Shown in pieces: positions 1 to 60,125 of a DNA stretch of 60,125 nucleotides. The stretch covers positions 1 to 60,125 of the forward strand of contig JAUNFZ010000005.1 of NCBI GenBank assembly GCA_030524785.1. Reading direction: 5' to 3'. The position numbers and the translations under genes were made by a program. The first letter of the stretch is position 1; each line of letters begins with the position of its first letter. The notes under the pieces were generated by a model. That model was not told the origin of the DNA. It ran no database searches and saw only the letters and a program-made list of their open reading frames with translations. Source of the stretch: Eubacteriales bacterium (GTDB lineage: Bacteria > Bacillota > Clostridia > Lachnospirales > Lachnospiraceae).

Positions 1-537
1 GAGGGTTTTCTGGACAGCGAAGATGACGACTATGAGGAGCCGCGTTCCAGAAAAGGATTTTTCAAAAAATCATCGCGCCAAGAGCCTTTAGACGATTATG
101 ACGAGGAGGACGAGGAGGACGAGCCGGTAATGCGAAAGTTTACAAAGCAGCCGGCAAAATCTGTAAAGACGTCAGCGTCCAGGACAAAGCCTGCATCTTC
201 CGTTACTTCTAAGGTATCGCCCATTCGTTCCCGCAAGGGAGGCAACGACATGGCTGTCTGTGTGGTAAGGCCAAAGAGCATGGAGGACGCCAGAGAGGTT
301 ACGGAAACACTGCTTGCAAACTGTACGGTAGTTCTGAATGTGGAAGGTCTTGATCTGGATCTGTGTCAGCGGATTATTGATTTTACCTGCGGTTCCTGCT
401 ATGCAATCAGCGGAAATCTTCAGAAAATCAGCAACTATATTTTTATTATTACTCCGCCCTCTGTGGATGTGTCGGGAGACTTTCAGGACATTTTAAGCGG
501 AGCTTTTGATGTTCCGTCGATGAACTTTAACTATTAA
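1..537 (+). CDS. sepF: Cell division protein SepF (5' end outside window)
   Basis: SepF binds FtsZ and the membrane and helps align the division septum. The reading frame is open from the first base, so the start lies upstream and the membrane-binding N-terminal helix is missing here. The visible part begins with a very acidic linker (runs of Asp/Glu around bases 18-125), then a Lys/Ser-rich stretch. The C-terminal SepF domain follows, with the family signatures RPKSMEDA, VVLNVEGLD and RIIDFTCGSCYAISG. It ends in an Asn-Tyr tail. The stop codon lies one base before the ylmH start, so the two are probably co-transcribed and translationally coupled. The usual yggT gene between sepF and ylmH is absent. 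Family assignment is secure. Confidence 0.95.
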   Translation, partial: EGFLDSEDDDYEEPRSRKGFFKKSSRQEPLDDYDEEDEEDEPVMRKFTKQPAKSVKTSASRTKPASSVTSKVSPIRSRKGGNDMAVCVVRPKSMEDAREVTETLLANCTVVLNVEGLDLDLCQRIIDFTCGSCYAISGNLQKISNYIFIITPPSVDVSGDFQDILSGAFDVPSMNFNY

Positions 538-538
538 T

Positions 539-1321
539 ATGAACCGGGAAGAAGAACTGTTTCAGAAGCGGCTTAGGGATTTAGCTTCTATGGCGGATCG
601 GCGGGGGATTGTGACCTACACCGAGTTTTTGAATCTTAATGAATTGAATATATTTCACAGCACAAAGAGGGAATTGGCCTATGTGTCCTGCCAATCCTTC
701 GGCGGCTATGAGCATGCGGAGCGTCAGATAATAGCGTTTATTCCTGATGCTCTTTCTTATAACGGCTCTTACGGAGAGGAAGATATTCAGCCGGATTATC
801 CGATTTCCTGTATTCGGATAGCGCCATTGAATGAGCGCTTTTTGGAAAAACTGACGCACCGGGATTACCTTGGAGCCGTTTTAAATCTCGGTATTCTTCG
901 AAGCGCTGTTGGCGATATTCTTGTGACGGAGAAAGGGGCATGGCTGTTTAGTTTAAGGCAGATGGCAGATTTCATCTGTAATGAGCTTTCCAGGGTGAAA
1001 AACACCACTGTAAGGGCAAATGTCGTTACACCAGAAAACTTCGATTATACGCCGAAATACGAGCTTGTACGGGGGTCTGTGGCTTCGATAAGGCTGGACA
1101 GCCTTCTGGCGCTGGCTTTTGGCGCCTCAAGAAGCAGTCTTACCGGATTGATTGAGGGCGGCAGAGTGTTCGTCAATGGCCGGCTTGTTACGTCAAACGG
1201 TTACAAGCTTAAAGAAAATGATATTATTTCTGCAAGAGGGTACGGGCGTTTCCGCTATGTGGGAATTGTTTCGGGTACACGTAAGGGCCGCCTGATGGCG
1301 GAAATTGAAAAATTTGTTTAG
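539..1321 (+). CDS. ylmH: S4-domain RNA-binding protein YlmH
   Basis: The protein has 260 residues, typical for YlmH. Roughly residues 1-170 form the YlmH-specific N-terminal region. Residues 184-240 form an S4 RNA-binding domain with the expected RLDSLLA, RSSLTGLIEGGRVFVNG and DIISARG(Y/F)GR segments. In Bacillus, YlmH has been linked to ribosome-associated quality control and its gene lies in the division cluster. The start follows the sepF stop after one base and has no evident Shine-Dalgarno sequence, so translation probably depends on coupling. The divIVA gene that usually follows ylmH in Firmicutes is absent, and aroB lies there instead. Confidence 0.93.
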   Translation: MNREEELFQKRLRDLASMADRRGIVTYTEFLNLNELNIFHSTKRELAYVSCQSFGGYEHAERQIIAFIPDALSYNGSYGEEDIQPDYPISCIRIAPLNERFLEKLTHRDYLGAVLNLGILRSAVGDILVTEKGAWLFSLRQMADFICNELSRVKNTTVRANVVTPENFDYTPKYELVRGSVASIRLDSLLALAFGASRSSLTGLIEGGRVFVNGRLVTSNGYKLKENDIISARGYGRFRYVGIVSGTRKGRLMAEIEKFV

Positions 1322-1374
1322 AAAATTGGAAATTATATCCAGGTTGAAAATTATATCCGAGGAGGCGTCATATT

Positions 1375-2502
1375 ATGGAAAAGAACGGGGAGAGCAGGAA
1401 TTGCCTGCCTGTAAAAACGGGCCGGGACAGTTCTTACACAATTTATTTCGAGAACAATTTTGACAGGCTGGCAGAACTTTTGGAGAGCAACTGCCGGATA
1501 GCAGAACGAAAGATCTGCATTGTTACAGATTCGAATGTGGAGCGGCTCTACCTGAAAGAGGCAGTCGAATGTCTTAAGAACCGATGTGTGCATCTGTCTG
1601 TTTTTTCTTTTCCGGCCGGCGAGGCCAGCAAAACGCTTGACACGGTAAAGCGCCTCTATGAGCATCTGATCCTGGAGCATTTTGAGCGCAGAGACATGCT
1701 GCTTGCTCTGGGCGGCGGCGTGGTGGGTGACCTGACGGGATTCGCAGCAGCGACATATCTGCGCGGCATTGAGTTTGTACAAGTTCCAACGACTCTGCTG
1801 TCTCAGGTGGACAGCAGTATCGGAGGAAAAACCGGCGTCGATTTCGACAGCTACAAAAATATGGTGGGAGCGTTTCATCAGCCCGCTATGGTCTATATGA
1901 ATTTTGCGCTTTTAAAGACCCTTGACGAAGACCAGTTTGCCTGCGGCATGGGCGAGGTGCTGAAGCATGGGCTGATCAAAAGCAGCGCCTACTATACCTG
2001 GGTGATCGAGCATCTTACAGAGATCTGCGACCGCGATATGGAAACTCTGAAGGAAATGGTACTGGAAAGCTGCCGTATCAAAGGCGCAGTTGTAGAAAAG
2101 GACGCCCGGGAAAAAGGAGAGCGCGCCCTTCTCAATTTTGGTCATACCATAGGTCATGCGATAGAAAAGGTGAAATCCCCCAAGCTGCTTCACGGCCAGT
2201 GCGTCGCTCTGGGGAGCGTTGCCGCCGCTTATATTTCCTATAAAAGAGGGCTTCTTTCCACCGAAGAATTTTATGAGATCCGCGATATGAATGTTGGGTT
2301 TAACCTGATGTTTTCAGTAGATGAGATTGACGCAGAGGAAATTCTTTCGATTACAAAATCGGATAAGAAGATGGATGGCGGCGCTGTAAAATTCGTCCTC
2401 CTGAAAAAAATCGGCAAGGCATATATCGACACCACTGTCACAGACGAGGAAATATTGGAGGCTGTCCGGTTTATCACATATACCGACGGCGGGAATGACT
2501 GA
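1375..2502 (+). CDS. aroB: 3-dehydroquinate synthase
   Basis: AroB converts DAHP to 3-dehydroquinate, the second step of the shikimate pathway, using NAD and a divalent metal in the cytosol. The 375-residue protein carries the NAD-binding GGGVVGDLTGFAAA segment (about 113-126) and the PTTLLSQVDSSIGGKTG motif (138-154). Metal ligands are visible at Glu194 (GMGEVLKHG), His257 (NFGHTIGHA) and His273 (LLHG). A strong GAGGAGG sequence precedes the ATG. The gene sits between division genes and lspA with no other shikimate gene in the window. The 53-base gap before it contains a near-perfect 18-base tandem duplication. Confidence 0.96.
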   Translation: MEKNGESRNCLPVKTGRDSSYTIYFENNFDRLAELLESNCRIAERKICIVTDSNVERLYLKEAVECLKNRCVHLSVFSFPAGEASKTLDTVKRLYEHLILEHFERRDMLLALGGGVVGDLTGFAAATYLRGIEFVQVPTTLLSQVDSSIGGKTGVDFDSYKNMVGAFHQPAMVYMNFALLKTLDEDQFACGMGEVLKHGLIKSSAYYTWVIEHLTEICDRDMETLKEMVLESCRIKGAVVEKDAREKGERALLNFGHTIGHAIEKVKSPKLLHGQCVALGSVAAAYISYKRGLLSTEEFYEIRDMNVGFNLMFSVDEIDAEEILSITKSDKKMDGGAVKFVLLKKIGKAYIDTTVTDEEILEAVRFITYTDGGND

Positions 2503-2514
2503 CAAGGAGTCTTT

Positions 2515-3015
2515 ATGAAACATACAAAAATATCTCTCAAAAGCGGACTGTACGCGCTGCAAGGCGTCACGGTTCTTACGGCGGCGGATCAGCTTACAAA
2601 ATATCTCGCCGTTCATTATCTGAAAAATTCTTCTGATATTGCGCTGCTTCCCGGTATTTTCGAACTGTCCTATCTCGAAAACCGCGGCGCTGCCTGGGGA
2701 ATTATGAAAAATATGCAGTGGATATTTTTGATTTTGACGGTTCTGGCTTTGGCGGCGGCAGCTTACTTTTACATGGCTGCGCCTGCCGGAAGGAAATACC
2801 GTTCCTTTCGGATTCTGTGTGTTGTATTTTCTGCGGGAGCTCTTGGAAACGCCCTGGACCGCCTGTTTCGCGGATACGTGGTAGACTTTTTCTACCTTCG
2901 CCTGATCCATTTTCCGGTATTTAATGTTGCCGACTGTTTTGTCACCATTTCTTTGGTGCTTTTGCTGATTCTTTACCGAAATGAGGACTTTTCATGGCTG
3001 AAAAAATCATCGTAA
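2515..3015 (+). CDS. lspA: Lipoprotein signal peptidase (signal peptidase II)
   Basis: LspA cleaves the signal peptide of diacylglyceryl-modified prolipoproteins in the cytoplasmic membrane. The 166-residue protein has four hydrophobic segments, near residues 12-32, 67-88, 98-110 and 134-154. The family motifs are DQLTKY (25-30), ENRGAAWG (55-62), GNALDRL (111-117) and FNVAD (136-140). The two catalytic aspartates are Asp115 and Asp140. The start follows aroB by 12 bases, preceded by AAGGAG. The end overlaps the following pseudouridine synthase gene by 22 bases, the common lspA-rluD arrangement. Confidence 0.95.
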   Translation: MKHTKISLKSGLYALQGVTVLTAADQLTKYLAVHYLKNSSDIALLPGIFELSYLENRGAAWGIMKNMQWIFLILTVLALAAAAYFYMAAPAGRKYRSFRILCVVFSAGALGNALDRLFRGYVVDFFYLRLIHFPVFNVADCFVTISLVLLLILYRNEDFSWLKKSS

Positions 3016-3905
3016 CGGAAGCTGTGCTTTCCCCGGTTAGAATTGACCGGTATTTGGCTGAGGCTCTGCCGGATGTCTCAAGATCTTACCTTCAAAAACT
3101 TCTGAAGGAGGGCTGTGTTCAGGCCGGCGGCGTTTCGGTAAAACCAAATTACAAAGTTGCCGGAAATGAAACGCTTCTCGTTCGTTTTCCCGGGGAGAAG
3201 GAGCCGGATATTGTGGCTGAGGATATTCCGCTTGATATTCTCTATGAGGATGAAGATCTTCTGGTAGTCAATAAACCAAAGGGTATGGTGGTTCATCCAG
3301 GAGCGGGCCATTACAGCGGCACCCTTGTAAATGCCCTGATGTATCACTGCAAAGACCAGCTCTCCGGTATCAATGGGGTACTGAGGCCGGGGATTGTCCA
3401 CCGTATCGACCGGGATACTACGGGTTCCTTATTGGTCTGTAAAAATGATTTTGCGCATAATCATATCGCAGCGCAGTTAAAAGAACATTCGATCACAAGA
3501 AAATACCGCGCCATCGTACACGGAAATATAAAAGAAGATAACGGAACCGTAAACGCCTGTATCGGGCGCCATCCTGTGGACAGAAAGAAGATGGCGGTTC
3601 ACGTAAAAAACGGCCGGGAGGCAGTAACGCATTATCATGTCTTAAAGCGTTTTGGCCAGTTTACCTATATTGAGTGTCAGCTGGAAACCGGGCGCACTCA
3701 TCAAATCCGCGTGCATATGAGCAGTATCCATCATCCGATTCTGGGTGACGAGGTGTACGGTCCGGCAAAATGTCCGTTTCCCGGTCTGCAGGGGCAGACG
3801 CTTCATGCGCAGGTGCTGGGCTTTGTTCATCCAAGGACAGGACGCTATCTGGAATTTTCGGCGCCTCTGCCGGAATATTTTGAAGCGCTTCTGAGCAAAC
3901 TGTAA
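2994..3905 (+). CDS. rluD: RluA/RluD-family 23S rRNA pseudouridine synthase
   Basis: The 303-residue protein has an N-terminal S4 domain (about 16-75) and a RluA-type catalytic domain. The catalytic aspartate is Asp139 in HRIDRDTTGSLLV. Other family segments are VVNKPKGMVVHPG (91-103), ETGRTHQIRVHM and HPILGD. Location directly after lspA and sequence resemble RluD of other Firmicutes, which modifies helix 69 of 23S rRNA. The exact target uridines cannot be read from the sequence. The start lies inside lspA, so translation is probably coupled. Confidence 0.92.
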   Translation: MAEKIIVTEAVLSPVRIDRYLAEALPDVSRSYLQKLLKEGCVQAGGVSVKPNYKVAGNETLLVRFPGEKEPDIVAEDIPLDILYEDEDLLVVNKPKGMVVHPGAGHYSGTLVNALMYHCKDQLSGINGVLRPGIVHRIDRDTTGSLLVCKNDFAHNHIAAQLKEHSITRKYRAIVHGNIKEDNGTVNACIGRHPVDRKKMAVHVKNGREAVTHYHVLKRFGQFTYIECQLETGRTHQIRVHMSSIHHPILGDEVYGPAKCPFPGLQGQTLHAQVLGFVHPRTGRYLEFSAPLPEYFEALLSKL

Positions 3906-3952
3906 TTTTTCCCTCTGTGAAAAATGGTCCTGTGAAAATTTCATAAAATGTG

Positions 3953-3981
3953 TGTACAATTCCCCTTCCTTGTTGTATAAT
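3953..3981 (+). promoter_or_regulatory. Putative sigma-A promoter of the cytidylate-kinase-like gene
   Basis: TGTACA (3953-3958), 17 bases, then an exact TATAAT (3976-3981). The -10 element lies inside a perfect 11-base inverted repeat (3974-3984 and 3991-4001, 6-base loop) that would span the -10 and transcription start. This could be an operator or a leader hairpin. No convincing terminator for the upstream operon is visible. Confidence 0.6.
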
Positions 3982-4019
3982 ATACCTAAATATATTATAC
4001 AGAGAAAGGGGATATTATT

Positions 4020-4676
4020 ATGGCATGTAAATCAGTAATCACAATAGGAAGACAGTATGGCAGCGGCGGCAGAGAGATTGGACAGAAGATAGCCGAAACT
4101 CTTGGAATTAAGTGTTACGATAATGAATTGCTTGACAGAGCGGCAAAGAACAGCGGCATCTGCCAGGAATTGTTTGAAAACCATGATGAAAAGCCCACAA
4201 ACAGCTTTCTTTATTCTTTGGTTATGGATACGTATTCGATGGGATATGCCTCTGCGGCGCTGTCCGGTATGCCGATTAATCACAAAGTATTTCTGGCTCA
4301 GTTTAATGCGATCAAGGAGATTGCAAATGAGGGGCCCTGCGTGATGGTGGGGCGCTGTGCGGATTATGCTCTGGATGATTTTTCGAATCGGATTTCCGTT
4401 TTCATATATGGCGATATGAGCAAGCGCATCCGGAGAATTGCAAATAAGTATGATTTGACGGATGCAAAGGCAAAGGACGTGATTCAGAAAACGGATAAGC
4501 AGCGCGCCAGCTACTATAATTACTACACAAGCAAGCGCTGGGGTGATATTTCCAGCTATGATCTTTGCATCAACAGCAGTATTCTTGGAATAGATAAAAC
4601 GGCAGAATTTATCTGCAACTTTGTGCGCGAGAGAGAAGCAGTGCCGGAGGATATGAAAAAGAGAGGAACAGTCTGA
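4020..4676 (+). CDS. Cytidylate-kinase-like P-loop protein
   Basis: The 218-residue protein belongs to the cytidylate-kinase-like (AAA_26) family common in Clostridia. An atypical P-loop, [12 protein letters not shown], lies at residues 10-21, followed by [18 protein letters not shown]. The [10 protein letters not shown] and SVFIYGD segments around the middle resemble the core of nucleoside monophosphate kinases. The ancestral reaction is phosphate transfer from ATP to CMP, but these proteins differ from true Cmk and their substrate is not established. AAAGGGG precedes the ATG. dtd follows after five bases, so the pair is probably one transcript. Confidence 0.8.
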
Positions 4677-4681
4677 TCCAT

Positions 4682-5119
4682 ATGAAATTCGTGATTCAGC
4701 GGGTGGAAGAAGCTTCCGTATCCGTAGATAATAAAATCATCGGCGCCATCAAACAGGGCTTTTGCGTCCTGATTGGCGCCGGAAAAAATGACACAACCGA
4801 AAATGCCGACGCACTGATAAAGAAAATGATCGGGCTTCGGATTTTCAGTGATGAAAATGGAAAAACAAATCTTTCACTGAAGGATGTGGGCGGCGGTTTG
4901 CTGCTTGTTTCACAGTTTACCCTTTATGCCAACTGCAAAAAAGGAAACCGCCCAAGTTTTACAGAGGCAGGAGCCCCGGCTATGGCCGAAGCCCTTTATG
5001 AATATATTATCGCTGAATGTCGCAGACAGATTCCCATTGTGGAAACGGGGTCTTTCGGCGCAAAAATGAAAGTGGCTCTGGTAAATGACGGTCCCTTTAC
5101 CATTCTTCTTGAAAATTAG
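4682..5119 (+). CDS. dtd: D-aminoacyl-tRNA deacylase
   Basis: Dtd hydrolyses D-amino acids mischarged on tRNA, and glycine from tRNA-Ala, in the cytosol. The 145-residue length is normal. Family motifs are present: SQFTLYA (77-83), GNRPSF (88-93) and the Gly-cisPro motif at Gly137-Pro138 within NDGPFT. The gene starts five bases after the cytidylate-kinase-like gene. It ends against a convergent recombinase gene, with only a 27-base gap that contains a perfect palindrome overlapping the stop region. Confidence 0.95.
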
Positions 5120-5144
5120 TTTACATAACTTTGTTATGTAAATA
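5118..5144. other. Palindrome with two XerD-like half-sites, or a bidirectional terminator stem
   Basis: A perfect 10-base inverted repeat (5120-5129 and 5133-5142) with a 3-base loop lies between the convergent dtd and recombinase genes. Each arm reads outward as TTATGTAAA, matching the XerD half of Bacillus dif as I remember it. The left arm extends to TTATGTAAACT. The spacer between 11-base arms is five bases, shorter than the six of typical dif. No U-tract follows on either strand, so it is a weak terminator candidate. Confidence 0.5.
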
Positions 5145-5146
5145 AA

Positions 5147-6205
5147 TTATTCTTCCCGGAGTCTGACAGCAGAAGCGGCCATGCGGCGGCGCTTGTCGTC
5201 CATGGCGGCATAATGTTTTTTTGTGGTATTTACATCTTTATGTCCAAGGACGTCGGCCACCAGGTAAATATCGTTTGTTTCCTGATACAGACTTGTTCCG
5301 TAGGTACTGCGAAGCTTATGGGGCGTAATTTTCTTTGTCGTGGTAATCTGGCGCGCATACTTTTTGACCAGATTTTCCACTGCCTGTACGCCGATTCTCC
5401 GGCGCTGGGTGGATAAAAACAGAGCGTTTTCATTACCGGCTACCGGAGTGATGCCTTCACGTTCCTTTAAATAGCCTGTTAAAGCTTTTTCCACCTCATC
5501 ACCAAAATAGACCACCATTTCATTTCCGCCTTTTCGAACAACCTTAATTCCATTGTTCTTAAAATCCACATCGCCAATGTCCAGCCCGACACATTCGGAA
5601 ACACGGATACCTGTGCCCAAAAGCAGAGTTACAATCGCGAGATCACGGGTTTTTGTCTTTTCCCAGTAGACTTTTTTCTGTCCGGACAACTGGGAACCAC
5701 AGTGTTCGATATAATCAAGCAGCAAAGCCGTTTCGTCGGCATCCAGACGTATGATTGCCTTATCATGAATCTTTGGCATATCCACCAGTACGGTGGGATT
5801 TGTTTTTATTTGTTCCCGCTTGAAGAAATAGGCGTAAAATCCACGCAGAGCCACCATTTTTCGCTTCAGGGCACGTTCTCCGTTGGTTTTCATGCCATCC
5901 TCAGAATGATATACCTTCAGGTATTCCAGATATTCTTCGATATCTACCGGCTTTAATCGATCCAGCACGTCCACCGTAAAATCCTCCATGGATTTATTCT
6001 TAAAGGCAGGATTTTCTTCTAAAAGGAACTGAAAAAAAACGCGGATATCGTACGCATAGGAAATTCTGGTTCGCGTAGATGTGGTTGGTTCAATACCGCG
6101 AAAATAATCTTTGGCAAAAGGAGGCATTGTTTTTAAGAGTTCACGAAGCCTCAGTGTGTTGTCAATATCTTTTTGTTCATGGTATGTAAGCTTTGATTTG
6201 TCCAT
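5147..6205 (-). CDS. XerS-like tyrosine recombinase
   Basis: The 352-residue tyrosine recombinase has an N-terminal SAM-like DNA-binding domain (about 35-140) and a C-terminal catalytic domain (150-345). All six catalytic residues are visible: Arg201 (GTGIRVSE), Lys225 (RKGGN), His296 and Arg299 (HKLRS), His322 (LGHKD) and Tyr332. The layout resembles streptococcal XerS: a LKTMPPFAKDYF start, a long N-terminal domain and a KTKTRDLAI segment before the first catalytic Arg. XerS acts alone at a single dif site next to its gene. I chose the ATG at 6205 because AAGGGGG lies 12 bases upstream; the frame could start as far up as 6295. It may be the housekeeping chromosome-dimer resolvase, but an integrase relic is not excluded. 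Confidence 0.85.
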   Translation of the reverse strand: MDKSKLTYHEQKDIDNTLRLRELLKTMPPFAKDYFRGIEPTTSTRTRISYAYDIRVFFQFLLEENPAFKNKSMEDFTVDVLDRLKPVDIEEYLEYLKVYHSEDGMKTNGERALKRKMVALRGFYAYFFKREQIKTNPTVLVDMPKIHDKAIIRLDADETALLLDYIEHCGSQLSGQKKVYWEKTKTRDLAIVTLLLGTGIRVSECVGLDIGDVDFKNNGIKVVRKGGNEMVVYFGDEVEKALTGYLKEREGITPVAGNENALFLSTQRRRIGVQAVENLVKKYARQITTTKKITPHKLRSTYGTSLYQETNDIYLVADVLGHKDVNTTKKHYAAMDDKRRRMAASAVRLREE

Positions 6206-6234
6206 AAAGTATGAAATCCCCCTTATCCCCTGTC

Positions 6235-6270
6235 TATCTATTGGAAAAACTATGGTTTGTCGTATAGATA
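6235..6270. other. Candidate dif-like recombination site upstream of the recombinase
   Basis: An imperfect inverted repeat of two 16-base arms around a 4-base centre (TATG). The left arm is TATCTATTGGAAAAAC (6235-6250) and the right arm is GTTTGTCGTATAGATA (6255-6270). The arms pair at 13 of 16 positions. Size and position 30 bases upstream of a XerS-like gene match the known xerS/difSL arrangement. The GAAAAACTAT core resembles difSL as I remember it. An operator for the recombinase is the main alternative. Confidence 0.5.
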
Positions 6271-6282
6271 TGTCCCGCAAGT

Positions 6283-6310
6283 AAAAGGGTATCACAACCG
6301 ATACCCTTTT
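6283..6310 (-). terminator. Intrinsic terminator of the CAP-domain gene
   Basis: A perfect 11-base stem (6283-6293 and 6300-6310) with a 6-base loop starts one base after the stop codon of the minus-strand gene. The stem ends in four T residues on the minus strand. The U-tract is short, so efficiency is uncertain. Confidence 0.7.
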
Positions 6311-6311
6311 G

Positions 6312-7715
6312 TCAAGCCGTTTTTACCGGGCTGTATTTGCCATAAATACGGTTTCCGCAGGAATCCTTTTTAAAGGCACGTATACGTACATAATATTTTT
6401 GAGCGGTTTTCAAATTCGCAAAGGAATATTTTTTCACGGAATTTCCTGTCATCCGAACTGTTTTGGAAACAGCCTTTTCGAACTTTCTGGATGATGAAAC
6501 GGAAAGTTCATAACCGCTTACTCCGGATATCTTTTTCCAGGAAACGGTAAGCCGCCTTTTTGATTTTGCAAATGATACGGACGATACGGAGGCCTGTTTT
6601 ACTGTAACCTTACTCCAGCGCGCATATAAAGTCTGTGTTTTTCCTTTTGAGATCTTTACAGACGAATTTGACTTAATCCGTGTGCCGCCGCTCTTTTTCG
6701 TATACCAGCCCTTAAATATATAGCCTTTTCTGTAGACGGCCGGAAGATTTCCATATCTCTTTTTATTTGTGACGGTAAGCGCCTTGGTCTTCAGTGAAGA
6801 TGTTTTGCCAAAAGAGCCGCCGTTTGCATTTAGAACAAGGGTTCTGTCCGTTTTGTCCTTTACGTTTACTTTGTATTTCAGGCAAAATCCGGGAGTGGAA
6901 AGGGATTGTGCGTATATAACAGCCGTCCCACGCTTTTTTGCCGTAATCTTTCCGCTGCTGTTTACAGAAACAATACTGGGATTGCTGCTGGTCAGCCGAA
7001 AATTTTTCCAGGAAATCTGCGGAACCACATTGCCGATGGCAAAGGTTGGATAATGATCCATCATGCTTAAAAATTGCAGAGTCAATATCGAGGACGCCCC
7101 TTTATCCAATCGATGTCCATCGCTGCTCTTGCTGGATGAAGATGCGATAAAGCTACATTCATCCATAAGATATCGGGAAACATTGACTCGCACTGTTTTC
7201 GTGGCATTTGATGGTTTTGATGTGCTTTTGGCACTGCTTGTTCCAAATAGCTGTACCCAGCATACCACATTGTTCTGATAGAAACATCCAACCCCGATAC
7301 TTTCACAGGTTTCATCCATCATGTTCTTATAATGGCCTCTGGAATTTTTCCAGGCGTTTACAACACTTGCGGCACTGCTCTGCCCCGCCGCAATATTTTC
7401 AGAATGGGCTTTTGATGAAACCGTAAAACATTCGGAGCCGTCGGGACGTTCGTGGGAAAAGATCAGCGATATTTCCGCCGCTCTCTGCATAGCCGCCTCC
7501 ATCAGGTCGGCATCCATCTCAAGAGCCGAAAGCCCTTGTTTTTTGCGCACTTTATTTGTTTCCTGAAGCACCTCATAAGCTTTTCCATAATCGAATTTAC
7601 CGCGGATATACACGGATACTGAATCAGTCGAAGCATGGACAAAGGATACTCCGGAAAAAACTAAAATGCAGAGGATGGTACTTATTATCAGACGGATTTT
7701 TCTTCCAAATTTCAT
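6312..7715 (-). CDS. Secreted CAP-domain protein with Ig-like, InlB-repeat and Fn3 modules
   Basis: The 467-residue protein begins with a Sec signal peptide (residues 1-28, cleavage near FVHA). A CAP/SCP domain follows (about 45-157) with putative active-site residues His88 (FSHERPDG), Glu106 (SENIA) and His128 (GHYKNM). Next come a bacterial Ig-like BIG2 segment (SNPSIVSVNSSGKITAKKRGTA), an InlB-type B-repeat (GYIFKGWYTKKSGG ... LYARW) and a C-terminal fibronectin type III domain. It is probably exported and cell-surface associated. CAP proteins have diverse roles and no function can be fixed. The ATG at 7715 is chosen because AAAGGGGAG lies just upstream and the signal peptide starts there. 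Confidence 0.85.
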   Translation of the reverse strand: MKFGRKIRLIISTILCILVFSGVSFVHASTDSVSVYIRGKFDYGKAYEVLQETNKVRKKQGLSALEMDADLMEAAMQRAAEISLIFSHERPDGSECFTVSSKAHSENIAAGQSSAASVVNAWKNSRGHYKNMMDETCESIGVGCFYQNNVVCWVQLFGTSSAKSTSKPSNATKTVRVNVSRYLMDECSFIASSSSKSSDGHRLDKGASSILTLQFLSMMDHYPTFAIGNVVPQISWKNFRLTSSNPSIVSVNSSGKITAKKRGTAVIYAQSLSTPGFCLKYKVNVKDKTDRTLVLNANGGSFGKTSSLKTKALTVTNKKRYGNLPAVYRKGYIFKGWYTKKSGGTRIKSNSSVKISKGKTQTLYARWSKVTVKQASVSSVSFAKSKRRLTVSWKKISGVSGYELSVSSSRKFEKAVSKTVRMTGNSVKKYSFANLKTAQKYYVRIRAFKKDSCGNRIYGKYSPVKTA

Positions 7716-7859
7716 AGCTCTCCCCTTTTCTGACAGAGGGCGAAATACCCCGCATAAACAGCTGTTTTTGGAAAATGATTTTCTGATAATATCATAACAC
7801 AATTTTTTCAGTTTCTGTAGTATTTTTTGCCGCACAGCCGGCTTAACCTTTCGCAGCGG

Positions 7860-8201
7860 CTATTTCAATTCTTCTGAATAGTACGGTATCACCAGATACT
7901 GCCCGGATTTTAATTCTGAGCCAAGCTGGTTGATTTCCTTTACTTCTTTAATATACGCAGCCGGGCTGCTGTATTCTTCTGTCATATACTCCATGGCGAT
8001 GTCCCAGAGTGTATCGCCCCGCTCCACCCGAATATCCGTGTAGTATTTATACGCCTCAGATTTTTCTGCATGGGCGCTGAAATTGTGAAACAGGATCGAA
8101 ACAGAAACAGACAGAATCACCATTGCGAATATGGATGCGAGTCTTCTGTTGCGCTCTATGCGCCGTCTGCGAATCATCCTTATTTTCTGTGTTCTACTCA
8201 T
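7860..8201 (-). CDS. YneA-like LysM membrane protein, likely SOS division inhibitor
   Basis: The 113-residue protein has a basic N-terminus, one membrane segment (about 22-42) and an extracytoplasmic LysM domain (58-107: VERGDTLWDIAMEY ... LKSGQYLVIPY). This is the architecture of Bacillus YneA, which halts division during the SOS response. The gene has a consensus promoter overlapped and flanked by LexA-type boxes, which strongly supports DNA-damage induction. In Bacillus yneA is divergent from lexA; here lexA lies 5 kb away. GAGGGAG precedes the ATG. YneA function is inferred from architecture and regulation, since sequence identity in this family is low. Confidence 0.78.
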   Translation of the reverse strand: MSRTQKIRMIRRRRIERNRRLASIFAMVILSVSVSILFHNFSAHAEKSEAYKYYTDIRVERGDTLWDIAMEYMTEEYSSPAAYIKEVKEINQLGSELKSGQYLVIPYYSEELK

Positions 8202-8237
8202 AGAATCTCCCTCATTTCTTTCTGTATATCATTTATA

Positions 8238-8251
8238 AGAACTTGTGTTCG
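8238..8251. promoter_or_regulatory. LexA box 1 of the yneA-like gene
   Basis: AGAACTTGTGTTCG has the GAAC-N4-GTTC core of the Firmicutes LexA operator. It lies just downstream of the -10 element, over the expected transcription start of the minus-strand promoter. Confidence 0.75.
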
Positions 8252-8259
8252 ATAAATGG

Positions 8260-8288
8260 ATTATAATACCAGAACAAATGTTTGTCAA
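8260..8288 (-). promoter_or_regulatory. Consensus sigma-A promoter of the yneA-like gene
   Basis: On the minus strand TTGACA (8283-8288), 17 bases, TATAAT (8260-8265): exact consensus at both elements. Such a strong promoter suits a gene that is otherwise held off by a repressor. Confidence 0.85.
8271..8284. promoter_or_regulatory. LexA box 2 of the yneA-like gene
   Basis: AGAACAAATGTTTG (GAAC-N4-GTTT) lies within the spacer and touches the -35 element, so binding would block RNA polymerase. Confidence 0.65.
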
Positions 8289-8297
8289 TACTATTTT

Positions 8298-8311
8298 CGA
8301 ACAAATTTTCG
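8298..8311. promoter_or_regulatory. Weaker LexA-like box 3 of the yneA-like gene
   Basis: CGAACAAATTTTCG deviates from GAAC-N4-GTTC in one half. The same CGAACAAATTTTC string recurs at 13310 in the lexA promoter, which argues that it is functional. Confidence 0.45.
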
Positions 8312-8349
8312 ATTTTTGCGCTGCGTTTCAATTTTTGTGCGGCGATTTT

Positions 8350-9816
8350 TTATGTAGTTCCCTCAAAGATCTCTTTTGCTTTTTCAAGCCCGGGACCAAG
8401 AACCTCCATGGTCCGCTCATAGGAGGCAAGAGCTTCTTCGTAAATACCGCTGATTCCCGTCTTCGCCTCCAGGCCATCCACATCATCCAGCGGCAGAATA
8501 AAATACTTAGAGCCATTCTCCTGGTAACGGTATACCCAGGTGGGCAGAATATCCACACCGGACAGCTTTACACTGCCCTGCGCGCCTCTTTTAAGCTTCA
8601 TTGTCACCATAACGCCGTCCTCCGTATGGCCTGTGGGCATTTCATCCATCAGAAATGACCGCTGGTTGCTCAATGCATTTCCTACAGAATAGATGCAGAA
8701 CATCTGATTACTTCCGTCTGCGGAGGTTAAAACGTCGATGGGCTGTTCACAGTGAGGGTGGCCGCCGATTACCGCATTTATTCCCATATCGCAGAGCTTT
8801 TGCGCGATTTCCTGCTGATACTGTGCTTCCTGAAGCTGGTACTCTGTTCCCCAGTGCATAACGGCGACAAAAAATACTGCGCCCTCCGACTTCATCTGAC
8901 GGATATTTTCCTGCATTTCACTGTAAAAAGAAGAAAGCTCGTCATAGTTAAAGGAGTTCAGAAGGGGTGCATCCTGTTGTTCCATCACCATTCCGTTCAG
9001 ACTTTTATCCGGACCGCCGGTGACATTTGTCGTTTCATAGACATAATCAGTAAATCCTACCCGGATTCCCTGAATGTCGGCAATATAATAATGCTTCTGC
9101 TGTTCATCCCTTCGGACGCCGGTGTACGGAATCCCTTTTTCTTCGTAAACCTCCATGGTGCGCGAAAAGCCGTAGGACAATCCGTCATAAATATGATTTG
9201 TTGCAAGCATCTGCAGATCCACACCGCTGTCGCGGATATTTTCAATAATAACATCCGGGGACAGGAAATTTGGATATCCCGAATATCCAAGGGTTTCTCC
9301 GCCAAGGGCTCCCTCAAATTCGCAGGTCATATAATCCGGGGCGCTGTAATAAGGGGTAATATACGTATAAATAGAAGAAAAATCGTAAACTCCCTCCTCG
9401 TCAGGATAGGAATCGATAAAGGGCGAGTGAAGGAGCATACAGCCGGTACAGCCGATAGTAATCTCTTTTTCCTCCCAGACCGGTTCTGTTTCCGCAACGG
9501 TCTCGGTCTCCGGTTCCGGTCTGTGAAGTAATGTTCCCAGGGAACGTCCGACAAATCCGACGAGCAAACAGATAAGAACGATGAGAAGCGCAAGAACCAG
9601 AAGCGCTGCCGCCGTGTTCCTTACGTCTGTAAGCAGTTCTTTCCTTCGGTATTTTTTAAATTCTTCCTGGGGAAGCGTTTTTCTTAAACGCTCCCGCTTG
9701 ATTCGTGCCTTTCTGCGCCGGATGCGAAACTCCCGATAGCCGTCCTCTATCCACAGCCCGAAATCGGAAAGCTTCTCTCCTATGCGCTCAAGAATTTTCC
9801 TAAACTGTATGTTCAT
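8350..9816 (-). CDS. CapA-family membrane-anchored protein
   Basis: The 488-residue protein has a long basic cytoplasmic N-terminus (1-60), one membrane segment (about 67-90), a Glu/Thr-rich linker, and an extracellular CapA/PGA_cap domain. That domain belongs to the calcineurin-like phosphoesterase fold. Typical segments are ATNHIYDGLSYG, VAVMHWGTEYQ and VIGGHPHCEQPID, which supply metal-binding His and Asp residues. CapA is known from poly-gamma-glutamate capsule synthesis, but there are no capB/capC genes here and many CapA homologues have unknown substrates. It follows the HAD gene by 55 bases with no terminator between, so it probably belongs to the ZTP-controlled operon. Confidence 0.8.
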   Translation of the reverse strand: MNIQFRKILERIGEKLSDFGLWIEDGYREFRIRRRKARIKRERLRKTLPQEEFKKYRRKELLTDVRNTAAALLVLALLIVLICLLVGFVGRSLGTLLHRPEPETETVAETEPVWEEKEITIGCTGCMLLHSPFIDSYPDEEGVYDFSSIYTYITPYYSAPDYMTCEFEGALGGETLGYSGYPNFLSPDVIIENIRDSGVDLQMLATNHIYDGLSYGFSRTMEVYEEKGIPYTGVRRDEQQKHYYIADIQGIRVGFTDYVYETTNVTGGPDKSLNGMVMEQQDAPLLNSFNYDELSSFYSEMQENIRQMKSEGAVFFVAVMHWGTEYQLQEAQYQQEIAQKLCDMGINAVIGGHPHCEQPIDVLTSADGSNQMFCIYSVGNALSNQRSFLMDEMPTGHTEDGVMVTMKLKRGAQGSVKLSGVDILPTWVYRYQENGSKYFILPLDDVDGLEAKTGISGIYEEALASYERTMEVLGPGLEKAKEIFEGTT

Positions 9817-9871
9817 AACTCACTTATCCTGCGTATCATTTGATTGCAGCCGGCCAGCCGCAGAGCTTCGG

Positions 9872-10561
9872 CTACAGGTATGCGATCTTGGAAAGCTCCG
9901 AAATCGCATGAATTTCATAGGTAATCTTCATATCTGCCGGCCGGGCTATCCTCCAGGGATTATACCAGCAGGTATCGATCCCGGCGTTTATACCTCCCTG
10001 TATATCCGCCGACAGGGAATCCCCCACTAATAATGCTTTGGTTCGGTCAAAACCGGGAATCTCAGAAAAAACAGCCTCAAAATATTCCCTGCGGGGCTTT
10101 TGAAAGCCAATATCCTCCGAGATAAATACGCCCTTTACCAGCCGGTTAAGGCCGCTGTCCCCGAGACGGCGGCGCTGCGTGTAAGAAACGCCGTTTGTTA
10201 CAATGTAAAGATTGTGTGTTTTGGAAAGCTTTTGGCATACTTCAAAGGCGCCGTCGATCAGGTATGCTCCTTTGCTTAATTCCTCATTATAGGTCAGCCG
10301 CACCTTCTGCGGATCTGCACCAGTGATGCCAAGCGTCTTAAAAAGGCGGCGAAAGCGCTCCACAAGAAGCGTCTCCTTTGTCATAAGACCCTGCTCAAAT
10401 TCCTCCCAACACGATTTGTTTATACGTGAATAGACCGCTAAAATCCGGTTATCAAAGGGAATCTGATGAAGTTTAAGAGCAGCCTCCAGGCCGCGGGCCT
10501 CCGCCTTTTCAAAATCGAGCAGCGTTCCGTCCGCGTCCAGGAGCAGTGTATCATATTTCAT
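9872..10561 (-). CDS. YjjG-family HAD nucleotidase
   Basis: The 229-residue HAD hydrolase has motif I DADGT (nucleophile Asp9, acid Asp11), motif II VTNG, a conserved Lys in GFQKPRREYF and motif IV VGDSLSADIQGG. This pattern fits the YjjG/YfnB group, which dephosphorylates nucleoside monophosphates including non-canonical pyrimidines. It lies 25 bases downstream of the AICAR formyltransferase gene, so co-transcription with purine genes suggests a role in nucleotide housekeeping. The substrate is inferred. Confidence 0.82.
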   Translation of the reverse strand: MKYDTLLLDADGTLLDFEKAEARGLEAALKLHQIPFDNRILAVYSRINKSCWEEFEQGLMTKETLLVERFRRLFKTLGITGADPQKVRLTYNEELSKGAYLIDGAFEVCQKLSKTHNLYIVTNGVSYTQRRRLGDSGLNRLVKGVFISEDIGFQKPRREYFEAVFSEIPGFDRTKALLVGDSLSADIQGGINAGIDTCWYNPWRIARPADMKITYEIHAISELSKIAYL

Positions 10562-10586
10562 TTCATGTCCTCCGCCGCCGATGAAA

Positions 10587-11762
10587 TTAATGATGGAACA
10601 GCCGGATGCCGGTAAAGGCCATCACCATGTTATACTTATCACAACATTCAATTACAAGATCATCCCTTACAGAACCGCCGGGCTGCGCAATATATTTTAC
10701 ACCGCTTTTGCGGGCGCGTTCAATATTGTCGGAAAACGGGAAAAACGCATCCGAACCCAGGGTCACGCCGTCCATCTGATCCAACCATGCCCTCTTTTCT
10801 TCACGGGTAAACACTTCGGGACGCTCTTTAAAGACTTTCTGCCATGCACCATCCGCCAGCACATCCATATATTCCTCTCCGATATAGACGTCAATGGCAT
10901 TATCACGGTCTGCCCGTCGAATACCGTCGATAAACGGAAGTTCCATCACTTTCGGGCACTGGCGGAGCAGCCAGTTATCTGCCTTCTGCCCGGCCAGTCT
11001 GGTGCAGTGGACTCTGGACTGCTGACCGGCGCCGATGCCGATGGCCTGTCCGTCCTTCACGAAGCAGACAGAATTGGATTGCGTATACTTCAGAGTAATC
11101 AGCGCGATCTTCATGTCGCGCAGGGCATCCGCGGGGAGCTCTTTGTTTTTTGTGACGATATTGGACAGCAGTTCGTCATTGATTGGGAGTTCCTGGCGTC
11201 CCTGCTCGAAAGTAATGCCAAAGACTTCCTTGTGTTCAATAGGATTCGGAACATAGGTTTCGTCGATTTGAATGACATTATAATTGCCGTTTTTCTTTGC
11301 CCGAAGAATTTCAAGAGCTTCCGGGGTATAACCGGGCGCAATGACTCCGTCGGAGACTTCCCGCTTAATCAGCATAGCCGTATCTTTGTCGCAGGTATCG
11401 GAAAGGGCAATGAAATCTCCAAAAGAAGACATACGGTCTGCTCCTCTGGCTCTTGCATAGGCACAGGCCAGCGGTGAGAGCTCGCCGCAGTCGTCCACCC
11501 AGTAAATCTTGGCCAGCGTATCCGTAAGGGGCAGGCCGATAGCCGCTCCTGCAGGAGAAACATGTTTAAAGGAGGTTGCAGCCGGAAGGCCAGTGGCTTT
11601 TTTCAGCTCGCGAACCAGCTGCCAGCCATTGAAAGCGTCCAGAAAATTAATGTATCCGGGACGGCCGGACAGTACCTGAATTGGAAGTTCTCCCTCGTTC
11701 ATATAAATTCTGGAGGGCTTTTGGTTAGGGTTGCAGCCATACTTTAACTGTAATTCTTTCAT
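10587..11762 (-). CDS. purH: Stand-alone AICAR formyltransferase (PurH C-terminal type)
   Basis: The 391-residue protein corresponds to the formyltransferase part of bifunctional PurH, which transfers a formyl group from 10-formyl-THF to AICAR. The catalytic Lys-His pair is visible in TSFKHVSPAG, and the nucleotide-binding PGGSVRDD lies near the C-terminus. The IMP cyclohydrolase (MGS-fold) domain of normal PurH is missing. The next gene upstream supplies an unrelated PurO-type cyclohydrolase, so the pair replaces PurH. AAAGGAAG precedes the ATG at 11762. Longer starts lack a ribosome-binding site. Confidence 0.9.
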   Translation of the reverse strand: MKELQLKYGCNPNQKPSRIYMNEGELPIQVLSGRPGYINFLDAFNGWQLVRELKKATGLPAATSFKHVSPAGAAIGLPLTDTLAKIYWVDDCGELSPLACAYARARGADRMSSFGDFIALSDTCDKDTAMLIKREVSDGVIAPGYTPEALEILRAKKNGNYNVIQIDETYVPNPIEHKEVFGITFEQGRQELPINDELLSNIVTKNKELPADALRDMKIALITLKYTQSNSVCFVKDGQAIGIGAGQQSRVHCTRLAGQKADNWLLRQCPKVMELPFIDGIRRADRDNAIDVYIGEEYMDVLADGAWQKVFKERPEVFTREEKRAWLDQMDGVTLGSDAFFPFSDNIERARKSGVKYIAQPGGSVRDDLVIECCDKYNMVMAFTGIRLFHH

Positions 11763-11781
11763 CGGTAATCTTCCTTTCTGC

Positions 11782-12495
11782 TTATTTATTTTTATTGATG
11801 ATTCTTGTCTCATACGTTCCGTCTGAAAGTGTAATATAACGCACAAACAGAGAAACCTTATTGTCTTCATTCAGGCTGTTCCAGATCATATCGGCAAAAG
11901 CGTCGATATCGTCTGAAACAGAAACCAGCTTCGGCTCTCCTTCAAAGCTCGGAAGCGGATTGCCGTCGCACTGATAGGTGTGGATGAAGTGCCCCTCTCC
12001 GGCTTTTGGATTCTCATAGGCAAAGGTATAGCGGCGGCAGCTGGAAGGATCTCCTTCATTGCTTTTTAATATGGACATAGCGTAATTGTAGCTGCCATTT
12101 TCAATATGCATAATGCCGGAGATACGCGGCGTATAATTGGGAGCGTCCGGTTCAAATTCGCGGGAGCGAAGGGACTGCTCGAAGGTGAGCTGATGATCCA
12201 TGCCCTCATAGATCGTATCTGTCTGATCGCCGTTTGTCACAATCGTTTTGTTGCCCAGCACGCGCACCGGCGCATAGATAATCAGGCTGGGATCGGTCAG
12301 CTTTGCCGGATCGTACGCCTGGGTACGGATTCCTTCACCGTCCTCCACAAAAACGCGGTTTCGGCTGTTTTCGCTTCTTCCCATAATAAAGTAGGCAGCC
12401 ACAGCTTTCAGACCGTCCGCCGTTTTTCCAATTATGATTCCACGGCCGGGGTACGCATTTGATTTCAGTTCCTGTTCCAGTGATAATCGTTTCAT
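11782..12495 (-). CDS. purO: PurO-type IMP cyclohydrolase
   Basis: The 237-residue protein belongs to the IMP_cyclohyd family first known from archaeal PurO. It closes the ring of FAICAR to give IMP, the last step of purine synthesis. Recognisable segments are NAYPGRGIIIGKT near the N-terminus, FIMGRSENSRNRVF (about 37-50) and PNYTPRISG in the middle. It is first in the operon directly after the ZTP riboswitch, preceded by AAAGGAGAAAGC. Pairing with the formyltransferase gene supports the call strongly. Confidence 0.9.
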   Translation of the reverse strand: MKRLSLEQELKSNAYPGRGIIIGKTADGLKAVAAYFIMGRSENSRNRVFVEDGEGIRTQAYDPAKLTDPSLIIYAPVRVLGNKTIVTNGDQTDTIYEGMDHQLTFEQSLRSREFEPDAPNYTPRISGIMHIENGSYNYAMSILKSNEGDPSSCRRYTFAYENPKAGEGHFIHTYQCDGNPLPSFEGEPKLVSVSDDIDAFADMIWNSLNEDNKVSLFVRYITLSDGTYETRIINKNK

Positions 12496-12525
12496 TTGCT
12501 TTCTCCTTTATTGTAAATTTTACGT

Positions 12526-12640
12526 CAAAAACCGCCTGAGGACCCGTTTGCTCAACAGCGGTCGCCCAGGCGGTCGGCATTTAAAATTCGTTGTACTCCC
12601 CACAGGTCCTCCTGTATCATTCCGCCAGTCGTACAACTGC
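12526..12640 (-). ncRNA. ZTP (pfl) riboswitch with intrinsic terminator
   Basis: Reading the minus strand, a P1 stem GTTGTAC/GTACAAC (12631-12637 with 12590-12596) encloses ACTGGCG, an ACAGG-CCTGT hairpin (12602-12615) and GGGGA. The diagnostic 3' element CCGACCGCCTGGGC follows (12564-12577). This matches the pfl motif, which senses ZMP/ZTP (AICAR and its triphosphate). The CCGCCTGG half also pairs with a later CAGGCGG that is followed by five T (12527-12540), forming an alternative terminator. ZMP binding should stabilise the aptamer and allow read-through into purO-purH. Confidence 0.92.
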
Positions 12641-12647
12641 TGATTTT

Positions 12648-12676
12648 ATCTTACACTATTCCGACAAAATACTCAA
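12648..12676 (-). promoter_or_regulatory. Promoter of the ZTP-riboswitch purine operon
   Basis: Minus strand TTGAGT (12671-12676), 17 bases, TAAGAT (12648-12653). Transcription would start near 12641, right at the 5' end of the aptamer. Confidence 0.7.
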
Positions 12677-12746
12677 TCAGAAATTCCGGAAGAATGAGGA
12701 TGTTTTGAGGATTTTTTGATTTTTGAGCGTTATCTGAGCGCTCAAA

Positions 12747-13181
12747 TTAAATCACGTAGTAATCTCCCATCTGCTGCTGCCATTCCACAAGATCCGCCAG
12801 CGTATAGCTGTCCACCACACCGCAGATGGCTTCATCCAGCTTCTGCCACAGGCGCAGCGTCGCGCAGTATTCCTGGCGCGGACACTGATTTGGATGATCG
12901 TCCAGGCAGGCCACGGGAGCCAGGCTTCCCTCTGTAAGGCGCAGAATCATACCTACGGTGTATTCCCCGGGCGTTTTTGCGAGCCGGTAGCCGCCCTGCG
13001 GGCCTCGGCTGCTTTTTACGTATCCGGCCTTGGAAAGTACTGTGATAATCTGCTCCATATACTTGACGGAAATCTCCTGCCTTTTCGCGATATCCTTTAC
13101 CCGTACCGGTTCACTGTTTCCCATAATTGCCAGATCCAACATTATCCTCAGGGCGTACCGCCCTTTTGTGGAAATTTTCAT
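12747..13181 (-). CDS. Rrf2-family transcriptional regulator
   Basis: The 144-residue protein starts MKISTKGRYALR, the hallmark of Rrf2 regulators. Its winged helix covers about residues 1-75, with the RGPQGGYRLA wing. Three cysteines at positions 92, 100 and 106 could ligate an Fe-S cluster as in IscR or NsrR, though the C-X7-C-X5-C spacing differs from IscR (C-X5-C-X5-C). Its targets are unknown: no isc or cysteine genes are adjacent. The start at 13181 gives the canonical N-terminus with GGAGG upstream; ATG 13196 is possible. Confidence 0.88.
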   Translation of the reverse strand: MKISTKGRYALRIMLDLAIMGNSEPVRVKDIAKRQEISVKYMEQIITVLSKAGYVKSSRGPQGGYRLAKTPGEYTVGMILRLTEGSLAPVACLDDHPNQCPRQEYCATLRLWQKLDEAICGVVDSYTLADLVEWQQQMGDYYVI

Positions 13182-13227
13182 CGGTAAAACCTCCATTTTC
13201 CCAGTAAATTACTATGTTTATATGAAT

Positions 13228-13256
13228 ATCATAATCGTATTTTACAAATTCCGCAA
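13228..13256 (-). promoter_or_regulatory. Promoter of the rrf2 gene
   Basis: Minus strand TTGCGG (13251-13256), 17 bases, TATGAT (13228-13233), divergent from the lexA promoter. Confidence 0.65.
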
Positions 13257-13309
13257 GCAGAAAATTAAAATAACGCACAAGATGCAAGCCGCAATTGAAA
13301 CAAACAGAT

Positions 13310-13336
13310 CGAACAAATTTTCTGAACTTTTGTTTG
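13310..13336. promoter_or_regulatory. Tandem LexA boxes of lexA
   Basis: TGAACTTTTGTTTG (13323-13336, GAAC-N4-GTTT) touches the lexA -35 element. It is abutted by the weaker CGAACAAATTTTCT (13310-13323), which shares 13 bases with the third box of the yneA-like gene. This fits LexA autoregulation. Confidence 0.65.
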
Positions 13337-13362
13337 CATTTTCAAAAAACCTACGGTATAAT
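13334..13362 (+). promoter_or_regulatory. Sigma-A promoter of lexA
   Basis: TTGCAT (13334-13339), 17 bases, TATAAT (13357-13362). The expected transcript starts near 13369, leaving a leader of about 33 bases. Confidence 0.8.
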
Positions 13363-13401
13363 ATTTAAAAATACTGTTTTGAAGATACTATGGGAGGAAT
13401 T

Positions 13402-14022
13402 ATGGCATACGGTAAAATCACAAAAAAGCAATCTGAGATTCTTGAATATATAAAAAGTGAAATTCTGAACAGAGGTTTTCCGCCGGCTGTGCGTGAAATC
13501 TGTGAGGCAGTGAATTTAAAATCCACTTCTTCCGTACACTCTCATCTGGAGACGCTGGAAAAGAACGGATATATCCGCAGAGATCCCACAAAACCCAGGG
13601 CCATTGAAATTATTGACGACAATTTCAACCTTGTCCGCCGGGAGGTTGTAAATGTTCCGATTCTTGGGCGCGTAGCAGCGGGCGAGCCCCTTCTGGCTGT
13701 AGAAAATGTGGAAAACTATTTTCCTATTCCCGCGGAATTTATGCCGAATGTACAGACCTTTATGCTGAATGTCAAGGGTGAAAGTATGATCAATGCCGGT
13801 ATTTTTGACGGAGATCAGATTTTGGTACAGCAGCAGTCCACCGCCAGGAACGGCGATATTGTGGTAGCTCTTGTGGAAGACTCTGCCACAGTGAAAACTT
13901 ATTACAAGGAAGACGGCTACTACCGCCTTCAGCCGGAAAACGACACTATGGAACCGATCATTGTACATGGGGAACTTAAGATTCTTGGAAAAGTGATCGG
14001 TGTGTTCCGCTTTCTTTCGTAA
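13402..14022 (+). CDS. lexA: LexA SOS repressor
   Basis: LexA represses SOS genes and self-cleaves when RecA is activated. The 206-residue protein has a winged-helix domain (about 1-70). The cleavage site is Ala93-Gly94 (RVAAGEP), and the catalytic Ser128 (KGESM) and Lys165 (ATVKTY) are present. Start at 13402 because GGGAGG ends six bases upstream; the ATG at 13390 lies before that site. Two LexA-type boxes overlap its promoter. Confidence 0.96.
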   Translation: MAYGKITKKQSEILEYIKSEILNRGFPPAVREICEAVNLKSTSSVHSHLETLEKNGYIRRDPTKPRAIEIIDDNFNLVRREVVNVPILGRVAAGEPLLAVENVENYFPIPAEFMPNVQTFMLNVKGESMINAGIFDGDQILVQQQSTARNGDIVVALVEDSATVKTYYKEDGYYRLQPENDTMEPIIVHGELKILGKVIGVFRFLS

Positions 14023-14055
14023 TCTTTGAATCTGGTGATTTTTGGCCATAAGCAG

Positions 14056-14097
14056 CAGGACGGATTTCCATGCGCTTTGTACGGGAAATCCGTCCTG
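14056..14097. terminator. Long stem between convergent lexA and rsfS
   Basis: A perfect 14-base stem, CAGGACGGATTTCC (14056-14069) pairing with 14084-14097, with a 14-base loop. It lies where both genes end. Neither strand has a U-tract after it, so it may protect 3' ends or work as a poor bidirectional terminator. Confidence 0.55.
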
Positions 14098-14101
14098 AGT
14101 A

Positions 14102-14461
14102 TTACTGCAGCTGATCGGCGTCAATCAGTTTGCCGTCCCGCCAGATACGTTCCAGATCATAAAAGAGACGGTTTTCCGAATCAAAGACATGCACAATGAT
14201 ATCGCCGTAGTCCAGAAGTATCCAGTTTGCCGTCTGATATCCCTCCACCTGTCTGGTCTGGTATCCATTGCGGCCAAGCGTTTCCTCCACATGATCCACA
14301 AGAGCCTGTACCTGATTTCTGTTCGTACCGCTGGCAATCACAAAATAATCTGCCAGTACGGATACCTCCGTGATATCGATTACCTTAATGTCCTCCGCTT
14401 TCTTATCTTCCAGTGCGCCGACAGTAAGTTTTACCATTTCTTTTGATTTTGTAAGATCCAT
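14102..14461 (-). CDS. rsfS: Ribosomal silencing factor RsfS
   Basis: RsfS binds L14 of the large subunit and blocks subunit joining under nutrient limitation. The 119-residue protein has the family's IKVIDITEVSVLADYFVIASGTN core, and the GDIIVHVFDSENRLFYDLERIW stretch towards the C-terminus. The ATG at 14461 is chosen with GGAGG seven bases upstream. A GTG two codons earlier is closer to that site and less likely. It is the last gene of the rplU-to-rsfS cluster. Confidence 0.93.
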   Translation of the reverse strand: MDLTKSKEMVKLTVGALEDKKAEDIKVIDITEVSVLADYFVIASGTNRNQVQALVDHVEETLGRNGYQTRQVEGYQTANWILLDYGDIIVHVFDSENRLFYDLERIWRDGKLIDADQLQ

Positions 14462-14477
14462 ATTCACACCTCCCTTA

Positions 14478-15071
14478 TCACTCTAAAAATTGTTGTTTAT
14501 AATATTCATACGCCCGCATGGTCATACTGTCAAGATTCTTCGGTGAATTGCGCAGATATGCCAGCGTATCGGAAAGAATTTTAAAAAGCGTCACATCAAT
14601 ATCCTCGAAAGCCAGTTTTCGGACGTCGGCCAGATTCGGGGCTTTGCTGCGCATAGGTTCAATGTAATCTGCGATATAGACAATCTTATCCAAAAGGCTC
14701 ATATCCGGCTTTCCTGTCGTATGACAGGCAATCGCAGAAAGAATTTCTTCGTCTTCCACCCCGTATTTTGCGCGGGCAATATACGCCCCTACTTTGGCAT
14801 GCAGAAGAAAAGGATTTTTCTGCTCGGTTTCGGTCATCAAAATCTGATTCTTCAGACAGAGCTTTACTTTTTTTGCGTCGGGAATACACTTTGCGCAGTC
14901 GTGCAGAAGCCCCGCCACCTCAGCCTTTTCGATATCCGCGCCGTAGCGCATAGCAAGAGCCGCCGAGGTGTACATCACGCCCTGCGTATGTTCATACCGA
15001 TTCTCATCCAGGTATTTTTTCAGTGTTTTTTTCATTTTCAGAATATTGTACACAGTTGTTTTACCTCTCAT
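14478..15071 (-). CDS. yqeK: YqeK HD-domain Ap4A hydrolase
   Basis: YqeK-family HD proteins cleave diadenosine tetraphosphate symmetrically to two ADP. The 197-residue protein shows metal-binding histidines in YEHTQGV, the HD pair in GLLHDCAK, and IACHTTG and DKIVYIADYIEP further on. It overlaps nadD by four bases (ATGA), so the two are translationally coupled. rsfS follows after 16 bases. Confidence 0.9.
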   Translation of the reverse strand: MRGKTTVYNILKMKKTLKKYLDENRYEHTQGVMYTSAALAMRYGADIEKAEVAGLLHDCAKCIPDAKKVKLCLKNQILMTETEQKNPFLLHAKVGAYIARAKYGVEDEEILSAIACHTTGKPDMSLLDKIVYIADYIEPMRSKAPNLADVRKLAFEDIDVTLFKILSDTLAYLRNSPKNLDSMTMRAYEYYKQQFLE

Positions 15072-15688
15072 TCACATTCGTTGTAAAGATGAAGATCACT
15101 GATATAGCGGTTTACGCTGTCGGGAATATAGTAACGTGTGGAACAGCCCTGTGCAATCCAGCCACGCAGCATTTTGGATGAAATATCGATATTGGGAGTA
15201 GAAAGCCTCTGAATCCTTGCATGAAAAAGGTTTTTCAGATGCTCTGCCGTTTGATTCAACTTTTCATCATCTGCATGGTCTCTGCCGGCCACCACAAGAA
15301 TTGCCAGCTGCGCGATACGCCCGGGATCTTTCCACTGCTCAAAGGAAAACAGAGAATCCGCCCCCATGATAAAATAGTATTCCGTATCCGGGCACTCGGA
15401 GGTGAGACGCGTTAGCGTCTTACTTGTATACGTATATCCATCCTCGTGGGCTTCCGCGAGGGAAAGCTCAAAATGAGGGTTGTCTTCAATTGCCAGTCCC
15501 ACCATCTCGATGCGTTCTGAAAGCGCTGCCCGCCCGCTTCGGTTCCGCTTGTGAGGAGGATTCCCGGAGGGCATAAACAGAACTTTCTCCAGTCCGAATT
15601 GCTGATACGCGCTCTCTCCCAGAATCAAATGGCCCACATGTATTGGATCAAACGTGCCTCCCATAATGCCGATTTTTCTTTTTTCCAT
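15068..15688 (-). CDS. nadD: Nicotinate-nucleotide adenylyltransferase
   Basis: NadD adenylates nicotinate mononucleotide in NAD synthesis. The 206-residue protein carries GGTFDPIHVGHL near the N-terminus with the (H/T)xGH active-site motif, PSGNPPHK, and the second adenylyl-transfer motif NIDISSKMLR. GGAGGAATT precedes the ATG at 15688; a longer frame up to 15715 lacks a site. Its position between yhbY and yqeK is typical of Firmicutes. Confidence 0.95.
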   Translation of the reverse strand: MEKRKIGIMGGTFDPIHVGHLILGESAYQQFGLEKVLFMPSGNPPHKRNRSGRAALSERIEMVGLAIEDNPHFELSLAEAHEDGYTYTSKTLTRLTSECPDTEYYFIMGADSLFSFEQWKDPGRIAQLAILVVAGRDHADDEKLNQTAEHLKNLFHARIQRLSTPNIDISSKMLRGWIAQGCSTRYYIPDSVNRYISDLHLYNECE

Positions 15689-15698
15689 AATTCCTCCG

Positions 15699-15992
15699 CT
15701 ACATGGGCAGGACAATCTTTTTCTTTTCGTCCCGTCCCTCTTTGTAGAGTACGATCTTCTTGCCGATCACCTGCACTACCTGGGACCGTGTCCGCTCCGA
15801 AACGATCTGTGCAAGCTCTTTTGGGTCGTCGGCACAGTTTTGAAGTACGCTGATCTTAATCAGCTCACGGGCTGCCAGGGCCTCCTGGATGGCCTTTGTA
15901 TTTTCCGGCGTAAGGCTGGATTTTCCGATCTGGAAAATGGGCTCCATGGTCATTGCCAGACTTTTCAAATACGCTCTCTGTTTGCTCGTCAT
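15699..15992 (-). CDS. yhbY: YhbY-family RNA-binding (CRM) protein
   Basis: The 97-residue single CRM-domain protein associates with pre-50S ribosomes in homologues. Characteristic segments are MTSKQRAYLKSLAM at the start, LIKISVLQNCADDPKE and VQVIGKKIVLYKEGRD at the end. The start at 15992 has GGAGG upstream. It lies between obgE and nadD in an operon devoted to ribosome assembly and NAD synthesis. Confidence 0.92.
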   Translation of the reverse strand: MTSKQRAYLKSLAMTMEPIFQIGKSSLTPENTKAIQEALAARELIKISVLQNCADDPKELAQIVSERTRSQVVQVIGKKIVLYKEGRDEKKKIVLPM

Positions 15993-16020
15993 TACATTTT
16001 CCTCCATTTACTGACGCGAT

Positions 16021-17307
16021 TCATCGAAAATATTCAAAGGCAAGACCATACATGCGCACAGTGTCGCCTTCTTCAATACCGGCTTCCTCCAGTTCGTCGA
16101 GAATACCGTTATCCTTTAAAAACTTCTGGAAGAACATAAATCCTTTCTCGGATTCCAGATTCGTATATCCCAGCATTTTTTCAATCCTCGGGCCTTCCAC
16201 AACAAATGTGTGTTCCTCCTCCTGGGATTTTTCCACCGTATAGGGCAGGCTCTTATCCACGTAGATTTCCTCCGGGAAAAATTCCTGTTCAAACGTAATC
16301 TGCTCCTGCGGAAGGCTGTCAAGCATTTCTTTTACGCAGTATAAAAGCTCTCTTACACCGCTTCCGCTGACTGCGGAAATTGGAAATACGCGGATTCCCT
16401 GAGGCTCAAATTCAGCGCGAAGGCGTTCGACAGGATCGTCTCCGCCGCAGACGGCGTCCATTTTGTTTGCGGCTATCACCTGGGGCTTTGACAGAAGTTC
16501 TTCATTATATGCTTTCAATTCATTATTAATCTTATAGATATCCTCCACAGGATCGCGTCCCTCCGTGGAAGCGGCGTCTACCAGATGAATCATTACCCGG
16601 GTACGCTCAATATGCCGCAAAAACTCATGCCCAAGCCCGACGCCCTCGGAAGCTCCTTCGATCAGGCCGGGAATATCAGCAATCACAAATCCATGACCGT
16701 CCATATCCACAACACCCAGATTTGGAGAAATCGTTGTAAAGTGATAATTGGCGATTCTTGGTTTGGCATTTGTCACCCGGGCAAGAAATGTGGACTTTCC
16801 CACGTTTGGAAAGCCAATTAAGCCGACGTCCGCAATCACTTTAAGCTCCAAAAGCACTTCCAGCTCGACGGATGGTTTGCCCGGCTGGGCGTATTTGGGC
16901 GCCTGCATGGTTGATGTTGCATAATTCATATTTCCAAGGCCGCCTCTGCCGCCCTTTAAAATTACCTGACGAAGATTGTCTCCGGACATATCGGCGATTA
17001 CTTTGCCGCTGGCGGCATCCTTTACAAGCGTTCCTTCGGGCACTTTCAGGATGATATCTTCTCCGTCGGCTCCATGCCGGCGCTTTTTGCTGCCGTCCTC
17101 TCCGTTTTTGGCAGAAAATTTTCTCCTGTGGCGGTAATCTCCCAGAGTGGACAATCCCTTGTCCACCTCAAAAATAACATCGCCGCCTTTTCCGCCGTTG
17201 CCGCCGTCCGGTCCGCCGGCAGGCACATAGAGTTCCCGTCGGAAACTTACGTGGCCGTCGCCGCCCTTGCCGGAACATATGATAATTTTTGCTCTGTCCG
17301 CAAACAT
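16021..17307 (-). CDS. obgE: Obg/CgtA GTPase
   Basis: ObgE is a GTPase that acts in 50S maturation and stress control. The 428 residues comprise the glycine-rich Obg fold (1-158, with GGPDGGNGGKGGDV), the G domain (G1 GFPNVGKST at 165-173, DIPGLIEGA as G3, NKMD as G4), and a C-terminal OCT domain (about 345-428) found in many Firmicutes. GAGG precedes the ATG. It follows the rpmA terminator, so it relies on read-through or a weak promoter that I could not define. Confidence 0.96.
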   Translation of the reverse strand: MFADRAKIIICSGKGGDGHVSFRRELYVPAGGPDGGNGGKGGDVIFEVDKGLSTLGDYRHRRKFSAKNGEDGSKKRRHGADGEDIILKVPEGTLVKDAASGKVIADMSGDNLRQVILKGGRGGLGNMNYATSTMQAPKYAQPGKPSVELEVLLELKVIADVGLIGFPNVGKSTFLARVTNAKPRIANYHFTTISPNLGVVDMDGHGFVIADIPGLIEGASEGVGLGHEFLRHIERTRVMIHLVDAASTEGRDPVEDIYKINNELKAYNEELLSKPQVIAANKMDAVCGGDDPVERLRAEFEPQGIRVFPISAVSGSGVRELLYCVKEMLDSLPQEQITFEQEFFPEEIYVDKSLPYTVEKSQEEEHTFVVEGPRIEKMLGYTNLESEKGFMFFQKFLKDNGILDELEEAGIEEGDTVRMYGLAFEYFR

Positions 17308-17342
17308 ATACTACCTCACTAAATAACCGTAATATGATAAAA

Positions 17343-17368
17343 GGCTTCAAACCGTGAGATTTGAAGCC
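17343..17368 (-). terminator. Terminator or attenuator between rpmA and obgE
   Basis: A 9-base stem (GGCTTCAAA, 17343-17351, with 17360-17368) and an 8-base loop, followed on the minus strand by TTTT. It probably lowers obgE expression relative to the ribosomal protein genes. Confidence 0.75.
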
Positions 17369-17375
17369 CCAAAAA

Positions 17376-17663
17376 TTATTCTGCAGATACCGGGATAACG
17401 GAAACCTGTTTTTTGTCGCGTCCTTTTCTCTGGAATCTTACGATACCGTCTGCCGTTGCAAACAGAGTATCGTCGCCGCCGCGGCCTACGTTTACACCCG
17501 GGTGAATCTTTGTGCCGCGCTGTCTGTAAAGAATATTGCCCGCCTTTACAAACTGACCGTCAGCTCTTTTTGCACCTAATCTCTTGGACTCGGAATCTCT
17601 GCCGTTTTTGGTAGATCCGACACCCTTTTTATGGGCGAAAATCTGAAGGTTCATATTTAACAT
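17376..17663 (-). CDS. rpmA: Ribosomal protein L27 with cleavable N-terminal extension
   Basis: L27 reaches the peptidyl-transferase centre with its N-terminus. The 95-residue protein starts [14 protein letters not shown]. The first nine residues form the Firmicutes extension removed by the Prp protease, so the mature protein should start at Ala10. The cleavage site reads QIF|A rather than the more common QFF|A. The remaining sequence ([23 protein letters not shown]) is standard. The Prp gene lies three bases upstream. Confidence 0.96.
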
Positions 17664-17666
17664 GTC

Positions 17667-17987
17667 CTACACCTCCTTGAATACAATTTCAAGATATTCA
17701 TTACCGTAACTTTTCTGAATATTCTGCAAGCCAAAAATCATGGAATCCAAAAGCAGCTTTGTTTTCTCCGAAACACGTTCTGTCAAACTTACTTTTACCA
17801 GACCGTCCCCGGAAGTACATGTAATAGGGTCCCTGGTAAATGTCTCAATAGAGTTCGCGGCATTTACCGTCAGCGCGGAAACCGCAGCGCAGATAATGTC
17901 GTATCCATCCTCTGCATAACCTGCATGTCCCACACATTCAAAACCCTGATACTGCCCGGATTTTTTATATACAGTCAAACAAATCAT
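17667..17987 (-). CDS. prp: Ribosomal-processing cysteine protease Prp
   Basis: Prp removes the N-terminal extension of L27. The 106-residue protein has the catalytic His21 (GHAGYAEDGYD) and Cys33 (IICAAVSALT) in the spacing known for the family. It lies between rplU and rpmA, the conserved location, five bases after rplU. It was formerly called YsxB. Confidence 0.93.
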   Translation of the reverse strand: MICLTVYKKSGQYQGFECVGHAGYAEDGYDIICAAVSALTVNAANSIETFTRDPITCTSGDGLVKVSLTERVSEKTKLLLDSMIFGLQNIQKSYGNEYLEIVFKEV

Positions 17988-17992
17988 TGAGC

Positions 17993-18298
17993 TTAACCGT
18001 TGATTTTTTCAATCTTAACCTGCGTGTACTGCTGTCTGTGACCGTTCTTTTTGTGGTAACCGGTTTTTCTCTTGTACTTATAAACAATTACCTTTTTTGC
18101 TTTTGCGTTTTTTACAACGCTCGCGGTAACTGTCGCACCGGCAACGTCGGAACCAACCTTAAGCTCGGTATCCTTTACGGCGAGTACCTGGTCGAATGTA
18201 ACGGTTTCACCAGCCTCTACACCCAGCTTTTCTACGTTAATGATATCGCCTTCGGCTACTTTGTACTGTTTACCACCTGTTGCAATAACTGCGTACAT
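17993..18298 (-). CDS. rplU: Ribosomal protein L21
   Basis: The 101-residue protein starts [14 protein letters not shown] and contains the [21 protein letters not shown] signature that contacts 23S rRNA. The ATG at 18298 has GGAGG eight bases upstream; an in-frame GTG three codons earlier is nearer to it and less likely. It is first in the rplU-prp-rpmA cluster, with a promoter about 90 bases upstream. Confidence 0.96.
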
Positions 18299-18384
18299 AT
18301 GGCACACCTCCTGTTTATCATTACTCGCTAAATTCGGTGGTTATTTGCATAACACTTAAACCTCTTTATGCGGCATACTCAAGT
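18299..18384 (-). ncRNA. Possible L21 leader RNA
   Basis: The 5' leader of rplU can fold locally, for example GGTT(N16)AACC containing GTTA/TAAC, upstream of the Shine-Dalgarno. L21 leaders for autogenous control are known in Firmicutes. I cannot verify the consensus by eye, so this is tentative. Confidence 0.3.
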
Positions 18385-18413
18385 ATTTTAACATATTAAC
18401 AAGGCCGCGTCAA
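18385..18413 (-). promoter_or_regulatory. Promoter of the rplU operon
   Basis: Minus strand TTGACG (18408-18413), 17 bases, TAAAAT (18385-18390). The region between it and rng (18430-18470) holds two copies of a C(A/G)ACGTATTTTTC string with no clear role. Confidence 0.75.
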
Positions 18414-18470
18414 TCTTATTTTCAACGTATTTTTCCGTATTTTCCGAAATTTTCGACGTATTTTTCTGCC

Positions 18471-19652
18471 CTACCCTTTCAGCTTTTCCGCCAGAGGACG
18501 TTCTCTGCGCTTTCTTGTCACTTCCACCAGGCCGAGAGCCGTCATATCCACCACGCAGGCTTTTACAGGATCACTGCGAAGAAAGCCGTCCAGACGTTTC
18601 ATCAGTTCTTCTCTCTGGGCCTGTGATTTCATGTTAATAAAATCAATAAGAATTATGCCGGACAGATTGCGCAGGCGAAGCTGCCTTGCAATTTCCGCGG
18701 CCGCTTCAAGATTGATTTTAAAAAAGGTTTCCTCCGCCTTTTTTCCGCGTTCATATTTGCCGGTGTTTACATCAATCGCCGTCAGCGCTTCCGTGGGCTG
18801 TATCACAAGATAGGCCCCGGATTTTAGCCAGACACGTTCTTTTAAAGCTTCGTTGATTGCCGCTTCCACAGGATACAGCTTGGCAAGGGGCAGCATACGG
18901 TCGTGATAGAAAGAGAGCTTGCCGGTATCCTCCGGCTGGTATGTTTCCAGATATTCGCTTAAGCGTTCAAACAATTCTCTGTCGTCTGTAAGAATATCGC
19001 TGCACTTGCTGCTGTAAATGTCCTTAAGCCGTGAAAGCCACAGAGGCGGATTGCGGTAGACACAGCTTCTTGCAGTGCGGTGAGATGCCGTGTCAAGAAT
19101 TTTCTGATACGTTTCCTTAAGCATCACGGCTTCTTTTCGGATGGTTTTTGCAGGAACGCCGGAGGCGTTTGTGCGAAGAATCCATCCATAACCGCTGTTT
19201 TGAAATGGCTCCATGACAGATAAAAGCTGCTCTGCCTCTGACGGCGGCAGCTTAGAAGAAGTATGGATCTTCGTATCCCCGGTAACCAGCACAAGATATT
19301 TTCCGGAGAGACTGATTTCGGAGGTGACGCTGGGCGGCTTTGTCTTGATTCCCTCCCGGGACACCTGCACCAGAAACTCGTCTCCTGCCACAATCCGGGA
19401 AGACGCCGTTTTTTTTGTAAACACGGGACTGGGATTATCCGCCATAGAAAAATAGCAGGGGATGCCGTCCTCTATCTCCACAAAAGCCGCCTGAATATTT
19501 TTGGCTACATTTGCCGCTTTTCCCACATATATATTGCCCAGTATATTTTTTTCCCGGACGTCATCCGCAAAAATCTCCACCGCCCGGTTATCCTCAAAAA
19601 GAACCGTGAAAATCCGGTCGTTCTGTCTGGTAATAATCAGCTTATGTTCCAA
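18471..19652 (-). CDS. rng: Ribonuclease E/G family protein
   Basis: The 393-residue protein has an N-terminal S1-like domain (GNIYVGKAANVAKNIQAAFVEI) and the RNase G/E catalytic DNase-I-like fold. Catalytic aspartates are Asp294 (ALTAIDVNTGKYE) and Asp337 (IILIDFINMK). It processes rRNA or mRNA in homologues. The zinc-link cysteines of RNase E are not evident. I place the start at a TTG (19652) because GGGAGAAG lies just upstream and the product then begins at the conserved KLIITRQN. The start overlaps the preceding gene by 11 bases. Confidence 0.88.
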   Translation of the reverse strand: MEHKLIITRQNDRIFTVLFEDNRAVEIFADDVREKNILGNIYVGKAANVAKNIQAAFVEIEDGIPCYFSMADNPSPVFTKKTASSRIVAGDEFLVQVSREGIKTKPPSVTSEISLSGKYLVLVTGDTKIHTSSKLPPSEAEQLLSVMEPFQNSGYGWILRTNASGVPAKTIRKEAVMLKETYQKILDTASHRTARSCVYRNPPLWLSRLKDIYSSKCSDILTDDRELFERLSEYLETYQPEDTGKLSFYHDRMLPLAKLYPVEAAINEALKERVWLKSGAYLVIQPTEALTAIDVNTGKYERGKKAEETFFKINLEAAAEIARQLRLRNLSGIILIDFINMKSQAQREELMKRLDGFLRSDPVKACVVDMTALGLVEVTRKRRERPLAEKLKG

Positions 19653-20349
19653 TTTCTTCTCCCAGATCTTCCAGAGAAACCAACGTTCTCTCATCCTCTC
19701 CCAAATCTGCGTACAATTCATCGCGATGGATGAGAAGGCAGTGCTTTGGAAATTCACATGTAAGAAACGACGCCAGTGCTTCCATCACGAGCTCCGGTTT
19801 CAGATTTGCAGCACTTCCGGCAGCCACCGTCATATGCACAGCTCCTGCTGAGGCATCCATGCGGTAGATGAGCGGCCGGATATTTTCTTCTTTTTCGCTT
19901 TTTTTTGTCTTTTTCAGCACATTAATCTGTTTAAGGGCAAGAAATTCAGGCACTCGATCTTCCCAGTTTTTTGGAAGCGCGGTGCCGTCCCGGAAAGATA
20001 CCGTATAATCGGCAGCGGCTACCAGTGACATGGCCTTTGAAGCTTTCCCTTCCTCGATTCTGCGAAAACTCAGAACTTTTACGCCCTCTACCATCACCGA
20101 ATTAAGACGTCTTACCGCTTCTGCTGAGGAAAGGGGCGTGCGCATCTCGATATCCACATATTCTCCGCTGCTGGTGACGCCCACTCCGAGAGGAAGCGCA
20201 AAAGACATAATCATATGGGGACTGAAGCCCTCGGTAAAGGCAATGTCAATATCCGCCCGGCGCATTGCCTTCTGGAAATAGCGCATCATATCGAGATGGC
20301 CGATAAATTTCATAACGCCGCATTTTGCAAATTTAATTCTTACTTTCAA
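19642..20349 (-). CDS. TIGR03936-family (DUF2344) radical-SAM-linked protein
   Basis: The 235-residue protein matches the DUF2344 family, always found next to a TIGR03960 radical SAM protein. Signatures are [32 protein letters not shown] near the start and AFTEGFSPHMIMSFALPLGVG. The biochemical role is unknown; co-occurrence with RNase G suggests tRNA or RNA modification, which is inference. A TTG at 20349, nine bases after AAAGGAGG, is the likely start. It lies inside the end of the radical SAM gene. Confidence 0.85.
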   Translation of the reverse strand: MKVRIKFAKCGVMKFIGHLDMMRYFQKAMRRADIDIAFTEGFSPHMIMSFALPLGVGVTSSGEYVDIEMRTPLSSAEAVRRLNSVMVEGVKVLSFRRIEEGKASKAMSLVAAADYTVSFRDGTALPKNWEDRVPEFLALKQINVLKKTKKSEKEENIRPLIYRMDASAGAVHMTVAAGSAANLKPELVMEALASFLTCEFPKHCLLIHRDELYADLGEDERTLVSLEDLGEEIGT

Positions 20350-22198
20350 AGCAGACACCTCCTTTGTAACAGGATGCGCCGCACCCCGCACAGCGGCTGC
20401 GGCAGTTTGGAGTGATCTGCTCCTTCTGCGCTTTCTCCCATTCTCTTTTCAAAAACGCTTTATCTACACCGATGTCAATAAAATCCCAGGGGAGAATCTC
20501 ATCAGTGCTTCTGCTGCGGGACGTATAGAAAGCAAGATCGATCCCGGCAGCGTCAAGGGCCTGCTCCCACAGTTCATTGTGAAATGTTTCAGACCATGCG
20601 TCATAGAGAGCGCCCCGGCGATAGGCCTCGAGAAGAACGGCCCCCACTCTCCGGTCGCCCCTGGCAAGGAGGCCTTCCAGCACCGTTACATCCGCCTCAT
20701 GCCAATGATACCGTATACTTTTACGGTTGAGCTGCTCCTTGATCTCGTGATTTACAGTACGGGCACGTCCAAGGAAATCATCTTTTGTACACATGGGCGC
20801 CCACTGAAAGGGCGTAAAGGGCTTCGGCACAAAAAAAGAGGTGCTTACGGTAATCTGGCATTTTCCGTTTCTTTGATCTTTGGGTATCTCATAATAGCGC
20901 TCTGCAATCTTTTCCGCCAGATGTGCGATTTCTTTTTGGTCTTCCTCTGTTTCTGTGGGCAGGCCAAGCATAAAGTAAAGTTTTACCTTGTTCCAGCCGC
21001 CCGAAAAGGCGTCTCCCGCTCCCTTTAAAATAACGTCTTCCGTCAGTCCTTTATTGATGACGTCGCGAAGTCTCTGGGAACCTGCCTCCGGCGCAAAAGT
21101 AAGGCTGCTCTTTCGCACGTCCTGGACTTTGCTCATCACATCCAGGGAAAAAGCGTCGATCCGCAGAGACGGCAGTGAAATATTGACGCCTTTTTTTCCA
21201 CATTCTTCTATGAGATAGGTTACTAATTCCTCAAGCTGAGAATAATCGCTGGAACTCAAAGAGCTCAGGGAGATCTCCTCGTGTCCTGTGCTTCGCAGCA
21301 TAGCGTCGGCCATCTTTTTCAGCATATCCACATTGCGTTCCCGGGTAGGCCGGTACAGCATGCCCGCCTGGCAGAACCGGCACCCGCGGATACAGCCGCG
21401 CTGAATCTCCAGAACCACCCTGTCCTGGGTTGCCTTGATAAAAGGAACAACCGGATTTTCGGGATAAGGTGCGCGGTCGAGATCCATAACGATCTGCTTT
21501 TCTATCTTTGCGGGAACCCCGGGCTGATTTGGGGTAAAGGACGCAATGGTTCCGTCCTCATGGTAAGTCACATCATAAAGAGACGGAACGTAAATGCCCG
21601 GAAGCGCTGCCGCCGCCAGCAAAAATTCCCGTCTTCCCCTGCGCTGTCTCTTACACTCTTTATAGAGATCAATCAGAGCGTCGTATACCGTTTCCCCTTC
21701 TCCAATATAAAACATATCAAAAAAATCCGCCAGCGGTTCCGGATTATAGGTACAGGGACCGCCGCCGATGACGATCGGACAGTCCTCTCCTCTCCCGGAT
21801 GCCTCCAGGGGAATCTGGCTTAACTCCAGCACCTGAAGAATGTTTGTGTAGCACATTTCATACTGAAGGGTAATGCCAAGAAAATCAAATTCCTTTACAG
21901 GATCCTGGGATTCCAGAGCAAAAAGGGGGATATTGTCTCTGCGCATAATCCGGTCCAGATCTGTCCAGGGGGAATATACGCGTTCACACCAGACGTCTGA
22001 ACGCCTGTTAAACATATCGTAGAGGATCTGAATCCCAAGGTGGGACATACCGATCTCATATACATCAGGAAAACACATGCAGAAGCGGACATCCACACTG
22101 TGCCTGTCTTTCATTACCGCATTGACTTCGTTTCCGATATAACGGGCTGGTTTGTCCACTTCCAACAGTATGGTTTCGTCTAAAGCAAGTGTCCTCAT
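20333..22198 (-). CDS. TIGR03960-family B12-binding/radical SAM protein
   Basis: The 621-residue protein has an N-terminal B12-binding-like fold (about 35-200; [19 protein letters not shown]). A radical SAM domain follows with the 4Fe-4S cysteines Cys269, Cys273 and Cys276 ([15 protein letters not shown]). A C-terminal cysteine cluster ([12 protein letters not shown]) may bind another cluster. Related radical SAM proteins modify RNA or proteins, but the substrate of this family is not known to me. It overlaps the hisIE gene by four bases (ATGA), so it is coupled to histidine genes. Confidence 0.88.
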
Positions 22199-23484
22199 CG
22201 TTTTGCCAGCTCCTCCGTAATATCCTCCCAGGTCACGCCGCGTTCTTCCATCAGCACCATCATATGGTACAGAAAATCACAGATTTCGTACTTGATTTCC
22301 TCCGGATTTGGATTTTTGGCTGCAATCACGATTTCCGTCGCTTCCTCGCCCAGCTTTTTCAAGATTTTATCGATGCCCTTATCAAAAAGATAATTTGTGT
22401 AGGAACCCTCCTTGGGGTGTAACTTGCGGTCGTGGATTACTGCCATGACATCTTCAAAAACGCTGCCAGGATGGCGTTCCCTGTACTGAGCGCTGACAAT
22501 ATCCCGGTAAAAACAGCTTTTGCTGCCTGTATGGCAGGCAGCACCTATCTGAGAAACTCTTGCCAGCAGCGTATCGTTATCACAGTCCAGGGAGAGCTGT
22601 TTCACAATCTGATAATGTCCGGAAGTTTCTCCCTTTACCCACAGCTTCTGACGGCTTCTGCTGAAATACGTCATCTTACCCGTAAGCAGCGTATTCTGAA
22701 AAGCCTCCTCGTTCATATAAGCCATCATCAACACCTGCTTTGTCTTGTAATCCTGCACGATGACCGGCAGCAGGCCGTCGCTGTTTGTTTTAAAATCGCT
22801 CCAGGCATAATCACTGCCAAAGCAGCTGATAGGAATCCCCATGGCGGCCATTTCTTTGCGCAGATGTTCCAGGCTGATATCAGGCCGTGACATCAGAGCC
22901 CCGGAAATCCCAGCAACATTTTCCAGGCGAAGCAGCGCGCCCATACGGCTGTAATCCATCTCAGAAAACAGAGGAATCGTATCCATGGGCAGTACGTTTA
23001 CCGCTTCGTATATGTGCCGGCTGTCCCCAAAAAGAAGCGCCACGGAAGCATACTGGCGGAGCATATCTGCGCTCTCGGAGATTGCCGCAAAATCATTAAT
23101 GCAAACGGCTGTCTTCTCCTTGCCGAACCGCTGGGAGGCCTCTTTTACCATGGCTACGTTGCTGTCCTTTGACATATTCAAAAAAGCACAGGAGCATCCG
23201 GCGTACAGAAGTTTTTTTACATCCTCCAGGCGATTGATATTTCCGCCGCCAAGAATTGGAATATCGACAGAGCGGCCGATGCTTCTGATCACGTTAAGAT
23301 TTTTTTCATGCTCCTCGTCGTTGGAGGACAAATCAAAAATGACCAGCCCGTCCGCGCCGTTTTCTTCGTACGCAGCGGCCAGTTTTACCGCGTCGCCGTC
23401 CAAAAGCAGCTGGTATTTTCTAAGCCCCGTTACCGACTTTCCGTCCTTTAAAAACATATACGAAAATAATTTCTTATTTTTCAT
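22195..23484 (-). CDS. hisIE: HisIE with an N-terminal inactive HisF-like domain
   Basis: The 429-residue fusion has three parts. Residues 1-225 resemble the HisF/HisA barrel ([47 protein letters not shown]). By eye, the HisF catalytic Asp11 is Phe11 and Asp130 is Asn130. Residues 228-335 form HisI (phosphoribosyl-AMP cyclohydrolase), with the metal site DCDNDT at 300-305 and ACHTG at 316-320. Residues 344-429 form HisE (phosphoribosyl-ATP pyrophosphatase), with [15 protein letters not shown]. HisI and HisE look intact and perform steps two and three of histidine synthesis. The barrel is probably structural or regulatory. The ATG at 23484 has AAGGAG eight bases upstream. Confidence 0.9.
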
Positions 23485-23496
23485 TCTAATCACTCC

Positions 23497-24087
23497 TTAC
23501 AGCGTACCTTTTGTTGAGAGAACTCCGGAAATCCTCTCGTCGGTTGTGGTTGCCATATCCAGCGCTTTTGCAAAGGCCTTAAAGGCACACTCAGCGATAT
23601 GATGATTATTTCTTCCGGAAAATTGTTTAAAATGAAGATTCATTCCGGCAGAATAAGAAACCGCATAAAAAAATTCCCGCACCATTTCGCTGTCCATATC
23701 GCCAATTTTTTCGTTTGTAAAAGAAAGGTCTGACTCCAGCCAGGGCCTTCCGGAGAGATCTACGGCACAGAGAACCAGGGCGTCGTCCATTGGAAGAACG
23801 GCATGGCCGAAACGCAGAATCCCCTCTTTATCCCCTATCGCTTTTTTAATCGCTTCGCCGAGGACAATTCCTGTATCCTCAATGGTATGATGGGAATCCA
23901 CCTCCACATCGCCGCATATTTTTGCCTCAAGATCAAACAGGCCATGACGTGCAAAACCATTCAGCATATGATCGAAAAATGGTATCCCGGAATCTGCATT
24001 ACAGTTTCCGCTTCCGTCAATATTAAGTGTCAGACGGATATTCGTCTCCTTCGTATCCCGCTGTATTGTCGCAATTCTTGCCGGCAT
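23497..24087 (-). CDS. hisB: Imidazoleglycerol-phosphate dehydratase
   Basis: HisB dehydrates imidazole glycerol phosphate to imidazole acetol phosphate. The 196-residue monofunctional protein carries the manganese-binding motifs FFDHML, DSHHTIEDTGI, and GRNNHHIAE with ECAFKA. The ATG at 24087 lies six bases after GGGAGGG. It has its own consensus promoter, presumably because a gene on the other strand separates it from hisD. Confidence 0.95.
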   Translation of the reverse strand: MPARIATIQRDTKETNIRLTLNIDGSGNCNADSGIPFFDHMLNGFARHGLFDLEAKICGDVEVDSHHTIEDTGIVLGEAIKKAIGDKEGILRFGHAVLPMDDALVLCAVDLSGRPWLESDLSFTNEKIGDMDSEMVREFFYAVSYSAGMNLHFKQFSGRNNHHIAECAFKAFAKALDMATTTDERISGVLSTKGTL

Positions 24088-24126
24088 AATCATCCCTCCC
24101 CAAACTGTTTTTCTTACATTTTCTCA

Positions 24127-24155
24127 ATTATAACCACTATTGATTCCATTGTCAA
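24127..24155 (-). promoter_or_regulatory. Consensus promoter of hisB
   Basis: Minus strand TTGACA (24150-24155), 17 bases, TATAAT (24127-24132), an exact match. It would drive hisB, hisIE, the radical SAM gene, the DUF2344 gene and rng independently of hisZGD. Confidence 0.88.
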
Positions 24156-24199
24156 TTTGCGCCTTATTTTTTAGATGAATCTTTTTTAAATTAATCTTA

Positions 24200-24213
24200 A
24201 TATTTCGAAATAT
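24200..24213. repeat. 14-base perfect palindrome between hisB and the secreted-protein gene
   Basis: ATATTTCGAAATAT lies in the divergent intergenic region. It is 25 bases upstream of a TATACT (24239-24244) that could be the -10 of the plus-strand gene. No good -35 is seen there (nearest is CCGACA). It may be a regulator-binding site. Confidence 0.4.
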
Positions 24214-24293
24214 CCGACATTTCTATTTTCGGCTGTGTTATACTGAGACAACGAAATGTGAAAAAGCAAACCACAAGTGAAAAGGAGATCAAT

Positions 24294-25424
24294 ATGAGAA
24301 AAAAATTATTCGCAGCGGTGCTGTCTTTTTGTATATGCCTGTCGGGCGTATCCCCGGCCTGGGCGCAGGACAGTCCGGCGGAAACTGAAACAGAAACCGC
24401 GTCAGAAAGAACGACTGCGGCAGAAAATGGGACTGAAGGTTCAGCGGATACCGGGACTGAAACTGAAACAGAAACTGAGGCAGTCACTGCCGGAGAACTT
24501 CTGGAAAAATCTATGGAGTATCTATCGGAGGTAAAATCCAGCACCAGTCAGATAGAATTTTGCCTTAACGCAGGCATTGGCGCATCCTCAGAGGACCGTG
24601 AAGCCTCCTCCACTGAATATGGCCTGAAGGGCCTTTTAACTCTCAAGACCATTGCAGAACCGCTGCAGGCCGGCGTCACGGGGAGCATACAGCTTACGTA
24701 TGGTTCTTTTACACAGGATTTTGACGTGGAACTATATCTTACTGCGGAAAAAGACAATACGGCCTTCGACCTTTTTGCACAGGCGTCGGCCGATGGGCGT
24801 AAGTCCGAATGGCAGCACTTAGAGCTGGATGCAGACGATCTTTTCAATACCCTTGGCATCACTGATCTTGATGAGTTAAAGGAAAAGGGGCTGTCCGGAA
24901 GTATTTTTGAAGCAAAGGACTGGGAAGTTGAGGAAACTGGGGAAAGCTACCTCCTGACACGTTCACAGACGCCTGAAGATACGCTTGAGAAGCTGGATTT
25001 GATTTTAAACTCTCCCCTTCTGTCCGATATTCCTTCCATGTATCTTGACATGTTAAAAAGCGCCGCAAAGGGAATTTCGGCGGACATCACCTATACGCTG
25101 GACAAAGATACCTGCGCGCCGCTGCACCAGTACATTGATTACGGAAAATCGGATTTCTCAGAATTTAGCCGTAAACTCTCCGAGCTGGTAAATTCCATAC
25201 TGGATGATGCATCGGCCGCAGCAAGCAGCACTGACGACGCTCAGGAAGCAGAGACAGACCGGGAACCGGTTCAGGTAGATCTTACGCTGATGCTGAACGA
25301 TTACTATATCAGCCAGTCCAATACTTACAACGACGTGGAAGAAATACAGATCCCGGCAGAAGCTCTGCTTGCAAAGGTTTTCAGTGTTTCTGATCTTCTA
25401 TTGTTCAAAACGGACATGGATTGA
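24294..25424 (+). CDS. Secreted protein of unknown function, nested in the his cluster
   Basis: The 376-residue protein has a Sec signal peptide (1-24, cleavage after PAWA). An acidic Glu/Thr-rich spacer (about 30-64, repeated TETETE) follows. The mature domain has alternating-polarity strands resembling LppX/LolA-like lipid-binding folds (for example LKGLLTLKTIAEPLQAGVTG), but I cannot assign a family with confidence. A signal-peptidase-I product is more likely than a lipoprotein. AAGGAG precedes the ATG at 24294. It is convergent with hisD and overlaps its 3' end by 27 bases. Confidence 0.75.
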   Translation: MRKKLFAAVLSFCICLSGVSPAWAQDSPAETETETASERTTAAENGTEGSADTGTETETETEAVTAGELLEKSMEYLSEVKSSTSQIEFCLNAGIGASSEDREASSTEYGLKGLLTLKTIAEPLQAGVTGSIQLTYGSFTQDFDVELYLTAEKDNTAFDLFAQASADGRKSEWQHLELDADDLFNTLGITDLDELKEKGLSGSIFEAKDWEVEETGESYLLTRSQTPEDTLEKLDLILNSPLLSDIPSMYLDMLKSAAKGISADITYTLDKDTCAPLHQYIDYGKSDFSEFSRKLSELVNSILDDASAAASSTDDAQEAETDREPVQVDLTLMLNDYYISQSNTYNDVEEIQIPAEALLAKVFSVSDLLLFKTDMD

Positions 25425-26690
25425 GTTCGCGTGGGCGGTCAGTTGTTCCGCCTTCGCAAACGCTTCGATATCTTCGTGAATTTCTTCCAAAGCCTCTCTG
25501 GAATAATAGACGATGCTCGATTTTTTAACAAAATCATCCACACTTAACGGCGAGAAAAATCTCGCCGTTCCGTTTGTCGGAAGGACATGATTGGGTCCGG
25601 CAAAATAATCTCCCAGCGGTTCGCTGCTGTGTTCTCCGATAAAGATTGCCCCGGCATTTTTAATTTTTGTCATAACCTCAAAGGGATTCGCTGTCATGAT
25701 TTCCAAATGTTCGGAGGCAATGTCGTTCGCAGCCTGCACAGCAGCGTCCATATTTTCTGCCACGAGGATGTATCCGAAATTGTCAAGGGACTTTTGAATA
25801 ATTTCTTTTCTGGAAAGCTCTTTTACAAAGCCATCTACCTGGGCGGACACCTGTCTGGCCAGCTCCATATCCGTTGTAATCAGTATGGCGGAAGCCATTT
25901 CATCGTGTTCCGCCTGGGAAAGAAGATCCGCAGCCACATACCTGGGGTTTGCCGTTTTGTCCGCCAGCACAAGAATCTCACTGGGGCCTGCGATAGAATC
26001 AATATTTACAAAACCGTACACTGCTTTTTTGGCGAGCGCTACATAAATATTTCCAGGGCCGACAATTTTGTCCACTCTTGGGATGGACGCCGTTCCAAAG
26101 GCAAGGGCCGCGATGGCCTGAGCTCCGCCCGCTTTATAGATTTCGTCGGCGCCGGCTTCCTTTGCCGCTACCAGCGTGGCGGGATTTACACTGCCCTTGG
26201 GGCTGCATGGAGTTGTCATGACAATTTTTTCCACACCGGCCACCTTTGCAGGCACGATATTCATCAATACGGAGGAAGGATAAACGGCTTTTCCCCCGGG
26301 CACATATACGCCGACTCTGGAAAGGGGCGTGACCTTTTGACCGAGCATAATGCCCCGCTCATTGCTGTCAAACCAACTGTACCGTTTCTGCTTTTCGTGA
26401 TAGGAACGGATATTTACCAGTGCTTTTCGTATTACATCCGTAAGCTTCGGGTCCACCTTTTGGTAAGCTTCTTCAATTTCAGCTTCTGTGACGCGGATAT
26501 TTTCCGCAGTTATCTTTGCACGGTCAAATTTTTCTGTATACGCGAACAATGCTTCGTCGCCCTTTATGCGCACATCCTCCACAATAGAAGCTACGCTCTG
26601 TTCATATGAGCCGTAATTCTGAGGGCTTCTCTTTAAAAGATCCTCCAGCAGATTCTGTTTGCTCTCCTCCGTCAATGTCACAATTCTCAT
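25398..26690 (-). CDS. hisD: Histidinol dehydrogenase
   Basis: HisD oxidises L-histidinol to histidine in two NAD-dependent steps using zinc. The 430-residue protein has the family signatures YVPGGKAVYPSSVLMN, AKEAGADEIYKAGGAQAIAALAFGT, KIVGPGNIYVALAK and GPSEILVLADKTANP. The ligand region SEHLEIMTANP is also present. It follows hisG after four bases. Its last 27 bases overlap the convergent secreted-protein gene. Confidence 0.97.
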   Translation of the reverse strand: MRIVTLTEESKQNLLEDLLKRSPQNYGSYEQSVASIVEDVRIKGDEALFAYTEKFDRAKITAENIRVTEAEIEEAYQKVDPKLTDVIRKALVNIRSYHEKQKRYSWFDSNERGIMLGQKVTPLSRVGVYVPGGKAVYPSSVLMNIVPAKVAGVEKIVMTTPCSPKGSVNPATLVAAKEAGADEIYKAGGAQAIAALAFGTASIPRVDKIVGPGNIYVALAKKAVYGFVNIDSIAGPSEILVLADKTANPRYVAADLLSQAEHDEMASAILITTDMELARQVSAQVDGFVKELSRKEIIQKSLDNFGYILVAENMDAAVQAANDIASEHLEIMTANPFEVMTKIKNAGAIFIGEHSSEPLGDYFAGPNHVLPTNGTARFFSPLSVDDFVKKSSIVYYSREALEEIHEDIEAFAKAEQLTAHANSIHVRFEQ

Positions 26691-26694
26691 AGCT

Positions 26695-27339
26695 TTATCT
26701 CTCCTGTAATACTTCTTTTAAATCATTCAGAATTTTTGTAATCCGTTGGCTTTCCATCTGCATGCTCACCCGGTTTACGACTACCCTGGCGGACAGCGGA
26801 CAGATTTCCTCAAGAACTTCAAGGCCGTTCTCCCTGAGTGTGGAGCCCGTCTCCACAATGTCGACGATCACCTCGGCAAGCCCTACCAGGGGCGCCAGTT
26901 CAATCGAACCGTTCAGTTTGATGATCTCCACTGTCTGGTGCTTCTTGTCGTGGAAGTATTCACTGGCAATATGCGGATATTTTGTTGCCACGCGAATCTG
27001 TTCCTGATGTTTCAGAAGCTCTCCCGCCTCGGCGGGACCGCAGACGCACATCCGGCACTTGCCGAATCCCAGATCCAAAACCTCATAGAGTTTGCGGCCT
27101 TCCTCATCAATCGTATCTTTTCCCACAACGCCGATATCCGCCGCACCGTATTCTACGTAAGTGGGCACATCCGGCCCTTTGGCAAGGAAAAATTTTAATT
27201 TTAATTCTTCATTTACAAAAATCAGCCTGCGCGTATCGGGATCTTTCATTTCCTCGCAGGTGATCCCTGTTTTTTCCAGTAATTCCAGGGTCTGTTTTGC
27301 CAGGCGCCCCTTTGTCAGAGCAAATGTCAGATATCTCAT
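26695..27339 (-). CDS. hisG: ATP phosphoribosyltransferase, short form
   Basis: HisG catalyses the first committed step of histidine synthesis from ATP and PRPP. The 214-residue product is the short form that lacks the C-terminal feedback domain and needs HisZ. Visible motifs are [17 protein letters not shown] and [15 protein letters not shown] (PRPP binding). It overlaps hisZ by four bases, consistent with stoichiometric production of the HisG-HisZ complex. Confidence 0.96.
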
Positions 27340-28547
27340 GGCTGTACCTCTCCCGCTGTAATGTTATATTTTTTGCAGAGCTCCCGCAGCATTTCCGTTT
27401 GTTTCAAAAGTTCCGGTTCAGATACGAGCTGCTGATGGGTCACAAACTGAAGCGCTACCATTTTGCCCTCAAGGCGAAGCTTTTTAGCTAAAGTAATGGC
27501 CTGTTTCTGCAGTTCTTCCGTATAATAAAGCGTAAGAATTTCCGGCAGTTCTCCCGCTGGAATCTTCTGTCTGGACAGCGCCGCCATCAGCCGGTCGATT
27601 TCCACTACAAATCCGATGGAGGGGGCGTCCTTTCCAAAATGTTTCAGCAGATGGTCATACCGTCCGCCTTTCACCACTGCGTCTCCGCTTCCGAAGGTAT
27701 ATCCCCGGAAAAAAATGCCGGTATAATAATTATAACTTCCAAGCATCCCCAGATCAAAGCTGATATAGCGCGTGACATCATAATACTCCAGCAGATGCCA
27801 GACGTCCCAAAGCCGTCTGACGGCCAGCGAAGCTTCCTCGCTGCAGGCCAGATCGGCGGCTCTTTTCAGGACCTCCACGGAACCGTACAGGGAGGGAAGC
27901 TCAAGAAGCGCCCGGCGGCTCTGCTCATCCATAGGAATATTCGACACAATCGTTTCCACGCCGAAAAGATTTCGGTTGGAAATATAATCCTTCAGTTCTT
28001 CGGCAATGTCCTCCTCAATTTTAAGAGAGCTGACGATACTTTTGAAGTAATCCACCTGCCCGATACTGATCTGAAATTCTTCCAGCCCGGCAGCTTTCAG
28101 GCAGTCCACCACCATGGCGATTGTCTCGGCGTCCGTCTGAGCATCATTGCTTCCAATCAGCTCCGCGCCCAGATGGGTGCGCTCTTTTAGCCGCCCCTGA
28201 TATCCGGGATTATTGATAAACGTATTTCCGACATAACACAGCCGGATATTTTTTTCTTCCTCCGCAAAATATTTCGATACGGCTCTTGCGATGGAGGGGG
28301 TGATATCAGGGCGCAAAACAAGCGTATTTCCCTCCCGGTCAAAGAATTTGTAAAGCTCGCGGGAAGGCGTTGTTCCCACTTCGCTGCCGAACACGTCAAA
28401 AAACTCGAAGGTCGGCGTTTCAATGTCGCGGCATCCGTAGGACTTCAAAACTCTGTGCAGATCGTTCTGCAGGCAGAGCTTTCTCTCACATTCGCCGTTA
28501 TAAATATCTCTGACTCCTTCCGGAGTGTGAAGCAGTTTATTTTTCAT
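27336..28547 (-). CDS. hisZ: ATP phosphoribosyltransferase regulatory subunit
   Basis: HisZ is a histidyl-tRNA-synthetase paralogue that confers activity and histidine feedback on short HisG. The 403-residue protein starts with TPEGVRDI, has class-II synthetase motif 2 ([13 protein letters not shown]), and [20 protein letters not shown] near residue 290. It lacks the anticodon-binding domain of true HisS. Position before short hisG separates it from hisS. It is the first gene of the histidine operon. Confidence 0.95.
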
Positions 28548-28602
28548 AATCTTCTCCTGTGCTTTATCAAATTGCAGTGCTATCGTATGAAATCACTTGT
28601 TT

Positions 28603-28631
28603 ATTATACGTATCAGGCAGGCAAATGTCAA
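28603..28631 (-). promoter_or_regulatory. Consensus promoter of hisZGD
   Basis: Minus strand TTGACA (28626-28631), 17 bases, TATAAT (28603-28608), exact consensus. The -35 overlaps the recU stop codon. The leader is only about 50 bases, too short for a T-box or leader-peptide attenuator. Confidence 0.88.
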
Positions 28632-29161
28632 TCTCTCGTCTGCAGATCCTGTTTCAGCCCTTCCAGATAAGGCACCAGCACGCCGTGCCCGCGGTGGAGA
28701 AGAAAGGCTTCCTCAAGCTCCTCGTACCGAAAGCTTTTTCTGCCGCCGCCTTCTTGCCTGTCCCAGAAATATTTCATCCGGGCAAAGGGAAGATAATAAA
28801 TTTCGTCCCGTCCTGTATAATAAATGATCAGAAAAGCAACGCCGCCCTGCTTTTCAAAATTTTCCATAAACCGTACCTGATGTTCATGGATGTTTTGCAG
28901 GGCAAAGGTGTCTGAATTACATTCCTTGGCGTCAAAACAGACGGGAACCCCCTGAACGCATCCAATATAATCCACAGTACTTTTCTGATCGAAGTAGGCA
29001 AGCGTAATGTGACGGCTTTCCTTATCAATCTTAATCGGCGTGATCGGCGTGGGGATTTTCTGTATCAGCGCAAGCCCCTTTTCCAGATACGCCTCGTTGG
29101 AACGGTTGATAAGATCTTCTAGGAGAGAACCGCGAAGCCCCCTCGAATTCCATGTTGCCAT
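28628..29161 (-). CDS. recU: Holliday junction resolvase RecU
   Basis: RecU cleaves Holliday junctions in recombinational repair and segregation. The 177-residue protein has Asp64 (STVDYIG), Asp77 and Lys79 (VCFDAKEC), the metal-dependent nuclease pattern, preceded by the RG-rich N-terminus NSRGLRGSLLE. The start codon directly follows the stop of the upstream pseudouridine synthase gene, whose last codons supply the GGAGG. recU is next to a PBP gene in bacilli but not here. Confidence 0.92.
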   Translation of the reverse strand: MATWNSRGLRGSLLEDLINRSNEAYLEKGLALIQKIPTPITPIKIDKESRHITLAYFDQKSTVDYIGCVQGVPVCFDAKECNSDTFALQNIHEHQVRFMENFEKQGGVAFLIIYYTGRDEIYYLPFARMKYFWDRQEGGGRKSFRYEELEEAFLLHRGHGVLVPYLEGLKQDLQTRD

Positions 29162-30166
29162 TTATTTTCCTCCGTAACCCAGACTGCCAAGAATCTCTGC
29201 AAACTGCTTTGGCATGGGAGCTGTGAAGACGCGTCCCGAGAGATAGGACCATTGCCCGTCCATTTTTGGAAAAACCATTTGATAGGCGTGAAGAAGCTGA
29301 TGCTTCACACCGTAAGCTTTCAAAAATTCGTCATTGATCCTGGCGTTTCCATACTTTGTATCCCCGATGATCGGATGGCCCACCGAGGCCAGATGAGCGC
29401 GAATCTGGTGGGAACGCCCGGTAATCAGCCAGACTTTTAAGAGCGTGATTCCTTTGCCGCTCCAAAGAGGCGTATATTCTGTGAGAATCGGACGGTAAAG
29501 CTCTGCCTCCTGCCCCTCTGGAAGGCTTTTTACAATGCTTACCCGGTTATCGGCGTCTTCCTTTTTTAAATACCCTTCAAGCCGCTGCGGTTCTTTCATC
29601 TCGCCATCAACAAGGCAGAGATAATACTTATGAAGCTCGCGGCTTCGCAAAAGCTCGGCCATTTTCTGAAGGCCTGCAAGGCTCTTTCCGGCAATCAGCA
29701 AGCCGCTGGTGTTTCTGTCCAGACGGTTGCAGACAGAGGGCCGGAAGGTGGAAAGCTCCTGCTCATTAAGCTCGTTTTTTTGCAGCAAATATGCCAGAAT
29801 CTGTTCATTCGCAGAAATGTCCTCCGGCCGGCTTTTCTGGGAAAGCAGTCCGGCCGGCTTATCTGCCAGCAGGATATGGCGGTCTTCATAGATAATTCTG
29901 CTCTGATGAAATGGCTTTGCCCGGCTTAAAGAAACGTCTTTTGGACTGCCGGAAAATTTTGCATAGGTCTCCTCCGAAAAAAAGATCTGAATCCGGTCTC
30001 CCGGCGCCACCATTTCATTTCCAAGGGCTTTTTTGCCATTTAACGTAATATTCTTTTTTCGAAGCATTTTATAAAGAAAATTTTTCGGAGCTTTTGCCAG
30101 ATATCTTCCCAGCAGTTTGTCAAGCCGCTGACATGCTTCCTGTTCACGTACAATAATTTCTTTCAT
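29162..30166 (-). CDS. RluA-family pseudouridine synthase
   Basis: The 334-residue protein has an S4 domain (about 12-65) and a RluA catalytic domain with Asp150 in CNRLDRNTSGLL. LLADKPAGLLSQ and LITGRSHQIRAHL support the family. It resembles RluC-type enzymes that modify 23S rRNA, but the target is not determinable here. It is the second RluA-family gene in the window, beside that at 2994. Confidence 0.88.
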   Translation of the reverse strand: MKEIIVREQEACQRLDKLLGRYLAKAPKNFLYKMLRKKNITLNGKKALGNEMVAPGDRIQIFFSEETYAKFSGSPKDVSLSRAKPFHQSRIIYEDRHILLADKPAGLLSQKSRPEDISANEQILAYLLQKNELNEQELSTFRPSVCNRLDRNTSGLLIAGKSLAGLQKMAELLRSRELHKYYLCLVDGEMKEPQRLEGYLKKEDADNRVSIVKSLPEGQEAELYRPILTEYTPLWSGKGITLLKVWLITGRSHQIRAHLASVGHPIIGDTKYGNARINDEFLKAYGVKHQLLHAYQMVFPKMDGQWSYLSGRVFTAPMPKQFAEILGSLGYGGK

Positions 30167-30172
30167 TTTTTC

Positions 30173-30778
30173 CTACAGGCAGATTGCCAGAATAATTTCT
30201 TTTACAAGTTCGTTTCGGGAAAGATCGGGATACCGCTCGTCCGGTTCATAGGAAACGGACGCTTCCCATTCTTCCCGGTGGTCGTACATTTCGTCCACCC
30301 GCTCCAGAAAATGCTTCAGATCGTGAAAAACCTTTACATTTGCCCGAAGGCGGTTTCCCTGGAGTATTTTTTTGATATGCTGCTGTGCAAAAGCAGCGTC
30401 TACTTTTTCGTCTTCGCAATAGCAGACCACGTTCAAACCGCTTATGACAATGCAGGGAAAGTTCATATTTTTTTCGTAAGAACTGACCGTGGCCTCATAA
30501 ATTGCCGTCATGTCCCGCACATGGCCGGAAATGTTTTGATACAGCTTCTCTCCCATCGGCTTCTGCAGACAGATCATAATCATGCTGACGGCGCATTTAC
30601 TGGCCGGCAGGCATCCCATAATCGCTACAAATGTAAATAAATTTTTTCTTGTACCGGTCTGCATATAGCCGGTAAAAAAAATCACGAGAGGAATCAAAAA
30701 CATCACTGCCGTAATCAGAATCCTCTTTTTTTTCTGATAACGGATATATCCATAAGAACCCTTTGCTGCTTTTTTCAT
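30173..30778 (-). CDS. Conserved two-TM protein of unknown function
   Basis: The 201-residue protein has a basic N-terminus ([13 protein letters not shown]) and two adjacent membrane segments (about 20-37 and 47-67). A cytoplasmic domain follows that contains [21 protein letters not shown] and ends in a charged stretch. I do not recognise a family. The start at 30778 overlaps the YgiQ stop by four bases (ATGA) and has AAAGGCG upstream, which fixes the frame. Neighbours are RNA-modification genes, which is weak evidence for function. Confidence 0.7.
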
Positions 30779-32601
30779 CGTTTCGCCTTTCTGCTGTGCC
30801 TGATGGGACGCGGAGGAATCAGACATTTTTTGTCAAATCCGATAAGGTCTGTCCGGCCCGCCCGTATCAGCGCTTCCTTTACCAGTTCGTAATTTTTTGG
30901 GTCGCGGTATTGTATCAGAGCCCGCTGCATCGCTTTTTCATGAGGATTTACCGGTACATATACCGGCTTCATAGTTCGCGGATCAAGTCCTGTATAATAC
31001 ATGCAGGTAGAAATCGTGGAGGGTGTTGGATAAAAATCCTGTACCTGCTCAGGCATATAGCCAAGATCTCTTAAATATTCCGCAAGCTCTACCGCCTCTT
31101 TCAGCGTGGAGCCCGGATGCGAAGACATCAGATAGGGAACAAGAAACTGATTCTTTCCATACTCCCGGTTCAGTGCATTGTACTTTTTTACAAATTTCTG
31201 ATATACGCTGCCAGGGGGTTTTCCCATATACTCCAGCACAGCGTCTGACACATGCTCAGGGGCAACCTTTAGCTGACCGCTTACGTGAAATTTTACAAGC
31301 TCCCTGAAAAACGTGTCGTTTTTGTCTGCCAGAAGATAATCAAACCGGATCCCGGAGCGGATAAAAACTTTTTTTACGCCCGGCAGAGACCGCAGTTTTC
31401 GAAGAAGCGACACATAATCGCTGTGGTCTGCCTGAAGGTTCTTGCAGGGCTTTGGAAAGAGACACTGCTTTTGCGGGCATACGCCGGATTTTATCTGCTT
31501 TTTGCAGGAGGGTTGTCTGAAATTTGCCGTGGGTCCTCCTACGTCGTGGATATATCCCTTAAACTCCTTATGTTTCAGAAACTCTTTTGCCTCTGCAAGC
31601 AGCGATTCATGGCTTCTCGTCTGAACGATTCTGCCCTGGTGAAAAGTCAGCGCACAGAAACTGCATCCTCCAAAACAGCCCCGGTTGCTGATCAGCGAAA
31701 ATTTCACTTCTTCGATTGCCGGAACGCCGCCCTCTTTTTCATAGGAGGGATGGTATGTCCGCTGATAGGGAAGTCCGTAGACGCTGTCCATTTCTTCCAT
31801 GCTAAGGGGCGGCTGGGGCGGATTCTGCACCACAAATATTTTGTTTGGATAAGGTTCAATCAGGGGCTTTGCCGAAAAGGGATCGGTATTGCAGTATTGG
31901 ATATAGAAGCTTTCCGCATATTTGCGTTTATCCGCCCTTAATTCCTCATAGGAGGGAAGTATTTTTGCATCATAAACGCCGGAAATATCCTGTGTCCGGT
32001 ATACAGTACCCTTGATAAAAGTGATATCCCGAACAGCAATCCCGGCATCCAGGGCGTCCGCGATCTCTACAATGGAGCGTTCGCCCATTCCATAGGAAAT
32101 CAAATCGGCGCCGGAATCCAGAAGAACCGACCGTTTCAGGGAATCCGACCAGTAATCGTAATGGGCAAGCCGGCGCAGGCTTGCTTCGATACCGCCGATG
32201 ATGATGGGCGTCTTTTTATAGGTGCGCCGTATCAGGTTGCTGTACACCACCACCGCATGATCCGGCCGTTTTCCCATAACGCCGCCCGGTGAAAAAGCGT
32301 CCGTTTTCCGGCGTTTCTTTGATACGGTATAATGGTTTACCATGGAATCCATATTGCCGGCGGACACAAGAAAGGCAAGGCGGGGCTCCCCAAGAGCGGA
32401 AATGCTGTCGTCCTTTTTCCAATCCGGCTGTGAAAGGATTCCCACCGTATACCCCCTTGCCTCCAGCACTCTTGCGAGAACGGCATGGGCAAAGGAAGGA
32501 TGATCCACATAGGCATCCCCCGTCACAAACACAAAATCCAGTTGTTCAATTCCCCTTTCCCTCATATCCTCCCGGGATATGGGCAAAAATGAATTATTCA
32601 T
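30775..32601 (-). CDS. YgiQ-family radical SAM protein
   Basis: The 608-residue protein matches the UPF0313/YgiQ family. The radical SAM cysteines are Cys309, Cys313 and Cys316 ([14 protein letters not shown]). A family-specific N-terminal domain (1-290; [19 protein letters not shown]) precedes them. A second Cys-rich stretch ([22 protein letters not shown] kept short here: Cys near 375-395) follows. The function is not established. It overlaps the upstream pseudouridine synthase by eight bases. Confidence 0.9.
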
Positions 32602-33319
32602 GAAATTCTCCCTTCAGGGCAAGAATCTCCTGCCTGGTAAGAGGACGATACTCCCCTTTTTCCAACTGTTCATCCAAAACCAGAGTTCCCATAGAAATTC
32701 TTTTCAGATAAAGAACCTCTTTGCCGACGGCATGAAACATTCGTTTTACCTGGTGGAACCGGCCCTCCCTGAGCACCACTTCTACACAGGATTCCTCCCC
32801 TGAGGACAAAACCGTAAGGCTGGCCGGAAGCGAAGCTTTAGCGTCCCCGATGTCTATTCCCTGCGCAAAGGCCTTTATATCAGTGCTGTCTACATTTCCC
32901 AGAACCCGGGCATAATATCTTTTTGGCACATGCTTCGACGGAGAAAGAAGCCTGTGAGCCAGTTCACCGTCGTTTGTAATCAGGAGAAGGCCCTCCGTGT
33001 CCAGATCCAGCCTTCCCACAGGAAATAATTCTTTCTTTTTTGGAGAATCTATGAAATCCATCACCACAGGATGCAGATTGTCCCTTGCCGCCGTCACGCA
33101 GCCGGCAGGCTTATAAAGCATGTAATACTCAAAAAGCTGGCAGGTCACTCTTACCCCGTCCATCAAAATCAGATCGCTGTCAGGGTTTATTTTTATATCT
33201 GCATTTTGGCAGAGGCTGCCGTTCACCGTCACCCTGCCCTTACGGACAATGGCTTTTACGTCGCTTCTGGTTCCGGCGCCTGCCTTTGCAAGAAATTTGT
33301 CCAGTCTCATGGTTTCCAT
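32594..33319 (-). CDS. RsuA/RluB-family pseudouridine synthase
   Basis: The 241-residue protein has an N-terminal S4 domain (4-60; [17 protein letters not shown]) and a RsuA-type catalytic domain with Asp105 in [13 protein letters not shown]. The family isomerises a single uridine in 16S or 23S rRNA; which one cannot be told. The ATG at 33319 lies after AAGG. A second ATG three codons in, at MRLDKF, is the alternative. Confidence 0.88.
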
Positions 33320-33329
33320 ATTACCTTAA

Positions 33330-34727
33330 TTACCTCATTCTCCAGCCGGCGTAATACTTGTTTCGAAGATCGCCGTTTATGCATCTTGCCCAGCCCAGAG
33401 GGAAATCATCCGTGCACACCAGTATCCATCCTTTTTTATCCCTGGCTTCGTGGTTTTCCAGGGCTACCGTCTCGCCTTTCAGGTAACGCAGAACGCGTTC
33501 ATCCGTGGGAGAAAAAGAAACGGCATGGCGCACGTCCTCTTTTTTTAAAAACATTGCCAGTGCCTGAGAAGGTTCAAAGCGATGGTTTCGACATTCTCCG
33601 AGAAGAAGACCTGTGCGCAGATAGCGGATCTGATGTTTTATCTCTGCGGCTGCCGGCAGCGCATAGAGCCGCTCCTCTGCCATGGCAAATTGCCAGGAGG
33701 AAAAATCCACGCAAAGAAATTCTTCCTGAAACTGAAGCCATTCCCTGGGAGGCCGGCAGAAAAAAGCTTTCTTTTCCCGCGTAAGCTTCCCGCTTTTCTT
33801 TTCCCTGAAATTGTGGGAAAACGTTTCAGTGTTTGAAAGCAGGTCCTTTGCCGAAAGTGATTCTGTATCCAAATTTTTTTCTGCACCGAAGGGTGCTTTT
33901 TCAATCAGTGCCGCAAAATGACCTTCTCCTTTTACGCGGTGAGGAAAAAGGCGTTCCTTTTTCAGAAGGCGAAGATCAGGGCAAAACTGCAGCAGCCAGT
34001 CAATATTCTCCTCGTTTTCCAATTTTGAAAACGTACAGGTGGAATATACCATTTTGCCGCCAGGCCGTAGCATATCAGCCGCAGCCGCTAAAATTTCCCG
34101 CTGAATTTTTGCGTAATATCCGGGGCCGCGGTTTTCATAATCCTTTATCATGGCAGGATCGCGGCGGAACATTCCCTCCCCCGAGCAGGGAGCGTCCACC
34201 AGAATTTTATCAAAATATTCTTTATATTCCAGCCGGAGATTTTCCGGTGACGCGCTGCACACCATCATTGCTCCGATTCCGGAAAGCTCCAGATTCTTTA
34301 AGAGGCCCTTGGCCCTGGAATGGCTGATGTCGTTTGCCAGCAGCAGGCCGCAATCTCCAATCCGGCTTCCAAGCTCCGTCGCCTTTCCGCCGGGAGCCGC
34401 GCAGAGATCAAGTACCCTCTCGCCCGGCAGTGCGCAAAGAAGCGCCGCAGGCAGCATGGCGCTTGGCTCCTGCACATAGTAAAGCCCCGCATAATAATAG
34501 GGATGTTTGCCTACATTCTCCGCCTTCTGTACATAAAAACCGTTTTCACACCAGGGAATTTTCTCCAGAGCGAAAGGAGAAATCCTTAAAAATTCTTCCG
34601 GGGAAATTTTGCGGGTATTAATGCGTATTCCCTGAACGCTTTCCTGGGAAAAGGAACTGATATACTCCTTAAATTCATCTCCCAAAAGGGCCTTCATTTC
34701 ATCTGTAAATTGTTCCGGCAGTTTCAT
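33330..34727 (-). CDS. RsmF-type rRNA (cytosine-C5)-methyltransferase
   Basis: The 465-residue NOL1/NOP2/Sun-family methyltransferase has the SAM-binding CAAPGGKATELG (109-120). The two catalytic cysteines are Cys181 (DAPCSGEGMF) and Cys231 (YSTCTFS). An additional C-terminal region contains a conserved-looking LLGECRNHRFEPSQALAMF segment, typical of RsmF-like proteins. It probably methylates 16S rRNA. It follows the alarmone synthetase after one base. Confidence 0.88.
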   Translation of the reverse strand: MKLPEQFTDEMKALLGDEFKEYISSFSQESVQGIRINTRKISPEEFLRISPFALEKIPWCENGFYVQKAENVGKHPYYYAGLYYVQEPSAMLPAALLCALPGERVLDLCAAPGGKATELGSRIGDCGLLLANDISHSRAKGLLKNLELSGIGAMMVCSASPENLRLEYKEYFDKILVDAPCSGEGMFRRDPAMIKDYENRGPGYYAKIQREILAAAADMLRPGGKMVYSTCTFSKLENEENIDWLLQFCPDLRLLKKERLFPHRVKGEGHFAALIEKAPFGAEKNLDTESLSAKDLLSNTETFSHNFREKKSGKLTREKKAFFCRPPREWLQFQEEFLCVDFSSWQFAMAEERLYALPAAAEIKHQIRYLRTGLLLGECRNHRFEPSQALAMFLKKEDVRHAVSFSPTDERVLRYLKGETVALENHEARDKKGWILVCTDDFPLGWARCINGDLRNKYYAGWRMR

Positions 34728-34728
34728 C

Positions 34729-35553
34729 TTACGTCACTTCCCCACAGCCAAAGTCCACATTTTGGGCGCGGTATCCCTCTGCAATGATGTCCAGCTGCTT
34801 GTGAAAACGCTCCAGCTTTTCCAGATCGTTCTCCTGATATACCTGATAAAATTCTTCCTGTATTTTCCTGATCTCCCGCTGATTTGCCAGACGATAGAGG
34901 TTCTGGATATTATTCAGTATCTCGGAAATCAGGTTGGCCTGTATCTGCATGGAATTTTGCGCATCCATGATCTCGTCCCGGACGGAAGACATTTCATTGT
35001 CCAGAACCACAATGGCGTCCGCCGCCTTAAGAAGCTTTTCTTTCAGATGATCCGGTATATTATGCTTATACTTATACTGCAGAGAATGTTCTATTGTGGA
35101 CCAGAAGTTCATGCCCATGGTACGGATCTGAATCTCCGCCTGGATGGTCTTTGGGCCGCTCATGGTCTGTACGTCGTATCCCACGATCACATGATAGCTG
35201 CGGTAACCGCTGGTTTTCATATGTGCGATATAGTCTTTTTCGTGATGTACCTGCATATCTTTGCGCTCGTGGATCATGTGTACCACTTTGGGAATATCCT
35301 CCACAAACTGACAGATAATGCGGACGCCCACAATGTCCTCCAGGCGTTCTTCAATCTCCGAAAACTCTATATTTTTCTTCTGCATTTTATCCAGAATACT
35401 TGAAACTGTCTTTACACGGCCGGTTACCTGCTCGATCGGACAGTAAATCCCCCTGGATTTATACTCATAGCGTAAATGTTCAAATTTGGCAGTCAGCTCC
35501 TTTACCGCCAGGTCATATGGGTCTAATAAATCTCTCCAAACCTGTGTTTCCAT
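34729..35553 (-). CDS. Small alarmone (ppGpp) synthetase, RelA/SpoT domain
   Basis: The 274-residue protein has a single RelA/SpoT synthetase domain: LEDIVGVRIICQFVEDIPKV, KPSGYRSYH-like KTSGYRSYHVIVGY, and AEIQIRTMGMNFWSTIEHSLQYKYK. There is no HD hydrolase, TGS or ACT domain. A charged coiled C-terminal part of about 70 residues distinguishes it from RelP/RelQ of about 210 residues. It should make (p)ppGpp from ATP and GTP/GDP in the stringent response. It has its own promoter. Confidence 0.87.
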   Translation of the reverse strand: METQVWRDLLDPYDLAVKELTAKFEHLRYEYKSRGIYCPIEQVTGRVKTVSSILDKMQKKNIEFSEIEERLEDIVGVRIICQFVEDIPKVVHMIHERKDMQVHHEKDYIAHMKTSGYRSYHVIVGYDVQTMSGPKTIQAEIQIRTMGMNFWSTIEHSLQYKYKHNIPDHLKEKLLKAADAIVVLDNEMSSVRDEIMDAQNSMQIQANLISEILNNIQNLYRLANQREIRKIQEEFYQVYQENDLEKLERFHKQLDIIAEGYRAQNVDFGCGEVT

Positions 35554-35628
35554 ATTTCCTCCTGTTTCCTGCCAAAAAATTTATACGCTGTGATGATACG
35601 CGTTCTAAGCGCGCCGTTATCAAAATAG

Positions 35629-35657
35629 AGTATAACACATACTTTTCACCTGTTCAA
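35629..35657 (-). promoter_or_regulatory. Promoter of the alarmone synthetase operon
   Basis: Minus strand TTGAAC (35652-35657), 17 bases, TATACT (35629-35634). Confidence 0.7.
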
Positions 35658-35685
35658 CTTATTCGAAAGCTGCGTGAGGTTATTC

Positions 35686-36615
35686 ATGAAAAAAATAATT
35701 TTCGGTGTGCTTGCCGGAGCGTCGTTTCTCCTTCTTCTGGTATTTCCAAAACTTTGCTTCGACGCTGCGAAGGCCGGTCTTCTGCTGTGGTTTGAGACCC
35801 TTGTCCCATCTTTGTTTCCCGTAATGATTCTATCCAATCTATTGATAGCCACAAATGTTGCCTTTGTGTGCATACAGTACATATCCCGGCCGTTTACCGC
35901 CCTGCTTGGCCTTACGCCCTACGGCGTCTATGCCATGTTTGTCGGTTTTTTCTGCGGATGCCCCATGGGGGCAAAGGTATTGTCAGACCTTCGTCGAAAC
36001 CGGCAGATATCACAGGAAGAAGCTGTCTATCTGGCCGGATTCTGCAATAATTTAAGTCCGGCGTTTCTGATAAATTTTCTTGTCGTCGGCCACTTAAAGT
36101 CGGAAGATTTCATAGGGCCCACCTTATGCATCCTTATGGGAGCGCCGGTTTTATTCGGCCTGTTTTCAAATCACAGGTACCGGACGCTTCTGGGAAGTCA
36201 TTCTCAGGCAAAAATAAAAAACAAGCCATCTTCCACCGCAATTACGTTTGCCATGGCGGATGCCTGCATTTCTGACAGTATATATAATATGACAAAGCTT
36301 GGAGGATATGTGATCCTTTTCTTTGTACTCACCGCATTTTTGGATTTTCTGCCGGGCAGTACCGGGTTGGCAAAAGCCATACTTTCCGGCATTACAGAAA
36401 TCAGCGGCGGCATACATCATATTGCATGCCTTCCGCTGACATTTCCACAAAAATATATACTTCTGACCGCTGCGGCTTCCTTTGGAGGATTATGCTGTGC
36501 AGCCCAGTCTGCCGGTATGCTGGCAGATATCGGTATGCCGCTTGGACACTACCTGCTCTCAAAGCTTGGCATCACAGCGATTGCCGTCATTATGGCCCTG
36601 TGTTACATAAGCTGA
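35686..36615 (+). CDS. ylbJ: Sporulation integral membrane protein YlbJ
   Basis: YlbJ is a mother-cell membrane protein needed for spore cortex formation. The 309-residue protein has about eight membrane segments and the nucleoside-gate-like core (FFCGCPMGAKVLSDLRRNRQIS, GFCNNLSPAFLINF). It ends FGGLCCAAQSAGML...LGITAIAVIMAL. Start at 35686 with GTGAGG upstream; an in-frame GTG at 35674 overlaps that site. It lies next to rsmD-coaD as in Bacillus ylbH-ylbI-ylbJ, but in convergent orientation. Confidence 0.9.
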   Translation: MKKIIFGVLAGASFLLLLVFPKLCFDAAKAGLLLWFETLVPSLFPVMILSNLLIATNVAFVCIQYISRPFTALLGLTPYGVYAMFVGFFCGCPMGAKVLSDLRRNRQISQEEAVYLAGFCNNLSPAFLINFLVVGHLKSEDFIGPTLCILMGAPVLFGLFSNHRYRTLLGSHSQAKIKNKPSSTAITFAMADACISDSIYNMTKLGGYVILFFVLTAFLDFLPGSTGLAKAILSGITEISGGIHHIACLPLTFPQKYILLTAAASFGGLCCAAQSAGMLADIGMPLGHYLLSKLGITAIAVIMALCYIS

Positions 36616-36642
36616 GATACGCCCTGTGGCCAGACGTTATTG

Positions 36643-37242
36643 TTATTCTTCTTCCTCGTCTTCTTCATCCAGAGCAGCCGCTGCATAATTGGATGTGCCG
36701 GCTGTCTGAGGCGAAAGCTCCTGACGGTTTTTGCTGACAATGTCATAGCAGGACTGAATGGAATTTACAAACGTATTGTATTTTGCGCCTACGGTCTCCG
36801 TTGCATGGTTCATGATCTGCTCCAGATTTGCCAGCATATCGTCCGTATAGCTGATAGCGCTCATGCGGATATTGTTTGCATCCTCTGTAGCTGCGTCCAC
36901 AGTCTCACGGGCCTGCTCACGGGCCTGATCCATCAGGGCATTTGCCTGATTCACCGCCTCGCGCATTACTTCGCTTTCCTCTACCATTTTCTGCTGTTTT
37001 TCCTGCGCATCCGCAAGAATTGCGTCCGCCTTTGTCTGCGCATCTGCAAGGATCGCATCCTTGTTGCTGATAATCTTCTGATAACGCTTGATCTCATCCG
37101 GCGTTTTCATACGCAGTTCTCTCAGAAGTTCTTCCAGCTCCTCTTTGTTTACAACAATCTTGGTAGAAGACAGCGGCTGAAACTTACAACTATCTACGTA
37201 TTCTTCGATTTCTTCAATGATCTGTTCAATTCTGCTGCTCAT
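36643..37242 (-). CDS. Coiled-coil protein of unknown function next to coaD
   Basis: The 199-residue protein is almost entirely charged helix. An N-terminal acidic segment (SRIEQIIEEIEEYVD) is followed by a long coiled coil (about 30-165) with Ala-rich imperfect repeats such as ADAQTKADAILADAQEKQ, and a very acidic tail ending DEEDEEEE. Homologues are often labelled ATPase or V-ATPase subunit H, but no nucleotide-binding motif is visible. It resembles DivIVA-like scaffolds in layout only. It lies 36 bases downstream of coaD. Confidence 0.75.
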   Translation of the reverse strand: MSSRIEQIIEEIEEYVDSCKFQPLSSTKIVVNKEELEELLRELRMKTPDEIKRYQKIISNKDAILADAQTKADAILADAQEKQQKMVEESEVMREAVNQANALMDQAREQARETVDAATEDANNIRMSAISYTDDMLANLEQIMNHATETVGAKYNTFVNSIQSCYDIVSKNRQELSPQTAGTSNYAAAALDEEDEEEE

Positions 37243-37278
37243 TTTTCCTCTCCTTATTAATTATAAAATTTTTGTATA

Positions 37279-37767
37279 TCAGCCTTCACCGTGATGCATT
37301 TTTTTTACTATCGCTTTTTCAACCTCCGGGGGCACAAATCTGCTGATGTCCCCTCCGTAATATGCCACCTCTTTCACCGTGGAGGAACTAAGATAAGCAT
37401 ATTCCAGACTGGTTGTCAAAAAAATGGTATCAATATCCGGCGCCATAATCCTGTTCGTCTGCGCCATCTGCAGCTCATAGTCAAAATCCGTAATAGCGCG
37501 AAGTCCTCTCACAAGAAATTTTGCTCCGCATTTTCTTACAAAATCAATCGACAGTCCGCTGTATGTCTCCACACGAACATTATTCATATCTTTTGTTACT
37601 TCCCGTAATATCTTAACACGTTCCTGAGCAGAAAACAATGGATTTTTATTATTATTCTGCAAAACAGCCACAATAAGTTCGTCCACAAGGGCCGCGCTCC
37701 TGCGAATCACGTCTAAATGACCGAATGTCACCGGATCAAAGCTTCCCGGATAAACTGCTTTACGCAT
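37279..37767 (-). CDS. coaD: Phosphopantetheine adenylyltransferase
   Basis: CoaD makes dephospho-CoA from 4'-phosphopantetheine and ATP. The 162-residue protein has [13 protein letters not shown] with the (H/T)xGH motif, [21 protein letters not shown] and the [16 protein letters not shown] segment. The ATG at 37767 overlaps the rsmD stop by eight bases; a TTG four codons earlier is an alternative. Confidence 0.96.
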
Positions 37768-38329
37768 CCTCTCCCTCAACCTTCCTTTTTATAAAAATAT
37801 GAGCATTTGTCTTATATTTCTTATATTTTACTGTTTCAAATCCAAGGGAATCCACATAGTCAAACTCTGTTTCTGCGGAGGCTTCCGCGATAATCAGTGT
37901 GCGGCTGTCCGCCAGGCCGGATTCTGCCAAAGCTTCCAGCACTTCCCTCTCCAGGCCGCGGTTATAAGGCGGATCCATAAAAATAATATCAAAGGCCTTT
38001 TGGCCATCCAGACGCTTCAATGCCTCAAACACATCCAAAGCCAGAACCTGGGCCTTCTGCTCCAATTTTGTAAAACGCAGATTTTCGCGTATACAGCGCA
38101 GGGCTTCCCGGCCCTGTTCCACAAAAAACGCCGTCTCTGCTCCCCGGCTCAGCGCCTCAATACCGATGGCTCCGCTCCCGGAAAACAAATCAAGGAAGCG
38201 ACATCCGTAAACGCTGCTGCCAAGCATATTAAATAAGGTTTCCTTGATGCGGTCCGTAGTGGGACGCGTATCCTGTCCCGGCGCAGTTTTAAGCTGCAGG
38301 CGGCGCGCTGTCCCTGCAATTACTCTCAT
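37760..38329 (-). CDS. rsmD: 16S rRNA (guanine966-N2)-methyltransferase
   Basis: The 189-residue protein starts [13 protein letters not shown], typical of RsmD. It has a SAM-binding segment ([20 protein letters not shown]) and the catalytic DPPYNRG motif for exocyclic amine methylation. Its place before coaD is the classical Firmicutes order. It follows the Na/Pi cotransporter gene by 18 bases. Confidence 0.93.
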
Positions 38330-38347
38330 ACGACGTATCTCCCATCG

Positions 38348-40027
38348 CTATTCATGTTCGCTCATCACATAACCTGCCAGATTATAGGCATGGTCTGATA
38401 TACGTTCAAGGTTACTCAATATATCAAGAAACGCCACGCCGTTCTCCGGCTTGCAAAGCTGTTTCGACAGACGGTCGATATGCTTTTCACGCAGTTCTTC
38501 TTCAAGATCATCCACTTTTTCTTCATACTTGCCCACGCGGACGGCATCCTCTATGCTCACTTTGCTTCTGGCACTTAAAGCACAGTCAAAACCGTCTTTT
38601 ACCAGTCCCATAATTTCCGCCATTTCACCGCAGGCTTCCTCTGAAAAATGAATCCGTTCGCCGTCATTTTCGGAATCCATCAGTTCTGCGATATTCTCTG
38701 CGTGGTCGCCGATGCGCTCAATGTCGCTGACAGAATAAAAAAGATTTTTTATAACATCATGCTGTTCTACTGTCAGAGAAAGATTATTGATATCCACCAG
38801 ATATTCGGTAATCAGCTTTTCCATCCGGTTAATCGTCTTTTCCGTAGCGTAAACCTTGTCAAGAAGCGCCTGATCGAAGTTCATCACCACACTGCAGGCG
38901 TTTCGGAGATTGCCCGCCACAATTTCTCCCATATGTACTACTTCTTTAATTGCATTTTCTACTGCAAAATCAGGAGATCTCAAAATACGCTTGTCCAGAT
39001 GGCGGAGCGTTACCTGCTCCTCCTCCACCGGCATCTCGTCATCCTGATCGCTGCCGCGGACAATCAGGCCGGAAAACTGTACAAGGCGCTCCGCAAAGGG
39101 GAACAACAGGATCGTGCAGGCCACTTTAAAGCCCGTATGGAACACGGAAATCCCCACGCTGTCAATCGGATGACTTCCAAATTCCGGCATAAAGCTAAAA
39201 AACAGATAACAGATCGTGCCGAACAGAACAGCGCCGATAATATTGTACGTCAAATGAATGGCCGCCACCCGCTTGGCGTTTCTTGTGGTTCCAAAGCTGG
39301 AAAGCACGGCGGTCAGACAGGAACCGATATTAGAGCCAAGACTGATAAATACGGCCGCACTGGTAGTGACTGCGCCGCTGGTGGCCGCCAGCGTCTGCAG
39401 TACGCCCACCGACGCCGAGGAGCTCTGCATAATCGCCGTCACAAGAGTTCCAAGGGCAATACCAAGCAGCGGATTCTTTCCAAATAAAATAAATGCGTCC
39501 GCGATAATCGGCAGATCCATATATTTCTTTGCCGCTGTTCCCATAAAGTCAAGACCGATAAACAGAAGTCCGAGACCGATCAAAATTTCTCCATAGATCT
39601 GTTTTTTGGGCTTTTTTGCAAACATAATCAAAAATGCGCCAATACCGACCATCAGGGGAGCATAAAGGCTTGGAGAAAGCGCTTTAAAACTGTCGCCCAC
39701 CTGCCCCAGGGAAACAATCCAGGCAGTGATACAGGTGCCGATATTTGCTCCCATAATGATACCGACCGCCTGAGAAAGCGTCATGATACCTGCATTTACA
39801 AAACCGATCACCATGACAGTCGTGGCGCCGCTGCTTTGAATGATCGCCGTCAGGGCCGCGCCGACCAGCACAGCCACCAGCCGGTTGTTTGTCAGAATTC
39901 CCAAAAGCTCCTGCATTTTGCTGCCGGTTGATTTCTGAATACCGCTGGACATGTCATGCATACCAAACAGAAACATTCCCAGCCCGCCGACAAACGTAAA
40001 TAAATTTGAAACGTCATTGATCGACAT
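38348..40027 (-). CDS. Na+/phosphate cotransporter (NptA type) with PhoU-like domain
   Basis: The 559-residue membrane protein has two copies of the QSS motif of Na/Pi cotransporters (AIIQSSGATTVM and AIMQSSSASVG), in inverted-topology halves with 8-9 membrane segments. A cytoplasmic PhoU-like helical domain follows (about 345-555; KEVVHMGEIVAGNLRNA). It probably takes up phosphate with sodium. Start at 40027 with GGAGG seven bases upstream; the frame extends to 40081 without a site. Confidence 0.9.
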   Translation of the reverse strand: MSINDVSNLFTFVGGLGMFLFGMHDMSSGIQKSTGSKMQELLGILTNNRLVAVLVGAALTAIIQSSGATTVMVIGFVNAGIMTLSQAVGIIMGANIGTCITAWIVSLGQVGDSFKALSPSLYAPLMVGIGAFLIMFAKKPKKQIYGEILIGLGLLFIGLDFMGTAAKKYMDLPIIADAFILFGKNPLLGIALGTLVTAIMQSSSASVGVLQTLAATSGAVTTSAAVFISLGSNIGSCLTAVLSSFGTTRNAKRVAAIHLTYNIIGAVLFGTICYLFFSFMPEFGSHPIDSVGISVFHTGFKVACTILLFPFAERLVQFSGLIVRGSDQDDEMPVEEEQVTLRHLDKRILRSPDFAVENAIKEVVHMGEIVAGNLRNACSVVMNFDQALLDKVYATEKTINRMEKLITEYLVDINNLSLTVEQHDVIKNLFYSVSDIERIGDHAENIAELMDSENDGERIHFSEEACGEMAEIMGLVKDGFDCALSARSKVSIEDAVRVGKYEEKVDDLEEELREKHIDRLSKQLCKPENGVAFLDILSNLERISDHAYNLAGYVMSEHE

Positions 40028-40062
40028 ATCAAAACCTCCGAATATCCATCCCGCAATATGTT

Positions 40063-40455
40063 TCAGACAATACTTCTCCACTCAAGATCGCCGTGATCTA
40101 ACCCGAGAATCAGAGATTCGGCCGTCGCAATGTTCGTTGCGATTGGAATGTTGTATTTATCGCAGCACCTTGTGATCCTCTCAATATCTGCCTGGCGGGG
40201 ATCCTGAATAATCGGATTGTAGAAAAAAATCACCATATCCATACTGTTGCGCTCAATCATTTCTGTAAACTGCCTGTCTCCTCCCACGCTGCCCGGCAGA
40301 AACTTATGAACTTTTAATTTTGTGACTTCTTCAATTCTCCGCCCGGTGATGCCGGTGGCATAAATCTCATGTTTGCTCAGAATACGCTTATAAGCCAAAC
40401 AGAAATTTTCCATCAGGCTTTTCTTGCTGTTGTGTGCAATTACCCCAATATTCAT
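40063..40455 (-). CDS. mgsA: Methylglyoxal synthase homologue with altered active site
   Basis: MgsA converts dihydroxyacetone phosphate to methylglyoxal and phosphate. The 130-residue protein aligns throughout: IAHNSKK, LYATGTTG-like IYATGITG, GSVGGDRQ, VIFF, IPIATNIATAE. Against E. coli numbering, His19 (His8), catalytic Asp71 (Asp60) and Asp101 (Asp90) are kept. Asp20 is Asn9, Asp91 is Asn80 and His98 is Arg87. It may be a weak or repurposed enzyme. A hairpin sits just before its Shine-Dalgarno. Confidence 0.85.
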   Translation of the reverse strand: MNIGVIAHNSKKSLMENFCLAYKRILSKHEIYATGITGRRIEEVTKLKVHKFLPGSVGGDRQFTEMIERNSMDMVIFFYNPIIQDPRQADIERITRCCDKYNIPIATNIATAESLILGLDHGDLEWRSIV

Positions 40456-40468
40456 CATAGATTCCTTT

Positions 40469-40492
40469 CCGATACAAACCCCATAGTATCGG
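40469..40492 (-). promoter_or_regulatory. Leader hairpin of mgsA
   Basis: A 7-base perfect stem CCGATAC/GTATCGG with a 10-base loop immediately precedes the AAAGGAA ribosome-binding site. It could influence translation or mRNA stability. Confidence 0.45.
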
Positions 40493-40496
40493 TTTG

Positions 40497-40524
40497 ATTA
40501 TAGCATATTTTTCGATAATAGCAA
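40497..40524 (-). promoter_or_regulatory. Promoter of mgsA
   Basis: Minus strand TTGCTA (40519-40524), 16 bases, exact TATAAT (40497-40502). The -10 lies close before the leader hairpin. Confidence 0.65.
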
Positions 40525-40585
40525 ATATTTTATTTTTTTGAATTAACTGCCAGTTTATTATTTTGGGTATTTCATATAATAACAG

Positions 40586-40604
40586 TGCAATCAAAAAGAT
40601 TGCA
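40586..40604 (+). promoter_or_regulatory. Hairpin upstream of the SASP gene
   Basis: TGCAATC/GATTGCA, 7-base stem with a 5-base A loop, 45 bases upstream of the start codon. It follows a CATATAATA string that could be part of a forespore promoter, but no matching -35 is evident. Confidence 0.4.
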
Positions 40605-40649
40605 AATAAAAAACGAAAAAAAGAAACTTATGACAAAGGAGGCGTAATT

Positions 40650-40871
40650 ATGTCAAGCAGATCTTCTAACACGACAGCAGTACCGGAAGCAAAAGGAGCA
40701 ATGGACCGTTTCAAATTTGAAGTTGCAAACGAACTTGGCGTTCCCTTAACTGACGGTTACAACGGAAACCTGACGTCTAAACAGAACGGCTCTGTCGGCG
40801 GATATATGGTGAAGAAAATGATCGAAGCACAGGAAAGACAGATGTCCGGCCAGACAGGCACAATGATGTAA
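40650..40871 (+). CDS. Alpha/beta-type small acid-soluble spore protein
   Basis: These proteins coat spore DNA and are degraded by Gpr at germination. The 73-residue protein has both conserved blocks: FKFEVANELGV, which contains the Gpr cleavage site between Glu and Val, and NGNLTSKQNGSVGGYMVKKMIEAQE. GGAGG lies eight bases before the ATG at 40650. The upstream in-frame extension has no ribosome site. Expression in the forespore is expected. Confidence 0.95.
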   Translation: MSSRSSNTTAVPEAKGAMDRFKFEVANELGVPLTDGYNGNLTSKQNGSVGGYMVKKMIEAQERQMSGQTGTMM

Positions 40872-40896
40872 TAAAAGAAAGCTGTAACAAAAAGAA

Positions 40897-40919
40897 AGCG
40901 GCTGCTGATTGCGGCCGCT
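40897..40919. terminator. Bidirectional terminator between the SASP and DUF6465 genes
   Basis: AGCGGC (40897-40902) pairs with GCCGCT (40914-40919) across an 11-base loop. The plus strand continues CTCTCTTT and the minus strand continues TTCTTTTT, so it can stop both convergent transcripts; the minus side is stronger. Confidence 0.7.
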
Positions 40920-40957
40920 CTCTCTTTGCACATGTGCATTTTTCACATCATCACTTT

Positions 40958-41329
40958 TTACAGCTCTACAGCTCCTGTCACGTCGCCGTTGATTACAAAG
41001 TAAGCTTTGTTTTCCTCCGGTTTCAGGTAAAGAGATACAGACTTCATATCGCCTACTTTATTTTTCAGCTCTTTTGTCCAGTACTCTTTTACTTTTTTCA
41101 TCACATCAGCCGTGCTGATTTCTCTGCCAAGGTACTGCAGTACAACGGTTTCCTTTACCGCTGTCTTTGCAGCAGCTTTTTTGGCCGGAGCCTTTTTCTC
41201 TACAGGAGCCGCCTTCTTCTCTACGGAAGCCTTTTTCTCTACAGGTTTCTTATCTACTGCTTTCTTTACCGGCTCCTTTGCAGCTTCCTTCACTACAGGT
41301 TCACTTGTAACTGCTTTTTTCGTTGCCAT
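40958..41329 (-). CDS. DUF6465-family basic protein with histone-like N-terminus
   Basis: The 123-residue protein has a Lys/Ala/Pro-rich N-terminal half (1-70) with repeats such as KKAPVEKKA, resembling histone H1 tails. A compact C-terminal domain (75-123; VVLQYLGREISTADVMKKVKEYWTKEL) matches DUF6465. The basic tail suggests nucleic acid binding; the domain's role is unknown. GGAGG precedes the ATG at 41329. It has its own promoter and terminator, so it is monocistronic. Confidence 0.82.
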   Translation of the reverse strand: MATKKAVTSEPVVKEAAKEPVKKAVDKKPVEKKASVEKKAAPVEKKAPAKKAAAKTAVKETVVLQYLGREISTADVMKKVKEYWTKELKNKVGDMKSVSLYLKPEENKAYFVINGDVTGAVEL

Positions 41330-41391
41330 AATAATCCTCCATTTTTTACTATTTAAACTTCTAGCAAGTAATCTATCTGATGTCACAAAAG

Positions 41392-41420
41392 ATATTACAC
41401 CTATCTAAAAATTTTTTCAA
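41392..41420 (-). promoter_or_regulatory. Promoter of the DUF6465 gene
   Basis: Minus strand TTGAAA (41415-41420), 17 bases, TAATAT (41392-41397). Confidence 0.65.
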
Positions 41421-41471
41421 CGCTTTTCGGCTAATTCACAGAAAGTTTGGTGAATTTTTAGGAATTTATGT

Positions 41472-43529
41472 TTATAAATTCAATTTTTTTAGCTCATTTG
41501 ACATATAGTATTGCAGCTTTTTTCGCAATATCATATGTTGTGGGAGCTCCAGCCGGGGATCTTCCTGCAGCAATTCTTCTGCCGCCTCACAGGCGTCCTG
41601 CAGAAGTCTGGCGTCGGTGAAAATATCCCCAAGCTTAAATTCCATCAATCCGCTCTGGCGAACGCCCAGAATATCCCCCGGGCCGCGCAGCTTTAAATCT
41701 TCCCGGGCAATGAAAAAGCCGTCGTTCGATTGGTTTAAAATTTCAAGGCGCTGCTTTGTTTTGCTGCTGTCGGAGGCGGACATCATGATGCAGTAGGACT
41801 GGGAATCGCCCCTTCCTACCCGCCCGCGCAGCTGATGCAGTTGGGCAAGCCCAAAGCGCTCGGCATTTTCGATCATCATAACGGTAGCATTTGGTACGTT
41901 TACGCCGACCTCCACCACTGTGGTGGATACCAGAACCTGTATCCGGTTTCCCAGGAAGCTCTCCATGATGTCGTTCTTTTCCTTCGGCTTCATTTTTCCG
42001 TGAAGATATTTCACACAGATATCCTCCGGCAGCGCGGCGCGTACTTTTTCTGTATAGGAAATCACATCTTCCGCTTCGATCTGCTCACTCTCCTCCACCA
42101 TCGGACAGATGATATATGCCTGATGCCCGGCGCGTACCTCCTTTTCAATAAACTGGTACGCCGTCTTTCGGTAGGAAGTATTTACCACACAGTTCTTAAT
42201 CGGAATACGGTTTGCCGGAAGCTCATCAATCACGGAAATCTCCAGATCTCCGTAAAGGATAACGGCCAGCGTTCTTGGAATAGGCGTTGCGCTCATTACC
42301 AGTGTATGGGGCTCTCTGCCCTTTTCCCCCAGCATTTCCCTCTGCCGGACGCCAAAACGGTGCTGTTCATCGGTGATCACCAGGCCAAGCTCCCTGTACA
42401 CTACTTTTTCCTGGATAAGCGCATGGGTGCCGATGACCATATCCGCAGCTCCTGAGGCAATTTTTTCGTAAGCTTCCCGCTTTTCTTTTGCTGTCATGAA
42501 GCCGGTCAGAAGAACTGCCGTAAAGGGAAGCTCCTGGATACACAAAAATTCCGTCAAAGCATCGAAATGCTGCCTTGCCAGTACCTCTGTGGGGACCATA
42601 AGAGAACTTTGAAGGCCGTTTGCCGCAGCAAAAATCATAGCCAGAAAAGCAACAATCGTCTTGCCGGATCCCACATCCCCCTGTATCAGGCGCGCCATAA
42701 TCCGGCCGCCGGTCATATCCCGCTCAATTTCTTTCCACACGCGCAGCTGGGCTTTGGTGAGCCGGTACGGCAGCTTTTGAATCACCTGTTCTGTCAGCGG
42801 CGTTTCCGTGATATGAAAATGATTGGGGGACGCCTCGCGGCGTTCCTTAAACTGACGCAAAGCGAGGGTAAAGATAAAAAATTCATCAAATACCAGGCGC
42901 TTTCTGGCAAGCATCTGATGATGGTCGTCCTTTGGAAAATGAATTTCTTCCAATGCATAATCATACTCCGCCAACTGATATTTTTTTCGTATCGCTTCGC
43001 TTAAATACTCCTTTGACAGATCCACCCGCTCCAGGGCCTGGCGCACAGCCTTTGTTATCATGGCATTGGTCAGACCTTTTGCAAGCGCATATACCGGCTG
43101 AAGTTCACAGAGCATACTCTGGTACTGCTCCAACTGAAACACAGCCGGCTGTTCCAGAATCAGCCGGCGTCCTTTTGCCGCAACCCTGCCGAAGAACACA
43201 TAATGCGCGCCCTTCTTCAGTGTATTTCTAAGGTACGGCATATTATACCAGCGCACAGATATAGTTCCGGCATCATCGCAGACCGCTGCAGAAACAATCT
43301 GAAGGCGCTTCACATATTGAACGACAGGCGCCTTTTCCAGTTGGCCGTAAACGGCCAGCATTTCCCCTTCCTTTGCCTGCGCTGTATCGGATATCGGTTC
43401 ATATCGCTTATAAGTGCGCGGATAATAAGAAAGCAGGTCTCCGATACTGCGAATACCTGCCTTTTCAAAAATAACCTTCGTTTTTTCGCCGATTCCCTTT
43501 AATTCTTCCAGGGATGATTCATAATTCAT
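41472..43529 (-). CDS. recG: ATP-dependent DNA helicase RecG
   Basis: RecG remodels stalled forks and branched DNA. The 685-residue protein has the N-terminal wedge/OB domain (about 55-150). Helicase motif I is GDVGSGKTIVAF, motif II DEQHRFG, motif III SATPIPRTLA, and the C-terminal motifs are VGVNVPNATVMMIE and QLHQLRGRVGRG. GGAGG lies nine bases before the ATG. It is the third gene of the yloU-yloV-recG cluster, the standard Firmicutes order. Confidence 0.97.
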   Translation of the reverse strand: MNYESSLEELKGIGEKTKVIFEKAGIRSIGDLLSYYPRTYKRYEPISDTAQAKEGEMLAVYGQLEKAPVVQYVKRLQIVSAAVCDDAGTISVRWYNMPYLRNTLKKGAHYVFFGRVAAKGRRLILEQPAVFQLEQYQSMLCELQPVYALAKGLTNAMITKAVRQALERVDLSKEYLSEAIRKKYQLAEYDYALEEIHFPKDDHHQMLARKRLVFDEFFIFTLALRQFKERREASPNHFHITETPLTEQVIQKLPYRLTKAQLRVWKEIERDMTGGRIMARLIQGDVGSGKTIVAFLAMIFAAANGLQSSLMVPTEVLARQHFDALTEFLCIQELPFTAVLLTGFMTAKEKREAYEKIASGAADMVIGTHALIQEKVVYRELGLVITDEQHRFGVRQREMLGEKGREPHTLVMSATPIPRTLAVILYGDLEISVIDELPANRIPIKNCVVNTSYRKTAYQFIEKEVRAGHQAYIICPMVEESEQIEAEDVISYTEKVRAALPEDICVKYLHGKMKPKEKNDIMESFLGNRIQVLVSTTVVEVGVNVPNATVMMIENAERFGLAQLHQLRGRVGRGDSQSYCIMMSASDSSKTKQRLEILNQSNDGFFIAREDLKLRGPGDILGVRQSGLMEFKLGDIFTDARLLQDACEAAEELLQEDPRLELPQHMILRKKLQYYMSNELKKLNL

Positions 43530-43606
43530 AACTGAATACCTCCAGCCGTTTCCTTCCGGCGATATATAGCATCGGACAGGCCGCTGCCCGCCCGACGCGC
43601 TGCTTT

Positions 43607-45280
43607 TTACTCTACGGAAACAACATAGTAATAGATCGGCTGACCTCCGGAATATACCTCTACCTCACAGTCCGGATACGTTTCCTGAAGCTCCTCGCCC
43701 AGGGCCTGCGCATCTTCGTCGGATATATCTGCGCCATAGTATACGCTGATGATTTCAGATTCTTCGTCCATCATCAATGAAACCGTTTCTTTTGCAACCT
43801 GAGCGATATCCTCACCCACTGCAAGGATAGAATGATCCCCGATGCCCATAATATTGCCTTCCTTGATTTCTTTGTCGTCAATATGGGTATCGCGCACGGC
43901 ATATGTGATCTGCCCCGTCTTTACAAGATGGAAAGCCTCCGTCATTGCCTCTTTGTTTTCCTCCGGCGATTTGTCCGGCGCAAAACTGATGATAGCCGCG
44001 ATCCCCTGGGGAACGGTCTTTGTAGGCACTACCACAATCTGCTTATCTTTCGTAAGCGCCTGCGCCTGGTTCGCCGCCAGGATAATATTTTTATTATTCG
44101 GGAAAATATATATCGTATCGGCATTTACCTGGTCGATCGCATTCAGCATATCCTCTGTACTGGGATTCATCGTCTGGCCGCCCTCAATCAGATAATCCAC
44201 GCCAAGTCCCCTGAAGATTTCGCCAATGCCGTCGCCGATGGAAACGGAGATAAAACCATTTTCCTTATGAGGCATCGTTTTCTGTGCGGCCTTTCTTTCG
44301 GCCTCCTCCTTGGCTTTCCGGGACGCGTCTTTAATCAGCTTTTCGTGATGCTCCTCACGCATATTGTCAATCTTCATTCGGGACAGCGCACCGTAGGTCA
44401 GCGCCTTTGTGATGGCAACGCCGGGATCATTTGTGTGGACATGCACCTTCACAATATCTTCATCGGCAACCACAACGATGGAATCTCCTATGCTCTCCAG
44501 GAATGACTTGAAAGCTGCTTCCTCGTCCTCTGCCATCGGTTTGTCCGTCATGATAATAAATTCTGTACAGTAACCGAATTTAATATCCGCCTCTGCTTCC
44601 TTTGATACCTGCACGGATGCCTGGCGATCCGCGGAGGAACCCTCGATCTGGTAATTGACCTCTTTTCCGAGATACGCGTCATAAGCGCCTTTTAAAACCT
44701 GAATTAAGCCCTGACCGCCGGAATCCACCACGCCTGCTTCCTTTAATACCGGAAGCATGTCCGGCGTCTTTGCAAGCACCTCCTCGGCACAGGCGAGAGA
44801 CTGTCCCAGAAGCTCCTCCATCTCCACACCGGCTGCGGCCAGTTCCGCCGCTTTATCCGCATAGCCCTTCGCCACCGTCAGAATCGTTCCCTCTTTCGGT
44901 TTCATAACCGCCTTGTAGGCAGTGGCAACGGCTTTCTGAAACGCGTCGGCGATCACCAGCGTATCAATTTCTTCCGTATATTTGATTCCTTTTGTAAAGC
45001 CTCTTAAAAGCTGGGAAAGGATAACGCCGGAATTGCCTCTGGCGCCGCGCAGGGAGCCGGAAGAAATGGCTTTTGCCAGAGTTTCCATGTTTATATCCTC
45101 AAGAGACGCCACCTCTTTTGCAGCCGACATAATGGTCAACGTCATATTTGTTCCCGTATCGCCGTCCGGTACCGGAAATACGTTCAATTCATTGATCCAC
45201 TCCTTGTTTGCTTCCAGATTGCTGGCGCCTGCCAGAAACATTTTTGAGCACAGCTGTGCATCTATTGTATTTCTACCCAC
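43607..45280 (-). CDS. yloV: DAK2-domain protein YloV (FakA-like fatty acid kinase)
   Basis: The 557-residue protein has an N-terminal DAK2 kinase domain (about 1-200; NVFPVPDGDTGTNM for ATP/metal binding, SLRGARGNSGVILSQLLRG, GVVDSGGQGL). A middle part and a C-terminal DegV-like domain follow. In homologues FakA phosphorylates fatty acids bound to a FakB protein. No fakB gene is in the window. It follows yloU by 14 bases. Confidence 0.93.
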   Translation of the reverse strand: MGRNTIDAQLCSKMFLAGASNLEANKEWINELNVFPVPDGDTGTNMTLTIMSAAKEVASLEDINMETLAKAISSGSLRGARGNSGVILSQLLRGFTKGIKYTEEIDTLVIADAFQKAVATAYKAVMKPKEGTILTVAKGYADKAAELAAAGVEMEELLGQSLACAEEVLAKTPDMLPVLKEAGVVDSGGQGLIQVLKGAYDAYLGKEVNYQIEGSSADRQASVQVSKEAEADIKFGYCTEFIIMTDKPMAEDEEAAFKSFLESIGDSIVVVADEDIVKVHVHTNDPGVAITKALTYGALSRMKIDNMREEHHEKLIKDASRKAKEEAERKAAQKTMPHKENGFISVSIGDGIGEIFRGLGVDYLIEGGQTMNPSTEDMLNAIDQVNADTIYIFPNNKNIILAANQAQALTKDKQIVVVPTKTVPQGIAAIISFAPDKSPEENKEAMTEAFHLVKTGQITYAVRDTHIDDKEIKEGNIMGIGDHSILAVGEDIAQVAKETVSLMMDEESEIISVYYGADISDEDAQALGEELQETYPDCEVEVYSGGQPIYYYVVSVE

Positions 45281-45294
45281 TTCAGAGTTCCTCC

Positions 45295-45654
45295 TTAATC
45301 AATGGCTCTTACGCCTTCTACTACAATATTTATTTTATCAATTTCCATACCGGTAAATTCCTCCACACGGTATTTCACATTGCTCACCAGATTTTCCGCT
45401 ACCGCCGAAATGCTGACGCCGTAAGAGACGATGACATGAAAGCTGAGGGAGATTTTATTATCTTCGGTAATTGAAACGTTGATGCCGTGCTTTAGACTGT
45501 CCCGCTTTAAAAGTTTCACAAGACCATCCTTCATGCTGACGGCCGCCATGCCTACAATACCAAAACATTCTACGGCTACGCTGCCTGCATAGGTTGCAAT
45601 CACGTCAGTATCTATCGAGATAGTTCCCAGTTCGTTATCCATACGACCTTTCAT
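45295..45654 (-). CDS. yloU: Asp23/Gls24-family protein YloU
   Basis: The 119-residue protein has the DUF322/Asp23 fold: GTISIDTDVIATYAGSVAVECFGIVGM, then ISLSFHVIVSYGVSISAVAENL and the IVVEGVR end. Family members associate with the membrane or cell envelope; the role of YloU itself is unclear. The ATG at 45654 has GGAGG upstream. A TATACT about 30 bases before it lies near 45680, but the -35 is poor. Confidence 0.9.
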   Translation of the reverse strand: MKGRMDNELGTISIDTDVIATYAGSVAVECFGIVGMAAVSMKDGLVKLLKRDSLKHGINVSITEDNKISLSFHVIVSYGVSISAVAENLVSNVKYRVEEFTGMEIDKINIVVEGVRAID

Positions 45655-45734
45655 ATTGTTACCTCCATTATTCATAGTTGATTACAGTATAGCAAGTTTT
45701 CTGCGAAAAGGAAACATCTTTTTTCATTTTCTGC

Positions 45735-45763
45735 TTGCAAATCAGCACGGTTTCTGCTAAAAT
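45735..45763 (+). promoter_or_regulatory. Promoter of rpmB
   Basis: TTGCAA (45735-45740), 17 bases, TAAAAT (45758-45763), divergent from yloU. Confidence 0.75.
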
Positions 45764-45823
45764 ACCATTGTTGTCAGTCTGTACATAACGGTATGGGCGA
45801 GTAAGGAATAAGGAGGTGCTGTC

Positions 45824-46009
45824 ATGGCCAGATGTGCAATTTGCGATAAGGGAGCTCATTTTGGAAATAATGTGAGCCACTCTCATAGAAGATCAAACAA
45901 AATGTGGAAATCCAATATCAAATCTGTAAAAGTAAAAGTGAACGGGGCTGCTAAGAAGATGTACGTTTGTACTTCCTGTCTGAAGTCCGGTAAAGTAGAA
46001 AGAGCATAA
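45824..46009 (+). CDS. rpmB: Ribosomal protein L28, zinc-binding form
   Basis: The 61-residue protein starts MARCAICDKG and carries four cysteines (Cys4, Cys7, Cys49, Cys52) in two CxxC pairs, the zinc-binding form of L28. HSHRRSNKMWKSNI is the rRNA-contacting core. GGAGG precedes the ATG. It is transcribed alone, with its own promoter and terminator, divergent from yloUV as in other Firmicutes. Confidence 0.96.
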   Translation: MARCAICDKGAHFGNNVSHSHRRSNKMWKSNIKSVKVKVNGAAKKMYVCTSCLKSGKVERA

Positions 46010-46019
46010 AGTAAAAGGG

Positions 46020-46046
46020 CTGCTGCAGAATATGCAGCAGTTTTTT
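46020..46046 (+). terminator. Intrinsic terminator of rpmB
   Basis: CTGCTGCA (46020-46027), 5-base loop, TGCAGCAG (46033-46040), then TTTTTT. A textbook terminator; the minus strand also has a partial U-tract. Confidence 0.93.
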
Positions 46047-46086
46047 GTTTCTGAATCTCGTGCTTCTTCGGCGCATTTACAGCGCT

Positions 46087-46111
46087 AACTCCCGCACGGG
46101 GTTCTTTTTTT
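46087..46111 (+). terminator. Second hairpin with U-tract after rpmB
   Basis: AACTCCC, GCAC loop, GGGGTT (stem with one mismatch), followed by CTTTTTTT on the plus strand. Possible back-up terminator. Confidence 0.5.
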
Positions 46112-46121
46112 ATCTCCTCTT

Positions 46122-46259
46122 TCAGCACATAAACAGGTTGTATCCCGCCAGCAAAAAGACAAAGATAAGGAGAACCGTCCAAAACGTATTGCAGATAAAA
46201 AGGGAGATCAACATTCCCGCTGCAATCCAGAACAGCGTATAGCCTGCGATTCGTTTCAT
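46122..46259 (-). CDS. Small hydrophobic membrane protein (45 residues)
   Basis: A 45-codon frame starts MKRIAGYTLFWIAAGM and ends AGYNLFMC. AAGGAG lies seven bases before the ATG. The product is two hydrophobic stretches (about 8-22 and 26-42) separated by CNTF, a plausible hairpin membrane peptide. It follows ytfJ by 47 bases on the same strand, so it is probably co-transcribed. I recall similar short proteins annotated as hypothetical in Lachnospiraceae but cannot name a family. The good ribosome site and intact frame support a real gene. Confidence 0.65.
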   Translation of the reverse strand: MKRIAGYTLFWIAAGMLISLFICNTFWTVLLIFVFLLAGYNLFMC

Positions 46260-46306
46260 ATAGGTTCTCCTTAAATACTTCTTCTGTTTATTTTATGCCG
46301 CGCGCC

Positions 46307-46708
46307 TTAATCTTGTGACTGCTCCTGTTCCTCCGTCTGGGAAGCTTCCGCGGAAAAGCCGTTTCCTGAAGTAAAGCGGTTCACAAAATCGGGTACCATA
46401 TCCAAAACTTTTGTCAGACCGTCCTGATTGCGGATATTGACAAGCTTTGTCGTGCCATTCTGAATCACCAGCACTGCGCTGGGCGTCATTTTACATCCCA
46501 TTCCGCCGCCGCCGTTATTCTTTTTGCGGTTATTCTCCTGGCCCTCCAGCGCGCCTGCCGCTACCCCGAAGGATACGTCTATCAGGGGAAGGATAATCGT
46601 ATCACCCACGGTAATTGCGTCTCCCACAACTGTTTTTGAGTGAATATATCCGTCCATTCCCTTAAACAGCGATTCTACCTTTGACTGAAAATTGTTTTCT
46701 GATGCCAT
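46307..46708 (-). CDS. ytfJ: GerW-family sporulation protein YtfJ
   Basis: The 133-residue protein has the GerW signature: VVGDAITVGDTIILPLIDVSFGVAAG, a glycine-rich NNGGGGMGCKMTPSAVLVI, then KLVNIRNQDGLTKVLDMVPD. In Bacillus it is required for spore germination, but it also occurs in non-sporulating relatives. The C-terminal tail is Glu/Gln-rich. AGGAGG precedes the ATG. It lies 14 bases after the DUF2953 gene, its usual partner. Confidence 0.92.
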   Translation of the reverse strand: MASENNFQSKVESLFKGMDGYIHSKTVVGDAITVGDTIILPLIDVSFGVAAGALEGQENNRKKNNGGGGMGCKMTPSAVLVIQNGTTKLVNIRNQDGLTKVLDMVPDFVNRFTSGNGFSAEASQTEEQEQSQD

Positions 46709-46722
46709 AGTTGGTTCCTCCT

Positions 46723-47913
46723 TTATGATTTCTTTCTTCTGATTCTTTTAAATGTAATACGAAAGCTTTTATCGGCCAAAAGGCTTATGACCGTTTTTAT
46801 CAGATGGCAGGAACGGATATGTCCTTTGATATAAACGTCCCCCTCCAGAATCACTCTCTCAAAATCGGCTTCTGCCTGCAGCCTGCCGCCGCAGAAAGCC
46901 TGCAAGACACACAGGGCGCCAAGCACCTGGCCCGTCAGCGCGGGATCGTCAAATCCAAACAGGACATTCCCCCGGATGTTTCGCGCAAACCAATGGCGCA
47001 GAAGATACCGCAGTTCTTTTTTTACATGGCGGTATGCATTTTGTGTATGATTATCGTACCACAGACGCTTATAATAATCCAGTCTGGATTTTAGCCGCGC
47101 CAGCGTCTCTTTTATATTTTTTATTTTTTCCAGAAAACTTTTGAAACTATTCTGAAATTTTCTGATTGCCTGGCAAACTCTGTTTACGATACCCCGCAGG
47201 GGATTCCCCTTTTTCTTCGCAGAGCTGTCGTCTTCCGCTGCTTTCCATACATCGGCGGTGTTCTCGGATTCATTTTCAGCGTCATGTTCGGCTTCGTTCT
47301 CAGCGTCATGTTCTGTTCCAGTCCCGGCTTCACACTCCGTCCCGACCTCAACCTCATGCTCTGTTCCGTTCCCGCTTTCACACTCAGCCTCGTCCTCTGT
47401 CCCACGCTTAGTCATACTCTCAGCATCACGCGCAGCTCTGGCCTCAGCATCACGTGCAGGCCCGCCTTCCGTGTCATGCCCGGGTACATGTTCAGCGTTA
47501 TGCTCGGCTTCGCTTTCAGTTTCATGCCCAGCCACATTCTCAGGTTCTAAGTCCTGCCGGATTTCCTCTGCCTCGAAAGTTTCTGGCGCATCAGCGGCGC
47601 TTCTGCTGCTTTCAGTATCTTTGGCTGCCTTTGACTTTGACTTTTTCTTTTGCCTGTCCCTTCCGATCAGCGGATACCCAAACACTTTTGCCGACAGGCT
47701 CATGCTTTTATTGCGGTATTCCATCCGAACTGTCAGCGCATGCAAAAGCCATGTAATCTTTGCGCTGGCGCTGATGCCATTTTTTGCCTCGGCCGAGGCT
47801 TCATAACGCACCGGCACAAACAGAACGAGCAGCAGAGCCGCAAGAAGCAGGAGAAAAATAACCGCCAGCAGAAGAAACACTATTTTCAGTATGGTCAAAA
47901 TAATATGTAGCAT
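46723..47913 (-). CDS. DUF2953 protein with an acidic repeat insertion
   Basis: The 396-residue protein has an N-terminal membrane segment (about 8-33). The first part of DUF2953 is VPVRYEASAEAKNGISASAKITWL, and the second part is RLDYYKRLWYDNHTQNAYRHVKKELRYLLRHW near residue 285. Between them lies a 95-residue low-complexity region (128-222) rich in Glu, Ala, His, Thr and Gly, with repeats such as TEHDAENEAEHDAENE. DUF2953 proteins next to ytfJ are usually about 200-250 residues, so the insertion is unusual. The function is unknown. Confidence 0.82.
   Translation of the reverse strand: MLHIILTILKIVFLLLAVIFLLLLAALLLVLFVPVRYEASAEAKNGISASAKITWLLHALTVRMEYRNKSMSLSAKVFGYPLIGRDRQKKKSKSKAAKDTESSRSAADAPETFEAEEIRQDLEPENVAGHETESEAEHNAEHVPGHDTEGGPARDAEARAARDAESMTKRGTEDEAECESGNGTEHEVEVGTECEAGTGTEHDAENEAEHDAENESENTADVWKAAEDDSSAKKKGNPLRGIVNRVCQAIRKFQNSFKSFLEKIKNIKETLARLKSRLDYYKRLWYDNHTQNAYRHVKKELRYLLRHWFARNIRGNVLFGFDDPALTGQVLGALCVLQAFCGGRLQAEADFERVILEGDVYIKGHIRSCHLIKTVISLLADKSFRITFKRIRRKKS
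47248..47532 (-). repeat. Degenerate acidic coding repeat within the DUF2953 gene
   Basis: This stretch encodes residues 128-222, built from short units of the pattern (G/H)-T-E-x-(E/D)-A-E. It shows local duplications such as EAEHDAENE. The length could vary between strains by slippage. Confidence 0.7.
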
Positions 47914-47917
47914 ACCC

Positions 47918-48319
47918 TCACCTGCTGTCCTGCTTTCTGAATAAAAACCGTTTTCTTTTCTTTAATTGCTCCATTGGAAATTCAAATGCAAGCCCGCCGC
48001 CGTCTTTGATATTTTCCTCAAGATACGCCCTGACGTCAAAATTTCCGTTCTGATAATACGCCTCCATGGCAATGTCGAGAGCAAGCTGTTCCGCTTCCTC
48101 GCGTCCCTTGGCCAGGCCGACAATCAGGGGGCAATGGCCGTGCAGCACCGGCTGCAATAAGTAATCAGAAGAAAAAATGTCGAAAAGATCTCTGCCGTTT
48201 GCAGCCAGCGTAATGAGATATACGTTTGGCGTCCCGGCATTTTTTTCGATTTTCTCTATCATTTCTTTTCTGCTTCTGGTGATACCGCTTCCCAGATAAA
48301 GCTTACGATACCATTTCAT
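47918..48319 (-). CDS. Conserved protein of unknown function
   Basis: The 133-residue soluble protein begins MKWYRKLYLGSGITRSRKEMIEKIEKNAGTPNVYLITLA, has a central FSSDYLLQPVLHGHCPLIVGLAKGREEAEQLALDI, and a basic C-terminus (KKRKRFLFRKQ). No membrane segment, signal peptide or known motif is visible. It starts four bases before the DUF2953 gene and is probably expressed with that gene and ytfJ, which hints at envelope or sporulation work. Confidence 0.72.
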   Translation of the reverse strand: MKWYRKLYLGSGITRSRKEMIEKIEKNAGTPNVYLITLAANGRDLFDIFSSDYLLQPVLHGHCPLIVGLAKGREEAEQLALDIAMEAYYQNGNFDVRAYLEENIKDGGGLAFEFPMEQLKKRKRFLFRKQDSR

Positions 48320-48420
48320 ATCTATATCCTTGCCATTTTTTGTAATTTAAATCATTTGCAGCAGGCATTTCTCTGCGCAGATGATCAAATAGATGACCAA
48401 ATGTAACTGCATTTGCAGAG

Positions 48421-48449
48421 AAAGACCGATGATGCTCTCATCAGTCTTT
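48421..48449 (-). terminator. Terminator of the NUDIX gene
   Basis: AAAGAC-C-GATGA (48421-48432) pairs with TCATC-A-GTCTTT (48438-48449), with one internal mismatch and a 5-base loop, right after the NUDIX stop codon. A 9-base inverted repeat TTTCTCTGC (48368-48376 with 48415-48423) lies just downstream. Confidence 0.7.
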
Positions 48450-48453
48450 CTGT

Positions 48454-48906
48454 TTAAAACTGCTTTTTTGTTCCCCATAAATTTGCTTTTTTTAAAGAAA
48501 GATATTCTTCATAAGCCCGTTCCAGCATAGATCTTTCATTTGCAAATTTTAAAAGATGGTAGGCCTCATGATACTTGTAATACCCTGAGTCTGTAAAGTG
48601 TTCCTCGCGTTGTGGTTTACTGTAATAGCTTTCCGAACGCATAAGATACCAGTGAACATCCTTTTCCACCACGTCCTCCGGCACATTGAAAGAATATTGG
48701 CTCTTTCCGATATACTTTACAATGCTTGCCTTTACGCCAGTCTCCTCAAGAACCTCGCGCAGCGCAGTATCTCTGTATTCTTCACCGGTCTCCACCGTTC
48801 CTTTTGGCAATACCCAGCCTTCGTATTTATTCTTATAGCTTTTAAACAAAAGCAGTATCTTGCCTCGATAGATTACCACACCGCCACAGCTCGTTGCCTC
48901 AATCAT
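48454..48906 (-). CDS. NUDIX hydrolase
   Basis: The 150-residue protein has a complete NUDIX box from Gly36 on: GTVETGEEYRDTALREVLEETGV, given here only by its key residues G-x5-E-x7-REVxEExG. The N-terminus (SCGGVVIYRGKILLL) fits diadenosine polyphosphate hydrolases and related sanitising enzymes. The substrate is not determined. GGAGG precedes the ATG. It has its own promoter and terminator. Confidence 0.85.
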   Translation of the reverse strand: MIEATSCGGVVIYRGKILLLFKSYKNKYEGWVLPKGTVETGEEYRDTALREVLEETGVKASIVKYIGKSQYSFNVPEDVVEKDVHWYLMRSESYYSKPQREEHFTDSGYYKYHEAYHLLKFANERSMLERAYEEYLSLKKANLWGTKKQF

Positions 48907-48948
48907 TGCAATTCCTCCTGTAGTGCGTTGTGTAATTCAACTGTAAAC

Positions 48949-48977
48949 AGTATACCGCTTTTTCGTAAAAACCGCAA
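48949..48977 (-). promoter_or_regulatory. Promoter of the NUDIX gene
   Basis: Minus strand TTGCGG (48972-48977), 17 bases, TATACT (48949-48954). Confidence 0.65.
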
Positions 48978-49013
48978 CAGCAAAAATTTCTCAGTATATG
49001 CCGCAAATAAAAT

Positions 49014-50636
49014 TTATCCCATGTTATAGGAATAATACGCGTCAAAAATAGCTTTGGCAATTGGTACGGCCGCAGAGCTTCCGGTTCCGCCGTCCTCGGC
49101 GATCACGCTTACCACGATATCCGGATCATCCACGTTGGAAAAACCTACAAACCAGGAATGAGTGGAAAAGTTTTCCTCTGCTTCGGCGTTCCCAACCACC
49201 TCATATTCTGCGGAGCCTGTCTTACCTGCCACTGTATAGCTGTCGTTCCAAAGGGAGGAAGCCGTTCCGCCCTCCACAACACTTCTCATATAGGATTTTA
49301 TGGTGGAGGCCTCCTCGGAGGTCATTAACTTTTTGTACTGCATGGGTTTTGTCTCGCTTACCTTTACGCCTTCGGTGTTCTCAATGCGCTCCACCATATA
49401 CGGATACATCAGCCTGCCGTCATTTGCCACCGCACAGGTAATCAGAGCCATATGAAACGGCGATACCAGAGTATTGCCCTGGCCGATGGCAGTCGTCATC
49501 ACATCTCCGTCCGAAGATTTTCCATTCAGCTCAAAGCGGCTGCTGCTGTAAGGTAGAACTGTCGGCAGTTCAGAATTAAAAAGAAAATCCTCGCAGAGAT
49601 CGGCAAATTCGTCGTTGTCAAGCATCAGGCCGATATTGGCGTAGCTTGTATTGCAGGAATGTTGGAAAGAACCCTGCAGATCCTCGTAGCCGTGTACCTC
49701 GCCGTCATAACACTGAATACTCATATCCCCCTGCGTAAGAACGCCGCCGCAGTCAAAGGTATAATTCATATAGTCGGAAGGATATTGACGCATATAAGCA
49801 AGCGTCGTTAAAATCTTGAAGCAGGATCCGGGCGGATAAAGGCCCTGCATGGCCCGGTCAAGCAGCGGGCTCTGGGAATCCTCCGCCGTAAGATACCGCC
49901 AGTCTTCTTCCATTGTGTTAGGATCGAAGTCCGGTTTCGATACTTTGGCAAGGACCCTTCCGGTGGAAGGCTCCATTACCACCACGGCTCCCCGGTACGC
50001 CCCGAGCGCTGTGGATGCCACCGTCTGAAGCCGGGAATCAAGCGTCAGTATTAAGCTGTCGCCGCGCACCTTTTCATTTTTTACTCCCTTTCCCACCTGT
50101 TCCACAATGGAAGTATTGGAAGTCAGAAGATCTGTATTATAAATTGCTTCCAGTCCCGTTTTTCCGTTTGTTGTATATCCCACCGTATGTGCGAACACAT
50201 TTCCGAAGGGATAGATGCGTGTCTCATTTCCCTCGGAATCTACATTTGTCCCGGCAAGAATTTCTCCATCGGCAGAGTAAATGCTTCCACGCACCACATA
50301 CTGCTTCTGTTCTTCCATTTTTGTGTTATTGGGATTTGCCTTAAGCTCATCCGCAAGCGAAACATTAAAATAAGCCATATATCCGGCCAGAACAAGGAAC
50401 ATGGCCGAAAACAGATAGGCCACCCGGCTGTATACACGGTTTCGCTGCTTTTTTGACACAGGTTTCTGAGGCTTTTGGGCCTGATGGTATTCTCTGTCGG
50501 ATTCCTCCCGGGAACGTCTCTCCGGGCCCTGGCTTTCCGAAAAATCGCGGTCCGGCTGGCCGACAAAGTCAGGAACCTGAATTTCACGTTCAGTAATATC
50601 GTCTGGATTCCAGTTCCCTCTCTCTGATTTTTTCAA
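49014..50636 (-). CDS. Class B penicillin-binding protein (PbpA/SpoVD-like transpeptidase)
   Basis: The 540-residue protein has a cytoplasmic N-terminus of about 65 charged residues, one membrane segment (about 69-92) and a periplasm-facing transpeptidase domain. Active-site motifs are Ser271-x-x-Lys274 (PPGSCFK), Ser327-Cys-Asn329 (HSCNTS) and Lys472-Thr-Gly (AGKTGSAEY). It cross-links peptidoglycan. I favour a TTG start at 50636, because AGGAGG lies six bases upstream inside ftsW; an ATG at 50651 is the alternative. Overlap with the FtsW-type gene indicates a polymerase-transpeptidase pair. Confidence 0.9.
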   Translation of the reverse strand: MKKSERGNWNPDDITEREIQVPDFVGQPDRDFSESQGPERRSREESDREYHQAQKPQKPVSKKQRNRVYSRVAYLFSAMFLVLAGYMAYFNVSLADELKANPNNTKMEEQKQYVVRGSIYSADGEILAGTNVDSEGNETRIYPFGNVFAHTVGYTTNGKTGLEAIYNTDLLTSNTSIVEQVGKGVKNEKVRGDSLILTLDSRLQTVASTALGAYRGAVVVMEPSTGRVLAKVSKPDFDPNTMEEDWRYLTAEDSQSPLLDRAMQGLYPPGSCFKILTTLAYMRQYPSDYMNYTFDCGGVLTQGDMSIQCYDGEVHGYEDLQGSFQHSCNTSYANIGLMLDNDEFADLCEDFLFNSELPTVLPYSSSRFELNGKSSDGDVMTTAIGQGNTLVSPFHMALITCAVANDGRLMYPYMVERIENTEGVKVSETKPMQYKKLMTSEEASTIKSYMRSVVEGGTASSLWNDSYTVAGKTGSAEYEVVGNAEAEENFSTHSWFVGFSNVDDPDIVVSVIAEDGGTGSSAAVPIAKAIFDAYYSYNMG

Positions 50637-51945
50637 TTTGGTCCTCCTCATCTTCTCGCAGTATATAAAGTCCCTGAATGATAGAAAACATCAAAACTGT
50701 ACTCAGCATCGAGCTTCCACCATGGCTGACAAGCGGCAGCGTTACGCCGGTCATCGGGATAAATTTCATGGCGCCGCCCACCGTCAGAAATACCTGCACC
50801 GCATACATGGTGCCAAGGCCAAGGGCTACAAGGCGGTAAAAACGGTTGGACAGCCGCATGGCAATATTCACAAACATAATATAGCAGCTCATGCACACAA
50901 GAATCAGGCAGATTGCAAAAATGCCTCCAAGTTCCTCTGCAATTGCAGCAAACATAAAGTCTTCGCCCGCATATGGGATCGCATCCGGCGTTCCCTGGAA
51001 AAGTCCTGTGCCGAACCAGCCGCCGGCCGCAATTGCGAACAGAGACTGCGCAATCTGGTATCCGCTGCCGGAATAATCCAGGAAAGGATTCTGCCACACC
51101 TGGACACGGACGCGCACGTGAGCAAACAAATGGTACGCCGCTACCGCCGCCACCGAGCCCGCGCCGAGCCCGGCAAATACATAGAGGCAGTTTCTTGTGG
51201 CAACGTACAGCATCACAAGATAGGTAGCGAAAAAGATCAGAGCGCTTCCAAGATCCGTCGAATATACGAGAATCAGAACGTGTATGGCCGCCACTGCGGT
51301 TGCCACCACAATATCGCGGAAATTTTTAGCTTTGGCCAGCATACCCGCCACGGCAAACACAAAAATAATCTTTACAAACTCCGAGGGCTGAATACTGATA
51401 CCGCCGACCGTAAAACCAAGGTTTGCTCCGTTGACTTCCGGAGCGGCCACAGCCACCGCAGCCAGAAGGCCTATCCCGATTGCGGCATAAAGCCATGTCC
51501 ATCTGGTAAGCACATGCATTTTTCGAATAATCAACGGAACAATCAGCGCAACTGCCGTGGACGCAGCCACAATCTTAAACTGATCTACGGACTGTTCATA
51601 GGAGAGCCTTGTCACCATAATGAAACCGATGGTAATGAGCATACACATATGGTTCACGACAAGTTTTGAAGCCCTCGGGTACAGGTTCCGAAAAAATACA
51701 AGCGTTGCCGCCAGATAGATAAACTGCGATCCATAAAAGAAAACAAGTTCCGATTCTTCCATCTCCAGATACATGATCACAAAGGCTATGAAATGAATCA
51801 TAAACATCATAAGGTTTTGACGCAGAAACAGAAACTCCTTATCATCTTCATCCTTTTTGCTGAAGACAATATAGCTCTGCATCGTGTAGATCGCCATTAA
51901 AATGATTATCGCATATTTTGAAAACTGAATGATTAAACTTACCAC
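50590..51945 (-). CDS. FtsW/RodA/SpoVE-family peptidoglycan polymerase
   Basis: The 451-residue SEDS protein has about eleven membrane segments and the family signatures QPSEFVKIIFVFAVAGMLA, STDLGSALIFFATYLVMLY, and TGLFQGTPDAIPYAGEDFMFAAIAEELG with LVSHGGSSML near the end. It polymerises glycan strands together with the downstream class B PBP. Whether it serves division, elongation or sporulation is not clear. It starts with GTG (51945) after AGGTGG. Confidence 0.92.
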   Translation of the reverse strand: MVSLIIQFSKYAIIILMAIYTMQSYIVFSKKDEDDKEFLFLRQNLMMFMIHFIAFVIMYLEMEESELVFFYGSQFIYLAATLVFFRNLYPRASKLVVNHMCMLITIGFIMVTRLSYEQSVDQFKIVAASTAVALIVPLIIRKMHVLTRWTWLYAAIGIGLLAAVAVAAPEVNGANLGFTVGGISIQPSEFVKIIFVFAVAGMLAKAKNFRDIVVATAVAAIHVLILVYSTDLGSALIFFATYLVMLYVATRNCLYVFAGLGAGSVAAVAAYHLFAHVRVRVQVWQNPFLDYSGSGYQIAQSLFAIAAGGWFGTGLFQGTPDAIPYAGEDFMFAAIAEELGGIFAICLILVCMSCYIMFVNIAMRLSNRFYRLVALGLGTMYAVQVFLTVGGAMKFIPMTGVTLPLVSHGGSSMLSTVLMFSIIQGLYILREDEEDQIEKIRERELESRRYY

Positions 51946-51953
51946 GCTGCCAC

Positions 51954-54341
51954 CTACTCCACTCCCCGTTCGAAGTGTCCCCTAGTAAAATCTTTTCGTT
52001 TTTCCGTATCCTCTCCGCCCTCAAAAAAAGCTTTTATATATCTGCGGACGGTAGCTTCCGTATCTTCTGGACTCTCTGACGTAAACTGCAGACGTATCGC
52101 GGATGGACATAGGCGCCGGATTCCCTGCACACTGCCGTCCAGTTCCAGCGGCGTACTGTTGTATATGACATTATAGCAGAAGGGACAGTAATTTTTTACT
52201 GCAAACAATTTCTGCTTTCTGTCTTTTAAATAGAGAATCCCCGGCTTTCCCGTACATCCCAGAGCATTTTTTCTCTGGCACTGGGCAGAAACCATCAGTG
52301 GCTGATAGCCGTATACGATCAGGTCGCTGCCATAGCAGCCCCTCCTGGCAATTTCCCTGCGGTTCAGCTCAGGAGAGACTGTATCCCGGAGGACGCCCGC
52401 CTCCTGCCAGAATTTCCGGGCCTCATTATTTAAAGTATAAAGATTCCAGTCTGCATACAGCACACTGCCGGCCGCCTGCTCTTTCAAAAACCAGTATTCC
52501 TCCAGATTGCGAAGAAAAATTCCGTCATATCGTTTCAGCGTCTTTAACGCTTCTTCGTTTTCGTAATATTCCCTGGCTTCCGACCGGAAAATCCATGGCA
52601 TGATATAACAGCATTTTTTCTCTGCCCTGCGGCAAAGATCAATTACCTCCGGGGAACGTTTCAGAAAATCCCGCTGATGCACAAAAGCGCTGCAGTCAAT
52701 GAGAATTGTTCGTATCTCTGAAATACGGCACAAATCTTCCAGGCTGTCCAGACATTCCAGGGAAACTGTCAATTCCATTTCACCCTGTCCGGCCGGCATT
52801 TCGGCCAAAGAACGAAAGGAACCTTCCTCCCTGAAAAAAGAAGCAAGAATCGTTTCCCTCAGCTTTTCCAGAGATCGCCTTCTAAGGTCATTTAAAGACT
52901 GTACAGGGAGAAATAAATCGTCTTCCATTTCTATCTGAAGGCTGTCGAATACAAATCCGCTGCCGCCCGTCTTTTTCAACTGTTTCTTAACATCTTCCCG
53001 GGACAGCGGACGGCTCACCGCCAATTGCGGTTTTTCCCCGTACTCCGTAATGCTGTAATTGCCCATACACACTGTTAGTATAGCAGATTTTTGTCTCGAA
53101 AGTATTAATTTACCATTAATTTTTTGAAGATTCTCATGGCAGACGCAGGAACGGTGCAGCTCATCTAAAAGAGCTTCGTTATGTGTGCGCCAGAAAACAG
53201 AATCTTTTCGTACCTCGGGCGTTTTCCCGAAAAATTGTACCGTATATTCCCCGCCCTTTTTTACCTCCTGTTTTACCGTGACCTCATGCGTTTTTTTCTG
53301 TCCGTCATATTCCAGAATATCTCCCGTATTAAGATCGCGCATGGCTCGAAGAAAGATTCGGCCTTTCCCCGCGCCGCATACCTTAGCCGCCGCCAGTCCC
53401 TGGTGATTCGGGCGTTCTCTGGACATCATCTGCGGTCCGTTGTGTTGTCTGTAATACCCTTCGGAAAATCCGCCGCGGTTATAGAGGTCCAGCAGCTCAT
53501 CCTTTTCCGCCTCAAAAACCTGCCGGCCATTTTTCCCGGACGTTAAAAAACGGTCGATACAGCGGCGATAAATCCGCGTTACACCCGCCGTATATTCGGG
53601 ACGTTTCATTCTTCCCTCAATCTTAAAAGAAGAAATGCCGCTCTCTATCAATGCGGGCAAAATATCAAGGGTACAGATATCCTTCGGACTGAGCAGATAT
53701 CTCCCGCTCTCTGCGGCGATCCTTTCAGTGCCGTCATAGAGTTCATAGGGGAGGCGGCAGGGCTGGGCACAGCGTCCCCGGTTGCCGCTTCTTCCGCCGA
53801 TCATGCTGCTGAACAGACATTGCCCGGAATAACTGACACAGAGGGCCCCGTGAACAAAGCTTTCAATCTCAATGTCTGTATGTTCATGGATACGGGCAAT
53901 TTCTTTCAGGGAGAGCTCCCGCGCCGTCACCACCCTGGAAGCGCCTAAATTTTGCAAAAACAGGGCGCCGTCCTTCCCGGTAATCCCCATCTGCGTGCTC
54001 GCATGAATGGGAAGCCCCGGGAAAACATCCCTGATATAGCGCAAAAGTCCTGTATCCTGTACAATTACTGCATCAAGCCCTTCCTGGTAAAAAGGATTCA
54101 AATAGCCGTATACTTCTTCCATCTCACTGTCCTTTAACAGTGTGTTGACCGTCAGATACAGCTTTTTACCCAAAAGATGCGCCGTGTCAATCGCCCGTTT
54201 CATCTGTTCCTCGTTGAGATTATCTGCATAGGCTCTTGCACCGAAGCGCTCTCCCCCGATATACACGGCGTCGGCGCCTGCCGAAAAAGCAGCGTTCATA
54301 CTTTCCCAGGAACCTGCCGGAGCTAATAATTCCAAATTCAT
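51954..54341 (-). CDS. Peptidase U32 family protein with DUF3656 extension
   Basis: The 795-residue protein carries the U32 signature ESFVHGALCVSYSGQCLFS, then GGRSGNRGRCAQPCRLPY, whose cysteines probably bind an Fe-S cluster. The N-terminus MNLELLAPAGS is typical. Homologues include RlhA, which hydroxylates 23S rRNA C2501, and the tRNA hydroxylation proteins TrhP/YrrN-YrrO. The extra C-terminal half (DUF3656-like, with CPFCYNVIYN cysteines) fits the RlhA-like group. Actual peptidase activity is doubtful. ATG at 54341 with GGGTGG upstream. Confidence 0.87.
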   Translation of the reverse strand: MNLELLAPAGSWESMNAAFSAGADAVYIGGERFGARAYADNLNEEQMKRAIDTAHLLGKKLYLTVNTLLKDSEMEEVYGYLNPFYQEGLDAVIVQDTGLLRYIRDVFPGLPIHASTQMGITGKDGALFLQNLGASRVVTARELSLKEIARIHEHTDIEIESFVHGALCVSYSGQCLFSSMIGGRSGNRGRCAQPCRLPYELYDGTERIAAESGRYLLSPKDICTLDILPALIESGISSFKIEGRMKRPEYTAGVTRIYRRCIDRFLTSGKNGRQVFEAEKDELLDLYNRGGFSEGYYRQHNGPQMMSRERPNHQGLAAAKVCGAGKGRIFLRAMRDLNTGDILEYDGQKKTHEVTVKQEVKKGGEYTVQFFGKTPEVRKDSVFWRTHNEALLDELHRSCVCHENLQKINGKLILSRQKSAILTVCMGNYSITEYGEKPQLAVSRPLSREDVKKQLKKTGGSGFVFDSLQIEMEDDLFLPVQSLNDLRRRSLEKLRETILASFFREEGSFRSLAEMPAGQGEMELTVSLECLDSLEDLCRISEIRTILIDCSAFVHQRDFLKRSPEVIDLCRRAEKKCCYIMPWIFRSEAREYYENEEALKTLKRYDGIFLRNLEEYWFLKEQAAGSVLYADWNLYTLNNEARKFWQEAGVLRDTVSPELNRREIARRGCYGSDLIVYGYQPLMVSAQCQRKNALGCTGKPGILYLKDRKQKLFAVKNYCPFCYNVIYNSTPLELDGSVQGIRRLCPSAIRLQFTSESPEDTEATVRRYIKAFFEGGEDTEKRKDFTRGHFERGVE

Positions 54342-54377
54342 ATTCAACCACCCATAGTCAGAACTTTTCTGTACCAT

Positions 54378-54427
54378 ATATATCGCCTGCGGGATTTAGT
54401 GCCATAAATGCGCCGTAAGCGATATAT
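54378..54427. repeat. Long-range inverted repeat between zapA and the U32 gene
   Basis: ATATATCGC (54378-54386) pairs perfectly with GCGATATAT (54419-54427) across 32 bases, next to the zapA terminator. Its role is unknown; it could form a second hairpin in the read-through transcript. Confidence 0.4.
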
Positions 54428-54431
54428 TAAA

Positions 54432-54455
54432 AGGCTGCCGAAAAATGAGCAGCCT
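54432..54455 (-). terminator. Terminator of zapA
   Basis: AGGCTGC (54449-54455 on the minus strand reading) pairs with GCAGCCT across a 10-base loop, followed by TTTTAAT on the minus strand, 10 bases after the stop codon. Confidence 0.8.
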
Positions 54456-54464
54456 GTATGTTCT

Positions 54465-54791
54465 CTATTTCTTTTTTAGTTCATCCAGCCTTCTCTGCAT
54501 GTCCATCAGATTATGCTTCAAATCAAAAATCTCCTTATCACGGGCAGCAATATGATCCTCCAGAATCTCCACCTGTTTTTTTGCCTTGAAATAATCATCC
54601 GCAATATTCAGCTGCATCAGAATATTTTTGCGGTCGTCAGACTGCCTGCGGTAACCGTCTATCTTTTTGAACTCTGACAGTTTTGTATTTATATAGTAGG
54701 AGACTCTTTGGATATACTCCTCGCTCTCGTAACCGCTGACCACCATAATTTTTCCATCAATCACAACCTGCGCCTGATTTTTCGTTGACAT
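54465..54791 (-). CDS. zapA: Cell division protein ZapA
   Basis: ZapA cross-links FtsZ filaments at the Z-ring. The 108-residue protein has the globular head (VVIDGKIMVVSGYESEEYIQRVSYYIN) and a C-terminal coiled coil (about 60-108; EILEDHIAARDKEIFDLKHNL). GGAGG lies close to the ATG. It has its own promoter that starts inside the ruvB 3' end, and its own terminator. Confidence 0.9.
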   Translation of the reverse strand: MSTKNQAQVVIDGKIMVVSGYESEEYIQRVSYYINTKLSEFKKIDGYRRQSDDRKNILMQLNIADDYFKAKKQVEILEDHIAARDKEIFDLKHNLMDMQRRLDELKKK

Positions 54792-54820
54792 GATGTTTCC
54801 TCCTTCGGTAATGTATTAAC

Positions 54821-54849
54821 AGTATACCCGACTTTTTCTATAATTGCAA
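54821..54849 (-). promoter_or_regulatory. Promoter of zapA
   Basis: Minus strand TTGCAA (54844-54849), 17 bases, TATACT (54821-54826). The -35 lies in the last codons of ruvB. Confidence 0.7.
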
Positions 54850-55830
54850 GTTCAGATGGCGATATGCCTTTTCCGTTGCCATCCTGCCCCGGGGTGTGCG
54901 GTTTAAAAAACCGTTTTTCAGAAGATACGGTTCGTATACGTCTTCAATGGTGCCTGCATCCTCGCCGATGGCTGCCGCCAGGGTATCCAGTCCCACCGGG
55001 CCGCCTGAAAATTTTTCGATCAGCGTCAGAAGAAGATTCCGGTCCGTGTTATCCAGGCCGCAACGATCCACCTCCAGAAGATCCAGTGCCAGTGAAGCAA
55101 CCTCCTCTGTGATATCTCCGTTATACTTTACCTGAGCAAAATCTCTTACACGCTTCAGAAGACGGTTTGCCAGCCTTGGCGTTCCTCTGGAACGCCTTGC
55201 CAGCTCCAGAGCTCCGGGGCCGTCAATTTTTACTCCCAGTACTTTGGCTGAATGACGTATAATCGTCGTCAGTTCTTCTTCCGTATAAAATTCAAGATGG
55301 TGGATTACTCCAAAACGGTCTCTTAAGGGAGCTGTCAAAAGTCCCGCCCGGGTGGTGGCGCCTACCAGCGTAAACCGTGGAAGGTCAAGCCGGATAGAAC
55401 GGGCCGTTGCTCCCTTTCCGATGATAATGTCGATGGCAAAATCTTCCATGGCCGGATAGAGTACTTCCTCCACCTGACGGTTCAAACGGTGGATTTCATC
55501 TACAAAAAGCACGTCGCCCTCCTGCAGATTGTTCAAAATCGCAGCCATTTCTCCGGGCTTTTCAATCGCAGGACCCGAGGTGACTTTAAGATTTACTCCC
55601 ATCTCATTTGCAATAATTCCGGCGAGGGTCGTCTTTCCCAAACCCGGAGGTCCGTAAAACAATACATGATCCAGAGAATCTCCTCTCTGCCGGGCCGCCT
55701 CGATATAGATTTTCAGATTTTGTTTTGCCTTTTCCTGGCCGATATACTCTGCCAGCGTTTTCGGACGAAGGCTTGGCTCCGTCTGAATGTCTTCTTCCAT
55801 TAATTCGGTCTCAATGATTCGTCTCTGCAT
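54838..55830 (-). CDS. ruvB: Holliday junction branch-migration helicase RuvB
   Basis: The 330-residue AAA+ motor has Walker A GPPGLGKT (60-67), Walker B VDEIHR, sensor 1 ATTRAG with [10 protein letters not shown], and a C-terminal winged helix ([12 protein letters not shown]). It drives branch migration with RuvA. It follows ruvA by four bases. Confidence 0.97.
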
Positions 55831-55834
55831 ATCT

Positions 55835-56440
55835 TCACCTGATCGTCTTTAACGCCGCTTTCAAAATATCTTCTACACTCATATCGTCCTTTAAGGCAAC
55901 CGCTTTTACTGCCCTTAACGCATCGCTGCCGGAATAACCGAGAGCCATCAGCGCCTGCACCGCCTCACTCTGATAATCAGAAGAAGCCTCCTCTGCAGGC
56001 GTAACGGACGCCGCAAGTTTTTGTTCAAAAGCATCCTGAAGATGAAATTTATCCTTCAGCTCCAAAATCAATTTCTGTGCTGTCTTTTTTCCGATTCCTG
56101 GAGCAGTAGCGATCGTTTTTGCATCATCCGCCAGCACGGCAAATCTCAGATCATTTGCTGGCAGGGCAGACAAAATTCCAAGAGCGCCCTTCGGCCCTAC
56201 GCCGCTTACATTCAGCAGCAGTTTAAATACCTCCAGATCATCCCTGGACAAAAAGCCAAACAGCTGCATGGCGTCTTCCTTTACGTGCAGATACGTATGC
56301 AGCATCACCTCATCGCCCGTCCGGCCGATACGCCCGGCATCCCGTCCTGTAACAAAAACAGCATATCCTATGCCGCCGTTTTCCAGGACTACCGACTGTT
56401 CCCTTATTTCCACGAGACTTCCCCTGATAAACGCTATCAT
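55835..56440 (-). CDS. ruvA: Holliday junction-binding protein RuvA
   Basis: The 201-residue protein begins [12 protein letters not shown], with an OB domain (1-65) and helix-hairpin-helix motifs ([36 protein letters not shown]). Domain III follows (about 150-201; [20 protein letters not shown]), which binds RuvB. No ruvC is adjacent; RecU at 28628 is the likely resolvase partner, as in other Firmicutes. Confidence 0.96.
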
Positions 56441-56495
56441 GTTTTACTCCTCTCATCGCCGCGCTTTTCATCACTTCCGCATTGCCTGCTCTTTT

Positions 56496-56524
56496 ATCAT
56501 ATCATGCCGAAGGCCCGAATGCAA
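56496..56524 (-). promoter_or_regulatory. Promoter of ruvAB
   Basis: Minus strand TTGCAT (56519-56524), 17 bases, TATGAT (56496-56501), starting within the end of the upstream phosphatase gene. No LexA box is visible here. Confidence 0.6.
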
Positions 56525-57110
56525 TCGTATGTTCGAGAACATACGGCCTGTTGCCGTCCCAGACACACACGTATCCGCCGCCGTTTTTCACCTGATAATC
56601 AAAATAGGAGCGGCAGGGCCTTGCCAGCGCTTCCATGACGCTCATAATCGTGCCGCCGTGGACTACGCAGGCAACCGTATCCCAGTCACGGCTTTTCGCA
56701 TCTTCCAGCACTCCTAAAAACGCCTTCACGCTGCGTTCCTGAAAGTGCTCACGGCTCTCTCCGCCAGGAAAAGGAAGCGTACCGTTGCTGTCAATCCATG
56801 CCTGGTATTCCAAAGAATCTGAAAGCTGCCGGTAATTTTTATATTCAAACCGCCCAAAATCACATTCCCGAAAATCTTCCACCAGAATCTGCCTGCAGCC
56901 TGGAAAGAGAATCTTAGCTGTCTGGCGGCAGCGAAGCATCGGGCTGACATAAAGCCCGTCTACCGCCCATGTCATACATTTTTTTGCTTTTAAAGGGAGG
57001 GCTTCCAATTCAGAACGCCCCTGGGCGCACAGAGGCTCATCCGTTCTCCCCACATAACGGCTTTCAAGATTGCCGGCTGTTTTTCCATGGCGTATCAGGC
57101 AAATCTTCAT
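56502..57110 (-). CDS. cobC: Histidine phosphatase, probable alpha-ribazole phosphatase
   Basis: The 202-residue histidine phosphatase has the RHG motif with the phospho-accepting His (CLIRHGKTAGNLESRYVG). Other catalytic residues appear in the glutamate of LVEDFRECDFGRFE and the second His in CVVHGGTIM. Position at the end of the cobT-cobU-cobS cluster points to CobC, which removes the phosphate of alpha-ribazole phosphate or cobalamin phosphate. Generic phosphoglycerate-mutase-like activity is the alternative. The ATG at 57110 overlaps the previous stop (ATGA). Confidence 0.82.
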   Translation of the reverse strand: MKICLIRHGKTAGNLESRYVGRTDEPLCAQGRSELEALPLKAKKCMTWAVDGLYVSPMLRCRQTAKILFPGCRQILVEDFRECDFGRFEYKNYRQLSDSLEYQAWIDSNGTLPFPGGESREHFQERSVKAFLGVLEDAKSRDWDTVACVVHGGTIMSVMEALARPCRSYFDYQVKNGGGYVCVWDGNRPYVLEHTIAFGPSA

Positions 57111-57499
57111 TTCCATTCTCCCTTGATGACCACAGGAATCCCAGCCGTCACACGAACCACCGTATCTGAAAGAGCGGCAATTTGACAGCCTATCCGCCCC
57201 ATCTGTTCTCTGAACAGGCGATCTTCCCTGTCAACAGGCACAATACCGTAGCCAATCTCGTCCGATATAATGATAAGATCAGGATTCTTTTTGAAAAGCT
57301 CTCCCGCAATATCCTCCGGCAGGCACTGCTGGCGTATTCTTCTTCTGATATATTCGTGAAAGGCAAAAATGCCCTTTGCACGCTCAGGTTCGTCAAATCC
57401 GCAGATCCGGCCATCAATCAAATCCTCCCTGCAGCATTTTGCCAGACTGCAGGCTGCTTGCGTTTTTCCCTGAAACGCTCCTCCGATAATAAATTTCAT
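57107..57499 (-). CDS. Short CobU-like P-loop protein lacking the guanylylation histidine
   Basis: The 130-residue protein has a P-loop (GGAFQGKT, 6-13) and the CobU C-terminal block ISDEIGYGIVPVDREDRLFRE, then MGRIGCQIAALSDTVVRVTAGIPVVIKG. The central part of CobU, with the guanylylated His in RIxxHxxxR, is missing: the protein is about 50 residues short of normal. It may retain only a kinase-like or partner role. AGGAGAACGT precedes the ATG. It is flanked by cobS and cobC. Confidence 0.8.
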   Translation of the reverse strand: MKFIIGGAFQGKTQAACSLAKCCREDLIDGRICGFDEPERAKGIFAFHEYIRRRIRQQCLPEDIAGELFKKNPDLIIISDEIGYGIVPVDREDRLFREQMGRIGCQIAALSDTVVRVTAGIPVVIKGEWK

Positions 57500-57557
57500 A
57501 CGTTCTCCTAACAAACATTTTCTGTGGCGGTTTCATCAATTTCCTGTTACGGTTTCA

Positions 57558-58319
57558 TCACACAAACCTCAATGCAATGTATGATGTCAATATCATGACA
57601 AGCTCGCAGACCTGCAGAAAAAATCCTGCCAGATCCCCGGTAATACCTCCAAATTTCCGGTAAGCCATTTTGCGGTACCAGACAAAGGTAAGAAGCGAAG
57701 CGGCAAAAACAAGCAATCCGGCCGCTTTGCCAATGACAATCAGGGCAATGCCGCAAACCAATATATATACCGCCATACATACGCCCACTGTTCTCTGCTG
57801 TGCCATGTCCGAAAAGGACGCCGCAAGGCCGCTGTTTTTTGCTTTTTTAAAGGTAACCACCGCCAGAGCGCTGAGCGCCCTGGAAAGCACAAAGCAGGGG
57901 GCGAGAATATAGATGCGCTCCCAGGTCATTTCGCCGCAGGCGCCAAAATACAATACAAAATAGCAGATTCCTGAAATAACAGCAAATGCTCCCGCATGGG
58001 AATCTTTCAGTATTTCCAGTTTTTCCTCCATCGTTTTATAGGAACTAAGGGCATCCGAGGTATCCAGGTATCCATCCAGATGAATCCCTCCGGTGACCAG
58101 GACCGGTATCAGAACGAAAACAGCGGTAAACAACGTGCCGTCCCCCGCGATTTCTTTTCCAAAACGCATCCAAAGCAGCATAAGCGCCGCAATCACTCCG
58201 CCGATCAAAGGAAAAAAGCAGAACATATAACGCATCCGCTCTTTTGTCCATTCGATATGCGGCACAGGGATTTTCGAATACATGGAAAACGCGATAACCG
58301 CTCCGCACAAAAGATTCAT
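57558..58319 (-). CDS. cobS: Adenosylcobinamide-GDP ribazoletransferase
   Basis: CobS joins adenosylcobinamide-GDP and alpha-ribazole (phosphate) at the membrane, the last joining step of the nucleotide loop. The 253-residue protein has 5-7 membrane segments and the active-site motif GGIHLDGYLDTSDAL. The ATG at 58319 follows GGAG; the adjacent TTG is possible. It follows cobU by 16 bases. Confidence 0.94.
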   Translation of the reverse strand: MNLLCGAVIAFSMYSKIPVPHIEWTKERMRYMFCFFPLIGGVIAALMLLWMRFGKEIAGDGTLFTAVFVLIPVLVTGGIHLDGYLDTSDALSSYKTMEEKLEILKDSHAGAFAVISGICYFVLYFGACGEMTWERIYILAPCFVLSRALSALAVVTFKKAKNSGLAASFSDMAQQRTVGVCMAVYILVCGIALIVIGKAAGLLVFAASLLTFVWYRKMAYRKFGGITGDLAGFFLQVCELVMILTSYIALRFV

Positions 58320-58335
58320 CAAGTACCATCTCCTT

Positions 58336-58854
58336 CTACTGTTTTAGTTTCAGCGGTATACCGTATACCACCTCCACCACTTCGTCGGCCTTTCTGGCCA
58401 TTGCCTGGTTTACTTTCCCAAGGCACTCCATATACTGCATTGTCTCCGGATCATAGGCAGTTCCGTCCGAGAACACTTCGTTTGTCACCACAAGAAGATC
58501 ACTGCACTGGTGCAAAAGACAGTCAAGTCCCCTTTCAATTTTCAGCGCAACTTCCTCCGGCGTATGACGTTTTCCGTCAAAATACTCATTGGCTGCCAGG
58601 TTTGACATACATTCCAGAAGTACAGTGCTGTCCGGGGAAACGCGTACATTTTCCAGGGAAACGGGCCATTCTAATGTTTCAAATCCTTTGCCGCTGCGCA
58701 TTTTTTGATGACGGGCAATCCGAATCCTGCTTTCCTCATCAAAGCACTGCATAGTCGCTATGTAATACCGCTTTTTTCCGCCGAACCCCAGCACTCTTTG
58801 CTCTGCATAAAAGGATTTTCCGCTTCCGCTTCCTCCCGTTACCACAATAAACAT
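58336..58854 (-). CDS. cobU: Adenosylcobinamide kinase/guanylyltransferase CobU, variant C-terminal motif
   Basis: CobU phosphorylates adenosylcobinamide and adds GMP from GTP. The 172-residue protein has a P-loop (GGSGSGKS near 7-14). The guanylylation motif RIARHQKMR with the expected His is present, as is the LLECMSNLAANEYF segment. The usual SNEVGxGIVP loop is replaced by VTNEVFSDGTAYDPET, so that region is divergent. The ATG at 58854 has GGAGAG upstream. It lies 56 bases after cobT. Confidence 0.88.
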   Translation of the reverse strand: MFIVVTGGSGSGKSFYAEQRVLGFGGKKRYYIATMQCFDEESRIRIARHQKMRSGKGFETLEWPVSLENVRVSPDSTVLLECMSNLAANEYFDGKRHTPEEVALKIERGLDCLLHQCSDLLVVTNEVFSDGTAYDPETMQYMECLGKVNQAMARKADEVVEVVYGIPLKLKQ

Positions 58855-58910
58855 ACGCTTTTCTCTCCATAAATTTTTTATGATAACCTTCACGGACCAT
58901 TGATGTCTCT

Positions 58911-59963
58911 TTAGTCGAGAGGCTGGTATGCCTCCATTTCGATATCGTCAAAGGTGCTCATTTTCTGATATACTTCACAGGCCAGGTCTAATATGGGAAA
59001 CAGCGCGACGGCTCCTGTACCTTCTCCAAGGCACATATCGCAGCAAAGAGGGGCCTCAAGTTTCAGGGCATCCAATACATACTGCGCCGCCGGCTCCTTT
59101 GACCTGTGGGATGCAATCATATAATCTCTGCTTGCCGGATGGATCTTTGCCGCTGTCAGCGCGGCTACCGAGGAGATAAAGCCGTCAATCACTATCGGTA
59201 CCCGGTAAATGGCTCCGCCAAGAAAAACGCCCGCAAGACCTGCAATGTCGAATCCGCCCATAGCTGCAAGTACGTCCACCGGGTCTTTGCATTTCGGAAG
59301 ATAGGAGGCAATGGCCTGTTCAATCACAGAAATTTTCTTTTCCAGACCCGCGCTGGTAAGTCCTGCTCCGCGTCCTGTCACTTCCGCTACGCTTCTATTT
59401 AAAAACACTGCGGCAAGGGAGCTGCTGGTCGTTGTATTTCCAATTCCCATCTCGCCGGTGGCAAGAATTTCATATCCTTTTTCCTTTAGTTCTCTCACCA
59501 GAGAAATTCCCGTTTCAAGCGCCTGCATGGCCTGGCTTCGGGTCATGGCCGGCTCCTTTGCAAAATTTTTTGTGCCGCAGGCAATTTTCCGGTTCAGAAT
59601 CGGCGTATCAACGGCAACTCCAATATCCACCGGTATAATGTCGGCTCCCGTTTTTTTACAGAGCACCGCCGCCGTCGCCTGGCCCGACAAAAAATTTCCG
59701 GCCACCAGTGCGGTCACCTCCTGTCCGGTCTGCGTGACGCCTTCCTCAACGATACCGTTGTCTGCGCACATAACGACAAGCCCTTTCTTTTCCAGAGAAA
59801 TTTTAGAATTTCCTGTAATCCCAGCAATCTGCACCAGCATATCTTCCAGCTTCCCCAGGCTGTGCAGAGGTTTGGCTATACTGTCCCACTTTTTCTGGCA
59901 AAGCTGCATCGCCTGCTGATTAAGAGGCGATATACTATATTTATCCATACATGTAGATTCCAT
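58911..59963 (-). CDS. cobT: Nicotinate-nucleotide-dimethylbenzimidazole phosphoribosyltransferase
   Basis: CobT activates the lower-ligand base by transferring phosphoribose from nicotinate mononucleotide. The 350-residue protein has the catalytic glutamate in CLGEGTGAVALFP near residue 318. GEMGIGNTTTSSSLAAVF, GRGAGLTSAGLEKK and AAMGGFDIAGLAGV are also typical. AGGAA precedes the ATG at 59963. It is the first gene of a cluster that makes only the nucleotide loop, so the corrinoid ring must come from uptake or genes elsewhere. Confidence 0.95.
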   Translation of the reverse strand: MESTCMDKYSISPLNQQAMQLCQKKWDSIAKPLHSLGKLEDMLVQIAGITGNSKISLEKKGLVVMCADNGIVEEGVTQTGQEVTALVAGNFLSGQATAAVLCKKTGADIIPVDIGVAVDTPILNRKIACGTKNFAKEPAMTRSQAMQALETGISLVRELKEKGYEILATGEMGIGNTTTSSSLAAVFLNRSVAEVTGRGAGLTSAGLEKKISVIEQAIASYLPKCKDPVDVLAAMGGFDIAGLAGVFLGGAIYRVPIVIDGFISSVAALTAAKIHPASRDYMIASHRSKEPAAQYVLDALKLEAPLCCDMCLGEGTGAVALFPILDLACEVYQKMSTFDDIEMEAYQPLD

Positions 59964-60003
59964 CTTTATTCCTGCTTTCTGTCAAGATAATTATCCCGTA
60001 ACC

Positions 60004-60032
60004 ATTATAGAAAAACAGCCCAGAAGTGTCAA
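60004..60032 (-). promoter_or_regulatory. Consensus promoter of the cob cluster
   Basis: Minus strand TTGACA (60027-60032), 17 bases, TATAAT (60004-60009), exact consensus. The leader is about 35 bases, too short for a cobalamin riboswitch. Confidence 0.85.
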
Positions 60033-60104
60033 CAAAAAGGTAAAAATGGCTGATAGCAAATTATTTTTTAATAGAATTCCTCTGCTGCATTTAAATTGTT
60101 TTTT

Positions 60105-60125
60105 GGCCTGATACGGCCTGATACG
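60105..60125. repeat. Short tandem repeat at the window edge
   Basis: Two perfect copies of GGCCTGATAC plus one base run to the last base of the window. Whether more copies follow cannot be seen. Confidence 0.5.

Follow-up and report, generated by a model that had tools for sequence, protein, structure and literature searches.

A probable XerS/difSL-type module at the likely replication terminus of Lachnospiraceae and an accompanying lysine-less XerD

The accessible parts of PMC5357621 and PMC3025954 deal with single-recombinase XerS systems of streptococci and lactococci, and the latter excerpt also mentions one Lactobacillus in which XerS occurs together with XerC and XerD. Xer proteins in general are the subject of PMC8138268, as far as its accessible text goes. 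For Bacillus subtilis, XerD has been reported as a site-specific unloader of SMC at the terminus (Karaboja et al. 2021, as cited in extracts of PMC12322038, PMC8242196 and PMC13342612). No published account of a XerS/XerD system in Lachnospiraceae was recognised among the matches listed by a literature search with subscription papers and preprints outside its range.

The locus described here belongs to a 60,125-nucleotide stretch of Lachnospiraceae DNA, the whole of which is referred to as the window, and its features are compiled in Table 1. Among the NCBIfam models, XerS gave the highest score for the window recombinase (214.7 bits), followed by XerA (173.2), XerC (166.3) and XerD (153.5), corresponding to a lead of 41 bits over the next model. 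A resemblance to streptococcal XerS, as claimed in the initial annotation, is hence borne out by the best-scoring model, though its score stays below the curated cut-off for XerS (267), and because of this the protein is called XerS-like and functional likeness is claimed rather than membership of curated XerS. The residues R201, K225, H296, R299, H322 and Y332, which we take to be the catalytic ones, are all kept in the alignment of the window protein, in agreement with what had been read from the sequence. Across 18 aligned Lachnospiraceae members of this recombinase, the R, K, H, R and H positions are invariant (18/18), while Tyr332 aligns in 16 and a nearby tyrosine is shifted in the alignment of the other two (L063 and L064). 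Orthologues of xerS (E <= 1e-30) were found in 139/150 family genomes, or 122/126 when only those of good quality are counted, and are usually present as a single copy per genome. Two separate XerS-like genes at the same threshold occur in three family genomes (G003, G143 and G039); those of G003 (L065 and L123, on G003:C2) are no more than 5 kb apart and have two of the XerD-type palindromes described below in their vicinity. A tree of 39 proteins, comprising 18 Lachnospiraceae recombinases, 6 XerS proteins over the cut-off and 15 XerDs (no XerC, no XerH), split the Lachnospiraceae recombinases together with XerS from all 15 XerDs with full support; under midpoint rooting, the Lachnospiraceae recombinases and the over-cut-off XerS proteins are sister groups.

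Table 1. Features at the xerS-like locus of the window, with coordinates, strand and the basis of each assignment
Feature	Coordinates	Strand	Basis or sequence
dtd, D-aminoacyl-tRNA deacylase, convergent neighbour of xerS	4682..5119	+	TIGR00256, 177.7 bits, cut-off 101.5
XerD-type palindrome, putative XerD site	5118..5144		AGTTTACATAA-CTTTG-TTATGTAAATA; where the ends of dtd and xerS meet (convergent genes)
Likely replication terminus	5120..6270		GC skew changes from plus to minus; gene orientation converges (dtd +, xerS -)
xerS-like tyrosine recombinase, 352 aa	5147..6205	-	ORF with ATG at 6205; NF003462 XerS is the top model
dif-like site, XerS type	6235..6270	+	TATCTATTGGAAAAA-CTATGG-TTTGTCGTATAGATA; inverted repeat and conservation upstream of orthologues

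The initial annotation had described a 36-base palindrome with 16-base arms, 13 of 16 positions paired and a 4-base centre, and its coordinates proved exact: arms at 6235-6250 and 6255-6270 are 81% complementary (13/16) around a centre of 4 nt. The palindrome lies upstream of the gene, separated from the ATG (6205, minus strand) by 29 bases in our count where 30 had been given. Read as a dif-like site, it consists of arms of about 15 bp flanking a 6-bp centre, with a core of AAA-N6-TTT. The geometry alone is only weakly unusual and not remarkable, as the window holds three 13/16 palindromes of this kind where 20 dinucleotide shuffles contained 0.4 on average, and the idea that the palindrome is improbable by itself was rejected on these grounds. 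It is taken as real because it is conserved beside orthologues. A search of the window with the core pattern at up to 3 mismatches returned the dif-like site, its opposite-strand copy and, at chance level, a single further match at 24502 that is unrelated to it. Between the site and a CAP-domain-like gene at 6312-7835, a perfect 11-bp hairpin (AAAAGGGTATC...GATACCCTTTT, 6283-6310) was observed, which looks like an intrinsic terminator of the latter gene on the minus strand.

Conservation was assessed with a site profile built from the sites upstream of orthologues in Lachnospiraceae loci. A site was detected no more than 1 kb upstream of the xerS orthologue in 57/70 family loci, a set that is not random (30 best matches plus 40 chosen stretches, many of them distant or on long contigs) and part of which had served to train the profile, and in 61/80 named loci, of which at least three records (L161, L162 and L171) appear to repeat family loci. 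Where at least 400 bp of upstream sequence were available, the site was present in 55/67 family and 58/77 named loci, with 2/3 and 3/3, respectively, for the shorter ones. As controls, downstream flanks gave 0/70 family and 0/78 named loci (0/148 in total), and dinucleotide-shuffled upstream regions gave 0/67 and 1/77. Over 106 distinct sites, 0.752 of arm positions are paired, while re-dealing the right arms yielded a mean of 0.668 and reached 0.752 in 0/500 rounds, from which it follows that the two arms co-vary. The core AAA-N6-TTT is invariant among accepted sites, which is partly an effect of profile selection, and the orientation of the site relative to xerS is the same in 101/118 cases. 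A palindrome left unconserved beside orthologues had been named as evidence against the original reading; the counts of 57/70 and 61/80 speak to the contrary.

No site was found within 1 kb in 13/70 family and 19/80 named loci. For 7 of those 19 named loci, a search run without a shuffled control placed a site 1.3-7.9 kb upstream of xerS. In the five of these that were read by eye, the ORFs between the distant site and xerS resemble a TtcA-like PP-loop ATPase, an AI-2E-type transporter, ABC transporters and large surface proteins. A mobile element in this interval was considered and rejected, as no integrase was seen by eye in L189, L195, L204, L214 and L220. The L214 locus carries a half-site-like stretch (base 1877) 12 bp upstream of xerS and a full dif-like site (~7950) 6 kb upstream, with large surface-protein-like ORFs between the two, possibly reflecting an insertion at the site. 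L033 (G013:C24, ~3240-3370) carries two partial dif-like sites spaced about 94 bp apart, some 770 bp upstream of its xerS, an arrangement that looks like a duplication of the site or an invasion into it. Outside the family, the profile, in a search confined to AAA-N6-TTT cores, detected CATCTTTCCGAAAAACTATAATTTTCTTGAAAAATA just upstream of an over-cut-off XerS gene (557 bits) at the L124 locus of another family; its arms equal the difSL arms TTTCCGAAAA and TTTTCTTGAAA given in the excerpt of PMC5357621. No convincing site was detected with the same profile in the fetched XerS flanks of four genomes of a second XerS-bearing family and of G417. This second family, with genomes of 5.6-7.3 Mb, carries over-cut-off XerS (L126-L129, in G171, G254, G368 and G215).

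An examination of GC skew had been proposed as a check on the terminus location, and the sign indeed switches at the module. With 3-kb bins, the first two bins of the window are positive and every later one is negative, and the cumulative G-C maximum falls on base 5351, inside xerS; only about 5 kb of contig lie to the left of this maximum, and 1-kb bins are noisy, with two later ones slightly positive. In addition, dnaA was searched in 14 genomes and shares a contig with xerS in 8 of them, the two genes being on different contigs in 6. Expressed as a fraction of the chromosome, the distance of xerS from dnaA amounts to 0.473 (G046), 0.478 (G102), 0.488 (G085), 0.49 (G138) and 0.515 (G035) in five near-complete genomes, and to ~0.44 (G005) and ~0.50 (G149) on partial contigs when the genome size is used as given. 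Hence, xerS lies roughly opposite dnaA (0.44-0.52) in 7/8 measurable genomes. The exception is G062, which does not fit a terminus position, as its xerS and dnaA are separated by no more than 0.4 Mb of a genome of 2.2 Mb (~0.18).

Judged from sequence, the region 5147-6270 very probably represents a chromosome-dimer-resolution module of the XerS/difSL type at the replication terminus. The possibility of a one-recombinase dimer system in Clostridia, raised in the initial annotation, thus gains support from the conserved site, the terminus position and the count of 0/150 genomes with XerC over the cut-off. In such a system, a XerS dimer would occupy both arms of the 6235-6270 site. The two sites of a dimeric chromosome would then be paired at the septum, presumably through FtsK, whose gamma domain was recognised in the source genome with 93.2 bits, and cleavage and strand exchange by four XerS molecules across the 6-bp centre would yield monomeric chromosomes.

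The lysine between strands beta2 and beta3 (GKG in E. coli XerD) is catalytic in tyrosine recombinases, and it is here that the XerD of this family stands out. The source assembly (92% complete) contains 14 tyrosine-recombinase matches, among which, at the thresholds used, one XerC/D-type gene was found besides xerS. This xerD is located on another contig, where a SpoIIM-like gene (48.1 bits against a model cut-off of 100.2) lies upstream of it, and passes TIGR02225 with 349.7 over 329.6. XerC (TIGR02224) was found over the cut-off in 0/150 family genomes, a cut-off that is strict, with 2/5 control genomes passing; the best TIGR02224 scores in the family, up to 312.8, belong to genes that exceed the cut-off of the XerC/D subfamily model NF001399 as well. 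A gene over this NF001399 cut-off is present in 78/150 family genomes. From these 78 XerDs, 72 were aligned (G010, G024, G047, G076, G081 and G100 being left out), and the catalytic lysine is absent in 72/72: the position is occupied by D in 48, E in 15, S in 4 and other residues in 5, so that Asp or Glu replaces it in 63/72. The outgroup, 30 XerDs from other families of the phylum (119 genomes searched), keeps the lysine in 30/30, these being the best-scoring sequences and therefore biased to typical ones. The remaining catalytic residues of the family XerDs are well preserved (R 70, H 68, R 72, H 72 and Y 71, of 72), which argues against simple decay and leaves residual catalysis possible, and which is odd for a XerD that no longer needs catalysis. 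Two XerDs taken from the second, distant XerS-bearing family (G171 and G254) have T and S at the lysine position. They and the Lachnospiraceae XerDs fall on separate supported branches of the tree with an unresolved branching order, and for this reason independent losses of the lysine in the two families are regarded as likely and not as shown. A truncated XerD was observed in the single-contig genome G085 (L117, G085:C1:1706932-1707669), where the first of the catalytic arginines is missing, as are the catalytic residues of the C-terminal part. A minority of family genomes carries a second XerC/D-like class of about 200-245 bits, and the two copies seen, L115 (G046:C1:277780) and L116 (G028:C15:58627), keep the GKG lysine.

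By the thresholds applied, the family hence appears to have no functional XerC/XerD pair, with XerC at 0/150 and the lysine missing from 72/72 aligned XerDs, while a minority has the second lower-scoring gene. Separate xerC and xerD genes with a canonical dif site had been named as the other observation speaking against a single-recombinase system. A xerD on another contig does exist, but XerC is found over the cut-off in 0/150 and the XerD has lost its lysine. A B. subtilis-type dif with up to 3 mismatches is absent from the window, and a looser half-pattern gave 1 match there against 1.9 expected.

In addition to the dif-like site, the locus holds a second type of palindrome, and this element and the lysine-less XerD both point beyond the earlier reading. 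The palindrome at 5118-5144 overlaps the last two bases of dtd and is the single match to TTTACATAA-N3..8-TTATGTAAA in the source assembly. The excerpt of PMC3025954 gives the half-site TTATGTAAACT as the right dif arm of B. subtilis. Searching the 27-mer with up to 3 mismatches yielded 45 sites in 32/150 family genomes, the backward-read control giving 7 genomes with one match each, and the palindrome occurs without mismatch in 8 genera. As many as 34/45 palindromes are on the xerS contig; their distance to xerS is at most 50 kb in 32 cases, where uniform placement expects 1.3, and at most 5 kb in 19; the remaining 11/45 are on other contigs or in genomes for which no xerS was found. In the 80 named loci (1.14 Mb around xerS), 38 palindromes were obtained with up to 4 mismatches vs 1 with the reversed pattern. 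Their presence also follows that of XerD: an over-cut-off XerC/D-type gene is found in 28/32 palindrome genomes vs 50/118 others (p = 5e-6). For the palindrome genomes without such a gene, G072 has a low-scoring match and G085 a low-scoring, truncated copy, while in G033 and G065 the XerC/D model finds no gene at E <= 1e-50. In G085, a three-mismatch XerD palindrome remains 6.6 kb from xerS. Conversely, 50/78 genomes with a XerC/D-type gene show no palindrome at up to 3 mismatches. Outside the family, 19 genomes were searched (6 with XerS, 13 without known XerS), and the palindrome was present in 1 of the former and 2 of the latter; in the second XerS family, none of the four genomes had a XerD palindrome. 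Two to three copies are carried by 12/32 palindrome genomes. The 5-bp spacers of these copies differ where compared, and the copies in one genome are therefore unlikely to be products of mutual recombination. For the same reason, the idea that palindromes of the 5118-5144 type mark an integrated dif-hijacking element was rejected.

By analogy with B. subtilis, the lysine-less XerD may be kept for another job at the terminus, perhaps SMC unloading, a suggestion that we hold about as firmly as we doubt it. Such an unloader role fits a XerD that lacks the lysine and is otherwise conserved, together with the paired half-sites that part of the family carries close to the terminus. A XerD of this kind would no longer recombine well and would sit on the palindromic XerD sites around xerS, one of them at 5118-5144, where it could perhaps function as a terminus-specific SMC unloader. 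In its fuller form, the proposal is that the two jobs of XerD have been separated in Lachnospiraceae and apparently also in the second XerS family: XerS would have taken over dimer resolution, XerC would have been lost, and the lysine-less XerD would have become a terminus marker with a MatP-like role, placed in many genomes on palindromes around xerS and probably unloading SMC. In our estimate, the case for and the case against this scenario are evenly balanced.

Both palindromes of the locus can be read in other ways. The 36-bp element might be an operator for xerS transcription, bound by the recombinase or by some other regulator, and no recombination site; its place 29 bp upstream of the start codon is where an operator would be expected, and its usually constant orientation (101/118) would suit this function. 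An operator is hardly compatible, however, with the 7/19 loci in which the site lies 1.3-7.9 kb away with other ORFs in between (in the loci read), nor does it account for a site that matches difSL in register and sits at the GC-skew switch, and the explanation appears very improbable. The palindrome at 5118-5144 might be only a bidirectional transcription terminator between convergent dtd and xerS, in keeping with its location at their two stop codons. Since its stem is A-T at 9/11 positions, its sequence is common to several genera, copies can be as far as tens of kb away from xerS and its presence tracks the XerC/D-type gene, we consider this improbable.

The remaining alternatives concern the state of XerD itself. 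Two recombination systems could operate side by side, with XerS acting at the difSL-like site and an active XerD acting alone at a symmetric dif composed of two XerD half-sites, as found at 5118-5144 and in relatives. Five of the six catalytic residues are kept in at least 68/72 copies, the half-site has exactly the sequence that the excerpt of PMC3025954 gives for the right dif arm of B. subtilis, and the palindromes sit near xerS, all of which would be in keeping with an active enzyme. Yet the lysine is lost in 72/72, mostly in favour of an acid, the differing spacers (where compared) among the 2-3 copies of 12/32 genomes do not fit an exchange between copies, and the searched spacer measures 5 bp vs 6 in dif, which renders two active systems unlikely. 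Alternatively, XerD may have become functionless and be decaying after the takeover by XerS, leaving the palindromes as relics of old dif sites. This would agree with the occurrence of an over-cut-off XerC/D-type gene in only 78/150 genomes and with the one truncated copy (L117 in G085), but not with the near-complete retention of the remaining catalytic residues in 72 aligned copies, the non-random replacement of the lysine (Asp/Glu in 63/72) or mismatch-free palindromes in 8 genera; decay, too, is judged unlikely.

With XerS as the putative dimer resolvase and the lysine-less XerD as a possible terminus marker, the XerS system now extends to 139/150 genomes sampled from a large gut-bacterial family, and an apparent natural separation of functions comes into view, represented by lysine-less XerD and XerD-type sites near the terminus. 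This makes testable whether XerD can unload SMC without recombining, and whether XerC was lost and XerD disarmed after XerS had arrived. Moreover, candidate dif sites become available for a group with many sequenced and few tractable species.

In comparison with known systems, B. subtilis XerD and its function in SMC unloading, as far as the cited extracts describe it, share with the present case XerD-type sites at the terminus and a XerD role other than dimer resolution. The Lachnospiraceae case differs by paired palindromic half-sites with a 5-bp spacer and by a lysine-less XerD. XerCD/dif, the system of most bacteria, has the terminus location and the tyrosine-recombinase chemistry in common with the locus, and the source XerD passes the XerD equivalog model; in contrast, XerC over the cut-off is found in 0/150, the site differs from the asymmetric 28-bp dif, and XerD is without the catalytic lysine. 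XerH/difH of epsilon-proteobacteria resembles the module in its lone recombinase of similar length, a site often located beside the gene and a similar core (PMC2731167, in its accessible part), whereas the sequence is more distant (47.7 bits for PDB XerH vs 79 for XerA). For XerS/difSL of Streptococcus and Lactococcus, the differences are the host family, which belongs to Clostridia, a window score below the curated XerS cut-off, a 6-bp centre vs the 11 bp given for difSL in the excerpt of PMC5357621, and the lysine-less XerD and XerD palindromes that occur alongside in part of Lachnospiraceae. Shared with XerS/difSL are a single recombinase of about 350-356 aa (352 aa here), a site beside its own gene at the terminus, with GAAAAACTAT-NN-TTT in the window site as in difSL, and a tree that sets the Lachnospiraceae recombinase and XerS apart from XerD.
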